Positions 1-64,000 of a stretch of DNA of 64,000 nucleotides are shown piece by piece. This DNA is from Microbacterium immunditiarum (GTDB lineage: Bacteria > Actinomycetota > Actinomycetes > Actinomycetales > Microbacteriaceae), in NCBI RefSeq assembly GCF_013409785.1, contig NZ_JACCBV010000001.1, positions 2,294,001-2,358,000 on the forward strand. The letters run 5' to 3'. Position 1 is the first letter of the stretch; every line of letters starts with the position of its first letter. The position numbers and the translations under genes were made by a program. The notes under the pieces were generated by a model. It did no database searches. It was not told where the DNA came from and was given only the letters and a program-made list of their open reading frames with translations.

Positions 1-59
1 GCCACTACTGCCCGAGGTGTCAGCGGATGCGGATGCCCCGGCCCCTGCGCGCGGCGTGA
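1..59 (+). CDS. mutM: Formamidopyrimidine-DNA glycosylase MutM, C-terminal end (partial)
   Basis: Only the last 18 codons and a TGA are inside the window. The frame reads HYCPRCQRMRMPRPLRAA, which contains the second CxxC half (CPRC followed by Q) of the C-terminal zinc finger of Fpg/MutM glycosylases. These enzymes excise oxidised purines and cut the abasic site. In actinobacteria mutM commonly lies just before smc, and smc starts about 4.1 kb downstream here, which supports the call. The gene is convergent with the GNAT genes that follow. The fragment is short, so the call rests on the zinc-finger tail plus gene order. Confidence 0.7.
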   Translation, partial: HYCPRCQRMRMPRPLRAA

Positions 60-72
60 GCCGAGACATCCG

Positions 73-1137
73 TCACACCGTCTTCTGCCAGTCGGCGATG
101 TAGCGCGTCGGCGCGAAGCCCATCGCCTCATTGATCGCGAGCATCGGGCGGTTCTCCTCGGCGTTCCCCGTCAGGATGCGCTCGCCCTCAGGGAACAGCT
201 CGCGCGCGCGGATCAGCGTCTCGCACTTCACGAGCGCGCCGAGTCGATGCCCGCGGTGCTCCTTCAGCACGAGCGTGTCGTCCTGGTCGATCGGCTTGCC
301 CGGCACGCGGAAGCTCGACAGCTCGGTGAACGCGACGAGGCGGCCCGAGGGCACGTGCTGCGCGGCGCCGACGAGCCGACTGCGACCGGATCTGGCGAAC
401 ACCTCCTCCAGGCGTCGCACGCGTCCGCCGTCCCAGGCCTCCTCGTCCATCTCCATGTCGGCGGTGGGAGCGTCGGTCGACATGCGCGACTTGAGCCACG
501 CGTAGTCGTCGAGCCACTCGTCGGGTGTCGGAGATGTCCAGCTGACGTAGCGATAGTCGCCCGATGCCTCGCGGGCACCGGCGAGCAGCGCATCGAAGCC
601 GTCGATCGGTCGTGTCAGATCGAGCGCGCTGATCCGGTACACCTGCTCGAGCGTGTAGCCGAACGAGAGCATGAAGCGCGAGAAGCGGTCCTCGGGCACC
701 GTACCGGCACCAGACCGGGGCACGAGCGACGGCTCGGCCCCGGCCGGGTGCACGGTCATCGCCTGGAGGACGCTCCGGCCGAGTTGGCGAACGCGGTCTT
801 CCGCGAACGCCATGGCCTCGGAGCCGAACCCTCGGCCCCAGGCCTCGCGTACCACCTCGACGCGGATCGTGGCGCGCCGTGAGCCCACTTCGCGAGGAAA
901 GTCCACCACGGCGCGGCCGACGACCTCGTCCTCGGCGCGGACGAGCCACCCGTGCAGCGCCATATCGGTCTGCTCGGTCCAGGTCGGCAGGACCTGCTCC
1001 GCAGTCGCATCGAGCGCGTCCGCACCGAACAGGGCGGACGACACGCGGTTGCGCACGCCCACCATCGCGCGGAAGCCCGCCGCGTTCGCGGCATCCGGCG
1101 CCTCCGGCACGATCATCGGCGTGATCGCGACCGTCAC
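73..1137 (-). CDS. Tandem-domain GNAT N-acetyltransferase, third cistron of triplet
   Basis: A 354-residue protein with two GNAT-type folds. The N-terminal half has an acyl-CoA loop like AWGRGFGS near residues 99-106. The C-terminal half has the loop EHRGHRLGALVK near 293-304, followed by NAEENRPMLAINEAMGF, a block typical of actinobacterial two-domain GNATs related in layout to mycothiol synthase. GTG at 1137 is chosen because GAGGGAG precedes it at good spacing. GTG at 1152, which overlaps the stop of the previous gene, is the alternative. The 11-base gap points to one transcript with the two upstream paralogues. The acyl acceptor cannot be read from sequence. The nearby small peptide or its product is a possible substrate, by inference only. 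Confidence 0.8.
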   Translation of the reverse strand: MTVAITPMIVPEAPDAANAAGFRAMVGVRNRVSSALFGADALDATAEQVLPTWTEQTDMALHGWLVRAEDEVVGRAVVDFPREVGSRRATIRVEVVREAWGRGFGSEAMAFAEDRVRQLGRSVLQAMTVHPAGAEPSLVPRSGAGTVPEDRFSRFMLSFGYTLEQVYRISALDLTRPIDGFDALLAGAREASGDYRYVSWTSPTPDEWLDDYAWLKSRMSTDAPTADMEMDEEAWDGGRVRRLEEVFARSGRSRLVGAAQHVPSGRLVAFTELSSFRVPGKPIDQDDTLVLKEHRGHRLGALVKCETLIRARELFPEGERILTGNAEENRPMLAINEAMGFAPTRYIADWQKTV

Positions 1138-1148
1138 CCCCGTCTCCC

Positions 1149-2243
1149 TCACGCGAGGACCTTCTTCCACGCGCCGGCGTACGAGACCGGCACGAAGCCG
1201 ATCGCCTCGTTGATGTCGAGCATGTGGCGGTTCTCCTCGGCGTTGAACGTCGACACGCGCGGGGACTCGGGCGCGATCTCGCGCCACCGCAGCAGGTTGG
1301 CGCACTTGATGATCACGCCGAGCCGGTGACCGCGGTGCTCCTTCACGACGAGCGTGCCGTACTGCTGCGTCGCCGCCGTGCGGTCCTCGCCGATGACGAG
1401 CTCGTTGTACGCGACGATCCGTCCCGTCGGCACGTGCTCGACGCACGCGACCGACACCGTGAGGCCCTGGTTCTTGAGGCGGGCGTCGCGCCGACGCACA
1501 CGGTCGGCGTCCCACCTCTCCTCTTCGATGACCAGGCCGCCCGCGGGCACGTCGGTCGACATGCGCGAGATGACGTACGCGAAGCTGTCGATGTGCTCCT
1601 CGGGAGTAGGCGACGTCCACGTCACGACGCGGTAGTCGTCACCGGCGGCGGCGAGCGCCTCGGCGAGCATCCGCTCCACCGGGTCGAACGAGCCGCGCAG
1701 ATCGAAGGCGCTGTTGCGCTCCACCTGCTCGAGCGTGTACCCGTTCTCGAGGTGGAACCGCGTCTGCGGGTCGTTCGCGGGGATCACGCCCCAGCCGGTC
1801 GACGGCTGGAGCGGCTCGCTCGGCGGCTCTGGTCGGTGGAGCGTCCACGTCTGGACCACCGTTCGACCGAGGCGCTGCGCCTCCTGCTCGATCGCGGCGA
1901 GCAGCGCCTCTTCGACGCCCTCGCCCCAGTGCTCCGGATCGACCATGAGGTCGAACTCGAGCGTCTCGGAGTCGTCGCGCTGTGCGTGCATCGCGGTGAC
2001 CGCGCCGATGATGCGAGCGTCGCGCGCGGCCGTGAAGCCCACGTGACCCCAGTCGGTCTGGTCGTGCCACGGCGCGAGCATCTCGGCCGGCTCCTGATCG
2101 AGGTAGTCGTGGCCGGTGTAGTGCCGGCACACGGCGTTTGCCAGCCGCACGGTCTCGAGGAACGGTCCCGCGTCAGGGGAGTCGAGTGTCGCGGGGGCGA
2201 CGAGCTTCGAGACGGTGAGCGGCTGCGTGGCGACGTCAGTCAT
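1149..2243 (-). CDS. Tandem-domain GNAT N-acetyltransferase, second cistron of triplet
   Basis: A 364-residue paralogue of the genes on both sides. The C-terminal acyl-CoA loop is KEHRGHRLGVIIK and the following block is NAEENRHMLDINEAIGF. The N-terminal half carries EHWGEGVEEALL in place of a canonical GRGxG loop, so that half may be structural. The ATG at 2243 overlaps the end of the upstream GNAT gene by 8 bases, which indicates translational coupling. Divergence between copies, set against the conserved C-terminal motif, suggests an old duplication with different acceptor specificities. The substrate is unknown. Confidence 0.8.
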   Translation of the reverse strand: MTDVATQPLTVSKLVAPATLDSPDAGPFLETVRLANAVCRHYTGHDYLDQEPAEMLAPWHDQTDWGHVGFTAARDARIIGAVTAMHAQRDDSETLEFDLMVDPEHWGEGVEEALLAAIEQEAQRLGRTVVQTWTLHRPEPPSEPLQPSTGWGVIPANDPQTRFHLENGYTLEQVERNSAFDLRGSFDPVERMLAEALAAAGDDYRVVTWTSPTPEEHIDSFAYVISRMSTDVPAGGLVIEEERWDADRVRRRDARLKNQGLTVSVACVEHVPTGRIVAYNELVIGEDRTAATQQYGTLVVKEHRGHRLGVIIKCANLLRWREIAPESPRVSTFNAEENRHMLDINEAIGFVPVSYAGAWKKVLA

Positions 2244-3321
2244 CGAGCACCTTCTTCCATCCGCCCTCGTATGAGACGGGCACGAAGCCGATCGCCTCGT
2301 TGATGCTGAGCATGGGGCGGTTCTCCTCAGCGTTGTAAGTGATGACGCGCGGGGAGTCGGGGGCGATGTCGCGCCATGCGACCAGGCCCGCGCACTTGAC
2401 GAGCAGTCCCAGGCGATACCCGCGGTGCTCTTTGAGCACGAGGGTGTCCTCCTGGTGGGTCACGCCCGTGCGGTCCTTGCCGATCACGAGCTCGTTGAAC
2501 GCGCACAGCTGCCCGGTCTCGATGTGCTGGGCGGCGGTCACGTGGATCAGACGCTGCGACGATGTGTACTGCTCGTCGTGCTTCGCGATGCGCGCGGCAT
2601 CCCACGTCTCCTCGGGCATCTCGAGCCCCGCCAGCGGGGCATCCGTCGACATGCGCGCCTTCATCTGCGCGTAGCCGTCGGCCCACTCGGGCGGAGTCGG
2701 TGCGAACCAGTCGACGACGCGGTAGCCGTGCGCCGCTTCGGTCGCCTCGGAGAGGAGCCTGTCGACGGTGTCGGCTGACGTGCTCAGGTCGAGCTCGCTG
2801 AACCGCTCGACCTGCTCGAGGGAGTACCCATGCGCGCGGTAGAAGCGCGCGGCGTGGTCGAGCGGCACGCTGCCGAAGCCGGTCGGCGGGTCCAGCCGCG
2901 GGCCGGGCGCCTCGGGGTGCTTCGCCCACGACTCGAGCACGGTGCGGCCGTGTTCGCGAGCCACCTGCTCGACGAACTCGTACGCGGCGGATCCGATGCC
3001 CTGGCCCCAGACCTCGCGCTGCAACTCGATGAGCCAGTACAGCGCCTTCGAGTCGCCCTCGAGCGGGACGTCGACGCCGATGCGGCCGACGACCGCGTCG
3101 TCCTTCACCACGGTCCACAGGAAGCGCAGCTCATATTCGTCGGGCTGGTAGAAGGGCAGCAGCTCGTCGGCCGTGATGTCGTTGTCGGAGCGGCCGGATA
3201 TCTGGCGGTAGACGATGTTGCGCACGCGCACCATCTCGGCGAAGGCGGTCGCCTCGGGGGCGTCCATCGACGTCGGGATGACTAAGGGCTGGAAGGCGAT
3301 TCCAGTCGGGGCGGTGATCAT
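2236..3321 (-). CDS. Tandem-domain GNAT N-acetyltransferase, first cistron of triplet
   Basis: A 361-residue member of the same triplet. The N-terminal loop EVWGQGIGSAAY resembles the GNAT motif A. The C-terminal loop is KEHRGYRLGLLVK, followed by NAEENRPMLSINEAIGF. The reading frame stays open upstream to 3612, but ATG at 3321 is preferred: it is preceded by GAGG at ordinary spacing, and the upstream part would run through a strong hairpin and antisense-like arginine-rich sequence. It lies downstream of the 86-codon gene, separated by the hairpin at 3363-3391. The fold and acyl-CoA use are firm; the substrate is not known. Confidence 0.8.
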   Translation of the reverse strand: MITAPTGIAFQPLVIPTSMDAPEATAFAEMVRVRNIVYRQISGRSDNDITADELLPFYQPDEYELRFLWTVVKDDAVVGRIGVDVPLEGDSKALYWLIELQREVWGQGIGSAAYEFVEQVAREHGRTVLESWAKHPEAPGPRLDPPTGFGSVPLDHAARFYRAHGYSLEQVERFSELDLSTSADTVDRLLSEATEAAHGYRVVDWFAPTPPEWADGYAQMKARMSTDAPLAGLEMPEETWDAARIAKHDEQYTSSQRLIHVTAAQHIETGQLCAFNELVIGKDRTGVTHQEDTLVLKEHRGYRLGLLVKCAGLVAWRDIAPDSPRVITYNAEENRPMLSINEAIGFVPVSYEGGWKKVLDD

Positions 3322-3362
3322 GATGGTCCTCGGTTGTTCGCGTCGAAGTTCAGGGGAGTGGG

Positions 3363-3391
3363 GCCGGGGCCGCCGGCGCGGCGGCCCCGGC
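3363..3391 (-). terminator. Strong intercistronic hairpin (attenuator or partial terminator)
   Basis: A 12-bp perfect inverted repeat (3363-3374 with 3380-3391) closes a 5-base loop, just after the stop of the 86-codon gene and 41 bases before the first GNAT start. No T-tract follows on the minus strand, so a full intrinsic terminator is unlikely. It could lower GNAT expression relative to the peptide end of the operon, or stabilise the short upstream mRNA. Confidence 0.6.
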
Positions 3392-3652
3392 TCACGAGCG
3401 CACGCTGAGGACAGCGTGCTTGCGCAGAGCGTCGTGCTCGCGATCGGTGCGCGCACGGCTCTGGTCGAGGAGCAGAGCACGTGCATCGGTGTCGCGTGCG
3501 GAGTGGTTGCGGCGTGCGCTGCGCAGCAGCAGCCACAGACCGACCCGCAGCTCCAGCCTGTCGAGCGGCGAGAGCCGCGCGACGTCGGGGAGCGACGTCG
3601 ACAGGAGCGCATCGGTATCGGGAGGACGAACGCGGGCGAGCGTGTCGTTCAT
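3392..3652 (-). CDS. Small basic protein of the peptide/GNAT cassette, unknown function
   Basis: An 86-residue protein with no domain I can name. A central segment, SPLDRLELRVGLWLLLRSAR, has an amphipathic or membrane-touching look, and the C-terminal half is rich in Arg and Asp. Similar short D-R-x-x-L-R-x-G-L-x-L-L patterns are, to my knowledge, seen in other small actinobacterial proteins, but I cannot assign a function. ATG at 3652 has GGAAAGAG about ten bases upstream. It sits between the 35-residue peptide and the GNAT triplet on the same strand, so a role in peptide handling, export or regulation is possible but unproven. Confidence 0.55.
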   Translation of the reverse strand: MNDTLARVRPPDTDALLSTSLPDVARLSPLDRLELRVGLWLLLRSARRNHSARDTDARALLLDQSRARTDREHDALRKHAVLSVRS

Positions 3653-3789
3653 GATCGGTTCTCTTTCCAGAGGGCCTCGGTCGAGGCAGGACGGGATGGA
3701 TTGCCCGAGAAGGGCGCGGAGGCGCGCCGATGCGCGCGAGTGGGAGAGGGGCTCGGCAGGAGGAGGGCCGCGTGGCGGTCCGCGAGCAT
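3649..3789 (-). CDS. Possible 46-residue reading frame coupled to the next gene
   Basis: A short frame starts at ATG 3789 and ends WKENRS-stop, with its TGA overlapping the ATG of the 86-codon gene (ATGA). The stop-start overlap is the only positive sign. There is no good ribosome binding site, the first half has high GC3, and the second half loses it. It could be a real leader frame or chance. Confidence 0.25.
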   Translation of the reverse strand: MLADRHAALLLPSPSPTRAHRRASAPFSGNPSRPASTEALWKENRS

Positions 3790-3844
3790 GCGGAGAGCAC
3801 GGGGCGAGGTGCCCGATGGGCAGAGTCCTCCTGCGCGGCTGGTG

Positions 3845-3952
3845 TCAGCCGGCAGCGCAGAGTGCTGCGCCGAAGGAGCCGGTCACCGGAGCAACCCCTC
3901 CGAACGGGGTGTACGTGGCCGGGGCAATGCCGGCTGCGATCATGTGCATCAT
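3845..3952 (-). CDS. 35-residue peptide, candidate modified-peptide or signal precursor
   Basis: The frame starts with MMHMIAAG and is rich in Gly, Ala, Pro and Thr, with single Tyr-14 and Cys-32 and a TPFGG segment in the middle. It ends AAG before TGA. A nearly ideal Shine-Dalgarno (AAAGGAGGT, 3957-3965) lies at good spacing from ATG 3952; ATG 3949 and 3943 are alternatives in frame. A consensus promoter lies just upstream. There is no signal peptide: the Cys is near the C-terminus with Leu at -1, so it is not a lipobox. Translation initiation this strong for so short a product, followed on the same strand by three acyltransferase genes, fits a ribosomally made peptide that is then acylated. 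That role is inference. Confidence 0.6.
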   Translation of the reverse strand: MMHMIAAGIAPATYTPFGGVAPVTGSFGAALCAAG

Positions 3953-3986
3953 CGGTGACCTCCTTTCGACTTCGACGCGAGGAGTC

Positions 3987-4016
3987 ACGTTAGCGCTGAC
4001 CTGATACGCACGTCAA
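3987..4016 (-). promoter_or_regulatory. Consensus housekeeping-type promoter of the peptide/GNAT cassette
   Basis: On the minus strand TTGACG (4011-4016) is followed after 18 bases by TAACGT (3987-3992). The predicted start, near 3980, leaves a leader of about 28 bases before the peptide ATG. This is one of the best promoter matches in the window. Confidence 0.7.
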
Positions 4017-4178
4017 GGACTTCTCCGAGATTCGTGTGAATCGGATGCTGCGGCCCCGGGCGCGTGGCGCCGCGGCGGCGGCAGGCGTGGCATCCGTCAC
4101 CCCTCGGCTCGCCTGCACGGGTGGGCGCGCGCGCTCAGGTACCTTTGAGCGGTAGTTCGACGGGGTGGAGGGGCATTC

Positions 4179-7100
4179 ATGCACCTGAAGAGCGTGACGC
4201 TCAAAGGGTTCAAGTCGTTCGCCCAGCCGACCACCTTCGCCTTCGAACCCGGCGTGACGTGCATCGTCGGACCCAACGGCTCGGGCAAGTCGAACGTCGT
4301 CGACGCGCTCGCGTGGGTCATGGGCGAGCAGGGCGCCAAGACGCTGCGCGGCGGCAAGATGGAGGACGTCATCTTCGCCGGCACCGCGACGCGTGGGCCC
4401 CTCGGCCGCGCCGAGGTGCAGCTCACGATCGACAACAGCGACGGTGCGCTGCCGATCGAGTACTCCGAGGTGACGATCAGCCGCACGCTGTTCCGCAACG
4501 GCGCGAGCGAGTACGCGATCAACGGCGAGACGTGCCGCCTGCTCGACGTGCAGGAGCTGCTGAGCGACTCCGGCCTCGGCCGCGAGATGCACGTGATCGT
4601 CGGGCAGGGCCGGCTCGACAGCGTGCTGCAGGCGACGCCCGAGGATCGGCGCGGCTTCATCGAGGAAGCCGCGGGAATCCTCAAGCACCGGCGTCGCAAG
4701 GAGAAGACCGTCCGCAAGCTCGAGGCGATGGAGGCGAACCTCACGCGCCTCAACGACCTCGCCGGCGAGCTGCGCCGACAGCTCAAGCCCCTCGGTCGGC
4801 AGGCTGAGATCGCGCGCGAGGCGGCGACGATCGCCGCGATCGTGCGCGACGCGAAGGCGCGCCTCCTCGCCGACGAGATCGTCGCGTTGCGCGACCAGCT
4901 CTCGGCCCACGCCCGATCCGAGCAGGAGCGCACCGCCGAGCGACTCGTGCTGCAGGACGAGGCCGAGAACGTGCGGGCGCGAATCGAGCGGCTCGAGCGC
5001 GAGCAGCAGTCCGAGGCGGTCGACGAGGCGCGCCGCGTGCTGCACGGGCTCGAGCGCGTGCAGGAGCGCCTGCGCGGGCTGTACACGCTCGCGGGCCAGC
5101 GCCTCGCGCTCCTGGGCGACAGCGAGCAGGACGACGTCGGCGAGCACGCCACCGTGACGCAGGCGACGATAGGCGAAGCCCGCGCCGAGGTCGACGACAT
5201 CGCCGCGGGGATGGGAGCCGCGCAGGACGGGGCGGCGGATGCGGCGCGCGAGGTCATCCGAGCGCGGGCCGAGCTCGATGCGCTCGACGCCGACATCGCC
5301 GCGCAGAGCGCCCTCGTATCGGAGCACGACATGCGCATCACCGCGCTCCGCGGGACGGCGGAGGCCGCGGCATCCGCCCTCGCCGCCGTGCGGACGGCCG
5401 TCGAGCGGCAGCAGAAGGCGCTCGATGCCGCGCTCGCCCGCCGCGTCGAAGCCGAGGAGGCGCTCGCCGGACTCGACCCCGACCTCGAGCCCGAGGGCTC
5501 GTCGGCCGAGTACGCGTCGGCGTACGAGCGCGCGCAACGCGACGCGACCGAGGCCGAGTCGCAGGTCTCGGCCCTTCGCGACCGGCTGCACGCCGCGGAG
5601 CGCGAGGTCGAGGCGCTCACGGCGCAGACGGCCGCGCTGAGTCGCGCGCTCGACGTGCAGAACGGGGCGTCCGCCCTCATCGCCGAGGGGCACGCCGGCG
5701 TACGTGGCCTCGTGGGCGACGCGGTGCAGGTCAAGTCCGGGTTCGAGGCGGCGATCGCCGCCGTGCTCGGGCCGCTCGCCGAGGGCGTGCTCGTGGAGGG
5801 GCGCGACGACGCGTTCGCGCTCGCCGAGCACGTGCGAGGCTCCGACGCCGGTGTGGTCGACATGGTGATCGCGGATGCGGGCTCCATGACGCCGTCCTTC
5901 CCGCGGATGCAGGGCGTCGTGCCGGCCGGAGAGGTCGTGACCGCCCCCGGGGGCGTGCTCGGGCTGCTGTCGTACGTCGTCATCGCGGACGACCTCGACG
6001 CCGCGCGCAAAGCCGGCCCGGCGCTCGCGGACGCCGAGCTCGGCGGCCCGATCACGGTCGTCACCCGCGCCGGCGAGGTGTACACCGAGCACTCGCTCCG
6101 CGCGGGAGCGGGCGCGTCGCGGTCGCGACTCGAGCTCTCGGCCGAGCGGGACGCCGCCGCCGAGCGCCGCGACGAGATCACGGTCGTGGCGGACTCGTTG
6201 CGCGAGGCGCTCGCGGACGCGAAGCGGGAGCTCGAGAGCGCGCGCACGCGCACGAAGACCGCGCTCGAGACGCTTCGTGCGCACGACGCGGCGCTCGCCG
6301 CGCACACCGAGCAGGTCAATCGCGCGACCGTGCGGCACGAGGCCGCGGTCGCCGAGTGCGAGCGCCTGTCGGCGGGGCTCGCACAGGCGCAGGCGGCGGT
6401 TGCGGATGCCGAGGCCTCCGCCCGAGTCGCCGACGAGCAGCTTGCATCGGCGCTCGAAGCGCCGCGCCCGATCCTCGACGCGTCGGCGCGAGAGGGTGTG
6501 CTCGCAGCGCTCGAGGCGGCGCGCGACGCCGAGATGCGCGCACGCCTCGACGTCGAGACTCTGCGCGAGCGCATCCGCGCGGGCGAGGCCCGCGTCGTGC
6601 AGCTCGAGCGGCAGCGCGAGCGGGAACGCGAGGCGGCGGCGGCCGCGGCCCGTCGCGCGGTGATCCGCCGCGCGCAGCGCGAGCTCGCGGAGCAGGTGGT
6701 GTCGCAGCTTCCCGCCGTGCTCGACTCAGTCGACCGGTCTGTCTCCGACGCGCGCGTCGAGCTTGCCACCGCGGAGTCGGCTCGCACCGCCGTCACGACC
6801 GAGCTCGCGGAGCTGCGCCGTCAGGAGGCGGGGGTGCGGGAGCGCCTCGCGCGGCTCACCGAGAGTGTCCACGGTCTCGAGCTGCAGATCCACGAGAAGC
6901 GCCTGCATGCGACGGGGCTGCTCGAGCGCGCGGAGTCCGAGCTCGGTCTCGACGAGAGTATTCTCGTTTCGGAATACGGTCCCGATCAGCCTGTTCCCGT
7001 CGACGACGTGCAGAGCGCGGACGCGGCGGCGGACGATCCGGATGCGGCATCCGACGCCCCGCCGGCGACCGAGCCCTACGATCGCGCGCGTCAGACACGC

Positions 7101-7742
7101 CGGCTGCAGCAGGCTGAGCGCAAGCTGGCGCAGCTCGGCCGTGTGAACCCGCTCGCCCTCGAGGAGTTCGCGGCGCTCGAGCAGCGGCACAAGTTCCTCA
7201 CCGAGCAGCTCGGCGACCTCACGCAGACGCGCAAGGACCTGCTCACGATCATCGAGGAGCTCGACGAGCGCATGCAGTCGATCTTCCTCGCCGCGTTCGA
7301 AGACACGAAGACCGCGTTCGGCGAGGTGTTCCCGGTGCTGTTCCCGGGCGGCAGCGGCTCGATCGCGCTCACCGACCCCGACTCGCCGCTCACGACCGGC
7401 ATCGAAGTATCGGTGCGCCCCGTCGGCAAGAAGATCGAGCGGCTCTCGCTCCTGTCGGGCGGTGAGCGCTCGCTCGCGGCGGTCGCGCTGCTCGTGGCGA
7501 TCTTCAAGGCGCGGCCGAGCCCCTTCTACATCCTCGATGAGGTCGAGGCGGCGCTCGACGACGCGAACCTCGGCCGGCTGCTCGGCGTGTTCGAGCAGTT
7601 GCGCGAGACGAGCCAGCTCATCGTCATCACGCACCAGAAGCGGACGATGGAGATCGCCGACGCGCTCTACGGCGTCTCGATGCGGCAGGACGGCGTCTCG
7701 GCCGTCGTCGGCCAGCGCGTGCGCGAGCGCGCGGCCTCCTGA
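4179..7742 (+). CDS. smc: Chromosome segregation protein SMC
   Basis: A 1187-residue condensin ATPase, normal length for bacterial SMC. Walker A GPNGSGKSN lies at residues 31-39. Long coiled coils surround a hinge near 500-650 (GHAGVRGLVGDAVQVK). The C-terminal head has the signature LLSGGERSL near 1091 and Walker B FYILDEVEAALDD near 1116. SMC dimers compact and separate the chromosome with ScpA/ScpB. ATG at 4179 follows GGAGGGG. It lies upstream of ftsY, as in many actinobacteria; mutM, normally adjacent, is separated from it by the GNAT cassette. Alanine-, glutamate- and arginine-rich coils produce very long antisense open frames that are not genes. Confidence 0.97.
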   Translation: MHLKSVTLKGFKSFAQPTTFAFEPGVTCIVGPNGSGKSNVVDALAWVMGEQGAKTLRGGKMEDVIFAGTATRGPLGRAEVQLTIDNSDGALPIEYSEVTISRTLFRNGASEYAINGETCRLLDVQELLSDSGLGREMHVIVGQGRLDSVLQATPEDRRGFIEEAAGILKHRRRKEKTVRKLEAMEANLTRLNDLAGELRRQLKPLGRQAEIAREAATIAAIVRDAKARLLADEIVALRDQLSAHARSEQERTAERLVLQDEAENVRARIERLEREQQSEAVDEARRVLHGLERVQERLRGLYTLAGQRLALLGDSEQDDVGEHATVTQATIGEARAEVDDIAAGMGAAQDGAADAAREVIRARAELDALDADIAAQSALVSEHDMRITALRGTAEAAASALAAVRTAVERQQKALDAALARRVEAEEALAGLDPDLEPEGSSAEYASAYERAQRDATEAESQVSALRDRLHAAEREVEALTAQTAALSRALDVQNGASALIAEGHAGVRGLVGDAVQVKSGFEAAIAAVLGPLAEGVLVEGRDDAFALAEHVRGSDAGVVDMVIADAGSMTPSFPRMQGVVPAGEVVTAPGGVLGLLSYVVIADDLDAARKAGPALADAELGGPITVVTRAGEVYTEHSLRAGAGASRSRLELSAERDAAAERRDEITVVADSLREALADAKRELESARTRTKTALETLRAHDAALAAHTEQVNRATVRHEAAVAECERLSAGLAQAQAAVADAEASARVADEQLASALEAPRPILDASAREGVLAALEAARDAEMRARLDVETLRERIRAGEARVVQLERQREREREAAAAAARRAVIRRAQRELAEQVVSQLPAVLDSVDRSVSDARVELATAESARTAVTTELAELRRQEAGVRERLARLTESVHGLELQIHEKRLHATGLLERAESELGLDESILVSEYGPDQPVPVDDVQSADAAADDPDAASDAPPATEPYDRARQTRRLQQAERKLAQLGRVNPLALEEFAALEQRHKFLTEQLGDLTQTRKDLLTIIEELDERMQSIFLAAFEDTKTAFGEVFPVLFPGGSGSIALTDPDSPLTTGIEVSVRPVGKKIERLSLLSGGERSLAAVALLVAIFKARPSPFYILDEVEAALDDANLGRLLGVFEQLRETSQLIVITHQKRTMEIADALYGVSMRQDGVSAVVGQRVRERAAS

Positions 7743-7755
7743 CGGCGCATCCGGG

Positions 7756-7855
7756 TCACGCGGGCGCGTTGCCGAGCACGATCGATCCCTGGGCGAACGG
7801 CGGCAGGCGCCGGATGCCGGGCGGAGAAGTGACTGCCCCGTATGTCGTCGTTCAT
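7756..7855 (-). pseudogene. Possible frameshifted 32-residue peptide gene between smc and ftsY
   Basis: ATG at 7855 has GGAG six bases upstream, but its own frame is arginine-rich nonsense running into smc. The next frame, open from 7851 to a TGA at 7756, reads like a real peptide (TYGAVTSPPGIRRLPPF, then a Gly/Ala/Val tail ending APA) with high GC at third positions, but it has no start codon. Removing one base close to the ATG would join the two into a 32-residue product. It may be a decayed small gene or a base-call error. No function is known. Confidence 0.3.
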
Positions 7856-7978
7856 GTCGGACTCCGATTCTCGTGTCGGTGTTTCGATCGGTCCGTCGCG
7901 TCAGTGGGAAGGAGCGGTGTTCGCCGCCGGCAGATACTCGTGCGCGGGTCCGCCTTGACTCCCGCCTAGGCTGGAGGC

Positions 7979-8851
7979 ATGGCGGAGAACCCCTGGTCGC
8001 TCGGCCGCGCCCTGCGCGGCATGTTCGTGAAACCGACGATCGACGAGACGACCTGGGACGACCTCGAAGCCGCGCTGATCACGGCGGACTTCGGCCCCGA
8101 CATCACCGAGCGCATCGTCGAGGAGCTCCGCGAGAAGGTCGACCGTTTCCGCACGACCGATCCGCGCGACCTCAAGCGGATGCTCGTCGAGACACTCGAG
8201 GAGCACTTCGCGAAGTTCGACAGGACGCTCAAGCTCACCGAGCGCCCCGCGGTCGTGCTCGTCGTGGGGGTCAACGGCGTCGGCAAGACGACGACGATCG
8301 GCAAGTTCGCGAAGTTCCTGCAGCGCTACGGGCGGTCGGTCGTCGTGGGCGCGGCCGACACGTTCCGGGCCGCCGCCGTCGATCAGCTCGCCACGTGGGC
8401 GGAGCGAGGCGGTGCCGCGATCGTCCGCCCTCAGCAAGAGGGTCAGGACCCGGCATCCGTCGCGTACCAGACGATCGAGTATGCCAACCGCACCGGAACC
8501 GAGATCGTGCTCGTCGACACCGCCGGCCGCCTGCACACCAAGGGCGGGCTCATGGACGAGCTCAGCAAGATCCGTCGAGTGATCGAGAAGCAGGCGCCGA
8601 TCAGCGAGGTGCTCCTCGTGCTCGACGCGACGACCGGCCAGAACGGCGTCATGCAGGCGCAGGCGTTCCTCGAGCACGCGGGGGTCACGGGCCTTGTGAT
8701 CACGAAGCTCGACGGCTCGGCCAAGGGCGGCTTCGTGCTGGCGGTGCAGGAGCGCACGGGAATCCCCGTGAAGCTGCTCGGACAGGGCGAGGGCATCGGC
8801 GATCTGACCGGCTTCACGCCCCACGTCTTCGCCGCATCGCTCGTCGAATGA
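7979..8851 (+). CDS. ftsY: Signal recognition particle receptor FtsY
   Basis: A 290-residue SRP GTPase made almost entirely of the NG domain; the acidic A domain of longer FtsY proteins is absent, as in many Gram-positives. G1 is GVNGVGKTTT near residue 97, DTAGR lies near 180 and TKLDG near 241. FtsY docks Ffh-ribosome complexes at the membrane. Its partner ffh is in the window at 13912. GGAGG sits only one base before the ATG, too close to work as a ribosome binding site, and TAGGCT (7967-7972) ends six bases before it, so a leaderless transcript is likely. Confidence 0.96.
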   Translation: MAENPWSLGRALRGMFVKPTIDETTWDDLEAALITADFGPDITERIVEELREKVDRFRTTDPRDLKRMLVETLEEHFAKFDRTLKLTERPAVVLVVGVNGVGKTTTIGKFAKFLQRYGRSVVVGAADTFRAAAVDQLATWAERGGAAIVRPQQEGQDPASVAYQTIEYANRTGTEIVLVDTAGRLHTKGGLMDELSKIRRVIEKQAPISEVLLVLDATTGQNGVMQAQAFLEHAGVTGLVITKLDGSAKGGFVLAVQERTGIPVKLLGQGEGIGDLTGFTPHVFAASLVE

Positions 8852-8939
8852 CGGCCTCGGGCAGCCCGATCCCGACCGGGTCTGCGCACACGCCATGCTC
8901 GGACTATCGCACCGGGCGAGAGGCTGGTTTCATGGGGAT

Positions 8940-9440
8940 ATGGCGATCGAGCACGACTTCTTCGGCCTCCTCGAGTCCGGGCCGGACGGGTCGATCTTCT
9001 GGTCCGAGAACGTCGAACTCGGCGACCAGACCGTCACGGTCGACCTGACCGCGCCCGACCAGGACGACGTATCCGAGACGGCGCTGGACGTGGCCGCGGC
9101 GCTCATCTCGTCGCTCGAGACGATCGATCGCAGCGCGCGCAACGCGATGGTCAATGAGCTCGACGACCGCACGAGCGAGGTGACCGAGTACATCCTCCAG
9201 CAGCAGGAGACGCTCGGCGACGACCTGCACGACATGCTGGTCGACATCTCCGGAGACACGCACATCGACGTCATCCGGTCGCTGCAGCTCATGAGCATGA
9301 CGATCCTCGCCGACGAGCACGGCGGCGCCGAGCCGTTCGCGGTGCTCGAGTACGCACTCGACCCCGATGCCACAGATGACGTGCTCCTGGTCAACCTCGA
9401 CTCCGGCGGCGACGTCCTCACGGTGACGAGCGCCGACTAG
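8940..9440 (+). CDS. DUF2004-type protein of unknown function
   Basis: A 166-residue acidic protein beginning MAIEHDFFGLLES. It reads as a soluble alpha/beta protein without signal peptide or membrane segment. The opening, a compact domain around a WSENVELGD strand and a C-terminal part ending in short hydrophobic strands, resembles DUF2004 proteins seen in Microbacterium and relatives. ATG at 8940 is preferred; the frame extends to 8895 but that extension does not look coding. It ends 21 bases before the convergent lipA. Biological role unknown. Confidence 0.6.
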   Translation: MAIEHDFFGLLESGPDGSIFWSENVELGDQTVTVDLTAPDQDDVSETALDVAAALISSLETIDRSARNAMVNELDDRTSEVTEYILQQQETLGDDLHDMLVDISGDTHIDVIRSLQLMSMTILADEHGGAEPFAVLEYALDPDATDDVLLVNLDSGGDVLTVTSAD

Positions 9441-9461
9441 ACACCTCGGCGCCCGCCCGGC

Positions 9462-10463
9462 TCACACCGCCTGCGCGAACGAAACCCCTTCGGCGGCGAT
9501 GTCCTTCGCGAGGTGTGCGAGGTGCGGCGGGATGTCTCGGCCCTTCGCGATCATCGAGCTCGCCCACAGGCGTCCCGCGCGGTACGACGAGCGCACGAGC
9601 GGACCGGCGAGGACGCCGAGGAACCCGATCCGCTCGGCCTCGTCCTTGAACTCCACGAACTCCTGCGGCTTCACCCACCGGGCCACCGGCAGGTGGCGGG
9701 GCGTCGGCCGCAGGTACTGCGTGATGGTGATGATGTCGGTGCCGGCGTCGTGCAGGTCCTGCAGCGCCTGCATGACCTCTTCGGGCTCCTCGCCCATGCC
9801 GAGGATGAGGTTCGACTTCGTGATGAGCCCCGCGTCGCGGGCGCGCGTGAGCACGCCGAGCGATCGGTCATAGCGGAACGCCGGCCGGATGCGCTTGAAG
9901 ATGCGCGGAACCGTCTCGACGTTGTGCGCGAACACCTCGGGACGGCTGTCGAAGACCTCGTCGAGGAGCGCCGGCTCCCCGTTGAAGTCGGTCGCGAGGA
10001 TCTCGACGCCCGTGCCGGGGTTCTGCGCGTGGATCTGCCGCACCGTCTCGGCGTGCAGCCACGCCCCGCCGTCGGGGAGATCGTCGCGTGCGACGCCCGT
10101 GACGGTCGCGTACCGCAGCTGCATCCGGCTCACGCTCTCGGCCACGCGCCGCGGCTCGTCGGTGTCGTAGTCGGCGGGCTTGCCGGTGTCGATCTGGCAG
10201 AAGTCGCACCGGCGGGTGCACTGCGATCCGCCGATGAGGAACGTCGCCTCGCGGTCCTCCCAGCACTCGTAGATGTTCGGGCAGCCCGCCTCCTGGCACA
10301 CCGTGTGCAGCTCCTCGCTCTTCACGAGCGAGTGCAGCGCCTGGTATTCCGGGCCGAGCTTCGCCTTCGTCTTGATCCACTCGGGCTTTCGCTCGATGGG
10401 CGTCTGCGCGTTGCGGACCTCGAGGCGGAGCATCCGGCGCCCCTCGGGCGATGCCGCGCTCAC
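9462..10463 (-). CDS. lipA: Lipoyl synthase
   Basis: A 333-residue radical SAM enzyme that inserts two sulfurs into protein-bound octanoate. The auxiliary cluster motif [12 protein letters not shown] (Cx4Cx5C), the radical SAM motif CTRRCDFC and the C-terminal RSSY serine ligand are all present, so it should be active. GTG at 10463 overlaps the lipB stop (GTGA), making a coupled lipB-lipA operon; ATG at 10433 is a weaker alternative. It works on E2 and GcvH proteins octanoylated by LipB. Confidence 0.97.
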
Positions 10464-11098
10464 GCGATCACCTCGGCGTACTCGGCGGCGAAGACCCTCG
10501 AGACGGTGTCGACGATGTCGGCGGGCGAGACATGTGCGCCGGCGACCTCGCTCACGGTCGTCACGCCCGCGTCGGTGATACCGCACGGGATGATGCCGCG
10601 GAAGCCTGCGAGCGTGTTGTCGCAGTTGACCGCGAAGCCGTGCATCGTCACGCCGCGCTCGACGCGGACGCCGATCGCGGCGACCTTGTCCTCCGAGAGG
10701 GGGCGGCGCACCCACACGCCGCTGCGGCCCGCGACCTGGTAGCCCTCGACGCCGTGCTCGCGCAGCACGTCGATGAGCAGGCGCTCGAGTCGTCGCACGT
10801 GCGCGACGACGTCGACGGGCTCGGCCAGCCGGACGATCGGATAGCCCACGAGCTGACCCGGCCCGTGCCACGTGATCTTGCCGCCGCGGTCGACGTCGAT
10901 CACCGGTGTGCCGTCGACCGGCCGCTCGTGCGGCTCGGTGCGCTTGCCCGCGGTGTACACCGGCTCGTGCTCGAGCAGGATGAGGGTGTCGGGCCGATCG
11001 CCGACGACGACCTCTGCGTGGATGCGGCGCTGCAGCTCCCATCCCTCCAGGTAGGGGACGAAGTCCGGCGCGAGCCCCGCGGGCAGGATGTCGAGCAT
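10460..11098 (-). CDS. lipB: Octanoyl-ACP:protein N-octanoyltransferase
   Basis: A 212-residue LipB. The family motif [17 protein letters not shown], the catalytic Lys in KVAAIGVR and the catalytic Cys in IIPCGI are all present. It transfers octanoate from acyl carrier protein to apo-lipoyl domains, which lipA, overlapping by four bases, then thiolates. ATG at 11098 is chosen over the longer frame to 11185 because GAAGGAG precedes it and the extension would swallow the promoter. A 21-bp imperfect palindrome overlaps the likely -10 region, so it may be repressor-controlled. Confidence 0.96.
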
Positions 11099-11119
11099 CG
11101 TGCTCCTTCGCTTGTGGCG

Positions 11120-11140
11120 TTGTTGGATCGCGTCTAACAA
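11120..11140. promoter_or_regulatory. 21-bp imperfect palindrome over the lipB promoter
   Basis: The minus strand reads TTGTT, a short core, then AACAA, with GA/TC symmetry inside (TTGTTNGA near its mirror). It overlaps a -10-like TATTGT at 11137-11142 and lies 21 bases upstream of the lipB ATG. Position and symmetry fit an operator, perhaps of a GntR- or TetR-type repressor; no regulator can be assigned. Confidence 0.45.
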
Positions 11141-11185
11141 TACGCGACTCACGGCGAAGGCAAGACGGATGCCGCGTCGGCGCAT

Positions 11186-11878
11186 CTACACGTCGGCCGC
11201 GAGCTTCTCCCGCCGAACGCCCCACTGCGCTTCGAGGGCCGTCCACCCGTCCCGCGTGATGCGCAGGCCGCGTCCCTCCGGGATGCGCGCGAGCCACCCG
11301 GCGTCGAGGAATCGCACGGCGACCGCGGCGCCGAGCGCGCCCGCCAGGTGCGCCCTGCGCTCCGTCCAGTCGGCGCACCGGCGGGCGATGCGGCGGCGCG
11401 ACGGCAGGGCATCGAGATCGATTCCGCGCTCGGCGAAGGCGGCCGGCGCGGCGCGCGTCGGCGTGAGGTCCGTCTCGTCGAGCCAGCCGGCCCCGATCAT
11501 CGAGTCGGTGAGGGCGACGCCGAGTCGCCCGGCGAGGTGGTCATAGCAGAACCGCGCCTGCGCGAGGGTGCGGGCGTCGCGCGACTGCCGGTACGTGACC
11601 GCCGGCGCGTCGGGGCACAGGTTGCCGAGATGCTCCAGGCCCGACGCGACGGCGCCGTCGGCGAGGCGGTAGTACCTCCGTCGGCCTCGCGGCGTGCAGG
11701 TGACCAGTCCGGCGTCGGTGAGGACCGCGAGATGCTCGGAAGCCGTCGCGGGCGACACTCCGGCGGCGGAGGCGAGCTCGCTCGCCGGACGCGCCGAGCC
11801 GTCCATGAGGGCGTTGATCATGTCGGACCTCGCAGGCGTCGCGAGTGCGCGGCCGATCACGGTGAAGTCCTTCGCCAT
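11186..11878 (-). CDS. ArsR-family winged-helix transcriptional regulator
   Basis: A 230-residue regulator. Residues 5-90 form an ArsR-type winged helix, with [20 protein letters not shown] as the recognition-helix segment and RGRRRYYRL as the wing. The C-terminal 130 residues form a longer domain with Cys-rich spots ([21 protein letters not shown]) seen in the larger ArsR-like regulators of actinobacteria. ATG at 11878 (MAKDFTV) is preferred over an ATG eight codons upstream. It is divergent from the osmC-like gene with a 64-base gap, so it probably controls that gene and itself. The effector is unknown. Confidence 0.8.
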
Positions 11879-11942
11879 GCGTCCGACGGTACTCGTGCAC
11901 ACTTCGGCGCGGGCCGAAACGATCCCGTCCTATCGTCGCGGC

Positions 11943-12425
11943 ATGACGAAGCACACCTATCGCACCCTTACGAGCTGGGCCGGATCGACCACAGGCCCGT
12001 ACGCCGCGTACGACCGCACTCATGAGGTGTCGGCGCCTCCCGCCGACACGCCACTGCGGCTGAGCGCCGATCCCGCGTTCCGCGGGGACGACAGGCTCAT
12101 GAACCCCGAGCAGATGCTCGTCGCGGCGGCCAGCTCGTGCCAGCTGCTCTCGTTCCTCGCGGTGGCGAACCGCGCCGGGATCGAGGTCGTCCGCTACGTC
12201 GACGCGGCGCACGGTGCCATGGACCTCGCCGAACAGCCCGCGCGCATCGGCTCGATCGTCCTCGCGCCGACCGTTCACGTCGCGCCGGGCACTGATCATG
12301 CGAAGGTGATCGAGGCGGCGCAGCGCGCACACGAGACGTGCTACATCGCGAACTCCCTCCGCACCGAAGTATCGCTCGACGTCACCGTCGTCGACGCGGT
12401 GCCGTCGCGGGCGGTGTCGTCATGA
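11943..12425 (+). CDS. OsmC-family protein
   Basis: A 160-residue OsmC/Ohr-like protein. It has the family arrangement NPEQMLVAAASSCQLLSFLAV with one redox cysteine and a second Cys in the later helix (HETCYIANSL). OsmC proteins reduce organic peroxides using paired cysteines. TATCGT (11931-11936) ends six bases before the ATG, which suggests a leaderless transcript. It is divergent from an ArsR-type regulator and overlaps the next gene by four bases (ATGA), so the two form an operon. Confidence 0.85.
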   Translation: MTKHTYRTLTSWAGSTTGPYAAYDRTHEVSAPPADTPLRLSADPAFRGDDRLMNPEQMLVAAASSCQLLSFLAVANRAGIEVVRYVDAAHGAMDLAEQPARIGSIVLAPTVHVAPGTDHAKVIEAAQRAHETCYIANSLRTEVSLDVTVVDAVPSRAVSS

Positions 12426-12841
12426 GCGCATTCGTGGACCTCGGCATCGAGCTTCCGGCGCGCCCGGGCGCGCTCGCCGACTTCGGAGACGTGCTCGGCG
12501 AAGCGGGAGTGAGCCTCGAGGGCGGCGGGGTCTTCACGCACGGCGGCGTCGGCGTGGCGCACTTCCTCGTGGCCGACGGCGACCGCGCGGCATCCGCGCT
12601 CTCGCGCGCCGGACTCGGGCGCGCGACCGTGTCACCGGTCGTGATGCTGCGGCTCGACCAGGAGACGCCGGGCCAGCTCGGCCGATTCACGCGTCGGGTG
12701 GCGGATGCCGGCATCGACGTCCTCGTCCAGTACAGCGACCACGACGGCCGCCTCATCCTCGTCGTGCCGTCGGAGCGCCACGACGACTGCGCCGCGATCG
12801 CGCGGCAATGGGACACGGAGCGAACGGCACGCCCACACTGA
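12422..12841 (+). CDS. Protein with two ACT-like domains
   Basis: A 139-residue protein with two ACT-type units. The first opens with LPARPGALADFGDVLGEAG; the second has TPGQLGRFTRRVADAG followed by ILVVPS. ACT units bind amino acids or related small molecules and are usually regulatory. No catalytic domain is attached. The ATG overlaps the OsmC-like stop, so it may act as a sensor in the same pathway. The ligand is unknown. Confidence 0.7.
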   Translation: MSAFVDLGIELPARPGALADFGDVLGEAGVSLEGGGVFTHGGVGVAHFLVADGDRAASALSRAGLGRATVSPVVMLRLDQETPGQLGRFTRRVADAGIDVLVQYSDHDGRLILVVPSERHDDCAAIARQWDTERTARPH

Positions 12842-12885
12842 CCCGCCTATGTGCCCGCACCCGCTGCGCTGTCTACTCTGGATGG

Positions 12886-13899
12886 ATGGCGCCCTCCGAC
12901 TCCGCATCCCGCACCGGACGTCCCCGCGCGTCCTCCCGCGAGACCCTCGCCGAAGCCGCATGCGAGCTGTTCCTCGAGCGCGGCTACGCGGAGACATCCG
13001 TCTCCGACATCACCAACCGCGCCGGCGTCAGCCGTTCGAGCTTCTTCAACTACTTCGCGTCCAAGGGTGACATCCTGTGGGCGGCTTTCGACGAGCGGAT
13101 CGACGCGGCCGCGAGCGCGCTCACAGTAGGCGATGAGCCCGTGCGGGCCGTGATCGAGGCCATCGCCGGCGGGTTCGCGCCCGACAGTCTCGCGCTCGCG
13201 GTCGCGAACGCCGACGCGATGGGCATCGCGGACGAGCTCGTGCGCGAACGGGCCATCCGGCAGGCGCGCCTCGCGCGGGCGATCGCCGAATGGCTCACGC
13301 GCTCGGGCGCGGATCGCCTGACCGCCGAGGTGCAGGCGGCCGCATTGGCGGGAGCGGTGCTCGCGGCGGTGTGGGAATGGGCGGATGCCGGACCCGGCCG
13401 CACCCAGCTCGCCGCCTTCCTCATGCAAGCGCTCAACGTGGCGTCGCGCGGCGCGCCCGTCGCGTCGCGCGGCGAGGTGCGGCAGCTGCGCGTCGTGGCG
13501 CGCGCCGAGGACTTCGAGGACGCGCTCGCGTTCTACCGCGACGTCGTCGGCATGCCGCAGGCCGAGGCGTACGAGGGCGAGGGTGGCGCGCGCGTGGCGA
13601 TCCTCGACGCCGGACGCGCGACCCTCGAGCTCTCCAACCCCGCCCAGGTCGAGCTCATCGACAGGGTCGAGACCGACGGCCGGCACAGCGACCGCATCCG
13701 CATCGCCCTCGAGGTCGACGACACGGCGGCGGTGCAGGAACGACTCGCGGATGCCGGTGCCGAGGTCGAGGCATCCGCTCGCGTCACTCCTTGGCGATCG
13801 CTCAACGCGCGTGTGCGGGGCAAGGCCGGTCTGCAGCTCACGCTCTTCCAGGAGCTCGGGCCCGAGCCGCAGAGCGGGGACGAGGGTTCGCTCGCGTAA
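12886..13899 (+). CDS. TetR-family regulator fused to a glyoxalase/VOC domain
   Basis: A 337-residue fusion. Residues 13-72 are a TetR helix-turn-helix (DITNRAGVSRSSFFNYFASK), followed by a helical ligand domain to about 190. From about 197 to 330 a VOC fold appears (EDFEDALAFYRDVVGM, then GGARVAILDAG and a second beta-alpha unit). The usual first VOC metal-binding His is absent, so it may bind a ligand as bleomycin-resistance proteins do rather than catalyse. TACTCT (12874-12879) lies six bases before the ATG, suggesting a leaderless mRNA. The frame is open throughout. It ends 12 bases before ffh, but ffh seems to have its own promoter. Confidence 0.85.
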   Translation: MAPSDSASRTGRPRASSRETLAEAACELFLERGYAETSVSDITNRAGVSRSSFFNYFASKGDILWAAFDERIDAAASALTVGDEPVRAVIEAIAGGFAPDSLALAVANADAMGIADELVRERAIRQARLARAIAEWLTRSGADRLTAEVQAAALAGAVLAAVWEWADAGPGRTQLAAFLMQALNVASRGAPVASRGEVRQLRVVARAEDFEDALAFYRDVVGMPQAEAYEGEGGARVAILDAGRATLELSNPAQVELIDRVETDGRHSDRIRIALEVDDTAAVQERLADAGAEVEASARVTPWRSLNARVRGKAGLQLTLFQELGPEPQSGDEGSLA

Positions 13900-13911
13900 A
13901 CTTGCCGGATC

Positions 13912-15495
13912 ATGGCTACCTTCGGCACGCTCTCCGATCGGCTCACCGAGACCTTCCGCAATCTCCGCACCAAGGGCAAGCTCTCGCCCGCGGACGTCGA
14001 CGGCACGGTCCGCGAGATCCGGCGTGCGCTGCTAGACGCCGACGTCGCGCTCCCGGTCGTCAAGGACTTCACCGCGAAGGTGCGCGAGCGCGCGCTCGGC
14101 GACGAGGTCAACCGCGCGCTGAACCCGGCCCAGCAGGTCGTGCAGATCGTCAACGAGGAGCTCGTCGCGATCCTCGGCGGCGAGCAGCGTCGCCTGCAGT
14201 TCGCGAAGAACCCGCCGACGGTCATCATGCTCGCGGGCCTTCAGGGCTCCGGTAAGACGACTTTCGCGGGCAAGCTCGCGCGCCAGCTCGAGAAGGACGG
14301 GCACACGCCGCTGCTCATCGCGGCGGACCTGCAGCGCCCGAACGCCGTCAACCAGCTGCAGGTCGTCGCCGAGCGCGCGGGCGCAGCGATCTACGCACCC
14401 GAGCCCGGCAACGGCGTCGGCGACCCGGTCAAGGTCGCGCGCGACGGCGTCGAGGTCGCGCGTCGCCAGCAGCACGACGTCGTCATCATCGACACCGCCG
14501 GCCGATTGGGCGTCGACGCCGAGCTCATGAAGCAGGCAGCCGACATCCGCAGGGCGACAGACCCCGACGAGGTGCTCTTCGTCATCGATGCGATGATCGG
14601 TCAGGACGCCGTCAACACCGCGAAGGCCTTCCAGGAGGGCGTCGACTTCACCGGCGTCGTCCTGTCGAAGCTCGACGGCGACGCGCGCGGCGGCGCGGCG
14701 CTGTCCGTGGCATCCGTCACCGGCCGTCCGATCATCTACGCGTCGACCGGTGAGGGTCTCGACGACCTCGAGCCGTTCCACCCCGACCGTATGGCGTCGC
14801 GCATCCTCGATCTCGGCGACATCCTCACCCTCATCGAGCAGACCCAGCAGGCGTTCGACGAGGAGGAGGCGCGCAAGGTCGCCGAGAAGCTCGCGACCGA
14901 GCAGTTCACGCTCGAGGACTTCCTCGAGCAGATGCAGCAGATGCGCAAGATGGGCTCGATGAAGAAGATGCTCGGCATGCTGCCGGGCATGGGCCAGATG
15001 AAGCAGCAGCTCGACGACTTCGACGAGCGCGAGATCGATCGCACCGAGGCGATCATCCGCTCGATGACCCCCACCGAGCGCCGCAACACGAAGCTGCTCA
15101 ACGGCTCGCGGCGCCTCCGCATCGCGCGCGGGTCGGGCATGACGGTCACCGACGTGAACCAGCTCGTGCAGCGTTTCGAGCAGGCCGCCAAGATGATGAA
15201 GACCGTCGCGCGCGGGGGAGTGCCCAACATCCCCGGCATGGGTCCGATCCCCGGAGCGGGGCGCCCCGGCGCGTCGGCGAAGCGCGGCGGGAAGTCCTCG
15301 AAGGGTCGTGGCCAGGGCTCCCGCTCGGGCAACCCCGCCAAGCGCGCGGCCGAGAACGCGGGGATCGCGGCGCAGTCGTCCGCACAGCCCGCCGGCTCGG
15401 GCTTCGGGCTGGGCGGCTCCGGCGCCGGCGCGCCGGGCGGCACCCCGTCAGCCGAGGACCTCGCCGAGCTGCAGAAGCTCCTCGGGCGGCGCTGA
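13912..15495 (+). CDS. ffh: Signal recognition particle protein Ffh
   Basis: A 527-residue SRP54 homologue: N domain, GTPase (GLQGSGKTT near residue 109, DTAGR near 195, SKLDGD near 252) and a Met-rich M domain (MKKMLGMLPGMGQMKQQ) that binds 4.5S RNA and signal sequences. A Gly/Ser/Ala-rich low-complexity tail follows, longer than in most Ffh proteins. It pairs with FtsY (7979-8851). TAAACT at 13897-13902, sharing bases with the stop codon of the TetR fusion, lies nine bases before the ATG, and there is no Shine-Dalgarno, so initiation is probably leaderless or nearly so. Confidence 0.97.
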   Translation: MATFGTLSDRLTETFRNLRTKGKLSPADVDGTVREIRRALLDADVALPVVKDFTAKVRERALGDEVNRALNPAQQVVQIVNEELVAILGGEQRRLQFAKNPPTVIMLAGLQGSGKTTFAGKLARQLEKDGHTPLLIAADLQRPNAVNQLQVVAERAGAAIYAPEPGNGVGDPVKVARDGVEVARRQQHDVVIIDTAGRLGVDAELMKQAADIRRATDPDEVLFVIDAMIGQDAVNTAKAFQEGVDFTGVVLSKLDGDARGGAALSVASVTGRPIIYASTGEGLDDLEPFHPDRMASRILDLGDILTLIEQTQQAFDEEEARKVAEKLATEQFTLEDFLEQMQQMRKMGSMKKMLGMLPGMGQMKQQLDDFDEREIDRTEAIIRSMTPTERRNTKLLNGSRRLRIARGSGMTVTDVNQLVQRFEQAAKMMKTVARGGVPNIPGMGPIPGAGRPGASAKRGGKSSKGRGQGSRSGNPAKRAAENAGIAAQSSAQPAGSGFGLGGSGAGAPGGTPSAEDLAELQKLLGRR

Positions 15496-15496
15496 C

Positions 15497-15561
15497 GCCG
15501 CGGGCGCGCCCGCGGCAAGGCGATCGCGCGAGGCGAGGCGATCGCGCCGGGCCTCGCCTCG
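15497..15561 (+). terminator. Two stacked hairpins after ffh
   Basis: A perfect 20-bp palindrome (15497-15516) starts one base after the ffh stop. A second hairpin with 11-bp arms (15529-15539 with 15551-15561) follows. Neither has a T-tract, but together they form a likely 3' end for ffh. Confidence 0.6.
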
Positions 15562-15574
15562 ACGCGTGCTCGAG

Positions 15575-15640
15575 GTAGGAGATGATCCGGGGGTAGGAGC
15601 GACTCCTCGTGAAGGCTCCTACGCCCGAGTCATGTCCTAC
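15575..15640. repeat. Palindromic element, copy A, upstream of the DUF559 gene
   Basis: Nested inverted repeats. GTAGGA (15575-15580) pairs with TCCTAC (15635-15640), and an inner 12-base arm ending GGTAGGAGC (15589-15600) pairs with GCTCCTACGCCC (15615-15626) with one mismatch. The same design recurs at 16626-16691, so this is a repeated element rather than a lone terminator. Confidence 0.65.
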
Positions 15641-15757
15641 GCCCGCGCCGCGCCGCGACGGACGCAGGTTCCTCCCCGCCGATGCGCGGCGGGTCGATTG
15701 TGCACAGGTGCGAGTCCATGAAGCGGACGGGCACCCCTGCAGGGGCACTCTGTCGGC

Positions 15758-16606
15758 GTGGCATCCGGAGAACGCGTCATCGACTGGCTCGCGCACCGCG
15801 GCGGCGTGGCGCATACGGCTGAAGCGCGCGCACGCGGATTCTCAGGTCGCGCGATCGCGGACGCGGTGGACGCCGGCGTGAGGCGCGTGCGGCGCAGTTG
15901 GCTCGTCAGTCCAGGTGCTGCCCCGCAGGTCGTCGCGGCCATAGCCGGCGGCGGCCGGGGCAGCTGCGTGACCGCCGCACGACGTTCCGGTCTCCGGGTG
16001 CCCGACCACGAGGACGAGGTGCACATCGCGGTCAAGCCGACGGCATCACGGGTTGGCGATGCGGAGCGGCTCGCTGTGCACTGGGCGGTCGGCCCCGTTC
16101 CCGTCGCGAAATACGCGACCGAGGATCCGATCGTCAATGTGCTGTTCCACGTCGCGCGATGCCTGCCCCGCGAGGACGCCCTCACAGTGTGGGAGTCCTC
16201 GCTGAACAAGGAACTCATCGACCGCCGCATGCTGACCCGGATCGAGTGGGGAAGCACGCACGCGGCCGCGCTCGCGGAGTTGGCGTCCTCGCTGAGTGAC
16301 TCCGGTCTCGACACGCTCTTCCTCGCTCGGTTCTCCGCGTTCGGCCTCGCGCTGCGGCAGCAGGTCCTGCTCGACGGCCGGCGCGTCGACTTCCTCATCG
16401 GAGACCGGCTCGTCGTGCAGTTGGACGGGTTCGCCCACCACAGTTCCCCGAAGGATCGCCGACGGGACATCGAAGCGGACGCACGGCTCGCCCTCCTAGG
16501 GTTCACCGTGCTGCGCTTCGACTGGAAGCAGGTCGTCCACGAGTGGCCGCGTGTGGAGCAGACGGTGCTCACCGCCGTCGCCCAGGGGCTGCATCGTGCG
16601 GCCTGA
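15758..16606 (+). CDS. AbiEi-like/DUF559 protein with Vsr-type nuclease fold
   Basis: A 282-residue protein common in many copies in Microbacteriaceae. The N-terminal part (VAHTAEARARGFSGRAI) looks like a small winged-helix antitoxin-type domain. The C-terminal 90 residues have the DUF559/Vsr endonuclease pattern: VVQLDGFAHH, then RRRDIEADARLALLGF and VLRFDWKQV. Start GTG at 15758 is tentative because no ribosome binding site is seen. No methylase or toxin partner is adjacent, so a restriction or toxin-antitoxin role is not supported. It lies between two copies of one palindromic element, which hints at a mobile or cassette-like history. Confidence 0.75.
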   Translation: MASGERVIDWLAHRGGVAHTAEARARGFSGRAIADAVDAGVRRVRRSWLVSPGAAPQVVAAIAGGGRGSCVTAARRSGLRVPDHEDEVHIAVKPTASRVGDAERLAVHWAVGPVPVAKYATEDPIVNVLFHVARCLPREDALTVWESSLNKELIDRRMLTRIEWGSTHAAALAELASSLSDSGLDTLFLARFSAFGLALRQQVLLDGRRVDFLIGDRLVVQLDGFAHHSSPKDRRRDIEADARLALLGFTVLRFDWKQVVHEWPRVEQTVLTAVAQGLHRAA

Positions 16607-16625
16607 TCCTGATCCCACGTCGAGG

Positions 16626-16691
16626 GTAGGAGATGGTCCAGGGGTAGGACGGATGCCGCGGCTCGCGTCCTACGCCGGCGCCATCTCCTAC
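16626..16691. repeat. Palindromic element, copy B, downstream of the DUF559 gene
   Basis: GTAGGAGATGG (16626-16636) pairs perfectly with CCATCTCCTAC (16681-16691). An inner arm GGGGTAGGACG (16641-16651) pairs with CGTCCTACGCC (16666-16676) with one mismatch. It shares the GTAGGAGAT and GGGGTAGGA words and the spacing of copy A. Here it lies between convergent genes and could also act as a two-way terminator. Confidence 0.65.
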
Positions 16692-16727
16692 GCTCAGCAC
16701 GACTGGGCGGCGGGGCACCCGCGCCGG

Positions 16728-17891
16728 TCAGATGCTGAAGTTCGCGAGGTGCTCGCGCAGCGTCGGGCCGGCGCGGAACTCGCGGATGAGGTGCATCACG
16801 ACCTCGCGGAGGTCGCCGTCGGCGGCATCCGCCACCATCACCTGCCGCGCGTAGCTCGCACCCTGCGACAGGATGAGCTCGAGCCCCGCGAACTCGCGCG
16901 CGCACTTGAGCTCGACCGCGATGTCGGCGAGCACTTCCATCGTCTCGCGGAGGTGATCGCGCACGGGTCGCTCGGTGCCGTCGCGGTCGACGATGACGCG
17001 CGCCTCGAGCCCGTAGCGGGCGGCGCGCCACTTGTTCTCGCGGATGAACCACGGCTGAAGCCGCGGCAGGTCGCGGCCCTCGTCGAGCTGACGAGAGAAG
17101 TGCTCGACGAGTGTCTGGACGAGCGAGGCCACGGCGGCGAGCTCGGGGAGCGTCGACATGCCGTCGCACGCGCGCACCTCGATCGTGCCCCAGCGAGGGG
17201 CGGGGCGGATGTCCCAGCGCACCTCGGTCGCATCCTCCATGACCCCCGTGCGGACCATGTCGTCGAGGTAACCCTCGAACTGCGCCCAGTCGTCGAGCGG
17301 CCACGGGAGCCCCGCGGTCGGAAGCTGCTGGAACACGAGCGACCGGTTCGACGCGTACCCGGTGCGCTCGCCGGCCCAGAACGGCGACGACGCCGACAGC
17401 GCCTGCAGGTGGGGGAGGTAGATCGACAGGGCGTTGATGATCGGGAAGACCTTCTTGACGTCGTCGACGCCGACGTGCACGTGGATGCCCCAGATCATCA
17501 TGTTGCGACCCCACCACTGCGTGCGCTCGATGAGCTTGTGGTACCGCGTCTTGTCGGTGATGCCCTGCTTGTACCACTGCGCGAAGGGGTGGCTGCCCGC
17601 GCACAGGAGCTCGACCTCGAGGGGGTTGGTCACCGTGCGCACGGCCGCGATCGCATCCGCGATGTCGTCGACGGCGGCCGCCACGGTGGCGCCGATGCCG
17701 CTGGTGACCTCCACCGTGTTGGTGAGCAGCTCGCCGGTCACGGTGTAGCGCTCGTGCTGCGTGTGGTCCGCAAGCGCGTCGAGCACGTCGGGTGCGCGCG
17801 GAACGAGGTCGCCGGTCGTGCCGTCGGCGAGCATGAGCTCCCACTCCAGGCCGACCGACGATCTGGCGGATGTCGCGAAGGGCACCGTCAT
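16728..17891 (-). CDS. YbdK-type carboxylate-amine ligase (glutamate-cysteine ligase family 2)
   Basis: A 387-residue protein of the GCS2/YbdK family: SSVGLEWELMLADG at the start, WGIHVHVGVDDVKKVFPI in the middle and RWDIRPAPRWGTIEVRACD for the active-site strand. Members form gamma-glutamyl or other carboxylate-amine bonds with ATP; the true substrate of short actinobacterial forms is not settled. ATG at 17891 is chosen over an upstream ATG because conserved sequence starts here. It is convergent with the DUF559 gene and divergent from rpsP. Confidence 0.85.
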   Translation of the reverse strand: MTVPFATSARSSVGLEWELMLADGTTGDLVPRAPDVLDALADHTQHERYTVTGELLTNTVEVTSGIGATVAAAVDDIADAIAAVRTVTNPLEVELLCAGSHPFAQWYKQGITDKTRYHKLIERTQWWGRNMMIWGIHVHVGVDDVKKVFPIINALSIYLPHLQALSASSPFWAGERTGYASNRSLVFQQLPTAGLPWPLDDWAQFEGYLDDMVRTGVMEDATEVRWDIRPAPRWGTIEVRACDGMSTLPELAAVASLVQTLVEHFSRQLDEGRDLPRLQPWFIRENKWRAARYGLEARVIVDRDGTERPVRDHLRETMEVLADIAVELKCAREFAGLELILSQGASYARQVMVADAADGDLREVVMHLIREFRAGPTLREHLANFSI

Positions 17892-17950
17892 TTCCACATC
17901 TTGGCACGCGGATGTCGCGATTCGGGCGCTCCACGGCGGCCTTGACATCC

Positions 17951-18020
17951 TGGTGGGCGGGGTGTTCGCGGGTGCTCCTGCGGTCTGGTGGGCGGGGTGT
18001 TCGCGGGTGCTCCTGCGGTC
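17951..18020 (+). repeat. Perfect 35-bp tandem duplication in the rpsP promoter region
   Basis: Two identical 35-base units (17951-17985 and 17986-18020) lie directly upstream of a -10-like CAGAAT (18024-18029). Each unit contains TTCGCG; the second copy sits 18 bases from the -10 and could be a weak -35. A consensus TTGACA at 17942-17947 lies just before the first unit, too far from CAGAAT now. Confidence 0.8.
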
Positions 18021-18153
18021 TGGCAGAATAGAGGGCTGAACGTGACGCTCGACCCTCTATCCAGCGTCCGTCTCCCTCTGAGCTCCCGCCGGGTGTGCAC
18101 CCCACGCTCCAGGCGACCGGTTCGCTTCGCTTCCGTTACCTTTCAGGAGAATC

Positions 18154-18582
18154 GTGGCTGTCAAGATTCGTCTCAAGCGCCTGGGCAAGATCCGCGCGCC
18201 CTACTACCGCATCGTCGTCGCCGACTCGCGCACCAAGCGCGACGGTCGTGTGATCGAGGAGATCGGCAAGTACCACCCCACCGAGGAGCCCTCGCTCATC
18301 GAGGTCGACTCCGACCGCGCCCAGTACTGGCTCTCCGTCGGCGCGCAGCCGACCGACCAGGTCCGCGCGCTTCTCAAGCTCACGGGCGACTGGGGCAAGT
18401 TCAAGGGTGACAAGGACGCCGTCTCGACGGTGAAGACCCGCGAGGGCAAGGCCGAGTTCCAGGTCGACGCCTCGAAGAAGTCGGTCATCCAGCCCAAGGC
18501 CGAGAAGAAGGCGGAGGCGCCCGCCGAGGCGACCGAGGCCGAGGCTGAGGCGCCCGCCGCCGACGCGACCGACGCCGAGTAA
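18154..18582 (+). CDS. rpsP: 30S ribosomal protein S16
   Basis: A 142-residue S16. The conserved core ([20 protein letters not shown], then [14 protein letters not shown]) covers the first 80 or so residues. The remaining tail of about 55 residues is low-complexity Ala/Glu/Lys, longer than in enterobacterial S16 (about 82 residues). GTG at 18154 follows AGGAG. It heads rpsP-khpA-rimM, normally continued by trmD and rplS. Those lie 13 and 21 kb away here. A 35-bp tandem repeat lies in its promoter region. Confidence 0.97.
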
Positions 18583-18586
18583 TCCG

Positions 18587-18817
18587 TTGCTCGCCGCCGC
18601 GCTCGAACACGTCGTCAAGGGGATCGTCGATCACCCCGATGACGTGCGCATCACCTCGTCGACGTCGCCCCGTGGCGACGTGCTCGAAGTGCACGTGCAC
18701 CCCGACGATCGTGGTCGCGTGATCGGGCGCGGCGGCCGCACGGCCAAAGCGCTGCGCACCCTCATCTCGGCTCTCGCAGACGGCCGGCGCGTGCGCGTCG
18801 ACGTCGCCGACGACTGA
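18587..18817 (+). CDS. khpA: KH-domain RNA-binding protein KhpA
   Basis: A 76-residue single KH domain. The GxxG loop is GRGG within GRVIGRGGRTAKALRTLI, and the start LAAALEHVVKGIVDHPDDV matches the family. KhpA proteins bind small RNAs, often with KhpB. TTG at 18587, four bases after the rpsP stop, is the only start that includes the first helix. It lies one base from rimM, so the three genes are cotranscribed. Confidence 0.92.
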   Translation: MLAAALEHVVKGIVDHPDDVRITSSTSPRGDVLEVHVHPDDRGRVIGRGGRTAKALRTLISALADGRRVRVDVADD

Positions 18818-18818
18818 C

Positions 18819-19529
18819 GTGGCGGGCGCAGACTCGAAGGGCTCGAAGGGCTCACGCCCGGCCCGGGCCGGCAAGAAGCAGGGGCGTACGCAGTTGCGCG
18901 TCGGGCGGCTCGTCAAGGCGCATGGACTCAAAGGCGCCCTCAAGCTCGAGCTCTACACTGACGACCCCGAGGGTCGTTTCGCCCCCGGCGCGACATTCAC
19001 GCTGCAGGTTCCCGAGTCGTCGCCGTGGCACGGCAGGACGCTCACCGTGCGCGAGTTCCGCTGGATGAACAACCACCCCGTCGCCTTCTTCGAGGGGATC
19101 GACGACCGCACGGCGGCCGAGAGCGTCGTGCGCGCGATCCTGTGGATCGACCAGGACGAGAGCGCCGCCCCCGCCGAGGACGACGCCTGGTACGACCACC
19201 AGCTCGTCGGGCTCGACGTCATGCGCGACGGCGAGACGGTCGGACGCGTCATCCGCGTCGACCACCTGCCCGCGCAGGATCTGCTGATCGTCAAGCGCGC
19301 ATCCGGCGGGTCCGAGGTGCTCGTGCCTTTTGTGAAGGCGATCGTGCCAGAGGTCGACATCGCGGGCGGTCGCGTCATCGTGACGCCGCCAGCAGGCCTG
19401 TTCGAGGAGCTCCCCACCGAGAACGGTGAGGGTGACGCGGGCGAGGCGGATGCCGCGGGCGACACCACCCCCGAAGGCGACTCCGCCCCCGAAGGCGAAT
19501 CCGCCCCCGAGGACGACTCCGCCGGCTGA
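18819..19529 (+). CDS. rimM: 16S rRNA processing protein RimM
   Basis: A 236-residue RimM. A Lys/Arg/Gly-rich N-terminal extension of about 25 residues comes before the conserved LRVGRLVKAHGLKGALKLE. A PRC-barrel-like half follows (WYDHQLVGLDV, then LLIVKRASGGSEVLVPFV). The last 35 or so residues are an acidic PEGDSAPEGES-type tail. RimM binds S19 and helps 30S maturation. GTG at 18819 lies one base after the khpA stop. trmD, usually next, is displaced by the nitrate block. Confidence 0.95.
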   Translation: MAGADSKGSKGSRPARAGKKQGRTQLRVGRLVKAHGLKGALKLELYTDDPEGRFAPGATFTLQVPESSPWHGRTLTVREFRWMNNHPVAFFEGIDDRTAAESVVRAILWIDQDESAAPAEDDAWYDHQLVGLDVMRDGETVGRVIRVDHLPAQDLLIVKRASGGSEVLVPFVKAIVPEVDIAGGRVIVTPPAGLFEELPTENGEGDAGEADAAGDTTPEGDSAPEGESAPEDDSAG

Positions 19530-19557
19530 GCGCTCATCTCACAAGCCGCGCGTTCGT

Positions 19558-19599
19558 GTGATGCGCGAGATGTGATCCCCCCGAAACACGCCGGGAAAC
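19558..19599 (+). promoter_or_regulatory. GlnR-like site upstream of the nitrate reductase gene
   Basis: GTGAT (19572-19576), six bases, then GAAAC (19583-19587) matches the GlnR pattern gTnAC-n6-GaAAC in nine of ten informative positions. A second GAAAC lies at 19595-19599 and another GTGAT at 19558-19562. No clear -10 was found. Confidence 0.45.
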
Positions 19600-19633
19600 A
19601 CCGCGGAACGTGGGCATCGGATCATCGATCCGT

Positions 19634-22600
19634 ATGACCACGCCCGCCGACACCATCGCCCGCGAGCACGACGGCGCCACCGGGACCGCGACCCGCACCG
19701 TGTGCTCGTACTGCGGCGTGGGCTGCGGCATCGTCGTGACGACGGAGCCGGGTGGGGAGGGGCATCCGGCGATCTCCCGTGTGGCAGGTGACCGGGCGCA
19801 CCCCACGAACCACGGCCGCTTGTGCACGAAGGGCGCGACGCACGCCGAGCTCATGCGCGCACCGGGCCGCATGACGACCGCGTACGTGCGCCCCGAGCGC
19901 GGTGGGCCGGCGATTCCGGCCTCGCTCGACGCGGCGATCCGCGAGGCCGCGCGGCGTCTGCGCGCGATCGTCGACGAGCACGGGCCGGATGCCGTCGCAG
20001 TGTACGTGTCGGGTCAGATGTCGACCGAGGCGCAGTACCTGTCGAACAAGCTCGTGAAGGGGTTCCTGCGGGGGATCCACCTCGAGTCGAACTCGCGCCT
20101 GTGCATGGCGTCGGCGGGGACCGGCTACAAGCAGTCCCTCGGCGCGGATGGGCCCCCGGGGGCGTACGAGGACATCGACCGCGCCGACCTCTTCTTCGTG
20201 ATCGGGTCGAACACCGCGGACTGCCACCCGATCCTCTTCCTGCGGATGGCCGACCGGCTGCGCGCAGGGGCGCGGCTCATCGTGGTCGACCCGCGCCGCA
20301 CGGCGACCGCTGACCGCGCCGACCTCTTCCTGCAGATCAGGCCCGGCACCGACCTGGCGCTCCTCAACGGCCTGCTGCACGTGCTCGTCGCCGAGGGCCG
20401 CATCGACGAGGAGTTCATCCGCGAGCACACCGACGGCTGGGACGCGATGCCCGCCTTCCTCGCGGACTACGACCCGGTCACCGTCGCGCGCATCACGGGC
20501 CTGCGCGAGGAGGATCTGCGCACGGTCGCGCGCTGGATCGGCGAAGCGGGCGAGTGGATGACGCTGTGGACGATGGGCCTCAACCAGTCCACGCACGGCA
20601 CGTGGAACACGAACGCCATCTGCAACCTTCACCTCGCGACAGGCGCGATCTGCCGTCCCGGCAGCGGGCCGCTGTCGCTCACGGGTCAGCCCAACGCGAT
20701 GGGCGGCCGCGAGATGGGCTACATGGGCCCGGGGCTGCCGGGACAGCGCTCGGTGTTCGACGCCGACGACCGCGCGTTCGCCGAGCGCGTGTGGGGCGTC
20801 GCGCCCGGCTCGATCCGTGCCGAGGCGGGCACCGGCACGGTCGACATGTACCGCGCGATGGCCGAGGGCGAGATCAAGGCCGCGTGGATCATCTGCACGA
20901 ACCCCGTGGTGTCGGTCGCGAACCGGCGCACCGTGATCGAGGGGCTCGAGGCGGCCGATCTCATCATCGCGCAGGACGTGTTCACCGAGACGGCGACGAC
21001 GGCGTACGCCGACATCCTGCTGCCCGCGGCGCTGTGGGTGGAGTCGGACGGCGTGACGGTGAACTCCGATCGCACTCTCACGCTTGTGCAGCGCTCGATC
21101 GACGCACCGGGAGACGCGACGCCCGACTGGCGCCTCATCTGCCTCATGGCCGAGGCGCTCGGGTTCGGTGAGGCGTTCTCGTACGCCTCATCCGAGGAGG
21201 TCTTCGACGAGCTGCGCCGGTTCTGGAACCCCGCGACCGGATGGGACCTGCGGGGGGTCACGTACCAGCGGCTGCGCGAAGGGCCGGTGCAGTGGCCGGC
21301 GTCGCCGGGCGACGGGGAGGCGCGGCATCCGATCCGATACCTCAACGACGGCGTGAGCCAGAGTCTGCACACCGGCCAGGACGGTCGGATGCCGCGGCTC
21401 GCGTTTCCCACGCCGTCGCGGCGTGCGCAGTTCCTCGCGCGCCCGCACCTCGATCCGGCCGAGCTGCCCGACGACGATTACCCGCTCGTGCTCAACACCG
21501 GCCGTCTGCCGCACCAGTGGCACACGATGACCAAGACGGGCCGCGTGCCGGCGCTCATGCGGCTCGATCCCGGCCCGTTCGTGGAAGTGAACCCGCACGA
21601 CGCGGAGGGGCTCGGCATCGCGGAGGGAGATCAGATCGAGGTCGCCTCCCGCCGCGGGCGCGTCGTGCTGCCCGCAGTCGTGACGGATCGCGTGCAGCCG
21701 GGGTTCTGCTTCGCGCCGTTCCACTGGAACGACGAGCACGGCGAGTACCTCACGGTGAACGCGCTCACGAACGACGCGGTCGACGAGGCGTCTCGCCAGC
21801 CCGAGTTCAAGTACGCGGCGGTCACGCTGCGCCGGGTGGCCGGGGCTGCGAAGAACGAGAGTCCGGATGCGGTCGCCCTCGCCGCGGCCGAGGGCGACCG
21901 CCCCGTGATCGCGACTCACGAGGAGGCCTATCTCGCGGGGTTCCTCGCCGGCGTCGCGGGCACCACCGCCCGGCGCGCGGTCGTCCCGGCCCTGCCCGCG
22001 TCGGCACCGGTGTCGGAACCCGTGCGTGCCTGGTTCAACGGGCTGCTCGCGCGTGCCGCCTCCGGCGGAGTCGAGCCGGCGGGGCTGACCTCTGCGCTGG
22101 GCAGTGGTCCCCGGCGGGACGACGTGCTGCTCGTGTGGGGGTCGCAGACCGGCACGACCGAGGAGTTCGCGCGGGCGACCGCGACTGCGCTCGCGGAGCG
22201 CGGCGTGACCGTGCGGCCCGTGGGAATGGACGCGATCGCCGTGGGTGATCTCACCCGTATCGAGCGGCTGCTCGTCGTGACGTCGACTTTCGGAGACGGC
22301 GGCCCACCCGACAACGCCGCCGGACTCTGGGACGAGCTGCGCGCCGACGGAGCGCCGGCGCTCGACGGGTTGCGCTACTCAGTGCTCGCCTTCGGCGACA
22401 CCGGGTACGCCGACTTCTGCGCCCACGGGCGCAGCCTGGACGCGCGGCTCGGCGAGCTCGGAGCGACGGCGATCGTGCCGCGCGTGGACTGCGAGGCGCA
22501 TGATCCGGGGCCGGCGCGGCGCTGGCTCGACGATGTGCTGGCGGCGCTCTCGGAGGACCCCCGCGCGAGGGCCGGGACGGTGAGCGGCGCTGCGGCCGGG

Positions 22601-23764
22601 GCATCCGACTCACCCGCGACAGCGAACGCCACCACGTCGGTGCCCGAGCCGTTCACGCGCGCCCGTCCCCTGGTGACTCCTCTCGTGCGCAATGAGCTGT
22701 TGAGCGGCGCGGGATCTGCGAAGGAGGTCCGCCGCATCGCATTCGACCTGTCGTCGGCGGACCTCACGTACTCCGCGGGCGACTCGATCGGGGTGGTGTG
22801 CGACAACGACCCTCGCACGGTGGAGGCATGGCTCACGACCACGAGGCTCGGGGCGGCGACGACCGTGTCGGTCGACGGTGAGAGGCGGCGGTTCGGGGAC
22901 GTGCTGCGGACGCGCCTCGACGTCACGCGCATCACCCCCGCCCTCCTGCGGTTCGTCGTCGAGCGCACGGCCGACGCGCGGCTCGCGCGGCTCGTACGGA
23001 ACAACAGCGCCGACCTCGAGCGCTTCCTGTGGTCGAAGCAGGCGGTCGACCTGCTGCGCGAGTTCCCCGTGCACGCGGAGCCGGAGGAGTGGATCGATGT
23101 GCTGTCGCGCCTGCAGCCGCGTCAGTACTCCATCTCGTCGAGCCCGCTCGTCTCACCCGACCGCGTCGAGGCCACGGTGTCGGTCGTGCGCTTCCGCACG
23201 GAGGCGGGCGAGGCGCGCGGGGGAGTGTGCTCCACACTGCTGGCCGATCGGGCGGCGCACACGCCCGTGCCGATCTACCTCCAGCGCTCGCTGCACTTCC
23301 GGCCACCGCTGGACCCGACGGCGCGCGTGGTCATGGTGGGCCCGGGCACGGGCGTCGCGCCGTTCCGCGCCTTCCTGCACGATCGTCGTGCGAACGGGCA
23401 TACCGGCGCGAACTGGCTGTTCTTCGGCGACCAGCACGCCGCGACCGACTTCCTCTACCGCGACGAGCTCGAGGCGATGCACGCCGACGGCTTCCTGACG
23501 CGCCTCGACCTCGCGTTCTCGCGCGACCAGCGGCAGAAGGTCTATGTGCAGGACCGGATGCTGGAGCACGGCGCGCGGCTGTGGCACTGGCTCCAGGAGG
23601 GCGCGTATCTCTACGTGTGCGGCGACGCGTCCCGCATGGCGCGCGATGTCGACGCGACGCTCGTGCGCCTCGCGCGCGTGCACGGCGGGCTGGGCGAGGA
23701 CGACGCCGACGAGTTCAAGAGGCGGCTCGTCGCCGAGAAGCGCTATCTGCGGGACGTGTACTGA
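19634..23764 (+). CDS. Assimilatory nitrate reductase fused to a sulfite-reductase-type flavoprotein
   Basis: A 1376-residue fusion. Residues 20-700 are a molybdopterin-bisMGD oxidoreductase with a 4Fe-4S site (Cys 24, 27, 31 and 64 in CSYCGVGC and GRLCTKGA). After a linker, a flavodoxin domain (VLLVWGSQTGTTEEF near 830) leads into an FAD/NADPH reductase like CysJ (RQYSISSSP near 1162, VGPGTGVAPFRAF near 1236). One polypeptide can thus pass electrons from NADPH through FAD, FMN and Fe-S to reduce nitrate to nitrite. The nitrite goes to NirBD, encoded 5 kb away. This fusion type is known in actinobacteria. ATG 19634 is chosen; a frame extension to 19610 runs into the regulatory region. Confidence 0.92.
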   Translation: MTTPADTIAREHDGATGTATRTVCSYCGVGCGIVVTTEPGGEGHPAISRVAGDRAHPTNHGRLCTKGATHAELMRAPGRMTTAYVRPERGGPAIPASLDAAIREAARRLRAIVDEHGPDAVAVYVSGQMSTEAQYLSNKLVKGFLRGIHLESNSRLCMASAGTGYKQSLGADGPPGAYEDIDRADLFFVIGSNTADCHPILFLRMADRLRAGARLIVVDPRRTATADRADLFLQIRPGTDLALLNGLLHVLVAEGRIDEEFIREHTDGWDAMPAFLADYDPVTVARITGLREEDLRTVARWIGEAGEWMTLWTMGLNQSTHGTWNTNAICNLHLATGAICRPGSGPLSLTGQPNAMGGREMGYMGPGLPGQRSVFDADDRAFAERVWGVAPGSIRAEAGTGTVDMYRAMAEGEIKAAWIICTNPVVSVANRRTVIEGLEAADLIIAQDVFTETATTAYADILLPAALWVESDGVTVNSDRTLTLVQRSIDAPGDATPDWRLICLMAEALGFGEAFSYASSEEVFDELRRFWNPATGWDLRGVTYQRLREGPVQWPASPGDGEARHPIRYLNDGVSQSLHTGQDGRMPRLAFPTPSRRAQFLARPHLDPAELPDDDYPLVLNTGRLPHQWHTMTKTGRVPALMRLDPGPFVEVNPHDAEGLGIAEGDQIEVASRRGRVVLPAVVTDRVQPGFCFAPFHWNDEHGEYLTVNALTNDAVDEASRQPEFKYAAVTLRRVAGAAKNESPDAVALAAAEGDRPVIATHEEAYLAGFLAGVAGTTARRAVVPALPASAPVSEPVRAWFNGLLARAASGGVEPAGLTSALGSGPRRDDVLLVWGSQTGTTEEFARATATALAERGVTVRPVGMDAIAVGDLTRIERLLVVTSTFGDGGPPDNAAGLWDELRADGAPALDGLRYSVLAFGDTGYADFCAHGRSLDARLGELGATAIVPRVDCEAHDPGPARRWLDDVLAALSEDPRARAGTVSGAAAGASDSPATANATTSVPEPFTRARPLVTPLVRNELLSGAGSAKEVRRIAFDLSSADLTYSAGDSIGVVCDNDPRTVEAWLTTTRLGAATTVSVDGERRRFGDVLRTRLDVTRITPALLRFVVERTADARLARLVRNNSADLERFLWSKQAVDLLREFPVHAEPEEWIDVLSRLQPRQYSISSSPLVSPDRVEATVSVVRFRTEAGEARGGVCSTLLADRAAHTPVPIYLQRSLHFRPPLDPTARVVMVGPGTGVAPFRAFLHDRRANGHTGANWLFFGDQHAATDFLYRDELEAMHADGFLTRLDLAFSRDQRQKVYVQDRMLEHGARLWHWLQEGAYLYVCGDASRMARDVDATLVRLARVHGGLGEDDADEFKRRLVAEKRYLRDVY

Positions 23765-23790
23765 CCCCGACCGGTCGCTGGCACGCGCAC

Positions 23791-23830
23791 GCGAAGGGGC
23801 GGAACCGGCGTACCGGCCCCGCCCCTTCGC
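23791..23830. terminator. Bidirectional terminator between nitrate reductase and narK
   Basis: A long hairpin: GCGAAGGGGCGG (23791-23802) pairs with CCGCCCCTTCGC (23819-23830), and an inner CCGG pair closes a four-base loop. It lies exactly between convergent genes. Confidence 0.8.
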
Positions 23831-23840
23831 TCGTACGGAC

Positions 23841-25280
23841 TCAGATCCGCTCGTGCGCGAGCGACTTCCGCGGGATGGCGTAGACGAAGAGCGTGATCGC
23901 GAGCAGCACCGCGTACACTGCCGCGAACGCCCAGAACGCCGCGGTGTAGCCTCCGGTCGCGGACTGCGACGCGTTGAGCAGCTGCGGCACGAGGAATCCG
24001 CCGTACGCGCCGATCGCCGAGATGAGGCCCAGCGCGGCGGCGGCCTGGCGCTGCGAGGCGACGGCGGGCGTGGCATCCGCGCCCCTCACCCGCCCGCGGG
24101 CCGCGAACACCATCGGGATCATGCGGTACGTCGATCCGTTGCCGACGCCCGTCGCCGCGAAGATCACGACGAAGCACGCGAGGAACAGCCAGAAGCTGCC
24201 CAGCGGCAGCAGCCCGATGAGCGCGAGGGCGCCGATCGCCATGACCGCGAACGCAGCCACGGTGACGCGGGCGCCGCCGAAGCGGTCGGAGAGCCTGCCG
24301 CCATACGGGCGCGCGAGCGATCCGACGAGAGCGCCGATGAAGGCGAGCTGCAGCGACGCCTGGCCCACCTGGAACGTCGAGAACTCGGGGAACTGGTCGG
24401 CGATGAGCTTCGGGAACACGCTCGCGAAGCCGATGAACGACCCGAACGTGCCGATGTAGAGCAAGGAGAGCAGCCACAGGTGCGGCTCGCGAAGTGCCGC
24501 GGCGGATGCCGCGAAGTCCGCCTTCGCCGACGACAGGTTGTCCATGTATCGCCACGCGCCCCACGTCGCGAGCAGGATGAGCGGGATCCACATCCAGCCG
24601 GCGAGTGCGAGGTTGAGGGTCGCCGCGGCGCCGAACGTGACCGCGATCGGCACGAGCAGCTGCGCGACCGAGGTGCCGATGTTGCCGCCGGCGGCGTTGA
24701 GCCCGAGCGCCCATCCCTTCTCGCGCTGCGGGAAGAAGTACGTGATGTTCGCCATCGAGCTCGCGAAGTTGCCGCCGCCGACGCCGGCGAGCGCCGCGAT
24801 GAGGAGCATGACGCCGAACGGGGTCGAGGAGTTCGTCACGACGATGCCGAGGAGCGTGGTCGGCACGAGCAGGAGCGCGGCCGAGACGATCGTCCAGTTC
24901 CGACCGCCGAAGCGCGCGACCATGAACGTGTACGGGAACCGAAGTGTCGCGCCGACAAGGCTCGGCAGCGAGATGAGCCAGAACGCCTCGGAGCTCGAGA
25001 AGGTGAACCCGGCATCGGGCAGCATCACGACGACGATGCTCCACAGCTGCCACACGATGAAGCCGAGAAACTCGGCGAAGATCGACCAGCCGAGGTTGCG
25101 CCTCGCGATCGAGCGGCCCTCGGCGGCCCAGAAGGTCGGGTTCTCGGCGTCCCAGCCGTCGATCCAGCGACCCGGCCGTCGCGTGAGCCGTACGGCGGAT
25201 GCTTCGGGCGCGGGCGCACCGGGATCGGCGAGCTCGGGGCCGGACTGCGGGGGTGAGGACGTTGCGGGGGTGATGGTCAT
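23841..25280 (-). CDS. narK: NarK-type nitrate/nitrite transporter (MFS)
   Basis: A 479-residue membrane protein with about twelve helices. After a polar N-terminus of about 60 residues, the nitrate signature GVGGGNFASSMANITYFFP is present, with the family Arg in LVGATLRFPYTFMV. It would import nitrate and/or export nitrite, feeding the convergent nitrate reductase. ATG at 25280 follows GGAGG. It has its own promoter and a GlnR-like operator even though the nirB-to-CbiX operon lies upstream on the same strand. Confidence 0.94.
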   Translation of the reverse strand: MTITPATSSPPQSGPELADPGAPAPEASAVRLTRRPGRWIDGWDAENPTFWAAEGRSIARRNLGWSIFAEFLGFIVWQLWSIVVVMLPDAGFTFSSSEAFWLISLPSLVGATLRFPYTFMVARFGGRNWTIVSAALLLVPTTLLGIVVTNSSTPFGVMLLIAALAGVGGGNFASSMANITYFFPQREKGWALGLNAAGGNIGTSVAQLLVPIAVTFGAAATLNLALAGWMWIPLILLATWGAWRYMDNLSSAKADFAASAAALREPHLWLLSLLYIGTFGSFIGFASVFPKLIADQFPEFSTFQVGQASLQLAFIGALVGSLARPYGGRLSDRFGGARVTVAAFAVMAIGALALIGLLPLGSFWLFLACFVVIFAATGVGNGSTYRMIPMVFAARGRVRGADATPAVASQRQAAAALGLISAIGAYGGFLVPQLLNASQSATGGYTAAFWAFAAVYAVLLAITLFVYAIPRKSLAHERI

Positions 25281-25307
25281 GGGGGCCTCCTCCGGTCGTG
25301 TGCTCCG

Positions 25308-25361
25308 ACGCTAGGGACCCGGTGTTTCATCGCCCCGCGCGGGGCGTTACCCCCTGGTCAC
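25308..25361 (-). promoter_or_regulatory. narK promoter with GlnR-like half-sites
   Basis: Read on the minus strand: GTGAC (25357-25361), six bases, GTAAC (25346-25350), seventeen bases (6+5+6), GAAAC (25324-25328). This is three of four elements of the 11-base-period GlnR array. A -10 TAGCGT (25308-25313) follows ten bases later. A 16-bp palindrome, CGCCCCGCGCGGGGCG (25331-25346), lies inside the array. Confidence 0.55.
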
Positions 25362-25460
25362 TTCTCCGTCACGGTCGAAGGAGTCACGTCGTGAGAGGCG
25401 TGTGATCTGCGCGTTACACGAGTGCGGGCACGGATGCCCCACGCGGGTCGCGCGGCGGAT

Positions 25461-26159
25461 TCAGGCGGCGCCGGCGACGGGGGCCGCGGCCGCCCGATAG
25501 CGCTCGGCGACGATCGCGGCGATGCGCGGATCCGGGCCGAGGGGGCTCGTCGCGGCATCCGCCCCCGACGTGCGGATGACGTCGGCGAAGTACCCCGGCG
25601 CGAGGACGTAGCTCGCGGCGACGACCCGCGACGCTCCCGCCGCGCGCGCCGCGGAGACGGCGGCGTCGATGCGCGGGTCGCACCCCGCCGCGAAGCCGAC
25701 GCCCACGGGACGCGACAGGCAGCGCGAGAGGAGCTGCGCGACGGCGCCCACGTCGTCGGCGGCGCGCGGGTCGCTCGAGCCCGCCGCCGCGAGCACGATC
25801 GCGTCGTCGGAGCGGAGGCCGAGCTCACCCAGCCGCGACTCCAGCACGAGCGCCAGGAGGTCGTGCGGTCCGAGCGGCGGAGCCGCCACGACGCCGTCGC
25901 GCAGCCTCGCCGCACGCGCGATGTCGACGCCCGTGTGGAACCCGGTCGACAGCAGCAGCGGGACGATGACCGCCGACCGGCCGGGCGGGAGCGCCGCGAC
26001 GACCTCGTCGATGGAGGGCTCCTGCACGTCGACGAACGCCTCGCGCACGTCGACGCCGGGCAGCAGCACGCGCACCTCGTCGACGAGCGAGCCGATGGCG
26101 GTCCGGCCGTCGGGCGAGCTCGTGCCGTGGGAGCACGCGATGAGGACGGGGCGGATCAT
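25461..26159 (-). CDS. Sirohydrochlorin chelatase-like protein (CbiX family)
   Basis: A 232-residue two-half CbiX/SirB-type chelatase. The first half opens LIACSHGTSSPDGR with the metal-binding His; the second repeats the fold (VLAAAGSSDPRA, then AASYVLAPGYFADV). It probably inserts iron into sirohydrochlorin to make siroheme for NirB. ATG at 26159 overlaps the end of the HemD fusion by four bases. It is the last cistron of nirB-nirD-cysG-HemD-cbiX. Confidence 0.85.
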   Translation of the reverse strand: MIRPVLIACSHGTSSPDGRTAIGSLVDEVRVLLPGVDVREAFVDVQEPSIDEVVAALPPGRSAVIVPLLLSTGFHTGVDIARAARLRDGVVAAPPLGPHDLLALVLESRLGELGLRSDDAIVLAAAGSSDPRAADDVGAVAQLLSRCLSRPVGVGFAAGCDPRIDAAVSAARAAGASRVVAASYVLAPGYFADVIRTSGADAATSPLGPDPRIAAIVAERYRAAAAPVAGAA

Positions 26160-27292
26160 TCGTCCTCCTGGACGTCGAGCCGGTAGCCGCGCTTGACCAC
26201 CGTGCGGATGAGCTCGGGTGCGCCGACCGCTTCGCGCAGGCGTGCGATCGCCATCTCGACCGCGTGCGCGCTGTCGGCCGATCGCGGCAGGACGTCCAGG
26301 AGCGATCCGCGTGAGACGACGCGGCCGCGCGCGTCGAAGAGAGCGCCGAGGAGCTCGACGCTCGTGCGCGACAGCGGCCGGAATTCGCCGTCGAGCACTG
26401 CTCCGCTGCTGCGCAGCTCGAGGCGACCGGCCGCGGTCTCGACCGCGGCGGCGCGTCCGGACGCGTAGTAGGTCACGACGCCCCGCACGAGCGCGCCGAG
26501 GCGGCCTCGATCGGCGACGAGCACCTCGATGTCGGCGGCACGCAGTGGTCCGGCCGTCACGGGTCCCACGGCGGCGACGAGCAGCCGCCGCGCGCGTGCG
26601 CGACGAGCGATGTCGGCGACGACGCCTTCGCGTGCCGCGGCGGCGAGCCACTCCGCCGCGCCCGGCGCGGAGGTGAAGAGGACGGCGTCGACCTCGCCCG
26701 AGGCGGCGGCGATCACCGAGCGGGTCACGGCGGCGGCATCCGGCGGTGCGCCCCATCGGTACACGGTGAGGCTCACGACGTCCGCGCCGTGGCTCGTGAA
26801 GAGCTCGTCGAGGCCGTCGGCGCCGGAGCCGTGGTGCTGCACCGCGATCCGCCGGCCGACGACGCCCTCGGCGACGAGGAACTCGCCGAGCTCGGCCGCC
26901 GTCTCGGTCTCGGCGACCCAGTCGGCGGTGAAGCCCGCCTGCTGGATCGCACCGCGCGCCTTGGGGCCGCGCGCGACGAACCGCGCGACCGCGAGGGCAT
27001 CGTGCAGCGGATCGCTGAGCCCCGCTTCGTCGGCGGCCTCGATCCAGCCGCGGAACCCGACCCCGGTCGTCGCGACGACGATGTCGGGCGGATTCTCGAT
27101 GAGCTCGCGCGTTCGCGCGACGAGCGCGTCGTCGTCGATGTGCGGCACGATCGTGAGAGCGGGCGCATGCTGGACCTGCGCGCCGTGGCGCTCGAGCGCG
27201 GCGGAGAGCTCGCTCGACCGGCGATCGACGGCGATGACGATGACGCACCCGGCGAGCGCCGCCGACAGCAGGGGACGCGGGGGTTCGCTCAC
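26156..27292 (-). CDS. Uroporphyrinogen-III synthase-like protein with C-terminal winged-helix domain (NnaR type)
   Basis: A 378-residue protein. Residues 1-265 follow the HemD fold (VVATTGVGFRGWIEAAD, FVARGPKARGA, DAVLFTSAPGAAEWL). The last 100 residues are an OmpR-type winged helix: FRPLSRTSVELLGALFDARG, AHAVEMAIARLREAVG, then RTVVKRGYRLDV. This architecture matches NnaR, a regulator of nitrate/nitrite assimilation in Streptomyces and mycobacteria. GTG at 27292 overlaps the cysG stop. Its place inside the nir operon supports a role as co-regulator, enzyme, or both. Confidence 0.85.
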   Translation of the reverse strand: MSEPPRPLLSAALAGCVIVIAVDRRSSELSAALERHGAQVQHAPALTIVPHIDDDALVARTRELIENPPDIVVATTGVGFRGWIEAADEAGLSDPLHDALAVARFVARGPKARGAIQQAGFTADWVAETETAAELGEFLVAEGVVGRRIAVQHHGSGADGLDELFTSHGADVVSLTVYRWGAPPDAAAVTRSVIAAASGEVDAVLFTSAPGAAEWLAAAAREGVVADIARRARARRLLVAAVGPVTAGPLRAADIEVLVADRGRLGALVRGVVTYYASGRAAAVETAAGRLELRSSGAVLDGEFRPLSRTSVELLGALFDARGRVVSRGSLLDVLPRSADSAHAVEMAIARLREAVGAPELIRTVVKRGYRLDVQEDE

Positions 27293-28524
27293 GGACCTGC
27301 GCCTTCGCGCGTGGCGGCTGGCGCGGGCAGCAGCAGGTCGGCGCGGGCGACGTCGCCGACGACGATGACCGCCGGGTTCGAGACGCCGACCGCGTGCGCG
27401 TCGTCCACGGCCCGGCCGAGTGTCGTGCGGGTCGTGCGCTGGCGCGCGGTGTGCCCGCTCTCGACGATGGCGACCGGCCGGTCCTCCGGCACGCCCGCGT
27501 CGAGCGCGGAGCGCATGAGACGCGGGAGCGCCGCGACTCCCATGAGCACGACGGTCGTGGCATCCGGGTCCGCGAGCGCCGCCAGCGTCGCGGGCGAGAC
27601 GGTCGCCTGCCCGTTGACGACGTGGACCGCGCCCGCCGTGCCGCGATGCGTCACGGGGATGCCCGCCGCCTGCGGCACGGCGAGGGCGCTCGAGATGCCC
27701 GGGACGACCTCGACGGCGACGCCGGCCGCGAGGCACGCGGCGACCTCCTCGCCGCCGCGTCCGAGCACGAACGGGTCGCCGCCCTTGAGTCGCACGACGC
27801 GCCGCCCCGCGCGCGCGTGCTCGACGAGCAGCTCGTTGATGCGCTCCTGCGGCACGGGGTGGTGGCCTGGCCGCTTGCCCACGTCGATGACCTGTACGTC
27901 GGAGTCGAGGTCGGAGAGGACGGATGCCGGCCCGAGCCGGTCCGCGACGACGACGTCCGCCTCGGCGAGCAGCCGGCGGCCGCGCACCGTCATGAGGTCC
28001 TCGGGACCCGGACCGCCGCCCACGAGCGCGACGTGGCCGGACGCCGTCGCGCGGCGGCGCCGCACCGGGAGTCGCCCTTCGCGCAGCAGCGTCGCGACCG
28101 CATCGCGCAGGCGCGCGGCCCGCGATGGATCCACGCCGGAGTCCGACACGACGCCCACGAGCACGTCTCCCGAGCGCGCCTCCGCCGCGAGCCGCGCGGT
28201 GCCGTGCGCGCCGTCGGATGCGTTGACGCACAGCGTGCGGCGCTCCTCGCACGCGCGGGCGACCCACTCGTCGGTGTGCGGGTCTCCGGTGGCGGTGTGC
28301 ACGAACCACACGTCGTCGAGGTCGGATGCCGCGACCGCGCGTGCGATCCACCGCACGTCGTGCTCGCGCACGAGTGCCGCGACTGCGGGGTCGAGCGCGG
28401 GGGCTACGACGCGCACGCGCGCCCCCTCCTCGATGAACCGCGGCAGGCGACGCGCGGTCACGGAGCCTCCGCCCACCATGAGCACGTCGCGTCCGGTGAG
28501 CGAGACCCCGATGACGGTGGTCAT
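27289..28524 (-). CDS. cysG: Siroheme synthase: precorrin-2 dehydrogenase plus uroporphyrinogen-III methyltransferase
   Basis: A 411-residue fusion. The N-terminal 150 residues are a Rossmann precorrin-2 dehydrogenase (GRDVLMVGGGSVTARRLPRF). From about residue 155 comes the SAM-dependent methyltransferase (VALVGGGPGPEDLMTVRGRR, VVRLKGGDPFVLGRGGEE, VVPGISSALAVP). It makes precorrin-2 and then sirohydrochlorin, which the CbiX-type protein downstream can metallate. ATG at 28524 overlaps the nirD stop. The frame continues upstream, but that part is antisense-like. Confidence 0.92.
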   Translation of the reverse strand: MTTVIGVSLTGRDVLMVGGGSVTARRLPRFIEEGARVRVVAPALDPAVAALVREHDVRWIARAVAASDLDDVWFVHTATGDPHTDEWVARACEERRTLCVNASDGAHGTARLAAEARSGDVLVGVVSDSGVDPSRAARLRDAVATLLREGRLPVRRRRATASGHVALVGGGPGPEDLMTVRGRRLLAEADVVVADRLGPASVLSDLDSDVQVIDVGKRPGHHPVPQERINELLVEHARAGRRVVRLKGGDPFVLGRGGEEVAACLAAGVAVEVVPGISSALAVPQAAGIPVTHRGTAGAVHVVNGQATVSPATLAALADPDATTVVLMGVAALPRLMRSALDAGVPEDRPVAIVESGHTARQRTTRTTLGRAVDDAHAVGVSNPAVIVVGDVARADLLLPAPAATREGAGP

Positions 28525-28916
28525 GAGCGCGCCGCCCATCGGACGAACACGTCGCCGGCGCGCACGGCGACGGGCCACGTCTCGAGCGAGCGCTCATCCT
28601 TGCCCAGCGTGTCGAGGCACGCGCCGGTGCGCAGGTCGAACACCTGCTTGTACATGGGGGAGGCGACGGTCGGGGCATCCGCCCTCGTCCCGACGATGCC
28701 GCGCGAGATCACGTTCGCCCCGCTGTAGGGATCGAGGTTCGACACCGCGAAGATGGGACCGCCGTCGTCCGGCCCGTGGAGCAGGAAGAGGGCGAGCTGC
28801 ACGCCGTCGATGAGCGCCGCGCGGCCGCGCTCGGGCTCGAGGTCGGCGACGGCGCACACGCGCACCCACTCCCACGTCCGGGTCGGACGCTTCTCGGCGG
28901 TCGAGACGATCGTCAT
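28521..28916 (-). CDS. nirD: Nitrite reductase (NADH) small subunit
   Basis: A 131-residue Rieske-fold NirD. It has the fold pattern of the family (VRVCAVADLEPERG, IFAVSNLDPYSGANVISRGI, SPMYKQVFDLRTGACL) but, as usual for NirD, lacks the CxH/CxxH ligands of true Rieske proteins. It partners NirB, overlapping it by four bases (ATGA). Confidence 0.93.
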   Translation of the reverse strand: MTIVSTAEKRPTRTWEWVRVCAVADLEPERGRAALIDGVQLALFLLHGPDDGGPIFAVSNLDPYSGANVISRGIVGTRADAPTVASPMYKQVFDLRTGACLDTLGKDERSLETWPVAVRAGDVFVRWAARS

Positions 28917-31567
28917 GCGCGCACCTCCAGGGTCGTTCCGGCGATGAGCACGCGACCGTCGGCGCGCTCCTCGGGTGTCGCCGGTCGCGGCTGGCCGCGT
29001 TCGGCGGTGTAGGCGAGCGACGGGTCCGGCGTGCGCGGCGCGTTGACGAAGGACGCGAAGCGCCGGAGCTTCTCGGGGTCTTCGAGCGTCGCCCTCCACT
29101 CGTCCTCGTACGAGTCGATGTGGGCGGCCATCGCGGCGTCGAGGTCCGCGCAGATGCCGAGGCTGTCGTCGAAGATCACGGCGCGCAGCGCGTCGAGGCC
29201 GCCTTCCAGGTCCTCGAGCCACGGCGCGGTGCGCTGGAGGCGGTCAGCCGTGCGGATGTAGTACATGAGGAACCGGTCGATCGCCGTGAGCAGCGCGTCG
29301 TCGTCGAGCCCCTCGGCGAGCAGCTGCGCGTGGCGCGGCGTGAAGCCGCCGTTGCCGCCGACGTAGAGGTTCCAGCCCGCCTCGGTCGCGATGACGCCGA
29401 CGTCCTTGCCCCGAGCCTCGGCGCACTCGCGCGCGCATCCCGAGACGCCGAGCTTGAGCTTGTGCGGCGACCGCAGCCCCCGGTACCGCAGCTCGAGCTG
29501 CACCGCCATTCCGACGGAGTCCTGCACGCCGTAGCGGCACCACGTCGATCCGACACACGACTTCACCGTGCGCAGCGACTTGCCGTACGCGTGACCGGAC
29601 TCGAAGCCCGCGTCGACGAGCCGCTTCCAGATCTCGGGGAGCTGCTCGAGCCGCGCACCGAACATGTCGATGCGCTGGCCGCCCGTGATCTTCGTGTACA
29701 GGCCGAAGTCCTTCGCGACCGCACCGATCGCGAGGAGTCCCTCGGGTGTGATCTCGCCGCCCGGAATGCGGGGCACGACCGAGTACGAGCCGTCCTTCTG
29801 CAGGTTCGCCATGACGTGGTCGTTGGTGTCCTGCAGCGTCGCGTTCTCGCCGTCGAGCACGTGCGTGTGCACGAGCGTCGACAGGATGCTCGCGATCGCG
29901 GGCTTGCAGATGTCGCATCCGCGGCCCGTTCCGAACCGATCCACGATCGCGCTGAACGTCGTGAGCCCCGATACCCGGATCGCGTCGAACAGCTGCGCGC
30001 GCGACAGCGCGAAGTGCTCGCACATCGCGTTGCTCACCGAAGCGCCGGTCTTCTGCAGCTCGCCGACCACAATGCGCTTGACGAGCGGAACGCACGACCC
30101 GCACGCGGCGCCCGCGCGCGTGCACGCTTTCACGCCCGCGACGTCGGTGCAGCCCTCCTCGTGCACCGCGTGACGGATGGCACCCGCCGACACGCTGTTG
30201 CACGAGCACACCATCGCCTCGTCGGGCAGTTCGCCCGCGGGCGCAGGAACCCCGCCTTCGGGCAGGAGGTACGTCGCCGGGTCGCCGCCGAGCGCACCGC
30301 CCACGAGCGGGCGCAGGGCCGCGTACGCGGACGCGTCCCCGACGAGCACGCCGCCCAGCAGCGTCTTGGCGTCGTCGGAGAGCACGAGCTTCTTGTAGAC
30401 GCCCGCGACGGGGTCGGCGTAGACCACATCGAGAGCACCCGGCGTCGTCGCGAACGCGTCGCCGAAGCTCGCGACGTCGACGCCCGAGAGTTTGAGCTTG
30501 GTCGACAGGTCGTACCCCGGGAACGTCGCGTTCCCGCCGAGCAGGCGCGTCGCGGCGACTTCGGCCATCGCGTAGCCGGGCGCGACGAGGCCGACGCACT
30601 GTCCCTGGAACGACGCGACCTCGCCGATCGCGAAGATCGCGGGGTCCGACGTGCGGCACCCGGCGTCGATGACGACGCCGCCGCGAGGGTCCACGTCGAG
30701 ACCCGCCTCACGCGCGAGCTCGTCGCGCGGGCGCACACCCACCGTGAAGACGACGACATCGGCGTGCTCGTAGCTTCCGTCGCTGAACTCGAGCCCCGCG
30801 ACCTCCCCCGAAGGTCCGGGGTCGAGCCGCGTCGTGATCGAGGACGTGAGCACCCGGATGCCGCGCGACTCGATCAGCCGCCGCAGCGCGTCGCCCGCCG
30901 CGAGGTCGAGCTGCGCCGACATGAGCCGGTCGGCGGCCTGAACGACGGTCGGGGTCACGTCGAGTCCCTGCAGCGCGCCCGCCGCCTCGAGTCCGAGGAG
31001 CCCGCCGCCGATGACCATGCCGGTCAGCGGACGGCCCAGCTGCCGCGAACGGGCCTCGACGAACGCGCGGAGCGCGGCGACGTCGTCGAGCGTGCGATAC
31101 ACGAAGCATCCGGGCAGCTCGAACCCGTCCACCGCGAGTCGTGCCGCGTACGAGCCGGTCGCCAACACGAGGGAGTCGAACGGATGCCGCGCCCCGTCGT
31201 CCGTCGCGACGACACGCTCACGGCGATCGATCCGAGCGGCGCGCACGCCCGTGTGCACCCGGACACGGACGTGTTCGAGCACGCCCCGGTCGAGCGTCAG
31301 GTCGTCGACTGACGCGCCGTCGAAGAAGGACGTGAGCGCGACGCGGTCGTACGGCGCGCGCGGTTCCTCGCCGAGGACGGTGATGACCGTGTCGCCGTCG
31401 TCTCGCGACGTGAGGCTCTCGACGAAGCGGTGCGCGACCATGCCGGCGCCCACGACGACGACGCGTCGGGTCGATCCGGTCCTGTCCATGGCCTCACGAT
31501 AGGCAGGCCGGTTTTCGGGGCCGTGTGGCCCATGTTTCGAGTTCGTGACGTCGGAAGAGCCGGACAT
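28913..31567 (-). CDS. nirB: Nitrite reductase (NADH) large subunit
   Basis: An 884-residue NirB. Order: FAD/NAD(P) oxidoreductase (VVVVGAGMVAHRFVESL, then FAIGEVASF), a BFD-like 2Fe-2S part (MVCSCNSVSAG with CGSC near 450-490) and the siroheme/4Fe-4S reductase with Cys in CVGSTWCRYG near 670 and GVSGCARECAEARG near 708. It reduces nitrite to ammonia with NADH. ATG at 31567 is chosen for the strong AGGAGG before it. It heads the nirB-nirD-cysG-HemD-cbiX operon; all junctions overlap by four bases. Confidence 0.95.
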   Translation of the reverse strand: MSGSSDVTNSKHGPHGPENRPAYREAMDRTGSTRRVVVVGAGMVAHRFVESLTSRDDGDTVITVLGEEPRAPYDRVALTSFFDGASVDDLTLDRGVLEHVRVRVHTGVRAARIDRRERVVATDDGARHPFDSLVLATGSYAARLAVDGFELPGCFVYRTLDDVAALRAFVEARSRQLGRPLTGMVIGGGLLGLEAAGALQGLDVTPTVVQAADRLMSAQLDLAAGDALRRLIESRGIRVLTSSITTRLDPGPSGEVAGLEFSDGSYEHADVVVFTVGVRPRDELAREAGLDVDPRGGVVIDAGCRTSDPAIFAIGEVASFQGQCVGLVAPGYAMAEVAATRLLGGNATFPGYDLSTKLKLSGVDVASFGDAFATTPGALDVVYADPVAGVYKKLVLSDDAKTLLGGVLVGDASAYAALRPLVGGALGGDPATYLLPEGGVPAPAGELPDEAMVCSCNSVSAGAIRHAVHEEGCTDVAGVKACTRAGAACGSCVPLVKRIVVGELQKTGASVSNAMCEHFALSRAQLFDAIRVSGLTTFSAIVDRFGTGRGCDICKPAIASILSTLVHTHVLDGENATLQDTNDHVMANLQKDGSYSVVPRIPGGEITPEGLLAIGAVAKDFGLYTKITGGQRIDMFGARLEQLPEIWKRLVDAGFESGHAYGKSLRTVKSCVGSTWCRYGVQDSVGMAVQLELRYRGLRSPHKLKLGVSGCARECAEARGKDVGVIATEAGWNLYVGGNGGFTPRHAQLLAEGLDDDALLTAIDRFLMYYIRTADRLQRTAPWLEDLEGGLDALRAVIFDDSLGICADLDAAMAAHIDSYEDEWRATLEDPEKLRRFASFVNAPRTPDPSLAYTAERGQPRPATPEERADGRVLIAGTTLEVRA

Positions 31568-31622
31568 CGTGCCTCCTCTCGCGGCCGGTGGGGCCGCGTG
31601 GTCCGCTGACTGCCGTGGCTCG

Positions 31623-31677
31623 ACGTTAGGAAGAGCGCGTTTCGCCGCGGGTGCCGGGGCCGTTACCCGGACGCAAC
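31623..31677 (-). promoter_or_regulatory. nirB promoter with GlnR-like half-sites
   Basis: Minus strand: GTTGC (31673-31677), six bases, GTAAC (31662-31666), eighteen bases, GAAAC (31639-31643), ten bases, then -10 TAACGT (31623-31628). The layout repeats that of narK with one extra base in the middle. Confidence 0.45.
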
Positions 31678-31748
31678 GTTTCCCTCACGCCGCCGCAGTG
31701 GCCGTTGTGAGATCGGACGCGCGACCGCGCGCTGACTAGGCTCGATCC

Positions 31749-32462
31749 GTGCGCACTCCGTCTCGCTCAGCACACCGCATCGATGTCGTCACGATCTTCC
31801 CGTCCTTCTTCGACGTGCTGGAGGTGTCGCTGCTGGGCAAGGCCCGCGACCGAGGGCTCCTCGACGTGCGCGTGCATGACCTGCGCGAATGGACGCACGA
31901 CCGTCACCGCACCGTCGACGACACCCCGTACGGCGGCGGAGCGGGCATGGTCATGAAGCCGGAGCCCTGGGGCGAGGCGCTAGACGCGATCGTCGCCGAT
32001 GCCGCCGCCCCGCCGGTCTTCGTCTTCCCGTCGCCCGCCGGTGAGATGTTCACGCAGGCCACGGCGCGCGAGTTCGCACACGAGCCGCACCTCGTCATCG
32101 GATGCGGACGATACGAGGGCATCGACGAGCGGGTGTTCGAGTACGCCGCGAGGCTCGGGCGCGTGCGGCTCGTGAGCCTCGGCGACTACGTGCTCAACGG
32201 CGGCGAGGTGGCCGCGATGGCGATGATCGAGGCGGTCGGCCGGCTCATCCCCGGTGTCGTCGGCAATCCCGAGAGCCTCCTCGAGGAGTCGCACGAAGGG
32301 GGCCTGCTCGAGTACCCCTCTTACACGAAGCCCGCGTCGTGGCGCGGCTACGACGTCCCCGAGATCCTCTTGAGCGGCAATCACGGCGCGATCGCGGCGT
32401 GGCGGCGCGAGCAGCAGATCGCGCGCACGCGCGAGCGCCGGCCAGACCTCCTCGGCGAGTGA
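31749..32462 (+). CDS. trmD: tRNA (guanine37-N1)-methyltransferase
   Basis: A 237-residue SPOUT methyltransferase. The knot motifs are [13 protein letters not shown] and [21 protein letters not shown]. It methylates G37 next to the anticodon and prevents frameshifting. GTG at 31749 is preceded six bases upstream by TAGGCT (31737-31742) with no Shine-Dalgarno, so it is likely leaderless. In most bacteria it is cotranscribed with rimM; here about 12 kb of divergent nitrate genes separate them, which explains the need for its own promoter. Confidence 0.96.
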
Positions 32463-32573
32463 GCCGTGGGCGCGGCATCCGCCCCATGTCGAGCCGCACG
32501 CCCTGTGTCAACGCCTCTCGGCAGGCGGAATGCGCTCGACTAGGGTGTGAGCGACCGCCAGGGGAGGAGTCGC

Positions 32574-34796
32574 ATGGAGACGTGGCCCGGATCGGCCTAC
32601 CCGCTGGGGGCGACCTTCGACGGGAGCGGCACGAACTTCGCGCTGTTCAGCGAGGCCGCCGAGAAGGTCGAGCTGTGCCTGTTCGACGAGACGGATGCCG
32701 AGACCCGCGTGCCGCTCGTCGACGTCGACGCGTTCGTGTGGCACGCCTACCTCCCGAACGTGCGGCCTGGCCAGCGGTACGGGTATCGCGTGCACGGCGA
32801 GCACAACCCCGCCGGAGGCAGGCGCTTCAACCCGAACAAGCTCCTCCTCGACCCATACGCGAAGGCCGTCGAGGGGCAGGTCCAGTGGAACCAGTCCGTG
32901 TTCGGCTACGACTTCGGCGATCCCGACTCGCGCAACGACGACGACTCCGCGGCGAGCATGATGAAGGGCGTCGTCGTGAACCCGTTCTTCGACTGGGCGG
33001 GTGACCGGCAGCCGAAGACTCCGTACGCCGAGTCGCTCATCTATGAGGCGCACGTGAAGGGTCTCACGATGCTGCATCCGGCCGTTCCCGAAGAGCTGCG
33101 CGGAACCTACGCCGGGCTCGCGCATCCGGCCGTGATCGACCACCTCCGCAAGCTCGGGGTCACCGCCGTCGAGCTCATGCCCGTGCACCAGTTCGTCGAC
33201 GACGACACGCTCCAGCAGAAGGGGCTGTCGAACTACTGGGGCTACAACACGATCTCGTTCTTCGCTCCGCAGAACACGTACGCCTCGCCGGGTGAGCCGG
33301 GTCAGCAGGTGCAGGAGTTCAAGGCGATGGTGCGGGCGCTTCACGCGGCCGACATCGAGGTGATCCTCGACGTCGTCTACAACCACACGGCCGAGGGCAG
33401 CCACCTGGGGCCGACGCTGAGCATGCGCGGCATCGACAACGCCGCGTACTACCGGCTCGAAGAGGACGACAAGCGGTACTACACCGACTACACGGGCACG
33501 GGGAACAGCCTCAACGTGTCGAGCCCCCACTCGCTCCAGCTCATCATGGACTCGCTGCGCTACTGGGTGCTCGAGATGCACGTGGACGGGTTCCGGTTCG
33601 ACCTCGCGGCGACGCTCGCGCGGGAGTTCTACGACGTCGACAAGCTGGCCACCTTCTTCGAGCTCGTCCAGCAGGATCCGGTCGTGTCACAGGTGAAGCT
33701 CATCGCCGAGCCGTGGGACGTGGGTCCGGGCGGGTACCAGGTGGGCAACTTCCCGCCGCAGTGGACCGAGTGGAACGGCAAGTACCGCGACACCGTGCGC
33801 GACTTCTGGCGCGGCGAGCCCGCGACCCTCGGCGAGTTCGCGTCGCGGCTCACCGGGTCGGCGGACCTGTACGAGCACTCGGGACGGCGGCCCGTGGCAT
33901 CCGTCAACTTCGTCACTGCCCACGACGGGTTCACGCTGCGCGACCTCGTGTCGTACAACGACAAGCACAACGAGGCCAACGGCGAGGACAACAAGGACGG
34001 CGCCGACGACAACCGCTCGTGGAACTGCGGCGTCGAAGGACCCACCGACGACCCCGCCGTGCTCGAGCTGCGGGCGCGCCAGCAGCGCAACTTCCTCGCG
34101 ACGCTGCTGCTCAGCCAGGGCGTCCCCATGCTGCTGCACGGCGACGAGCTGGGCCGTACGCAGCAGGGCAGCAACAACGGCTACGCGCAGGACAACGAAC
34201 TGACGTGGGTGCACTGGGACGCCGTCGATCAGCCGCTCGTCGAGTTCGTCTCGGCGGTGTCGAGGCTTCGGCGGGAGCATCCGACGTTCCGGCGCAGCCG
34301 CTTCTTCGACGGCCGCCCCGTCAAGCGCGAGGAGGGCGCGCCGGTGCCCGACCTCGCGTGGCTGCGACCCGACGGCACGCAGATGCAGCCGGAGGACTGG
34401 GACTCCGGATTCGGTCGCGCGGTCGGGGTGTTCCTCAACGGCGGCGGCATCCGCGAGCGCGACAGACGCGGGCAGCCCATCGAGGACGTGCACTTCATGG
34501 TGCTCTTCAACGCCGGCGACGAGCCGATCGACTTCCGCATCCCCGCCGTCGAGGCCAGCCCGCAGTGGGACGTCATCGTCGACACCGCCGGCCGGCAGGC
34601 GGGCGTCACCACCATCGACCCCGGGTCGGTCGTGCCGCTCGAGTCCCGGTCGGTGCTCGTGCTGCGCGAGCACCTCGAGGAGCAGACCGAGCCCGACCAC
34701 TCGGTCGCCGCGTCGCTCGCGGCGCTCGGAGACAGCGGCCCCGAGGACCTCCCGGCGAAGGCCCCGCGCATCGAGGCACGGCACGACACGCGCTGA
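32574..34796 (+). CDS. glgX: Glycogen debranching enzyme GlgX/TreX
   Basis: A 740-residue GH13 debranching enzyme with an N-terminal CBM48 (GSAYPLGATFDGSGTNFALF). The GH13 regions are intact: DVVYNHTAEG, DGFRFDLAATL with the nucleophile Asp, IAEPWDVG with the acid Glu and TAHDGFT. It cleaves alpha-1,6 branches to give linear maltodextrins. In TreX-TreY-TreZ clusters these feed trehalose synthesis, but the two downstream enzymes are defective here. ATG at 32574 follows GGGGAGGAG; a -10-like TAGGGT lies at 32541-32546. Confidence 0.94.
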   Translation: METWPGSAYPLGATFDGSGTNFALFSEAAEKVELCLFDETDAETRVPLVDVDAFVWHAYLPNVRPGQRYGYRVHGEHNPAGGRRFNPNKLLLDPYAKAVEGQVQWNQSVFGYDFGDPDSRNDDDSAASMMKGVVVNPFFDWAGDRQPKTPYAESLIYEAHVKGLTMLHPAVPEELRGTYAGLAHPAVIDHLRKLGVTAVELMPVHQFVDDDTLQQKGLSNYWGYNTISFFAPQNTYASPGEPGQQVQEFKAMVRALHAADIEVILDVVYNHTAEGSHLGPTLSMRGIDNAAYYRLEEDDKRYYTDYTGTGNSLNVSSPHSLQLIMDSLRYWVLEMHVDGFRFDLAATLAREFYDVDKLATFFELVQQDPVVSQVKLIAEPWDVGPGGYQVGNFPPQWTEWNGKYRDTVRDFWRGEPATLGEFASRLTGSADLYEHSGRRPVASVNFVTAHDGFTLRDLVSYNDKHNEANGEDNKDGADDNRSWNCGVEGPTDDPAVLELRARQQRNFLATLLLSQGVPMLLHGDELGRTQQGSNNGYAQDNELTWVHWDAVDQPLVEFVSAVSRLRREHPTFRRSRFFDGRPVKREEGAPVPDLAWLRPDGTQMQPEDWDSGFGRAVGVFLNGGGIRERDRRGQPIEDVHFMVLFNAGDEPIDFRIPAVEASPQWDVIVDTAGRQAGVTTIDPGSVVPLESRSVLVLREHLEEQTEPDHSVAASLAALGDSGPEDLPAKAPRIEARHDTR

Positions 34797-34829
34797 CGCG
34801 TGCCGACGAGGATCGGGAAGGAGGCACGG

Positions 34830-36278
34830 ATGCGGATCCCGCCCGCGTCGACGTACCGGATGCAGGTGCGGCGGTCGTTCGACCTCGACGCCGCGGCCGG
34901 TGTGACCGACTACCTGCGCGACCTCGGCGTCGACTGGGCGTACCTCTCGCCGCTCCTGCGCGCGACGTCCGGCTCGGACCACGGCTATGACGTCGTCGAT
35001 CCGACCGAGGTCGATCCGCAGCGGGGCGGACCCGCGGCACTCGAGCGGTTCGCGCTCGCCGAGCTGCTCGCGTGCTTCCCGACGTACCGCTCGTACCTCC
35101 CGGCGGGGAAGGAGTGGCTCGCGCAGGCGGCGGCCGAGGCATTCGCCCGTCGCCCGGACATCGCCGAGACCATCGCCGTTCTCGTCCCGGTGCTGTCCGA
35201 CCCGTCGCTCGAGGTGGCACGGCGGTTCCAGCAGACCACCGGTCCCGTCATGGCGAAGGGCGTCGAGGACACGGCCTTCTACCGTGCGACGCGCCTCGGG
35301 ACGCTCACCGAGGTGGGCGGCGATCCGAGCGTCTTCTCGCTGTCCGTCGACGGATTCCACCGTGCGTTCGAGCGGCGCCAGTCAGCGTGGCCCGGGTCGA
35401 TGACGGCGCTCTCGACGCACGACACCAAGCGGGGAGAGGACGTGCGCGCGCGGCTCTCCGTGCTGGCCGAGGTCCCTGAGCGCTGGGCAGACGTGCTCGG
35501 GCGGCTTCGCGCGGTCGCGACGACGGGTCACGGTCCGTTCGACAGCCTCCTGTGGCAGGCGATCATCGGCGCATGGCCCGCGTCGGCCGAGCGCCTGCAC
35601 GCGTACGCCGAGAAGGCGGCACGAGAGGCCGGCGAAGCGACCGGCTGGCTCGATCCGGAGCCGGAGTTCGAGAATCGGATGCACCGCCTCGTCGACGCGG
35701 CCTTCGGCGACGCGCGGGCGATCGTCGACGAGTTCGTCGCGCAGATCGCGCCGTTCGGCTGGTCGAACTCGCTCGCCGCGAAGACCCTGCAGCTCGCGGG
35801 GCCGGGCGTGCCGGACGTGTACCAGGGTTCGGAGCTGTGGGAGACGAGCCTCGTCGACCCCGACAATCGCCGGCCGGTCGACTTCGCCGTGCGGCGCGAC
35901 CTGCTCGCGCGGATCGACGACGGCTGGCAGCCGCCGGTGGACGACACGGGCGCCGCGAAGCTGCTGGTGACCTCGCGCGCCCTTCGGCTGCGGAGGGACC
36001 GGCGCGAGCTGTTCACGCGGTACACGCCCATGACCGTCGTGGGGGAGGCGTCCGCCCATGCGGTGGCGTTCGACCGAGGAGGCGCGCTCGCCGTCGCCAC
36101 GCGCCTGCCTGTCGGGCTCGGTCGCCGTGGTGGGTGGGGCGACACGGTGCTCCTGCGGCACGCCGGCCCGACGGTCGACGCGTTCACGGGCCGGCGGTTC
36201 GAGGGGAGCGAGGTCGCGCTGCGCGACCTCTTCTCGACGTACCCGGTCGCGCTGCTCGTGCTGGAGGAGGACGCATGA
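34830..36278 (+). CDS. treY: Maltooligosyl trehalose synthase, internally deleted
   Basis: A 482-residue TreY remnant; the family is usually about 700-800 residues. The N-terminus is normal ([44 protein letters not shown]). Near residue 66-72 the sequence then jumps, in frame, to the late part that begins [13 protein letters not shown]. The C-terminal blocks are intact ([37 protein letters not shown]). The missing stretch holds most of the catalytic barrel, including the region with the nucleophile Asp and acid Glu, so this product should not be an active synthase. ATG at 34830 has a strong AAGGAGG. Either a true deletion or an assembly collapse is possible. Confidence 0.85.
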
Positions 36279-38028
36279 TCGAGGTGTGGGCCCCGCGCGC
36301 GGAGCGCGTACGGCTGCGGCGACCCGGGCGGGACGACGTCGAGCTCGAGCGGGCCGACGTTGCGCGGGACGGATGGTGGATCGCGGATGTCGGGCTGCGG
36401 GGCGGGGACGAGTACGGGTTCGTGCTCGGCGACGGCGACGCGCTGCGCCCCGACCCGCGGTCTCGTCGCCAGCCGCGGGGCGTGCACGAGGCATCCGCTC
36501 ATTTCGATCCGTCCGCGTTCGTATGGTCCGATGGCCGCTGGACCGGCCGTCAGCTCGCGGGCGGGGTCGTGTACGAGCTGCACATCGGCACCTTCACCCT
36601 CGAGGCACCCTCGATGCCGCCGCCGAGCGGTTCGACCACCTCGTGGCCCTCGGCGTCACGCACGTCGAGCTGCTGCCGGTCAACGCGTTCAACGGTCAGT
36701 GGAACTGGGGGTACGACGGCGTGCTGTGGTACGCCGTGCACGAGTCGTACGGCGGTCCGGCGGCGTATCAGCGGTTCGTCGACGCCGCGCACGCGGCGGG
36801 GCTCGCGGTCGTGCAGGACGTCGTCTACAACCACCTCGGTCCGAGCGGCAACCACCTGCCGGAGTTCGGGCCGTACCTGCGCGACGCGGAGCGCAACACG
36901 TGGGGGTCGTCGATCGACCTCGACCAGCCGGAGGTGCGCGCCCACATCATCGAGAACGCGCTCATGTGGCTCGACGACTACCACGTCGACGCCCTGCGGC
37001 TCGATGCCGTGCACGCGCTCAAGGACTCGTCCGAGAAGCACCTGCTGCACGAGCTCGCTGACCGCGTCGACGCCCTGTCGGCCCACGTCGGGCGTCCGCT
37101 CACGCTCATCGCGGAGTCGGACCTCAACGATCCCACGCTCATCCTCCCTCGCGAGGTCGGCGGCTACGGGCTGACCGCGCAATGGAGCGACGACTGGCAC
37201 CACGCGGTGCACGTCGCCCTGACCGGCGAGACCGTGGGGTACTACGCGGACTTCGCCGCCCCCGACGCGCTTGAGAAGGTGTGGACGCGCGGTTTCTTCC
37301 ACGACGGCACGTACTCGTCGTTCCGCGGTCGCGAGCACGGCAGCCCGATCCCCGAGACAGTCCCCGCGTGGCGCCTCGTGACCTTCGCGCAGGACCACGA
37401 CCAGATCGGCAACCGTGCGACGGGGGACCGGCTGTCGCAATCGCTCTCGCTCGACCGGCTCGCGGTCGCCGCCGTGCTCACGATGACGGCGCCCGGCACG
37501 CCGATGCTCTTCCAGGGCGAGGAGTGGGGAGCCTCGACCCCGTGGCAGTTCTTCACGTCCCACCCCGAGCCCGCGCTGGGCGAGGCGACCGCGAAGGGTC
37601 GGATCGCGGAGTTCGCGCGCATGGGCTGGGACGAGTCCGTCGTGCCCGACCCGCAGGACCCCGAGACCTTCCGGAGGTCGAAGCTCGACTGGTCCGAGGC
37701 ATCCGCCGGCGATCATGCGCGCCTCCTCGACCTCTACCGCGCCCTCGCGCGGCTGCGCGGCGAACGCCCCGAGCTCACCGACCCGTCCTTCACGTCGCTC
37801 GGCGCCGAACTCGTCGGGGGAGAGGGGACGGATGCCGCGCACCGCGCGTTCCGGCTGCGGCGAGGTGCCGTCGAGATCCTCGTGAACCTCACCGAGGAGG
37901 ACATCTCGTTCGCGGCACCGCCGGGGTCTCGAGTGTTGCTCGCGACGGGTCTCGCGGTGCACGACGAGGGCGGTGCGATCGCGCTCCCGTCCGACAGCGC
38001 GGTGGTGCTGGGCCCCGCGCAGCGCTGA
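36275..38028 (+). pseudogene. treZ: Maltooligosyl trehalose trehalohydrolase, frameshifted
   Basis: The first frame starts at ATG 36275 (ATGA overlap with treY) and reads a TreZ N-terminal domain to [12 protein letters not shown]. At 36602-36606 the homology moves to another frame, which continues [19 protein letters not shown] and runs to 38028 with all late GH13 blocks ([51 protein letters not shown]). Adding one G in GAGGC restores the frame and gives about 584 residues, the normal TreZ length. Either a true single-base loss or a G-run base-call error is possible. The intact enzyme would release trehalose from maltooligosyl trehalose. Confidence 0.88.
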
Positions 38029-38077
38029 CGCGTGAGGTCACCGGCACTCGGCGACGGGGCCGCGAGGGCGAGGCGGG

Positions 38078-38860
38078 TCAGCGCACGCCGGCGAACGAGC
38101 GGTCGGTGAGCACGACCGGGCCGTCATCGGTGATCGCGATCGTGTGCTCGGAGTGGGCGCCGCGCGAGCCGTCGGCGCTGCGCAGCGTCCAGCCGTCGGG
38201 GTCGGTCACGAGCTGGTCGGTCGTCGCGAGGAACCACGGCTCGAGCGCGAGCACGAGGCCCGCGCGCAGCGGGAAGCCGCGGCCGGGCTTGCCGTCGTTC
38301 GGCACGTGGGGATCGCCGTGCATCACGCGGCCGACGCCGTGCCCGCCGAAGTCGGTGTTGATGGAGTAGCCGTCGCCGTACGCGATCTCGGCGATCGCGA
38401 ACGAGATGTCGCCGATGCGGTTGCCGACGGTCGCGGCGGCGATCGCGGCGTCGAGCGCGCGCTCGGTGGTCTCGATGAGGGCGAGGTCCTCGTCGCGCGG
38501 CGTGCCCACGACGAACGAGACGGCCGAGTCGGCCACCCAGCCGTCGATCGAGGCGGCGAAGTCGAGCGATACGAGGTCGCCGTCGCGCAGGACGTAGTCA
38601 TGGGGGAGGCCGTGCAGCACCGCATCGTTGACCGACGTGCAGATGACCTTGCCGAAGGGACGCGCGCCGAACGAGGGGTGGTAGTCGATGTAGCAGGACT
38701 CCGCGCCCGCGCGGCGGATCATGTCGTGCGCGCGGCGATCGATCGCGAGGAGGTTCGTGCCGACCTTGGTCTCGTCGCGGAGGGTCGCGAGCACTTCCGC
38801 CACGAAGCGCCCCGCGGGTCGCATCGCCTCGATCTCGGCAGGGGTGCGCAGTTCGATCAT
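38078..38860 (-). CDS. map: Type I methionine aminopeptidase
   Basis: A 260-residue MetAP. Metal-site segments are visible: SLDFAASIDGWVADSAVSF (two Asp), GHGVGRVMHGDPHVPN (His), LEPWF (Glu) and SEHTIAI (Glu). It removes initiator methionine. ATG at 38860 follows AGAGGAC. It is convergent with the broken treZ. Elsewhere in actinobacteria a map copy lies near secY-adk, so this may be a second isoform. Confidence 0.94.
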   Translation of the reverse strand: MIELRTPAEIEAMRPAGRFVAEVLATLRDETKVGTNLLAIDRRAHDMIRRAGAESCYIDYHPSFGARPFGKVICTSVNDAVLHGLPHDYVLRDGDLVSLDFAASIDGWVADSAVSFVVGTPRDEDLALIETTERALDAAIAAATVGNRIGDISFAIAEIAYGDGYSINTDFGGHGVGRVMHGDPHVPNDGKPGRGFPLRAGLVLALEPWFLATTDQLVTDPDGWTLRSADGSRGAHSEHTIAITDDGPVVLTDRSFAGVR

Positions 38861-38998
38861 GCTCGTCCTCTCGTCCCGTCCATTCTCGCCGATGAATGAG
38901 GTCCGCCCGTCCCGTGGCTCACCGGTGCACCTGGGAGGATGCCGCGCAGAGGTCCCGCGCGCTCCCGCGGTCTGACGTGGCGGCGTAGCATCGGTGGT

Positions 38999-39490
38999 AT
39001 GTGGCTGCGGCGCGCGTTCTATGGGTGGCTCATCCCCGCCGCGTTCCTCCTGCCGCTGTGGCTGCTCGTCGGGTGGGCCGTGTTCGACGCCGGCGGATGG
39101 GCCTTCGTATGGGTGCTGTTCATCGCGATCCCCTCCGTGTTCCTCGGCCAGCTCATCCTCACGCTCCTCGTGCGAGCCCGCGGAACGGTCCGCGCGCAGC
39201 GCGCCGTCTCGTGGTGGGACGTCGGCGGATTCGCGCTGTGGCATGTGCTCACGATCGCGCTCGGCTTCTTCAACCCCGCGTGGTGGCTGCCGGTCTTCAT
39301 CCTCACGATCGTCGTCGCGATCGGGCTGTTCTGGCTGGAACTGTGGCAGCTCTGGCGCGAAGCGCGCCCGTCCGGCATGGTGCTGCATGCGACCGACGGC
39401 ATGGCGTACATCCCGCCGCCCGCTCCACGCGTGACGACCGAGTCGGTCGACGAGGTCATCGTGATCACCGAGAAGCGCACCGAGCGCTGA
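38999..39490 (+). CDS. Small integral membrane protein, unknown function
   Basis: A 163-residue protein with four predicted helices (WLIPAAFLLPLWLLVGWAVF, FVWVLFIAIPSVFLGQLIL, a third around WDVGGFALWHVLTIALGFF, and PVFILTIVVAIGLFWL) and a soluble C-terminal tail. I do not recognise a family. TAGCAT (38986-38991) lies seven bases before the ATG, suggesting a leaderless mRNA. It sits between the divergent map gene and the rplS promoter. Confidence 0.7.
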   Translation: MWLRRAFYGWLIPAAFLLPLWLLVGWAVFDAGGWAFVWVLFIAIPSVFLGQLILTLLVRARGTVRAQRAVSWWDVGGFALWHVLTIALGFFNPAWWLPVFILTIVVAIGLFWLELWQLWREARPSGMVLHATDGMAYIPPPAPRVTTESVDEVIVITEKRTER

Positions 39491-39511
39491 CGCGGGCGCT
39501 CCGCCCGTGTT

Positions 39512-39540
39512 TTGGCGGGCCGTCGCATCCGTGGCAGAAT
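39512..39540 (+). promoter_or_regulatory. rplS promoter
   Basis: TTGGCG (39512-39517), 17 bases, CAGAAT (39535-39540). The TGGCAGAAT context is identical at the rpsP promoter (18021-18029). A leader of about 130 bases follows before rplS. Confidence 0.6.
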
Positions 39541-39679
39541 GGTTGTTTGTGCCCCGCCCAGGCTCTGCCTCAGGGGAGCCCGTCGTCGCGCCTCACGGCC
39601 GGCGGCTCCGGGTGCACACCCATCCTTACATCCATCCATCACGCGGTCGACCTGTGGCGGCCGCAGAGAGAGCACGATC

Positions 39680-40027
39680 ATGCAGATCCTCGACGCCGTC
39701 GATGCGGCCTCGCTCCGCAACGACATCCCCGACTTCGGCCCCGGTGACACCATCAAGGTGCACGTCAACATCACCGAGGGCAACCGCTCGCGCATCCAGG
39801 TCTTCCAGGGCGTCGTCCTCGGCCGCTCCGGCGACGGCGTGCGCGAGACGTTCACGGTCCGCAAGATCAGCTTCCAGGTCGGCGTGGAGCGCACCTTCCC
39901 GGTGCACTCGCCGGTGATCGACCACATCGAGGTCGTCACGCGCGGTGACGTCCGTCGCGCCAAGCTCTACTACCTGCGCAACCTGCGCGGCAAGAAGGCC
40001 AAGATCAAGGAGAAGCGCGAGAACTGA
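39680..40027 (+). CDS. rplS: 50S ribosomal protein L19
   Basis: A 115-residue L19 of normal length ([57 protein letters not shown]). It lies at the subunit interface. ATG at 39680 follows GAGAGAG. It has its own promoter and a long leader that could hold ribosomal autoregulation, and it ends at an intrinsic-type hairpin. It is separated from trmD by about 7 kb of trehalose genes, map and a membrane gene. Confidence 0.97.
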
Positions 40028-40040
40028 GTCGCTTCGCCTC

Positions 40041-40074
40041 GAACGCCCCGGATCCCTCGGATTCCGGGGCGTTC
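40041..40074 (+). terminator. Terminator hairpin after rplS
   Basis: A 12-bp perfect stem (40041-40052 with 40063-40074, arms GAACGCCCCGGA and its complement) and a 10-base loop lie 14 bases after the rplS stop, followed by CTGCGTTTCG. Confidence 0.8.
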
Positions 40075-40120
40075 TGCGTTTCGCGTTGTGGAGTTCGGGC
40101 AAGGAGGAATCCGCGCGAAT

Positions 40121-40180
40121 ATGGGAACCTTGTTCCAGCGGTTCTCCGAGGTTCGGCGAGCCGGGCGAAGGGCTTCATGA
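40121..40180 (+). CDS. Possible 19-residue leader frame coupled to lepB
   Basis: ATG 40121 opens a short frame (MGTLFQRFSEVRRAGRRAS) whose TGA overlaps the lepB ATG (ATGA). AAGGAGG lies 13 bases upstream, rather far. The overlap suggests coupling, but chance is not excluded. Confidence 0.25.
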   Translation: MGTLFQRFSEVRRAGRRAS

Positions 40181-40968
40181 CGACCGAGAAGACGGCACCG
40201 GCCGAACCGATCGAGACCACGCACAGCACGACCGGCTCGTCCAAGGGCGCGCGTCGCCGCAGCTGGCTCGTCTTCGCCCGCGACGTGCTGATCATCGTGA
40301 TCGTCGCGGTGCTCGTGTCATTCCTCGTCAAGACGTTCCTCGTGCGATCGTTCTACATACCGTCGGGCTCGATGGAAGAGACGCTGCACGTGAACGACCG
40401 CATCCTCGTCGACGAGATCACGCCGCGATTCGGCGGCTACTCGCGCGGCGACATCGTGGTGTTCCGCGACCCGGGCGGGTGGCTCATGCCGGACACGTCG
40501 CCGCCGAGGGCGCCGGTCGTAGAGGCGATCGAATGGGTGCTGTCGCTCGTCGGCCTCGCCGCACCCGACAGCGACGACCATCTCGTCAAGCGCCTCATCG
40601 GCCTCCCGGGCGACCACGTCGTCTGCTGCAACGCGATCGGTCAGATCACGGTCAACGGCGTGCCCATCGACGAGTCCGCCTACCTCGAGCTCCCGTCGGC
40701 CGAGTCGCCGGCGTCCGCCGATGCGTTCGACGTCACCGTGCCGGCCGACAGCCTGTGGGTGCTCGGCGACAACCGCAACCGCTCGCGTGACTCGCGGTAC
40801 AACACCGACCAGCCCGGCAAGGGGTTCGTCCCGCTCGAGAACGTGGTGGGCAGAGCGTTCCTCATCACGTGGCCGTTCGACCGTTTCGGCGCGCTCGACT
40901 TCCATCACGGGGTGTTCGCAGGGGTGCCCCAGCCGCAGCCTGCGGCGGAAGGCGGCGCGTCGCCGTGA
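40177..40968 (+). CDS. lepB: Signal peptidase I
   Basis: A 263-residue membrane-anchored S26 peptidase. One N-terminal helix (VLIIVIVAVLVSFLVKTFLV) is followed by the catalytic Ser in YIPSGSMEETL and Lys in HLVKRLIGLPGD; DSLWVLGDNRNRSRDSR is the family box E. It cleaves Sec signal peptides outside the membrane. ATG at 40177 has GAAGGGC upstream. It overlaps rnhB by one base, an arrangement typical of actinobacteria. Confidence 0.95.
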   Translation: MTTEKTAPAEPIETTHSTTGSSKGARRRSWLVFARDVLIIVIVAVLVSFLVKTFLVRSFYIPSGSMEETLHVNDRILVDEITPRFGGYSRGDIVVFRDPGGWLMPDTSPPRAPVVEAIEWVLSLVGLAAPDSDDHLVKRLIGLPGDHVVCCNAIGQITVNGVPIDESAYLELPSAESPASADAFDVTVPADSLWVLGDNRNRSRDSRYNTDQPGKGFVPLENVVGRAFLITWPFDRFGALDFHHGVFAGVPQPQPAAEGGASP

Positions 40969-41627
40969 TGGTGGTCGCCGAGCCCCGTCTGACGCTCGAG
41001 CGGCGCCTGCTGCGCGAGCGTCCGATCGTGATCGCGTGCGACGAGGTGGGCCGAGGTGCCCTCGCCGGACCCGTCGCCGTCGGAGTCGCCGTCGTCGACG
41101 CCGCTCGTGCGCGCAAGCGCGTGCCGACGGGCCTGCGCGATTCCAAGCTCGTGCCCGAGCCGCGCCGGGCCGAAGTCGCCGGTCGCGCCGCCGAGTGGGT
41201 GCTGCACAGCGCCGTCGGCTGGGCGAGCTCGGCCGAGATCGACGACATCGGGATCATGCGGGCGCTGGGACTCGCGACGGCGCGCGCTCTTGCCGACCTG
41301 CGGGCGCACGGCGTCGTCCCGGAAGAGGCGATCGTCATCCTCGACGGCAACTACGACTACATCACGCCCGCAGGCGAACGCGGACTCACCGTGAGACCGG
41401 TGATCAAGGCCGACCGCGATTGCGCGAGTGCGGCCGCGGCATCCGTCATCGCGAAGGTCGCGCGCGACACCCTCATGGTCGGCCTGCACGACGAGCTGCC
41501 GCAATACAACTGGGCGAGCAACAAGGGCTATGCGAGCCCCGATCACCGCGAGGCGATCCGCGCGCACGGGCTCAGCCCGCACCACCGCGCGTCGTGGTCG
41601 ATCGGCGACGCTCCGACGCTCTTCTGA
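40968..41627 (+). CDS. rnhB: Ribonuclease HII
   Basis: A 219-residue RNase HII. The active-site start ACDEVGRGALAGPV carries the Asp-Glu pair; later conserved parts are LRDSKLVPEPRR, VILDGNYDYI and KADRDCASAAAASVIAKV. It removes RNA primers and misincorporated ribonucleotides. The ATG at 40968 uses the last base of the lepB stop (TGATG). Confidence 0.95.
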   Translation: MVVAEPRLTLERRLLRERPIVIACDEVGRGALAGPVAVGVAVVDAARARKRVPTGLRDSKLVPEPRRAEVAGRAAEWVLHSAVGWASSAEIDDIGIMRALGLATARALADLRAHGVVPEEAIVILDGNYDYITPAGERGLTVRPVIKADRDCASAAAASVIAKVARDTLMVGLHDELPQYNWASNKGYASPDHREAIRAHGLSPHHRASWSIGDAPTLF

Positions 41628-41705
41628 CGCGAGTCCGGGCTGCGGATGCGGCGGCCAACGCGTGCGGGACGCGGCGCGGCCGCGCGACTCTAGGATGGAC
41701 TCATC

Positions 41706-42029
41706 ATGGATGACGAAGTCTTCGAGGACTACGACCGCGAGCTCGAGCTCGCTCTGTACCGGGAGTACCGCGACGTCGTCTCGCAGTTCCAGTACGTGAT
41801 CGAGACCGAGCGCCGGTTCTACCTCGCGAACGAGGTGAACGTCGTGCGTCGCGACACCGAGCACGACTTCTACTTCGAGATCTCGATGAACGACGTGTGG
41901 GTGTGGGACATCTACCGCGCCGACCGCTTCGTCAAGTCCGTGCGCGTCCTGACGTTCAAGGACGTCAACGTCGAAGAGTTGTCGCGCCGCGACTTCCACC
42001 TTCCGGAGGAGCTCTCGCTCGACTCCTGA
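41706..42029 (+). CDS. DUF2469 family protein
   Basis: A 107-residue protein (MDDEVFEDYDRELELALYRE, VETERRFYLANEVN-like segment, VWVWDIYRADRFVKSVRVLT) that matches the DUF2469 family, found across actinobacteria next to rnhB and yraN. It is soluble, acidic and of unknown function. TAGGAT (41691-41696) lies nine bases before the ATG, so the transcript may be leaderless. Confidence 0.88.
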   Translation: MDDEVFEDYDRELELALYREYRDVVSQFQYVIETERRFYLANEVNVVRRDTEHDFYFEISMNDVWVWDIYRADRFVKSVRVLTFKDVNVEELSRRDFHLPEELSLDS

Positions 42030-42056
42030 TCGGGTTTCGGCCGCACGAGGCCTCCA

Positions 42057-42085
42057 TTGACGACCGCCTGACACGGGAGTAGCGT
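42057..42085 (+). promoter_or_regulatory. Consensus promoter of the unknown 364-residue gene
   Basis: TTGACG (42057-42062), exactly 17 bases, TAGCGT (42080-42085). The predicted start, near 42092, leaves a leader of about 36 bases. Confidence 0.7.
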
Positions 42086-42127
42086 CCGCGGCGAGGGGGA
42101 GGTTCCACATCTGGGGGTGGGACGACG

Positions 42128-43222
42128 ATGTCCGCACGCAGGAGCCGCCGGCGGAGCAACGCGCAAGCCGTAGCCGAGATCATGATCGCCCTGAGGTCGT
42201 ACGTCGGCCGCAGCGATCCGACGACTGAGTTCGAGCGAAGGCTCGCGGAGGCGCTGAAAGACGCCGGGATCGGCTTCGACGAAGTCGGGCCGATCGTCGA
42301 GCGATGGGATGCCGTGCCGGCGGAGGTCCGCGCACGGCGCTACGGACCCCTCGCGGCGAAGGAGCACCTCGGCGGGGTCGAGCCGTTCGACGTCGCGGCG
42401 CAGTCAAGGCGGCGATCCCGCCAGGTTCGCGTGGAGGCGACCAACCCCATCGTCACGCCGCGCGGTCGCGTGTCCGCGGGTGAGTTCGACCGCGGCGCGG
42501 GTGGCGCGTCGAGGGACGTTCAGGGGGAAGGGGCCGAGGAAGTACCGCTCATCGAGTACCTCGTGACGTACGAGGGGATTCATTGCATCGACGAGACAGG
42601 ACCCGACTGGCTGGCAAGCGACGAGCCCTACGTGGTGACATCGGCGATCTACATCGACGCTGCGGGGAGGAACAAGGAGGAGACGGTTCGCCACCCGTTC
42701 GCGGGAAACGGTCAGGGCTACTACGGCAACGTCGACTCGGGCAGCACGCGGGTCGGACCACGCGCAGCCGTGTGGCTCGGGACGACCCACAGCGTACGGG
42801 TCGGGGTCTCGTTCATGACGACGTTCGTCGAGCACACCTTCGGCGACGAGGAAGAGGTGAAGGCGACGATCGCGAAGTGCGTCCGGATCGCTCAATATGT
42901 GGTGGCCACCAAGTATCCGACGATCGGCGTGGTCGCTGAGCTGGAAGAGGTGAGGGAGATCGTCGTCGACCTCGTCTTCGCACTGCTCGAGCTCGTCGGC
43001 CTGGCCGACACGATCATCAACGAGCCGACAGTCGTCGTCTTCACCTTCGGAGAACTCGATGAGATGAGCCGGACCGAGCCGACGCCCTTCCTGACCCAGA
43101 GCGGTGCGTACACGAACCTGCGTTACCACTTCATAATGTCCGACGACGAGAAGGATTACGTCGCGGCGTACCAGATCCATCGGACCCCGCCCCTCCCGCC
43201 GCTCGGGCCGGTGCTCTTGTGA
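42128..43222 (+). CDS. Unknown 364-residue protein with its own promoter
   Basis: I do not recognise this protein. A basic, Arg-rich, mostly helical N-terminal part runs to about residue 110 ([19 protein letters not shown]), then a Gly/Arg linker. From about 138 a beta-rich domain begins (VPLIEYLVTYEGIHCIDETG, DEPYVVTSAIYIDAAG, then GPRAAVWLGTTHSVRVGVSF and EHTFGDEEEV), followed by a hydrophobic stretch near 290 and more strands to the end. There is no signal peptide. It interrupts the usual DUF2469-yraN adjacency. Codon use is less strictly GC-ending than in neighbours (for example ATT CAT TGC), which hints at later acquisition. Confidence 0.7.
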   Translation: MSARRSRRRSNAQAVAEIMIALRSYVGRSDPTTEFERRLAEALKDAGIGFDEVGPIVERWDAVPAEVRARRYGPLAAKEHLGGVEPFDVAAQSRRRSRQVRVEATNPIVTPRGRVSAGEFDRGAGGASRDVQGEGAEEVPLIEYLVTYEGIHCIDETGPDWLASDEPYVVTSAIYIDAAGRNKEETVRHPFAGNGQGYYGNVDSGSTRVGPRAAVWLGTTHSVRVGVSFMTTFVEHTFGDEEEVKATIAKCVRIAQYVVATKYPTIGVVAELEEVREIVVDLVFALLELVGLADTIINEPTVVVFTFGELDEMSRTEPTPFLTQSGAYTNLRYHFIMSDDEKDYVAAYQIHRTPPLPPLGPVLL

Positions 43223-43359
43223 CGCGTTGACCGGCGGCGACGCGCGCCCGCGTGCTGTGGTGCGCGTCGATTCCTCCACTGGGTGGTAATCGCGGACGCT
43301 GTCCACGGGGCACGTCGGTCTGAATCGTTCCCTGGGGCCCCGCCCGCGACGCTGGGGGC

Positions 43360-43722
43360 ATGGCAGACAAGGATGTGCTCGGGCGAGCCGGTGAACACCG
43401 CGCGGCGCTGTATCTCGAGTCCCGCGGGTACGCGGTGCTCGACCGCAACTGGCGTTGCAAGGAGGGCGAGCTCGACATCGTCGTGGCCGACGATCGGACG
43501 CTCGTGGTCGTCGAGGTCAAGACCCGTCGCTCAGACGGGTTCGGCGATCCGCTCGAAGCGGTCGACGCGCGCAAGCGCCGCCGCCTGTGGCGACTCGCGA
43601 TGGCGTGGATCGCGGCGCATCCCGACGAGGTGCAGCGGCGTCAGGTGCGGCTCGACGCGATCGGGCTGACAGGGCCGGATGCGGCGACCGCCCGCCTCGA
43701 CCACCTCGAGGACATCCGGTGA
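43360..43722 (+). CDS. YraN family (UPF0102) nuclease-fold protein
   Basis: A 120-residue UPF0102 protein. Its nuclease-fold motif is present: GRAGEHRAALYLESRGYAVL, GELDIVVADD and VVVEVKTRRS (E-x-K). Actual nuclease activity of the family is not well defined. The stop overlaps the comM GTG (GTGA), so yraN-comM-dprA are cotranscribed. Confidence 0.9.
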   Translation: MADKDVLGRAGEHRAALYLESRGYAVLDRNWRCKEGELDIVVADDRTLVVVEVKTRRSDGFGDPLEAVDARKRRRLWRLAMAWIAAHPDEVQRRQVRLDAIGLTGPDAATARLDHLEDIR

Positions 43723-45245
43723 CCGTCGCACGCACGATGGCGGTCGCGCTCGTCGGCGCCGACGGCGCGGTCGTCGAAGTCGAGGCGGACCTGTCGAAGC
43801 AGACGCCGGACTTCCATATCATCGGCCTTCCCGACAAGGCGCTCGGCGAAGCGGTGCAGCGGGTGCACAACGCGTGCGACAACAGCGGCCTCCCGCTGCC
43901 GCGGCGGAGGCTCACCGTGAACCTGTCGCCGGCGGCGCTCCCGAAGCAGGGCTCGGCGTTCGACGTCGCGATCGCGATCGCGGCGGTGGCGACCGAAATG
44001 CCCATGGACGCGGCATCCGTCGCCGCGACCGCGCACGTAGGGGAGCTGGGACTCGACGGACGCCTGCGGCCCGTCTCCGGCGTGCTTCCGGCGGTGCTCG
44101 CCGCCGCTCGCGCGGGAATCACGCGGGTCGTCGTGCCCCACTCGAACGTCGACGAGGCTCGGCTAGTCGATGGCGTTGACGTGCTCGGCGCGGTGAACCT
44201 GGCGGAAGTCGCGCGGTGGCACGGAGCGGATGTCGAGGTGCCTGAGCAGGAGCCCGTGCCCGGTCGTGCCGACGATTCGCCGGAGGGTGAGTCGCTCGAC
44301 CTTCGCGATGTCGTCGGGCAACGTGAAGCCGTCGAGGCACCCGTCGTCGCGGCGGCGGGCGGTCACCACATGCTCATGTGCGGTCCGCCCGGCGCGGGCA
44401 AGACCATGCTCGCGCGGCGGCTCCCCGGAATCCTTCCGCCGCTCGAGGATCGCGCCGCGCTCACGGTGGCGTCGATGCGGTCGCTCTCCGGCGAACATGT
44501 CGCCCGCCTGTCGCGCGTCGCGCCGCTCGAGGCTCCGCACCACAGCGCGAGCGTCGCGTCTCTCATCGGCGGCGGGTCGCGCGGCATCCGGCCCGGCGCG
44601 ATCGCTCGTGCGAGCGAAGGGGTGCTGTTCCTCGATGAGGCGGGAGAGTTCCCGGCAAGCGTGCTCGACGCGCTGCGGCAGCCGCTCGAGAGCGGGTCGA
44701 TCGTGATCCACCGGACGGGCTTGACCGCGACGTTCCCCGCACGATTCCAGCTCGTGCTGGCGACGAACCCGTGCCCGTGCGGCAACTACGGCGTGAGGGG
44801 AGCGTCGTGCTCGTGTCCGCCGATGGCGATCCGGCGGTACCTGGGGCGACTCTCGGGTCCGCTGCTCGACCGAATCGACATCGAGCTTGCGCTCACGCGG
44901 GTTTCCGTCGCACCCCACGATGCGGCACCCACGGAGATCACGACGGAGGTCGCGCGCGACCGGGTGGCCGAAGCACGAGATCGCGCGGCTCGCAGGCTGC
45001 GCGGCACGGGATGGCGGCTCAACTCGCACGTGTCGGGCGCCTGGTTGCGGCAAGGACCGTTCGCACCGACGCCTCAGGCTCGTCGTCCGCTCGACGCGGC
45101 ACTCCACCGCGGGTCGCTCACGCTGCGCGGCTACGACCGTGTGCTTCGGGTCGCGTCAACCCTGGCGGACTTGGACGGCGCCGCACGAATCGAGCTCGAC
45201 CACGTCGGCCGGGCGCTCTACCTCAAGAAAGGACTCGCAGTATGA
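43719..45245 (+). CDS. comM: YifB/ComM family AAA+ ATPase (Mg-chelatase-like)
   Basis: A 508-residue protein. An N-terminal Lon-type fold (DFHIIGLPDKALGEAVQRV) is followed by an AAA+ domain with Walker A GPPGAGKTML, Walker B GVLFLDEAGEF, and a Cys-rich zinc-like segment (NPCPCGNYG, CSCPP). ComM is a helicase that promotes branch migration during natural transformation; the gene is also conserved in non-competent species. GTG at 43719 overlaps yraN and the stop overlaps dprA. Confidence 0.93.
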   Translation: MTVARTMAVALVGADGAVVEVEADLSKQTPDFHIIGLPDKALGEAVQRVHNACDNSGLPLPRRRLTVNLSPAALPKQGSAFDVAIAIAAVATEMPMDAASVAATAHVGELGLDGRLRPVSGVLPAVLAAARAGITRVVVPHSNVDEARLVDGVDVLGAVNLAEVARWHGADVEVPEQEPVPGRADDSPEGESLDLRDVVGQREAVEAPVVAAAGGHHMLMCGPPGAGKTMLARRLPGILPPLEDRAALTVASMRSLSGEHVARLSRVAPLEAPHHSASVASLIGGGSRGIRPGAIARASEGVLFLDEAGEFPASVLDALRQPLESGSIVIHRTGLTATFPARFQLVLATNPCPCGNYGVRGASCSCPPMAIRRYLGRLSGPLLDRIDIELALTRVSVAPHDAAPTEITTEVARDRVAEARDRAARRLRGTGWRLNSHVSGAWLRQGPFAPTPQARRPLDAALHRGSLTLRGYDRVLRVASTLADLDGAARIELDHVGRALYLKKGLAV

Positions 45246-46453
45246 AACCCGCTGAGCTCGACTTGTCCATGGCGCGCCGCGCGCTCGATGGCGTGGTCGT
45301 CGTGGACGAGCTCGACGACGATGCGATCGCGGAGCGCTACGCGCGGGTCGTTTGGAACGTCGTGACCGAGCCCGGCGACGGCGTCGCAGGGATGCTCGTC
45401 GATGCGCTCGGTGCGGCTCCCGCGCTCGCCGTGGTCGCGGGAGGGAGTGCCGTCGCACCCGTCGAGGGGATGAGTGCGCGTGAGTTCGCGGAGGGGCGGA
45501 AGCGCTGGACGCCGCGGCTGCGCTCGGTCGAAGTCGACGACGCGCTCGCACTCGCCCGTGCCCGCGGCGTGCGACTCGTGTTCCCCGAGGATCCCGAGTG
45601 GCCGCAACAGGTCGATGATCTCGGCCCGCACGCGCCACTCGTGCTCTGGGTGAGGGGCACGACGTCCGCTCTCGCGTCGCTCACGCCGTCCGTCGCGGTC
45701 GTCGGTGCCCGGGCCGCAACCTCCTACGGCGAGCACGTCGCGGCGGAGCTCGCCGCGGAGTCGGCCGGAAGCGGGATCCCCGTCGTCTCGGGCGCCGCGT
45801 ACGGAATCGACGCGGCCGCCCATCGGGCAGCGCTCGCCGTGGGAGGCACGACGGTCGCACTGCTGGCGGGCGGGGCGGACCGCCCGTACCCCGCGGGCAA
45901 CGGACGCCTCATCGACCGGATCGCCGAGACCGGAGCAGTGGTGAGCGAGGTGCCGTGCGGCGGAGCGCCGACCAAGTGGAGGTTCCTTCAGCGGAATCGG
46001 GTGATCGCTGCGCTGGCCGACGCCACGGTCGTCGTCGAAGCGGGCTGGCGCAGCGGGTCACTCAACACCGCGAGCCACGCGCGAGCCCTCGGACGGCCGA
46101 CGGGTGCGGTGCCGGGACCGGTCACGAGCGCGGCATCCGCCGGGTGTCACCGGATGCTCCGCGAGTTCGACGCGCGCTGCATCACGAGCGCGGACGACGT
46201 GCGCGAGCTCATCGGGCTCGACTCCGCGACGGGCGCGAGGCGGAGCGGCCCCGGGGCAGGCGGTGCACGCACGGATGACGCATCCCGCGTGATCGATGCG
46301 CTCAGCGCCCGCGTGTGGCGCGCGACCGAGGACGTCGCGCGCCGCAGCGGCATGACTCCTCAACAGGTCGAAGCGCTGCTCGGGATCATGCTCCTCGAGG
46401 AGCGGATCGAGCACGGGGAGCGCGGGTGGCGCCTGCGATTCGCGACGTCGTGA
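45242..46453 (+). CDS. dprA: DNA processing protein DprA
   Basis: A 403-residue DprA/Smf with the Rossmann-like core: SVAVVGARAATSYGEHVA, VVSGAAYGIDAAAHRAAL, VALLAGGADRPYPAGN and RNRVIAALADATVVVEAG. A C-terminal winged-helix-like end follows. DprA loads RecA on incoming single-stranded DNA. ATG at 45242 overlaps the comM stop (ATGA). It is convergent with the secreted propeller gene. Confidence 0.94.
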   Translation: MKPAELDLSMARRALDGVVVVDELDDDAIAERYARVVWNVVTEPGDGVAGMLVDALGAAPALAVVAGGSAVAPVEGMSAREFAEGRKRWTPRLRSVEVDDALALARARGVRLVFPEDPEWPQQVDDLGPHAPLVLWVRGTTSALASLTPSVAVVGARAATSYGEHVAAELAAESAGSGIPVVSGAAYGIDAAAHRAALAVGGTTVALLAGGADRPYPAGNGRLIDRIAETGAVVSEVPCGGAPTKWRFLQRNRVIAALADATVVVEAGWRSGSLNTASHARALGRPTGAVPGPVTSAASAGCHRMLREFDARCITSADDVRELIGLDSATGARRSGPGAGGARTDDASRVIDALSARVWRATEDVARRSGMTPQQVEALLGIMLLEERIEHGERGWRLRFATS

Positions 46454-46533
46454 GGTCGACGCGATCGCACCCTCCCCAGTCGACCGCGGTCCGCGGGTAC
46501 GACGTGCACGGAGCGGCCGAAGACCGAGCCTCC

Positions 46534-48645
46534 TCACCTGCGGTTCGTGGGCACGGGTGGTCCGATGAGCGGCGTCTTCACCGGTGCGGCTGCACCGACG
46601 GCGATGACGATCGCGTTCCCGAACGGATTGAGGACGGGGTTGGCATCGCGCTTCCAGTTGTTGGTGAGCCAGATGTTCCCCGACGGATCGATCTGGCCGC
46701 CCGTGATCCGCTCGAGCGCGTCGCTGCGGTACCCGGTCTCCGGAGAGATCGGGTCCCCAGTCCTCACGCCCTCGGGGCATCCGCGCGTGTCGACGCCGCA
46801 GAACCGGCTGACACCGGTCGGAATGTCGCTCGTCTGCCCGACGGGCACGACGCCGAAGTTGAACACCCACACGGTGTCGTTCCCATCGACGGCGATGCCC
46901 CACGGCAGAGTGAGACCGCCTCCCGTGAACGGCGACCCCGGGAACGGCTTCCTCGTGTCCTGTCGGAAGGCTGTGATCGAGGGGTTCTCGGCCTCCCCGA
47001 GCTGGAGGCGTGTCGGGCACGGCGAGTCGAGCCAGTCGGAGTTGGCCACCCAGACGTTGCCCTTCGTGTCGGTCGCGTTGCCGACGGGATGGCTCAGGAC
47101 GGTTCGGCCCTCGAACGTTCCCGGGAGGGTGTCGATCAGTTGACCGTCAGGCGAGATCACCGAGATCGTGTCTCCGCGGTTGTTCGCGATCCACACGTTT
47201 CCGCGCGCGTCCACGGTCGCGCCGAACGGCTTCAGCTCGGGGCGACCCTCCACGGGCGTCGGCCCGAGCGCGATGTTGACGGCCCGGTCCGGATCGCCAC
47301 TGGGCAGCATCGTCACCGAGTCGTTGCCGCAGTTGGCGATCCAGATGTTCCCCGCGCGATCCGAGACCGTTCCCTGCGGCCACGAGATGTTCCCGTTCTT
47401 GTATCCGCCCGGGCCGGAGAGGGGGAGGCCGTCCGCTCCGAAGGCGGAGACGCTGTTGTGCTGAGCGGGCGAGCTGCCGTGCTCGGCCGCGAACTCGGGG
47501 TCGATGCAGGGCGGATCTTGGAAGCCGAAATTGCCCACCCAGATCCTGCCGCTCGGATCGAGCGTGATGCCGTACCCGGCTCCGCTGAGACCTCCGCCGA
47601 AATAGGGAGTGCCGGCGACCGGCTGGCCCGACGGGGTGAACTTGAGAAGCCTGAGGCCCGCGCACGCGTACTCGTCAGGCGGCTGGGGCACGGCGTTGTC
47701 GTTGACCCAGACGAACCCCTGCTCGTCGATCGCGAAGTTGCCGGGTCCGTTCATCAGGTTGTCGCTGTCCTGGACGCTGTAGGCACCCCCGGTGAAGGTG
47801 AGGAACAGAAGCCAACTCGTTGGCGCCTCGCGCAGGGCAGGCTGATAGATGGGAGTCCGCTGCGACAACGCGAACACCGGATCGCCCTTCGGCGCCCGGC
47901 TCGAGGGGAAGGACGGATACTTCGCGATGTTCGCGACCGCCTCGAGGACGTTCTTCGACGGGGCCTCGCCGGGCGGTGCGCTCGTCCGCAGCAGCGTCCT
48001 GCACTGCACGGAATCGGCCACACAGCCGGCGACAGCGTTCGCGAGCGAGTTGAAGGTGCTCAGCGTCGACGTCTCGGTCCCGTTCGGCGTGGTGGCGAGC
48101 ACCGAACCGACCGCTCCCGTTGCCGGGTCGGCGAGGTTCGCCGCCATGCCCACCGCGTTCGTCATCCCGTATCGGTTGCCGACGATCCGGTGGCCATCGA
48201 TGAACTGGGCGAAGGCGTTGCCCGTCGCGACCGTCGTGCGTTCGTTCACGACGACCCGCTGGGGAACCGTGTCGAGCCCCACGCCGATCGAGCTCGCAAG
48301 CATGGCCGGCCCGCGTGTCGCCTGGATGAAGAGCAGGGGATCGCTGTCCGCAAGACCACGCGGCACCGCGTACTCGACCCGGAACTTCCCGTTCTTGTCG
48401 CTCTTGGCCGAGCCCAGAGGCACCCACCGCGGCTCGCGATCCACGAAGGCCGCATAGAGCGAGACGGAGAACTTCGACAGCCCGGAGCCGCCGCTTTCCA
48501 CGGTGCCCTGGAGTACCGAGGTACGCGGCGGTGCTGCAACGGCCGTCGCGGCCGTCCCTGCGAGCACCAGCCCGCACACGGCGACGGTCGCGAGCAACGT
48601 CCTGCGCAAGAGGCGCAACGGCAGACGGTGGCGAGGTTTCGACAC
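46534..48645 (-). CDS. Secreted NHL/Vgb-like beta-propeller protein
   Basis: A 703-residue exported protein. A signal peptide (RRTLLATVAVCGLVLAGTAA, cleavage after AVAA near residue 36) is followed by an Ig- or carboxypeptidase-regulatory-like domain and a middle region, then about seven repeats of the type GNIWIANCGND, GNVWIANNRGD, GRIWVGNFG, GNVWVANSD, TVWVFNFG, GNIWLTNNW. These are NHL/virginiamycin-lyase-type propeller blades. Known lyase active-site residues cannot be claimed. GTG at 48645 is set by the strong AAGGAGG before it. It separates dprA from xerC. Role unknown, probably extracellular binding. Confidence 0.8.
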   Translation of the reverse strand: MSKPRHRLPLRLLRRTLLATVAVCGLVLAGTAATAVAAPPRTSVLQGTVESGGSGLSKFSVSLYAAFVDREPRWVPLGSAKSDKNGKFRVEYAVPRGLADSDPLLFIQATRGPAMLASSIGVGLDTVPQRVVVNERTTVATGNAFAQFIDGHRIVGNRYGMTNAVGMAANLADPATGAVGSVLATTPNGTETSTLSTFNSLANAVAGCVADSVQCRTLLRTSAPPGEAPSKNVLEAVANIAKYPSFPSSRAPKGDPVFALSQRTPIYQPALREAPTSWLLFLTFTGGAYSVQDSDNLMNGPGNFAIDEQGFVWVNDNAVPQPPDEYACAGLRLLKFTPSGQPVAGTPYFGGGLSGAGYGITLDPSGRIWVGNFGFQDPPCIDPEFAAEHGSSPAQHNSVSAFGADGLPLSGPGGYKNGNISWPQGTVSDRAGNIWIANCGNDSVTMLPSGDPDRAVNIALGPTPVEGRPELKPFGATVDARGNVWIANNRGDTISVISPDGQLIDTLPGTFEGRTVLSHPVGNATDTKGNVWVANSDWLDSPCPTRLQLGEAENPSITAFRQDTRKPFPGSPFTGGGLTLPWGIAVDGNDTVWVFNFGVVPVGQTSDIPTGVSRFCGVDTRGCPEGVRTGDPISPETGYRSDALERITGGQIDPSGNIWLTNNWKRDANPVLNPFGNAIVIAVGAAAPVKTPLIGPPVPTNRR

Positions 48646-48930
48646 GAGCGGTCCTCCTTGATCCCGGTCGACAAGACCGTCATGGGAGGACGCATCGTTC
48701 AGCGACAGAAGCGGCCACAGGCCCCAGTCCGGTGAACGATTCGAGGGTGATGGTCGCCGAGACGACCGCGCTGTCGCCGTACTCTCCGCCCTCGGAGCAG
48801 ACGGTATTGCATCCGTCGCGACGTCGCTACCCCATACGCAGTCGTCCAGGCAGGCCCTCGGGAAGGGCGCGACGGGGCTTCCCCGGTGAGGCGCCCGCTT
48901 CGCCGCACTGCGCTCGGGCATGCTGGGGCC

Positions 48931-49884
48931 ATGCGGATGACCGAGGCCGCCGACGCCTTCGCAGTGCACGTGCGCGACGTGCGCCGACTGTCGCCCGCGA
49001 CCACGAAGGCCTATCGGGGCGACCTCGCCGACCTCATCGCGGTCGTCGGCGACGTCGACATCGCCGAGGTCGAGCTCGAGCATCTGCGCGAATGGCTGTG
49101 GGTCGCGACGCAGCGCGGCGACGCGCGCTCGACCCTCGCCCGACGCGCGGCGGCCGCCCGCGGGTTCTTCGCGTGGGCGCTCGAAGCCGGGCACCTCTCG
49201 GTGGATCCGAGCCTGCGGCTCGTCGCACCCAAACGGGCCAAGACGCTTCCGAAGGTCGCGAGCGCCGACGCGGTGAGCGACCTCCTCGACCGACTCGGAC
49301 GGGCCGCGGCCGAAGGCGATCCGATCGCCCTGCGCGACCACGCGGCCCTCGAACTGCTCTATGCCACCGGCGTTCGCGTCTCTGAGCTGTGCGGTCTCGA
49401 CGTCGGCGACATCGACCGCGAACGCCGAACGGTGCGGGTCCTCGGCAAGGGCTCCAAGGAACGTGTCGTCCCGTTCGGCGGCGCCGCCTCCCGTGCTCTC
49501 GACGCCTATCTCGTCCGCGGCCGGCCGATCCTGCGCGACCGTCGCCTCGACGCGCTCGCGGCCACGCGCGTGGCGAGCCCCGAAGCGGTGGCGGATGCCG
49601 CGACCCCCGGCGACGCCGTCTTCCTGGGCGTTCGGGGCGGGCGTATGGGCCCCCGTGCCGTGTACGACCTCGTCGCACGCGCTCTCGGGCCGATCGTCGG
49701 GTCCGGGGTCGGTCCGCACGCGCTGCGGCACTCCGCTGCGACGCACCTGCTCGATGGCGGCGCAGACCTCCGGACAGTCCAGGAGCTCCTCGGCCACGCG
49801 AGCCTCGGCACGACGCAGATCTACACGCACGTGTCGACCGAGCGACTGGCCGCCACGTATCGGCTCGCCCACCCACGCGCCTGA
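48931..49884 (+). CDS. xerC: Tyrosine recombinase XerC
   Basis: A 317-residue recombinase. The N-terminal SAM-like domain (FAVHVRDVRRLSPATTKAYR) precedes a catalytic domain with Arg in TGVRVSELCGLDV, Lys in GKGSKERVVP, HALRHS, LGHASLGTTQIYTHV with the nucleophile Tyr. It resolves chromosome dimers with XerD at dif. ATG 48931 is chosen, with 48937 possible. The 285-base gap to the divergent propeller gene shows no further gene. Confidence 0.93.
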   Translation: MRMTEAADAFAVHVRDVRRLSPATTKAYRGDLADLIAVVGDVDIAEVELEHLREWLWVATQRGDARSTLARRAAAARGFFAWALEAGHLSVDPSLRLVAPKRAKTLPKVASADAVSDLLDRLGRAAAEGDPIALRDHAALELLYATGVRVSELCGLDVGDIDRERRTVRVLGKGSKERVVPFGGAASRALDAYLVRGRPILRDRRLDALAATRVASPEAVADAATPGDAVFLGVRGGRMGPRAVYDLVARALGPIVGSGVGPHALRHSAATHLLDGGADLRTVQELLGHASLGTTQIYTHVSTERLAATYRLAHPRA

Positions 49885-49901
49885 GCTGCCGGCGACTCCG
49901 G

Positions 49902-50450
49902 TCAGCAGCAGGGGAGCAGCACCGCGCGGGGCACGCCTCCGAGGAGCAGCATCGGATTGATGTACTCGCCGTCGAGGCGGACTCCGAAGTGCACGGTTCC
50001 TGCATCGGCGTGGCCGCCGAGGTCGGTCACTCCGACCGTCTCGCCGCGCTCGACGGTCGTCCCCGGTTCGAGCTCCGACACGACCGGCTCGAGCGTCGTG
50101 ACGAGCCCGCCGCCGTGATCGATCGTCACGATGCCGCGCCCCGCCACCGATCCGGAGAACGCGACCACTCCGGCCGCGGGCGCCTGCACGTCCGGCGACC
50201 CCGCGGGTGCGAGATCGATCCCGCGGTGTCCTGGCCCGTAGGCGTGCGCCGGCGCGACGTACGGTCGAGTCAGCCGGAACGGAGCGACCGGCCACACCCA
50301 CGGCTCGACACCGGCGTCGGCAGGAGCCGAGGCGGCCGGGGGCGGAGGCTGCGCAGCATCCGTCGCCCTCGCGACAGCGGGCACGAGAACGGCCACCGCG
50401 GCCACCACGGCGACCCCCATGAGTCGCCGAGGAGAGCGAGGGACAGGCAT
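49902..50450 (-). CDS. Secreted M23-family peptidase
   Basis: A 182-residue exported LytM-type protein: signal peptide (RRLMGVAVVAAVAVLVPAVA), a Pro/Ala linker, then the compact peptidase domain with HRGIDLAPAG (His and Asp ligands), GIVTIDHGGGLVTTLEP and VHFGVRLDG (third ligand His; the preceding His of HxH is replaced). It would cut peptidoglycan cross-bridges or be a non-catalytic activator. ATG at 50450 is chosen from in-frame alternatives because the signal peptide starts there. A place just before rpsB is typical in actinobacteria. Confidence 0.88.
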   Translation of the reverse strand: MPVPRSPRRLMGVAVVAAVAVLVPAVARATDAAQPPPPAASAPADAGVEPWVWPVAPFRLTRPYVAPAHAYGPGHRGIDLAPAGSPDVQAPAAGVVAFSGSVAGRGIVTIDHGGGLVTTLEPVVSELEPGTTVERGETVGVTDLGGHADAGTVHFGVRLDGEYINPMLLLGGVPRAVLLPCC

Positions 50451-50591
50451 TCCGCAAGCGTCGCGCCCGGGCGTCGCCTGGAGGCGGCCGGACGGAGCGA
50501 CTGTGCGAACCACCCCGACGACGGCAGCCGGGGAGGACACGACGAGGGGACGGACCCGAAGGCCCGCCCCCTCGTCGCATCGACCGGAAGG

Positions 50592-53500
50592 TCAGCCGAT
50601 CGGCAGCACCACCGAGCTCTGGGTGCCGAGCGGTGTCGTGATCGCGAACCGGGCGTCGCCGGTGGCACCGGCCGGGATCGTGAACGTCACCGTCGCGGTA
50701 CCGGTCTCGTCGGTCGCCACCGTGTAGGCGCGCGTCACGGGCGCGGTCGCCAGCACCGCGCTGCCGAACTCCACCGAGACGGTGCCTGCCGGAGGCTCGG
50801 TGCGCGTGAACTCGAGCGACGAGAGCGTGAGCGTGACCTGGTCACCCGGGTCGTAGCCGTCCGCGTCGGGAGGCGACACGATCACGCCGACCGCGCGCTG
50901 CGCCAGGTCGGGAGTGACCGTTCCGAACTCCTCGAGATAGTCGACCATCGACTCGAGGTCGATCTTGCCGCTGTCGGACTTGTTCCCGCCCTCGGCCAGG
51001 GTGAAGAAGTTGTCTCCACCCGCGGCCAGGAACGAGTTCGCGCCGACGGAGTACGTCGCAGCCGGATCGATCGGGTCGCCGTTCAGCAAGATCTCGGTGA
51101 TCCGGTTGCTCGGTGCCCCGTTCGGGTTGTAGGTGTACGTCATCTCCTTGCTGACGCCGAGCTTGAGGAACGGTCGTGACGAGCCGGCCGGCTGCCACTG
51201 CTCCTCGAGCACCTGCTTGATCTGGGCGCCCGTGAGCGTGAACGAGACGAGCGTGTTCGCGAACGGCTGGACGTTCGCCGCCTCGCGGTACGTCACCTCA
51301 CCGGATCCCAGATCGGCCCGCAGGCCGCCCGGGTTCATGAACACGACGTCCACGGCGCGCGTGCCGTCGACGTTGAGCGCCCACTTCTGCACGTCCGCCA
51401 CGAGGTTGCCGAGCGTCGACTCGCCGCCGCGGTTCTCCGGGAACGACGTCTGGCTCGCCGGGTCGGCGAACACGGCACGACCGAAGTCGGCCGTCGCCTC
51501 GCCGATCACCACGTTGCCGAGCTCGTCGGCGATCGCGACGGCTTCCTGCACGATCGGCACGACGGCCGGGTCATCCGCGAACAGCGGAGTCGTCCCATCC
51601 ATGAGCGAGAAGATCTCGTTCTTCATCGTGAACGACTTCGTCTTGCGGTCGTAGCGGATGTCCATCCGCGAGAACCGCTCGCCGTACTGTCCGCTCGAGA
51701 TCACCGGACGCCCGTCGATCACGTGGTTGTACGCCAGGTGCGTGTGACCCGAGACGATCGCGTCGACATTCTCGTTCGCGCCGAGCACGATCTTTCCGAA
51801 CCGGCTGTTCGGATCGACCGCCGACGAGATGTCGGTCGTAGCCGCACCCTCGTGCACGAGCATGATGATGATGTCGGCCTCGCCGTTGTTCTTCTTGCCG
51901 TCGCTCAGCTGGTCCGCCACGCGGTTGACCGCTTCCGTCGGGTCGCCGACGGTGATGTCGGCGATGCCGTCCGGGCTGACCAGCGACGGCAGCTCGTCGG
52001 TCACGGCTCCGATGAAGCCGATCGTGACGCCCTTGAACGTCTGCGTCCAGTACTCCGGCAGCGCGGGCTCGCCCGTCGCCTTGTCGTAGACGTTGGCGCC
52101 GAGGTACTCCCACAGAGCGAGGGGCATCACGCGATCCGTGAGATCGGCGAAGCCCTGATCGAACTCGTGGTTGCCGACCGCGCTGACGTCCAGCCCAGCC
52201 GCGTTGAGGCCCTCGATCGTCGGCACGTCGTCCTGGATGAACGACGTGAACGTCGAGGCCCCGATCAGGTCACCCGCCGCGGCGAAGATGGTGTTCGGGT
52301 TCTGCGCGCGGATCTGCTTCACCGCGGTCGACAGAGCCGCGATACCGCCTGCCGGCGCCGACTGCTCGATGCGGCCGTGGAAGTCGTTCACCGTCACGAG
52401 GTCGATGTCGACCGTGCCGGGCGTCCCTTCCGTGCCGACGCCGACCAGGACCGGGTCGTGGTCGCTCGAGCGGTACGGCGTTCCGGCTTCGGCCGCGGGC
52501 CCCCAGTACTCGCGTCCCGACCACTCGGGCGAGTTGATCGACCAGACGCCGACCCCGGTGACCTTGTCGGTCGCCGTCGGCGAGGCGAGCACGTGGTCGA
52601 GCGAGCCGAGCTCGCCGTCGAACGTGTAGGTGTACTGCCCGCGAGCGCGCGAGAAGAGGAGGTCGGTGTACCCGGCATCCGTGAACACCTTGATCGGGTC
52701 TTCCTTCGCGTACGCGTTGAAGTCGCCGACGAGGTACACGTCGGTCTTCTGCCCGCGTTCGAGCGATTTCGCGAGGGTCAGCAGCGATTGGGCCTGCTTC
52801 ACGCGGTCGGCGTTGTACGGGCTGTCCTGGCCGAATTCGGGGTCGCCCTCGGCGGCGCTCTTCGACTTGAAGTGGTTCGCGATGACCGTCACGAACTGCT
52901 TGCCGAACGTGAACGTCTGGGCGATCGGCTCGCGCGCGTTGCCCCACACGGTCTCGTCGACGATCGTCTGCGCCGCGCCGCTGGTCTTGACGACGGCGGG
53001 CTTGTAGATGATCGCGTTCGTGATGACGTCGACGATGTCGGGGTTGCGCAGCGCCTTCGGCGTGCGCACGTAGTCCCACACGTTGCCGCCTGCCGCCGCG
53101 TTGAGGCCTGCGACGAGATCGGCGAGCGCCTCGTCGGGCTTCTCGCCGAGCTTCACGGAGTTCTCGATCTCCTGCAGGGCGACGATGTCGGCGTCGAGTG
53201 CGTTGATCGCCGAGACGATCTTCGACTTCTGGATCGCGAACTCCTCGGGCGTGTCGGCGCCGCGCGCGTTCGGGTTCTCCGTCGTCAGCGTCGTGAAGTA
53301 ATTCAGGACGTTGAACGCCGCGACCGTGACGTCGCCGCCCACGGCCGGCGGTGCGGCCGGGCGCGGGTTGAGCGATGTGAAGGTCGGCTTGACGGATGCC
53401 GGGCTCGCGTCGTTGATCGGCAGGGGAGGCTGCAGGCGCCACAGGTCGAACCCGTAGTCCAGCACGTAGCCCGTGGCCGGGAACGTCACGCGGTCGCCGT

Positions 53501-54308
53501 TGCGCACGATCTGCGCTGCGGTGAAGTACGGCTGCTCCCCGGGGTGACTGGCGTTCGTCGTGGAGACGCTGTACCCGTCGTCCAGCGCGATGCGGCTGTT
53601 GCGGTTCGCAGTGGTGATCGCGTTCGCCGCCGACGAGCCGACCGGCTGCGTCTCGTACGCCTCGACCGGCATCGCCGACCCGGCGTTGAGCCAGAGCTCG
53701 CCGAAGTTCGTCAGATTGTGGCTCGAGATCACACGGTAGGGCGACGAGGTGGTGCTCACGGGAGCGACCAGCATGCCCTCGAATCCTTCGCGAGCCGTGT
53801 CGCCCACGACGGACGCGGGGAGTGGGATCGGGGCCGGGGTTCCGACCGCCTTCTCGATGATCTCGACGGCCCCCGCCGCGGATCCGTTGATCTGCGTGGT
53901 CGTGCGGGGATCGCGCACGAGTCCGGAGTTGTCCCGCCGGAACTCGGACACCGGGCCGGTGACGTCGACGAGGTCGCCGATTTCGACGCCGGTCGCGGGG
54001 GAGGTGTTGAGGAAGACGAAGATCCCGTCCGATACGCGGGGGTCGGGATCGGTGCCCGCGCCCACTCCCTGCGTCTGGATGTAGATCCCTCGGTAGCCGC
54101 CCGTGCGATGGTCGGCGGTGACCACGCCGCGGACTGTCACGGTTGTGCCGGAGATGGGCGAGGTGTCACTCGTGCCCTGGACCTGGGCGATCGTGTGGGT
54201 GGGCGTGGCCGCAGACGCTGGTGGCGCCGCGATCAGGCTCGCGAGTACGGCGCCGACCGCGGTGGCGGTGACGACGGACAGCCGCGAGGTGGTACTGCGT
54301 CGTTGCAT
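50592..54308 (-). CDS. Secreted ExeM/NucH-type endonuclease fused to 5'-nucleotidase
   Basis: A 1238-residue exported protein. The signal peptide (VVTATAVGAVLASLIAAPP) precedes an OB-like DNA-binding part (VTVRGVVTADHRTGGYRGIY), an endonuclease/exonuclease/phosphatase domain (VALQEIENSVKLG, VGDFNAYAKEDP, RSSDHDPVLVG), a calcineurin-like phosphoesterase (LVTVNDFHGRIEQ, GNHEFDQGF, VSGHTHLAYNH), the 5'-nucleotidase C-terminal domain (MNPGGLRADLG) and an Ig-like end. It likely degrades extracellular DNA and recovers phosphate and nucleosides. No LPXTG or other anchor is seen. ATG at 54308 follows GGAGGGG. Confidence 0.92.
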   Translation of the reverse strand: MQRRSTTSRLSVVTATAVGAVLASLIAAPPASAATPTHTIAQVQGTSDTSPISGTTVTVRGVVTADHRTGGYRGIYIQTQGVGAGTDPDPRVSDGIFVFLNTSPATGVEIGDLVDVTGPVSEFRRDNSGLVRDPRTTTQINGSAAGAVEIIEKAVGTPAPIPLPASVVGDTAREGFEGMLVAPVSTTSSPYRVISSHNLTNFGELWLNAGSAMPVEAYETQPVGSSAANAITTANRNSRIALDDGYSVSTTNASHPGEQPYFTAAQIVRNGDRVTFPATGYVLDYGFDLWRLQPPLPINDASPASVKPTFTSLNPRPAAPPAVGGDVTVAAFNVLNYFTTLTTENPNARGADTPEEFAIQKSKIVSAINALDADIVALQEIENSVKLGEKPDEALADLVAGLNAAAGGNVWDYVRTPKALRNPDIVDVITNAIIYKPAVVKTSGAAQTIVDETVWGNAREPIAQTFTFGKQFVTVIANHFKSKSAAEGDPEFGQDSPYNADRVKQAQSLLTLAKSLERGQKTDVYLVGDFNAYAKEDPIKVFTDAGYTDLLFSRARGQYTYTFDGELGSLDHVLASPTATDKVTGVGVWSINSPEWSGREYWGPAAEAGTPYRSSDHDPVLVGVGTEGTPGTVDIDLVTVNDFHGRIEQSAPAGGIAALSTAVKQIRAQNPNTIFAAAGDLIGASTFTSFIQDDVPTIEGLNAAGLDVSAVGNHEFDQGFADLTDRVMPLALWEYLGANVYDKATGEPALPEYWTQTFKGVTIGFIGAVTDELPSLVSPDGIADITVGDPTEAVNRVADQLSDGKKNNGEADIIIMLVHEGAATTDISSAVDPNSRFGKIVLGANENVDAIVSGHTHLAYNHVIDGRPVISSGQYGERFSRMDIRYDRKTKSFTMKNEIFSLMDGTTPLFADDPAVVPIVQEAVAIADELGNVVIGEATADFGRAVFADPASQTSFPENRGGESTLGNLVADVQKWALNVDGTRAVDVVFMNPGGLRADLGSGEVTYREAANVQPFANTLVSFTLTGAQIKQVLEEQWQPAGSSRPFLKLGVSKEMTYTYNPNGAPSNRITEILLNGDPIDPAATYSVGANSFLAAGGDNFFTLAEGGNKSDSGKIDLESMVDYLEEFGTVTPDLAQRAVGVIVSPPDADGYDPGDQVTLTLSSLEFTRTEPPAGTVSVEFGSAVLATAPVTRAYTVATDETGTATVTFTIPAGATGDARFAITTPLGTQSSVVLPIG

Positions 54309-54704
54309 GGACCCCTCCTCGACCCATGCATCGGATGCCGTCGGTCCGGCGGCGTCTAGGACGATGCACAGGACATCTCGCAGACTATGAACCAACTGGG
54401 TAGATGCCAAGAGGAACTGGCCGATTCCGACGGATTTCCTTCAGCGGTCACCTCCGCGTCGACTGAGCGTCACCGACGGGCGGGCGGATGCCCCGGACTG
54501 ATACACTTGTTGCCGCACCCCGCTCGTCGGGGTGACTCCGCGTGCCCAGAGCGCTGCGAACCGCGTGTTCGCCGGCGCGGCATCAACTCCCAACGGTCTC
54601 CTGGCAAGTTCAGGGGCGGGCGTGTGCCGGGCACCAGGCATGCCGGATCCACCGGCACGAATCAACCGCAAGAGGCGCGCGAGCGCCAGAGAAGGAGACC
54701 GGCC
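54309..54704 (+). promoter_or_regulatory. rpsB promoter and long leader
   Basis: This 396-base gap contains an extended -10 TGATACACT (TACACT at 54502-54507), then a leader of about 190 bases with a hairpin (CACCCCG 54516-54522 with CGGGGTG 54528-54534). Such leaders often carry S2 autoregulation; no specific motif can be named. The part upstream of 54490 carries the divergent nuclease gene's start region, and nothing else is seen there. Confidence 0.55.
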
Positions 54705-55637
54705 ATGGCCGTCGTCACGATCCGCCAGCTGCTCGACAGCGGCGTCCACTTCGGGCACCAGACCCGCCGTTGGAACCCGAAGGTCAAGCGCTTCATCCTC
54801 ACGGAGCGCTCGGGCATCCACATCATCGACCTCCAGCAGTCGCTCGCCTACATCGACAAGGCGTTCGAGTTCGTCAAGGAGACCGTGGCCCACGGCGGCA
54901 CGATCCTCTTCGTCGGCACGAAGAAGCAGGCGCAGGAGGTGCTCGCCGAGCAGGCGACCCGCGTCGGCCAGCCGTACGTCAACCAGCGCTGGCTGGGTGG
55001 TCTGCTCACGAACTTCGCGACGGTCTCGAAGCGCCTCGCGCGCATGAAGGAGCTCGAGGAGCTCGACTTCGAGGACCCGGCCGCGAGCGGCTTCACCAAG
55101 AAGGAGCTCCTGCTCAAGAAGCGCGAGCTCGACAAGCTGCACAAGTCGCTGGGCGGCATCCGCAACCTCCAGAAGACGCCCTCGGCGATTTGGGTCGTCG
55201 ACGCCAAGCGCGAGCACCTCGCGGTCGACGAGGCCAAGAAGCTCGGCATCCCGGTCATCGGCATCCTCGACACGAACGCCGACCCGGATGACTTCCAGTA
55301 CCCGATCCCCGGCAACGACGACGCGATCCGCTCGGTGAGCCTGCTCACCCGCATCATCGCGGATGCCGCGGCCGAGGGCCTCATCCAGCGCCACCAGCCC
55401 GCCGCCGACGCCGACGAGGCGGCCGAGCCGCTGGCCGAGTGGGAGCGCGAGCTCCTCGAGCAGGGCGCGCCCGTGGTCACCGACGCCGCCGAGGTCGAGA
55501 CGATCGCGACCGAGTCGGAGGCCGACACGGCCGGTGCCGAGGCCGCCGCGGAGACCGCTGAGGCCGAGACCGCTGCGGCCGAGCCCGCCGAGGCCGAGAC
55601 CGCTGCGGCCGAGCCCGCCGCCGAGTCCGCCGAGTAA
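54705..55637 (+). CDS. rpsB: 30S ribosomal protein S2
   Basis: A 310-residue S2. The core is canonical ([50 protein letters not shown]). After about residue 250 comes a long acidic Ala/Glu/Thr tail, partly made by a perfect 30-bp tandem repeat. ATG at 54705 is set by the strong GAAGGAG. It is followed by tsf, separated by a very stable hairpin. Confidence 0.97.
55561..55620 (+). repeat. Perfect 30-bp tandem duplication in the 3' end of rpsB
   Basis: Two identical 30-base units (55561-55590, 55591-55620) add ten residues each to the acidic tail of S2. Being in frame, the repeat number could vary between strains. Confidence 0.85.
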
Positions 55638-55657
55638 CCACTCGAACTTCGAACTCC

Positions 55658-55697
55658 GCCTCGGCGGGATCGCTTTCCGGAGCGGTCCCGCCGAGGC
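55658..55697 (+). terminator. Stable hairpin between rpsB and tsf
   Basis: GCCTCGGCGGGA (55658-55669) pairs perfectly with TCCCGCCGAGGC (55686-55697), and CGCT/AGCG pairs inside a six-base loop. There is no T-tract, so partial termination or mRNA processing between rpsB and tsf is likely. Confidence 0.65.
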
Positions 55698-55735
55698 ATC
55701 CATGAGAACTCACGAACACCAAGGAGCCACGACCC

Positions 55736-56563
55736 ATGGCAAACTTCACGATCGCCGACATCAAGGCGCTGCGCGAGCAGCTCGGCACGGGCATGGTCGA
55801 CACCAAGAAGGCGCTCGAAGAGGCTGACGGCGACGTCGAGAAGGCCGTCGAGATCCTGCGCCTGAAGGGCGCGAAGGGCAACGCCAAGCGCGCCGACCGC
55901 TCGACGAGCGAGGGCCTCGTCGCCGCCAAGGAGCTCGACGGCAAGGTCACCATCATCGAGCTCGCGTGCGAGACCGACTTCGTCGCGAAGACCGAGCGCT
56001 TCATCTCGCTCGCCGACCAGGTGCTCGACGCGGCGGCCACCGCCGGCTCCGACTCGGTCGAGGCCGCCCTTGCCGCCCCGGCCGGCGACAAGACCGTCGA
56101 GCAGCTCATCTCCGACGAGGCCGCCATCATCGGCGAGAAGGTCGAGCTTCGCCGCGTCCGCACCCTGACGGGCGCCAAGTTCGAGATCTACCTCCACAAA
56201 ACGAACAAGGACCTGCCCCCGCAGGTCGGCGTCGTGCTCGCCTACACCGGTGACGACGCCGAGACGGCTCGCGCCCTCGCGCAGCACATCTCGTTCGCGA
56301 ACCCGACGTACCTGTCGCGCGACGACGTGCCGGCCGCCGAGGTCGAGAAGGAGCGCGAGATCGTCACCGAGATCTCGCGCAACGAGGGCAAGCCCGAGGC
56401 CGCCCTGCCGAAGATCGTCGAGGGCCGGGTGAACGCGTACTTCAAGCAGGTCGCGCTGCTCGACCAGGACTACGCGCGCGACAACAAGCTGTCGGTCGCG
56501 CAGGTCGCGAAGGACGCCGGTCTCACTCTGACCGACTTCGCCCGCTTCAAGGTCGGCGCCTGA
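55736..56563 (+). CDS. tsf: Elongation factor Ts
   Basis: A 275-residue EF-Ts. The N-terminal UBA-like part (DIKALREQLGTGMVDTKKAL), ACETDFVAKTERF and the C-terminal LLDQDYARDNKLSV are present. It recycles EF-Tu-GDP. ATG at 55736 follows AAGGAG. It ends at a 15-bp terminator stem. Confidence 0.97.
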   Translation: MANFTIADIKALREQLGTGMVDTKKALEEADGDVEKAVEILRLKGAKGNAKRADRSTSEGLVAAKELDGKVTIIELACETDFVAKTERFISLADQVLDAAATAGSDSVEAALAAPAGDKTVEQLISDEAAIIGEKVELRRVRTLTGAKFEIYLHKTNKDLPPQVGVVLAYTGDDAETARALAQHISFANPTYLSRDDVPAAEVEKEREIVTEISRNEGKPEAALPKIVEGRVNAYFKQVALLDQDYARDNKLSVAQVAKDAGLTLTDFARFKVGA

Positions 56564-56571
56564 CACGCGCA

Positions 56572-56606
56572 CAGGGGCCCGCATCGCTCGCCGATGCGGG
56601 CCCCTG
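56572..56606 (+). terminator. Terminator hairpin after tsf
   Basis: A 15-bp perfect stem (56572-56586 with 56592-56606, arms starting CAGGGGCCC) with a five-base loop, eight bases after the tsf stop. pyrH has its own -10-like TAGGTT at 56631-56636. Confidence 0.85.
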
Positions 56607-56662
56607 CCGTGCGCCGCGGGGCGCCTTCGATAGGTTGTCGTAAGCGACGAGAGGAAGACACC

Positions 56663-57382
56663 GTGATCAACGAGGCGACCGGGCGCCGTCGCGTCCTGCT
56701 CAAGCTGTCCGGCGAGGCGTTCGGCGGCGGCCAGCTCGGGGTCAATCCCGACGTCGTGAGCCAGATCGCGCGCGAGATCGCGGCGGCGGTCGACAGCGTC
56801 GAGATCGCGGTGGTCGTCGGCGGCGGCAACTTCTTCCGCGGCGCGGAGCTGAGCCAGCGGGGCATGGACCGCGGACGTGCCGACTACATGGGCATGCTGG
56901 GCACCGTCATGAACGCGCTCGCGCTGCAGGACTTCCTCGAGCAGGCGGGCGCCGCCACGCGCGTCCAGTCCGCCATCTCGATGACGCAGGTCGCCGAGCC
57001 GTACATCCCGCGGCGCGCCGAGCGTCACATGGAGAAGGGCCGCGTCGTGATCTTCGGCGCCGGGGCGGGGCTCCCGTACTTCTCGACCGACACCGTCGCG
57101 GCCCAGCGCGCCCTCGAGATCGGCGCCGACGAAGTGCTCGTCGCCAAGAACGGCGTCGACGGTGTGTACACGGCCGACCCGCGCCACGATCCCGATGCGA
57201 CGCGCATCGACAGGATCACGTATCTCGACGCGCTCCAGCGCGGCCTGAAGGTCGTCGACTCGACCGCGTTCAGCCTGTGCATGGACAACAAGATGGACAT
57301 GCGCGTGTTCGGAATGGAGCCGGCGGGCAACGTCACCAAGGCGCTCCTCGGCGAGTCGATCGGCACTCTCGTCACCACGTGA
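56663..57382 (+). CDS. pyrH: Uridylate kinase
   Basis: A 239-residue UMP kinase of the amino-acid-kinase fold: [40 protein letters not shown], then [13 protein letters not shown]. It phosphorylates UMP to UDP. GTG at 56663 follows GAGAGGAAG; conserved sequence starts just after it. Confidence 0.96.
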
Positions 57383-57460
57383 GCGCAAGCGGTTCGCGCC
57401 CGTCGGGGAGCGGCCGCGCCGATAGACTGAGTTGTCCGCAGCTACGAGGGGAGTCCCACT

Positions 57461-58015
57461 GTGATCGCCGACGTCTTGGCAGATGCCGAGGTGCGCATGG
57501 ATCGTGCCGTCGAGGCCGCGAAAGAGGACTTCGCGACGGTGCGCACCGGACGCGCGAACCCGCAGCTCTTCCAGAAGCTCCTCGTCGAGTACTACGGCAC
57601 GCCGACGCCGCTCGCGCAGCTCGCCTCGCTCAACAACCCCGAGGCGCGCACCATCATCGTGACGCCGTACGACAAGTCGGCGCTGAAGGCGATCGAGCAG
57701 GCCATCCGCGACATGCCGAACCTCGGTGTGAACCCGTCCAACGACGGCAACATCGTCCGTGTGACGCTGCCCGAGCTCACCGAGGAGCGTCGCAAGGAGT
57801 ACGTGAAGCTCGTCCGCTCGAAAGCCGAAGATGCGCGCGTGCACGTCCGCGGCATCCGTCGCAAGGCCAAGGACGATCTGGACGCTCTCAAGAGCGAAGT
57901 GGGCGAAGACGAGCTCGTCCGCGCCGAGAAGGAGCTCGACGCCCTGACGCGCACGCACGTCGACGGGATCGACGACGCGCTCAAGCGCAAAGAGGCAGAG
58001 CTCCTCGAGGTCTGA
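57461..58015 (+). CDS. frr: Ribosome recycling factor
   Basis: A 184-residue RRF of normal length: [35 protein letters not shown] and the C-terminal [20 protein letters not shown]. It splits post-termination ribosomes with EF-G. GTG at 57461 follows GAGGGGAG; a -10-like TAGACT lies at 57423-57428. Confidence 0.96.
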
Positions 58016-58023
58016 GGACACTT

Positions 58024-59139
58024 GTGAGCGACACATCCGGGCCGGTTCCCGATCCCGCGAACACCCCGATGACAGGGGCGGATGCCGCGGGGGCGGGTCA
58101 CGCACGGGCGGCGGATGACGCGCCGCTCACGCGCAAGGACGCGGCTGCGCGTCGCGCGGCGACGCCTCAGGCCGACGCGACGCCTCCGACCGACCCGAGT
58201 GCCGTGTTCCAGTCGCACATCCGCGCGGCGCGGAGCGAGTTCGAGAGCCAGGTCGCGCACGCGCGCGCCGAGTTCGAAGAGGCGAACGAGCGCATCAAGC
58301 AGCGCACCGGCCGCGACCTGATCCTCGCGATCCTCATCGGCCTCGCGATCGGCGCGGTGCTGATCGCCTCCCTCGTGTTCTTCAAATGGCCCTTCGTGGT
58401 GTTCGCGCTGGCCGCGGCGCTGCTGGGCATCTTCGAGTTCGGCCGTGCGCTCATCGCGGCAGGGCGACGGGTCGACATCGTCCCCCAGCTCATCGCGGGG
58501 GCGGCGCTCGTGCTCGCGGGCTTCTTCCTGACGCCGTGGATGCTGTGGGTCACTGCCTTCGTCGCGGTCGCGTTCGTGATCGTCTGGCGCCTCATCGGCC
58601 AGATGGCCCGCCGCGACGGCCGGCTGTACGGCGACGTGCTCGGCGACGTGCTCGTCGCGGGGTTCATCCAGGTCTATGTGCCGTTCCTCACCGCGCTGTG
58701 CCTCGTGCTGCTGCAGCGCGACGGCGGCGAGTGGTGGGTGCTCGCGTTCATCATCGTCGCGGTCGCGGCCGACACCGGCGCGTACGCGACGGGACTCACT
58801 CTCGGCCGTCACCCGATGGCTCCGCGGATCAGCCCGAAGAAGACGTGGGAGGGCTTCGCCGGCGCTGCGGTCGCGGCGATCGTCGCCGCGGTGCTCCTCG
58901 CCATGTTCATGCTCAATCTGCCGTGGTGGACCGGTCTCATCATCGGGCCGCTCATCCTCGCATCCGCAACGGTCGGCGATCTGGGCGAGTCGATGATCAA
59001 GCGCGACCTCGGCATCAAGGACATGAGCTCATGGCTGCCCGGCCACGGCGGCGTGCTCGACCGGCTCGACTCCATCCTGCCGAGCGCGCCCGTGGCGCTC
59101 GCGCTCTCGTACCTCCTCGTCCCGTTGGCGGCTTCATGA
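58024..59139 (+). CDS. cdsA: Phosphatidate cytidylyltransferase
   Basis: A 371-residue enzyme with a soluble N-terminal 95 residues rich in Ala and Asp, then about eight membrane helices. The CDS signature is complete (SPKKTWEGFAGA, ATVGDLGESMIKRD, KDMSSWLPGHGGVLDRLDS). It makes CDP-diacylglycerol for phospholipids. GTG at 58024 follows frr by eight bases; the stop overlaps the next gene (ATGA). Confidence 0.93.
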   Translation: MSDTSGPVPDPANTPMTGADAAGAGHARAADDAPLTRKDAAARRAATPQADATPPTDPSAVFQSHIRAARSEFESQVAHARAEFEEANERIKQRTGRDLILAILIGLAIGAVLIASLVFFKWPFVVFALAAALLGIFEFGRALIAAGRRVDIVPQLIAGAALVLAGFFLTPWMLWVTAFVAVAFVIVWRLIGQMARRDGRLYGDVLGDVLVAGFIQVYVPFLTALCLVLLQRDGGEWWVLAFIIVAVAADTGAYATGLTLGRHPMAPRISPKKTWEGFAGAAVAAIVAAVLLAMFMLNLPWWTGLIIGPLILASATVGDLGESMIKRDLGIKDMSSWLPGHGGVLDRLDSILPSAPVALALSYLLVPLAAS

Positions 59140-59705
59140 CGACGGCACCCACCGCTCGCCCCGCGTTCCCGCTCGCGCCCGGCCGGCGCAAGGGCTACGA
59201 ACGGGAGGCGGTCGACGCCTTCCTGCTCCGCGCGCGAACCGCGTTCGAGGCGGGCGACGCCTCCGACGACCCGATCACGTCCGCCGACATCCGGCAGGCC
59301 GCTTTCCCGCTCGTTCGGCAGGGGTATTCGATCGAGGCCGTCGACTCCGCGCTCGGTCGCATCGAGGACGCGTTCGCGGCCCGCGAGAGGCAGCGCGCGG
59401 TGGCGACGGCCGGCGTGCGCGAGTGGGTCGGCCAAGCGCGCGAGACGGCCCAGGTCGTGCTCGATCGCCTGTCGCGCGACCGCGGCGTGCGCTTCGACCG
59501 GGTGGGGCCCCTGCGTTACGGGTATCGCATCGACGAGGTCGACATCGTCGCGGATCGCATCTCCCGGTTCCTCGAGAAAGGCGAGCCGCTCACGGTCGAG
59601 CAGGTGCGCAGTGTGGCGTTCCGGATGCAGCGCAACGGGTACCGCGAGCTGCAGGTCGACGCCCTGCTCGACGCCGTGATCGAGGTCATGCTCGCGGTCA
59701 CGTGA
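59136..59705 (+). CDS. DivIVA-repeat protein
   Basis: A 189-residue protein with four copies of a short motif of the type GY-x3-x-VD: GYEREAVDAFL near residue 20, GYSIEAVDSAL near 66, GYRIDEVDIVADRISRFL near 128 and GYRELQVDALLDAV near 168. This is the N-terminal DivIVA lipid-binding motif pattern, in two pairs with a helical linker. There is no long coiled coil, unlike Wag31. It may act at the membrane with CdsA, which it overlaps by four bases; function unknown. Confidence 0.75.
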   Translation: MTTAPTARPAFPLAPGRRKGYEREAVDAFLLRARTAFEAGDASDDPITSADIRQAAFPLVRQGYSIEAVDSALGRIEDAFAARERQRAVATAGVREWVGQARETAQVVLDRLSRDRGVRFDRVGPLRYGYRIDEVDIVADRISRFLEKGEPLTVEQVRSVAFRMQRNGYRELQVDALLDAVIEVMLAVT

Positions 59706-59798
59706 GTCCGGCCGCTCTCCTCCGCTGATTCCCGCGGGGCGGCGGTCGGGGGTCGTCGCGTGGCACGTCCTGCGCACGGCGGCTAGACTCGGCACACT

Positions 59799-60539
59799 GT
59801 GACTTCCGGCAACGAGATGATTCCCGCGCCGCCCCTGCGTCGTCGCGTCCCGGCCACCACAGCCGATTCGCCCGCGCCGGTGCGACGTGTGCCGCCCGCG
59901 AAGCCCGTCGAGACGCGGTGGTCGCGCCGTCGTGGCGTCATGGGAGTCTTCGCGGCGGTCGCAGCCATCGCGTTCGTCGCGGCGTGGGCGGGCCCCAGCG
60001 GCCTTCCCCTCGTGCAGCAGGCGAGCGCCGAGGAGATCGCGCCGATCTCGCTGTACGCGAGCTCTCTCGGGGACGCGCAGTCTCTTGAGATCGAGCCGGC
60101 CGACTCCGCCGTCGCGAAGTTCGATCGCCCGACGTACGAGGTGTACGTCAAGCCCAAGCCGACTCCGACGCCCGTCGCCCAGCGCACGTCGACGTCGTCG
60201 GGCACGGGCTGGCGGCCGCCGTTCGTCTCACCCGACCCGGGCACCGCGCAGGCGATCGCCTACGACATGGTGCTCGCCCGCGGCTGGGGCGACGACCAGT
60301 TCGCGTGCCTCGTGGCCCTGTGGAACAAGGAGTCCGGCTGGCGCGTGAACGCCTACAACCGCTCGAGCGGTGCGTACGGCATTCCGCAGGCGCTGCCCGG
60401 CAGCAAGATGGCCACCGCGGGCGCCGATTGGGAGACGAACCCGGCAACCCAGATCACGTGGGGCCTGGGCTACATCGGCGGACGCTACGGCACGCCGTGC
60501 GGCGCGTGGGACCACTCGCAGCGTGTCGGTTGGTACTGA
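59799..60539 (+). CDS. Secreted lytic transglycosylase-like protein
   Basis: A 246-residue protein: basic cytoplasmic part, one helix (GVMGVFAAVAAIAFVAAWAG near residue 48), a Thr/Pro linker, then a C-terminal SLT-like domain with the catalytic-type Glu in ALWNKESGWRVNAYN, GAYGIPQALPG and TWGLGYIGGRYG. Such proteins cleave or bind peptidoglycan. GTG at 59799 has TAGACT (59784-59789) nine bases upstream and may be leaderless. Confidence 0.85.
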   Translation: MTSGNEMIPAPPLRRRVPATTADSPAPVRRVPPAKPVETRWSRRRGVMGVFAAVAAIAFVAAWAGPSGLPLVQQASAEEIAPISLYASSLGDAQSLEIEPADSAVAKFDRPTYEVYVKPKPTPTPVAQRTSTSSGTGWRPPFVSPDPGTAQAIAYDMVLARGWGDDQFACLVALWNKESGWRVNAYNRSSGAYGIPQALPGSKMATAGADWETNPATQITWGLGYIGGRYGTPCGAWDHSQRVGWY

Positions 60540-60542
60540 CGG

Positions 60543-60827
60543 ATGCCGCGGGCGAACCGCAGACGCAGGGAATCGTCGGCCGACGACTCCCTCGCACGCA
60601 TGATCGCGGGCTGGAAGCGCACGGAGACGCGTCGCGGCGTCGAATGGACCGTGCAGCCGGTGTCGGCCGCGCAGGCGCAGAAGCCGTACACCTGCCCCGG
60701 GTGCGGGCGCACGATCGAGCCGGGCACGGCGCACGTCGTCGCGTGGCGCGCGGACGGGGTGCTCGGAGACCACGCCGACCTCGCCGGTCGCCGGCACTGG
60801 CACCAACACTGCTGGAAGGTCGCGTGA
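60543..60827 (+). CDS. Small zinc-ribbon-like protein
   Basis: A 94-residue protein with CPGCGRTIEPGTAHVV (CxxC) and a C-terminal HWHQHCW that can complete a zinc site. Its basic N-terminus RANRRRRESS is typical of a conserved actinobacterial family of unknown function. It starts three bases after the transglycosylase-like gene. Confidence 0.75.
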   Translation: MPRANRRRRESSADDSLARMIAGWKRTETRRGVEWTVQPVSAAQAQKPYTCPGCGRTIEPGTAHVVAWRADGVLGDHADLAGRRHWHQHCWKVA

Positions 60828-60878
60828 CCTCGCCGGGAGATGGCCCGGCATCCGCCTGTCCTTGGAGGTGTCCCTGAC

Positions 60879-61607
60879 GTGGAGATCCGTGGTCCGCTCG
60901 TCCTGCCCGCCCAGCGGGAGGACATCGAACTGCACACGCTCGACGGGCTGACGCTCGTGGGCGAGCTCGCCCGGCCGCTCGAGAAGGATCCGGTCGCGAC
61001 CCTCGTGACGCTGCATCCGCTGCCCACCGCCGGCGGGTTCATGGACTCCCACGTCCTCCGCAAGGCCGCCGCGAGGCTTCCCGCTCTCGCGGACCTCGCC
61101 GTGCTGCGCTTCAACACGCGTGGCACGTCGTCGCCGAGGGGCACGAGTGAGGGCACGTTCGACGGCGGCCGGAGCGAGGCGTTCGACGTCGCCGCGGCGA
61201 TGGAGTTCGTACGGGACCGCGGGCTGCCGCATCCGTGGATCCTCGGCTGGTCCTTCGGGACCGAGCTCGCCCTCAAGTACGCGCGCGACCACGACGAGGT
61301 CGCGGGAGTGATCCTGCTGTCGCCGCCGCTGCACCGCACGACGCCGGAGGAGGTCGCGGTGTGGGGCAACGACCCGCGCCCGTTGGTCATCGTGGTGCCG
61401 GAGTTCGACGATTACCTGCGTCCCGCCGAGGCGGCCGAGCGGTTCGCGTCGATCCCGCACGCGGTGCTCGTGCCCGTCGAAGGCGGCAAGCACCTGTGGG
61501 TCGGCGAGAGTCAGACGCGCCGCGTGCTGACCGAGATCGTCGCAGCAGTCAACCCCGACGCGCTGCCACTCGCAGTCGAGTGGCACGGAGCCGCCGAGCA
61601 GGCCTGA
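60879..61607 (+). CDS. Alpha/beta hydrolase
   Basis: A 242-residue hydrolase fold. TLHPLPTAGGFMDSHVL forms the oxyanion region, ILGWSFGTELALKYA carries the nucleophile Ser, and PEFDDYLRP and EGGKHLWVGE provide Asp and His. It resembles YcjY/KANL3-Tex30-type dienelactone-like hydrolases; substrate unknown. GTG at 60879 follows GGAGGTG; ATG 60840 is possible. Confidence 0.82.
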   Translation: MEIRGPLVLPAQREDIELHTLDGLTLVGELARPLEKDPVATLVTLHPLPTAGGFMDSHVLRKAAARLPALADLAVLRFNTRGTSSPRGTSEGTFDGGRSEAFDVAAAMEFVRDRGLPHPWILGWSFGTELALKYARDHDEVAGVILLSPPLHRTTPEEVAVWGNDPRPLVIVVPEFDDYLRPAEAAERFASIPHAVLVPVEGGKHLWVGESQTRRVLTEIVAAVNPDALPLAVEWHGAAEQA

Positions 61608-61634
61608 ATCGGCGCCGCAGATGCGGCGCGAGCG

Positions 61635-62708
61635 TCAGCGCTCGTTCTGGCGTGGGATGACGACCTGCCGGTAGATGATGAGGATGCTCGCCGCGACGGG
61701 GATCGCGATGAGCGCGCCGAGCAGGCCGAGCAGCGAGCCGCCCGCGAGGGCGGCGATGACGACGACGGCTCCAGGGACGGACACGGCGCGGTTCATGACG
61801 CGCGGCGAGATGACGTACGCCTCGATCTGCATGTAGATGAGGTAGTAGATCGCCGCGATGATCGCGGTCGTCGGGATGCCGAGGCCGCCCGGCACCAGCA
61901 GCAGGATCAGCACGATGATCGCCGAGCCGGTGAGCGTTCCGACGAGGGGGATCAACGAGAAGAAGAACGCGACTACGGCGAGCACAGCGGGGAACGGCGC
62001 CTGGATGATCGTCAGGAAGATCGCGCTCAGCACGCCGTTGATGACACCCATCGTGAGCTGGCCGATGACGTAGTAGCCGACCGAGTCGGTGATCTGCTCG
62101 GACAGGTCGATGAACCGCTCGCGCTTGGACGCGGGCACGAGCTGGTACACCGCTCGCTTGAGCGACGGGGTCGACGCGGTGAAGTAGATCGTCAGTATGA
62201 GCACGATGAACGCGCCCGCGAGGCCCGAGACGACCGCGAATCCGACGTTGATGACGCCGCCCGTGATCGAGCCCCAGTTGTCGACGAACCAGTCCTGCAG
62301 GTTCGCGAGCGCGTCGTCGAGGAACTCGGGCGACAGGCCCGGGAAGATCCCGGCGATCCAGGCGCTCACGTCGTCGAAGAACTGATTGAGCGTGCGATTC
62401 CCCACGAAGTCCTGGATCTCGCCGACGAGCTGCGCGATCTGGTTCACGATGATCGGCACCACCATGAGCACGATTCCCGCGAACACGGCGAGAACGGCGA
62501 GGATCGTGATGAGCACTGCCGCCCAGCGGGGGAGCTTGCGACGCTCGAGCCACGCCACGAGCGGGTCGAGGCCGAGAGACAGGAAGAGCGCCGTGCCGAT
62601 GTACAGCAGGATCGTCGAGAGCGTCTGGATGCTGCCGATCAGCACGAGGCCGAGCCCCACTCCGAGCGTCGCGACGAAAGCCGTGCGGAAGGGGTGGTGG
62701 ATCTTCAC
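61635..62708 (-). CDS. AI-2E family membrane protein
   Basis: A 357-residue protein with seven or eight helices and the family blocks FSLIPLVGTLTGSAIIVL, YLIYMQIEAYVISPRVM and SLLGLLGALIAIPVAA. Members include TqsA and Na+/H+ antiporters, so AI-2 export should not be assumed. GTG at 62708 follows GGAGAG. It is convergent with the hydrolase gene. Confidence 0.9.
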   Translation of the reverse strand: MKIHHPFRTAFVATLGVGLGLVLIGSIQTLSTILLYIGTALFLSLGLDPLVAWLERRKLPRWAAVLITILAVLAVFAGIVLMVVPIIVNQIAQLVGEIQDFVGNRTLNQFFDDVSAWIAGIFPGLSPEFLDDALANLQDWFVDNWGSITGGVINVGFAVVSGLAGAFIVLILTIYFTASTPSLKRAVYQLVPASKRERFIDLSEQITDSVGYYVIGQLTMGVINGVLSAIFLTIIQAPFPAVLAVVAFFFSLIPLVGTLTGSAIIVLILLLVPGGLGIPTTAIIAAIYYLIYMQIEAYVISPRVMNRAVSVPGAVVVIAALAGGSLLGLLGALIAIPVAASILIIYRQVVIPRQNER

Positions 62709-62881
62709 GAGCTCTCCGGTTCGTCGTAGGGCCCAGCGGGGTATAGGTCAGGATACGCACACGCCGCGCCGAGGCCGTGGATTGCTCCCTCCCACGCTCC
62801 TTTCAGCCGCTCTTCGCTACTCTGGAATGTCGAGTTTTCCAGGCCCGTGTCCCGACCCCGGGCCAGTGAGAGGTTTCTTCC

Positions 62882-64000
62882 GTGCGTTTCGTGTGGGCCG
62901 TGGTGGCGTTCATCATCGCCGCCGTGATGATCGGTGCGGGCATCGCCCAGCGCACCGTCTTCCAGGGACCGAAGACCGAGACCGCGCCGATCTCGTTCGA
63001 GCAGGACGTGCCCTATCTGCTGATCGACGGCGCGGTGCTGAACAAGCTCCCCGGCGCTCAGACGCTTCGAGCACAGGCCGAGGGCGACATCCTGGCCGCG
63101 TACGGCCGTACCGCCGACATGAAGGCCTGGCTCTCCGACGCCGAATACGCGTCTGCGACCCTCGACGACGGGGGCGAGATCCGCACGCGGATCGTCGAGC
63201 CCGCGCCCATCGACGAGCCGACGGATGCCGTTGCCGACCCGGCCGCCGAGGGCGAAGCCGCGGGTGACACCGCCGCGGACGCCGAAGCCGCGGAGCCCGG
63301 TCGCAACCCCGCCGGCTCGGATCTCTGGCTCGACGAGTTCCAGCAGTCAGACCTGCTCATCGCCCCGCTGCAGCTGCCCGAGGGCATGAGCGTGCTCGTC
63401 GCGAAGGACGGCACCGAGCCCGCTCCGTCCAAGGTGAGCGTCTCGTGGCCGATCGAGAGCACGACGCCGTGGGCCGGACCGCTCATCGTCGGCGGCGGCA
63501 TCGTGATGGCGATCGGCGTGCTGCTGTACATCCTCGGCATCCGTCATGTCCGCCGCTCGCGAGGGCCGCGACGCAAGGGTCTGCCGCTTCCTCCCACCGA
63601 GCCGATCAATCTGGCGATCGAGGGTGAGGACAAGGGCGTCATCTCAGCTGGCGCGCCCACCCGACGCGCCGTGTCGGGCCGCCGCGCCTTCGCGATCCTT
63701 CCGGTCGTGGCCGTGTCGGCGCTGATGTTCACGGGGTGCACGCCCGACGCGTGGCCGCAGCTCGGCCCGACGCCGACTCCCACCCCGACGCAGACCGTCG
63801 TCATGCCCGACAGCCAGCAGGCGCCCGCCGTCACGAAGGCGCAGGCCGACCGCATCCTCAGCCGCGTGTCGTCTACGGTCGCGGAGGCGGACGAGACGCT
63901 CGACGCGACGCTCGCGGCCTCCCGCCTGGACGGCGCGGTGCTGGCGGAGCGGACCACCAACTACAAGCTGCGCGGGGCGATCACCGACCGTGCGCCGCTA
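62882..64000 (+). CDS. Unknown membrane protein with internal lipobox-like segment (partial)
   Basis: The frame is open from GTG 62882 to the end of the window (373 codons, no stop). An N-terminal helix (VVAFIIAAVMIGAGIAQRTV) is followed by an extracytoplasmic domain, a low-complexity Asp/Ala/Glu stretch, a second helix (PLIVGGGIVMAIGVLLYILG), a basic loop, and a third hydrophobic part ALMFTGC near residue 286, then a Thr/Pro linker. The last resembles a lipoprotein signal end but lies mid-protein. I do not recognise the family. RBS GAGAGG. Confidence 0.75.
   Translation, partial: MRFVWAVVAFIIAAVMIGAGIAQRTVFQGPKTETAPISFEQDVPYLLIDGAVLNKLPGAQTLRAQAEGDILAAYGRTADMKAWLSDAEYASATLDDGGEIRTRIVEPAPIDEPTDAVADPAAEGEAAGDTAADAEAAEPGRNPAGSDLWLDEFQQSDLLIAPLQLPEGMSVLVAKDGTEPAPSKVSVSWPIESTTPWAGPLIVGGGIVMAIGVLLYILGIRHVRRSRGPRRKGLPLPPTEPINLAIEGEDKGVISAGAPTRRAVSGRRAFAILPVVAVSALMFTGCTPDAWPQLGPTPTPTPTQTVVMPDSQQAPAVTKAQADRILSRVSSTVAEADETLDATLAASRLDGAVLAERTTNYKLRGAITDRAPL

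Follow-up and report, generated by a model that had tools for sequence, protein, structure and literature searches.

On the minus strand between smc and mutM in Microbacterium immunditiarum, a short open reading frame (ORF) that precedes a small basic protein and three acetyltransferases resembles a conserved RNA switch more than it does a gene encoding a peptide product. From comparative analysis of the locus, we consider it rather probable that the leader containing this upstream ORF (uORF) is a translation-sensing, probably Rho-dependent attenuator of the small protein (p86), and that in Microbacterium it also drives GNAT acetyltransferases resembling ORF14. Such a leader would probably turn on the small protein and the acetyltransferases when protein synthesis falters.

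Layout of the locus and conservation of the short ORF

The window, by which we mean the whole 64,000-nucleotide stretch that was analyzed, contains the 35-codon ORF, p86 and three tandem GNAT genes between smc and mutM, and no further maturation, protease or export genes were found in that interval. The coordinates below bear out the minus-strand ORF, the 86-residue basic protein, the three two-domain GNATs, the consensus promoter and the hairpin before the GNAT genes that had been described in a sequence-only reading of this DNA.

3987-4016 (-): promoter, with -35 TTGACG at 4011-4016, an 18-base spacer and -10 TAACGT at 3987-3992, read from the sequence
3953-3967 (-): leader ribosome-binding site, with Shine-Dalgarno GAAAGGAGG at 3959-3967 that continues into stem strand 1, GGUCACCG, at 3953-3960; covariation, and also base-paired in the fold predicted for the window RNA
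3845-3952 (-): leader uORF of 35 codons, MMHMIAAGIAPATYTPFGGVAPVTGSFGAALCAAG
3870-3888 (-): anti-RBS within the uORF, in which CGGUGACC at 3881-3888 is predicted to pair with 3953-3960; duplex statistics, covariation and predicted fold
3870-3878 (-): outer part of the anti-RBS, CUCCUUCGG, able to lengthen the stem across the Shine-Dalgarno
3811-3821 (-): small GCCC-loop-GGGC hairpin 3' of the uORF stop, from a 28-locus alignment
3653-3810 (-): C-rich, G-poor leader stretch, a candidate Rho-utilization region by composition
3392-3652 (-): p86, small basic protein of 86 residues, from sequence and core motif
3363-3391 (-): GC hairpin of 13 bp without a U-tract between p86 and GNAT A, from sequence
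2236-3321 (-): GNAT A, tandem two-domain acetyltransferase, 361 aa
1149-2243 (-): GNAT B, two-domain acetyltransferase, 364 aa (2wpw, E 2e-14)
73-1152 (-): GNAT C, two-domain acetyltransferase, 359 aa from GTG 1152 (2wpw, E 7e-18)

GNAT C may alternatively start at GTG 1137, giving a shorter protein, and the previously described 11-base gap holds with this start. A 46-codon "possible leader frame" that had been suggested 5' of p86 fared less well: it is unconserved, and no in-frame start was found in 33 of the 58 loci in which a TGA overlaps the p86 start.

Matches were obtained in 87 of 88 same-genus relatives (G026 and G079 weakly), of which G016, G020, G026, G044, G046, G055 and G079 were unused. 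The genus set of 81 comprises 80 of the 81 usefully fetched loci, with L035 excluded as it stops before smc, and the window's own genome. The ORF, at 29-43 codons and with a strong Shine-Dalgarno, is present in all 81 loci (80 called by rule and one, L089, by eye, its Shine-Dalgarno lying outside the pattern), compared to a background in which 10.3% of 19,952 ATG frames from the same loci fall within that length range. TTGAC was located no more than 130 bases upstream in 81/81 loci, and 76 of these also have a -10 that matches. The recurrence of the ORF, the upstream TTGAC and the p86 motif across the genus loci is above chance. Since the ORF stands beside the GNATs in every locus of the genus set, conservation of the frame left the earlier claim of a peptide gene unrefuted, and the short frame is indeed a real, conserved companion of these genes.

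The encoded peptide behaves differently from the frame. Its sequence is not conserved between clades; the window peptide shows a median identity of 0.30 to other genus peptides vs. 0.27 to shuffled ones, the shuffled control covering 40 of the 81 sequences. Lysine occurs in just 10 of the 81 genus peptides and is absent from that of the window. The uORF has a pN/pS of 0.70 vs. 1.17 and 0.81 in the other frames, a weak coding signal. Gap lengths were multiples of three in 259 of 663 uORF gaps vs. 276 of 1,857 in the UTR, a biased comparison that we dropped because, from the way they are defined, both ORFs necessarily begin and end in frame. A pattern search upstream of six GNATs located elsewhere (L033 and L117-L121) did not reveal any uORF-like ORF.

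Pairing of the ribosome-binding site with uORF codons

The uORF ribosome-binding site is predicted to pair with codons ~14-25 of the same uORF, or from codon 7 in L112 and L113. Over 80 loci (L089 was added by eye after these statistics), the duplex has a mean energy of -24.6 kcal/mol and a mean z of -2.67 relative to shuffled ORFs; it reached p <0.05 in 63 loci, and, at the median, a locus's own pairing surpassed 87% of swapped ones. In a covariation alignment of 41 of the 81 genus sequences, picked for diversity, 90.8% of cells were paired vs. 79.1% in shuffles and 28-55% in slid controls, the latter flattering the stem because it was found on the sequences used for counting. Seven of the eight stem pairs change on both sides (covariation score 0.385 vs. 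0.181). With the outer extension included, pair types were less clearly above shuffles, 29 of 500 of which reached them, and the fold of the window leader is modestly better than shuffles (z -1.68, with 13 of 200 equally good). Judged from these alignments, the conserved signal at the leader is an RNA stem joining the ribosome-binding site to uORF codons.

Searches with an RNA model of the element returned a second match in the own genome (E 6e-4). It falls on the beginning of an ordinary protein gene that has a strong Shine-Dalgarno, and we judged it to be a chance match rather than another such element. Six weaker matches followed at E 0.01-0.94, those at L198 and L201 lying inside long frames. 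Rfam gave a single match in window positions 1-4400, mir-1909 at E 0.78, likewise attributed to chance.

Past the uORF stop, loci of the clade nearest the window carry GGAnnACUCyG ahead of the small hairpin in the 28-locus alignment. In the 160 bases starting 40 after the stop, C minus G was at least 0.15 in 73 of the 81 genus loci vs. 1.6% of 12,546 background windows, a measure of composition that by itself is no proof of a rut site. A Rho gene is present.

p86 and the acetyltransferases within and beyond the genus

The p86 protein has a pI of 11.2 and a core LxDRLxLRxGLxLLxR, by which it was recognized in 71 of the 81 genus loci. No family containing it was found in Pfam or NCBIfam. We compared p86 with DUF1127 (PF06568), and hhalign against a 9-sequence DUF1127 profile gave a probability of 0.1; the source name "DUF1127" on P0080 was not borne out. 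By these profile comparisons, p86 is not a member of DUF1127.

No TTGAC occurs between p86 and the GNAT in any of the 66 loci with a positive gap, so p86 and the GNATs are likely to share a transcript. Of the 51 loci where this gap exceeds 25 bases, 41 have a stem of 8 bp or more in it, a count without a shuffled control.

GNAT A shares 46% identity with GNAT B and likewise with GNAT C. For all three, the best PDB sequence match was ORF14 (2wpw/2wpx) at ~22-23% identity, and the predicted model of GNAT A also had ORF14 as its best structure match. By homology, the GNATs are ORF14-like tandem enzymes, which presumably use acetyl-CoA. Mycothiol synthase MshD was rejected: TIGR03448 gave GNAT B 13.3 bits vs. 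a cut-off of 163.1 and did not match GNAT A or GNAT C at E up to 1. A scan of a genome collection with GNAT A returned a single distant relative, in the Thermomicrobiales.

In other genera of the family the two parts of the locus occur separately. There, smc adjoins a GNAT in 31 of the 40 fetched GNAT loci, and the GNATs at smc lack the short ORF and p86. What had been described as a cassette inserted between mutM and smc is common in the family as far as the GNAT is concerned, and what this genus has in addition there is only the short ORF with p86. Conversely, none of the 40 other-genus p86 stretches has such a GNAT nearby, and most carry the ORF.

A candidate uORF was found 5' of p86 in 18/20 and 16/18 other-genus loci of the family, by a pattern looser than that of the genus and without a matched control. 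L283 and L284 belong to another family, and 30 of the remaining 38 stretches entered the pairing test; left out were L238, L240, L266 and L285 (no ORF found, the L285 match being unlike p86), L235 (a near copy of L234), L275 (ambiguous) and L276 and L280 (weak). Pairing was weaker than in the genus, with p <0.05 in 14 of 30, a mean z of -1.75 and own pairing above 62% of swaps at the median. Pair counts exclude the other-genus alignment A6, in which the register slips at the ribosome-binding site. In other genera the RNA model gave nine matches with E no higher than 0.001; four of them lie upstream of p86, the other five elsewhere. We also observed that the ribosome-binding-site and anti-RBS segments of other-genus loci are nearly alike among loci.

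A proposed attenuator, its alternatives and known systems

In the attenuator that we propose, the uORF ribosome-binding site is transcribed first, and the complementary segment, emerging ~60-75 bases later, can fold back and bury it, a pairing borne out by covariation. The state of the leader would be set by ribosome loading in time and an unhindered run along the uORF. During healthy translation, the uORF would be translated, the C-rich RNA past its stop would lie open to Rho, and transcription would mostly end before p86. When initiation or early elongation falters, owing to a ribosome-targeting drug or a shortage of ribosomes or charged tRNA, termination may be blocked, either by a ribosome that has stalled or by closure of the stem, by analogy with duf1127_1 of S. 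meliloti, and p86 would be made. In Microbacterium only, the GNATs behind p86 would be made along with it, and the hairpin 3' of p86 may reduce their output relative to p86; we infer this leader control of the GNATs from gene order. Either a drug or some part of the translation machinery would be a fitting target for acetylation by them.

A broader proposal is more doubtful, namely that a ribosome-availability timer, in which a ribosome-binding site folds onto the uORF that it serves, arose or was retained in two phyla to drive small basic proteins, that p86 is a new translation-stress effector in the Microbacteriaceae, and that Microbacterium captured tandem GNATs acetylating ribosome-targeting compounds or translation machinery.

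Instead of blocking Rho, stalling on the uORF could make the p86 ribosome-binding site, or that of a GNAT, accessible, as in translational attenuators of the erm or toiL kind. We give this a small chance: a uORF with alternative pairing would suit it, and E. coli toiL is reported to sense several ribosome-targeting drugs (PMC12121999), but no pairing of the uORF with the p86 start was noticed by eye in the alignments, and the C-rich RNA between the two typically spans about 130-250 bases. Rho attenuation and translational attenuation are mutually compatible.

It is improbable that the locus encodes an autoregulated small protein whose product is what matters, e.g., a type I toxin-like peptide whose Shine-Dalgarno is buried. 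The strong Shine-Dalgarno under a conserved stem and the weak purifying selection on codons 2-24 (pN/pS 0.60-0.64) agree with such a product, but the peptide is not conserved across clades, its length over all loci including other genera ranges from 16 to 43 residues, and wherever p86 is recognized, in 71 of the 81 genus loci, it follows the ORF. We give least credence to the peptide/acyltransferase pathway of the sequence-only reading, in which the GNATs would acylate or acetylate a 35-residue natural-product precursor in the manner of goadsporin or selidamides. This pathway has in its favor the ORF adjoining the GNATs throughout the genus set but against it the unconserved and mostly lysine-free peptide, the separate occurrence of ORF with p86 and of GNATs in other genera, an interval from ORF to mutM that in the window holds only p86 and GNAT genes, and a conserved part accounted for by RNA pairing. 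Neither a conserved precursor with an acylatable residue nor, between smc and mutM in the window, further maturation, protease or export genes, as expected of acylated RiPPs of that kind, were found.

If the attenuator reading is correct, an apparent orphan peptide gene becomes a family-wide actinobacterial translation sensor, an undescribed small protein and acetyltransferases are tied to translation stress, and the locus cautions against assuming that any short ORF next to a modifying enzyme encodes the precursor of a natural product. No recognized description of this leader element, nor of Microbacterium paired with a uORF, was found in the open PMC literature.

ORF14 of the clavulanic acid cluster (2wpw/2wpx) likewise has two GNAT domains in one chain, although the GNATs here lie outside any clavulanate cluster and are only ~22-23% identical to it. 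WhiB7 is a known case of an actinobacterial leader uORF upstream of a stress gene; the present leader shares that arrangement, but its downstream gene is not whiB7. Membership in a WhiB7 regulon was rejected, the own genome having only two WhiB-family genes, neither showing the AT-hook of WhiB7. The toiL uORF of topAI-yjhQP in E. coli is similar in sensing translation stress with Rho involved (PMC12121999). The closest parallels come from duf1127_1 of S. meliloti, a small-protein gene under a uORF attenuator relieved by tetracycline (PMC12218461). There, too, pairing joins the uORF ribosome-binding site to codons of the same uORF, the RNA rather than the peptide sequence matters, a C>G element (here recognized by composition) lies past the uORF stop, and the downstream protein belongs to a small arginine-rich family. 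The two differ in that pairing involves codons 3-10 in S. meliloti and ~14-25 here, and in that DUF1127 lies downstream there, to which p86 has no detectable relation. The S. meliloti case is one experimentally studied gene of an alphaproteobacterium, without GNATs, whereas ours is a family-wide conserved element known from sequence, which, if real, would supply covariation evidence for a mechanism that, in the literature consulted, had been worked out on that single gene (PMC12218461).

Gene order between mutM and smc

The minus strand between mutM and smc carries a promoter, an ORF of 35 codons preceded by a near-perfect Shine-Dalgarno sequence, the gene for a small basic protein (p86), a GC hairpin and three acetyltransferase (GNAT) genes:

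Left edge of the window: end of mutM
73-1152, minus strand: GNAT C, two-domain acetyltransferase
1149-2243, minus strand: GNAT B, two-domain acetyltransferase
2236-3321, minus strand: GNAT A, two-domain acetyltransferase
3392-3652, minus strand: p86, 86 residues
3845-3952, minus strand: short ORF (uORF), 35 codons
3959-3967: Shine-Dalgarno sequence of the uORF
From 4179, plus strand: smc

The order rnc-mutM-GNAT C-B-A-p86-ORF-smc was verified with genome sequence outside the window, and homologue names assign the window to Microbacterium. Relatives of GNAT A were found in 87 of the 88 same-genus genomes searched. In the 81 loci whose fetched stretch includes smc (80 relatives and the genome carrying the window), this unit comes after smc; as read from the map, each has between one and three GNATs, and mutM lies beyond in most. 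No TTGAC was found between p86 and the first GNAT in any of the 66 loci with a positive gap, and the GNATs would probably be co-transcribed with the leader and p86. Of the 51 loci with a gap of >25 bases between p86 and the first GNAT, 41 have a GC stem there of 8 bp or more, a count made without a shuffled control. The long GC stem at 3363-3391 in the window and its equivalents vary in sequence between loci, and the window copy has no U-tract; this stem might terminate transcription partially or act as a stabiliser, and so set the p86:GNAT ratio.

The short ORF and its RBS:anti-RBS stem

A Shine-Dalgarno/start rule recovered the short ORF in 80 of the 81 genus loci, and the last (L089) was recognised by eye. 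Its length is 29-43 codons in all 81, a range into which only 10.3% of 19,952 ATG frames from the same loci fall. The encoded peptides vary from clade to clade, and the median identity of the window peptide to the other 80 is 0.30 (range 0.17-0.57), against 0.27 for shuffled peptides. Comparisons within clades show a weak coding signal, with a uORF pN/pS of 0.70 (35 pairs) compared to 1.17 and 0.81 in the wrong frames; by region, the values are 0.60 and 0.64 within the first 24 codons and 0.91 thereafter. A T-G-[IVFL] motif recurs at codons ~6-12 in several clades, in Microbacterium and in other genera, in uORFs that otherwise differ, and might reflect an RNA element located in the stem's loop.

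A segment of the uORF is complementary to its own ribosome-binding site (mean duplex energy -24.6 kcal/mol), and the stem changes in compensatory fashion between loci (e.g., GGTCACC/GGTGACC, GATCGCA/TGCGATC, GGACACC/GGTGTCC, GGAAGCC/GGCTTCC, and GGAGGCCGC with GCGGCCTCC). In an alignment of 41 of the 81 genus loci, the core helix, which pairs the ribosome-binding site (3953-3960) with uORF codons (3881-3888), is paired in 90.8% of cells, and its value was reached by none of 500 shuffles and by no slid register on any of five measures. Together with an outer extension over the Shine-Dalgarno sequence, 78.6% of cells are paired, again more than in all shuffles and slid registers; on two other measures the extended stem was matched by 2 and 29 of 500 shuffles, and its outermost pairs are present in a minority of sequences. 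The core helix is also present in the predicted fold of the window leader. The frequent 'SFG' of nearest-clade uORF peptides is what the anti-Shine-Dalgarno strand, CUCCUUCGG, encodes.

Between 40 and 200 bases past the uORF stop, the sequence has a mean C content of 0.447 and a mean G content of 0.253, making it C-rich and G-poor. An excess of C over G of 0.15 or more occurs in 73 of 81 loci vs. 1.6% of 12,546 windows from the same loci. The genome has a Rho gene. In the clade nearest the window, a small conserved hairpin lies 3' of the uORF stop.

Separate distributions of the GNATs and the uORF-p86 module

A GNAT match was present in 63 of 120 family genomes drawn, a draw that includes the window's own genome and one other of its genus. 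Of 40 fetched other-genus GNAT loci, 31 are flanked by smc on their divergent side, 27 of them with a smc-to-GNAT gap of ~70-256 bases, compared to ~485-1450 bases in Microbacterium; neither the short ORF (pattern search) nor p86 (protein search) was found at any of these 31. The presence of a GNAT at this site thus seems to predate the genus Microbacterium, and the leader ORF and p86 look like the addition. An element resembling TAGxCTGGTCGGCTGCCC (a -10 then GGTCGGCTGCC) recurs upstream of the smc-side GNAT in many other-genus loci (among L157-L194). A GNAT A relative with 41% identity also occurs far outside the actinobacteria, on a Thermomicrobiales metagenome contig (locus L033, 8001-9041).

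p86-like genes were found at E up to 0.01 in 50 of the 120 family genomes, including two from the window's genus, some matches being weak, and in 14 of 198 order genomes drawn (E up to 1e-4), of which three, weak, lie outside the family. Among the first 20 other-genus p86 stretches, 18 carry a short ORF of 16-29 codons with a Shine-Dalgarno sequence and self-pairing, ~220-410 bases upstream of p86; 16 of 18 further family stretches have a candidate, one ambiguous and two weak. GNAT A, B and C gave no match at E up to 1e-5 in any of 40 other-genus p86 stretches, including two from another family. Six of the 40 contain coaD and recG, two genes that the window's own genome has a few kilobases away from smc. 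Pairing statistics are formally weaker in other genera than in Microbacterium because the segments vary little there. An RNA model built from Microbacterium gave nine other-genus matches at E up to 0.001, four directly upstream of p86 and five elsewhere. The latter (L218, L219, L220, L221 and L224) have no recognised p86 downstream; they may be chance matches, or a leader of this kind may precede other genes.

Comparison with the S. meliloti uORF

In S. meliloti (PMC12218461), a small-protein gene is controlled by a uORF: the uORF's ribosome-binding site pairs with C-rich uORF codons, and termination, which tetracycline relieves, occurs after a C>G stretch located 3' of the uORF. The authors of that study propose monitoring of ribosome availability. 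In Microbacteriaceae, the direct observations are the ORF and its conservation, the covarying stem, the C-rich stretch, and the occurrence of uORF-p86 and the GNATs apart from each other. The simplest reading is that the Microbacteriaceae leader is under the same kind of control, in which case the uORF would be translated, termination would be Rho-dependent and translation stress would be expected to induce the genes downstream. Any function for p86 or the GNATs would be putative, and p86 has no detectable relation to the S. meliloti small protein. The parts described for the S. meliloti uORF attenuator recur in the Microbacteriaceae leader, in another phylum.
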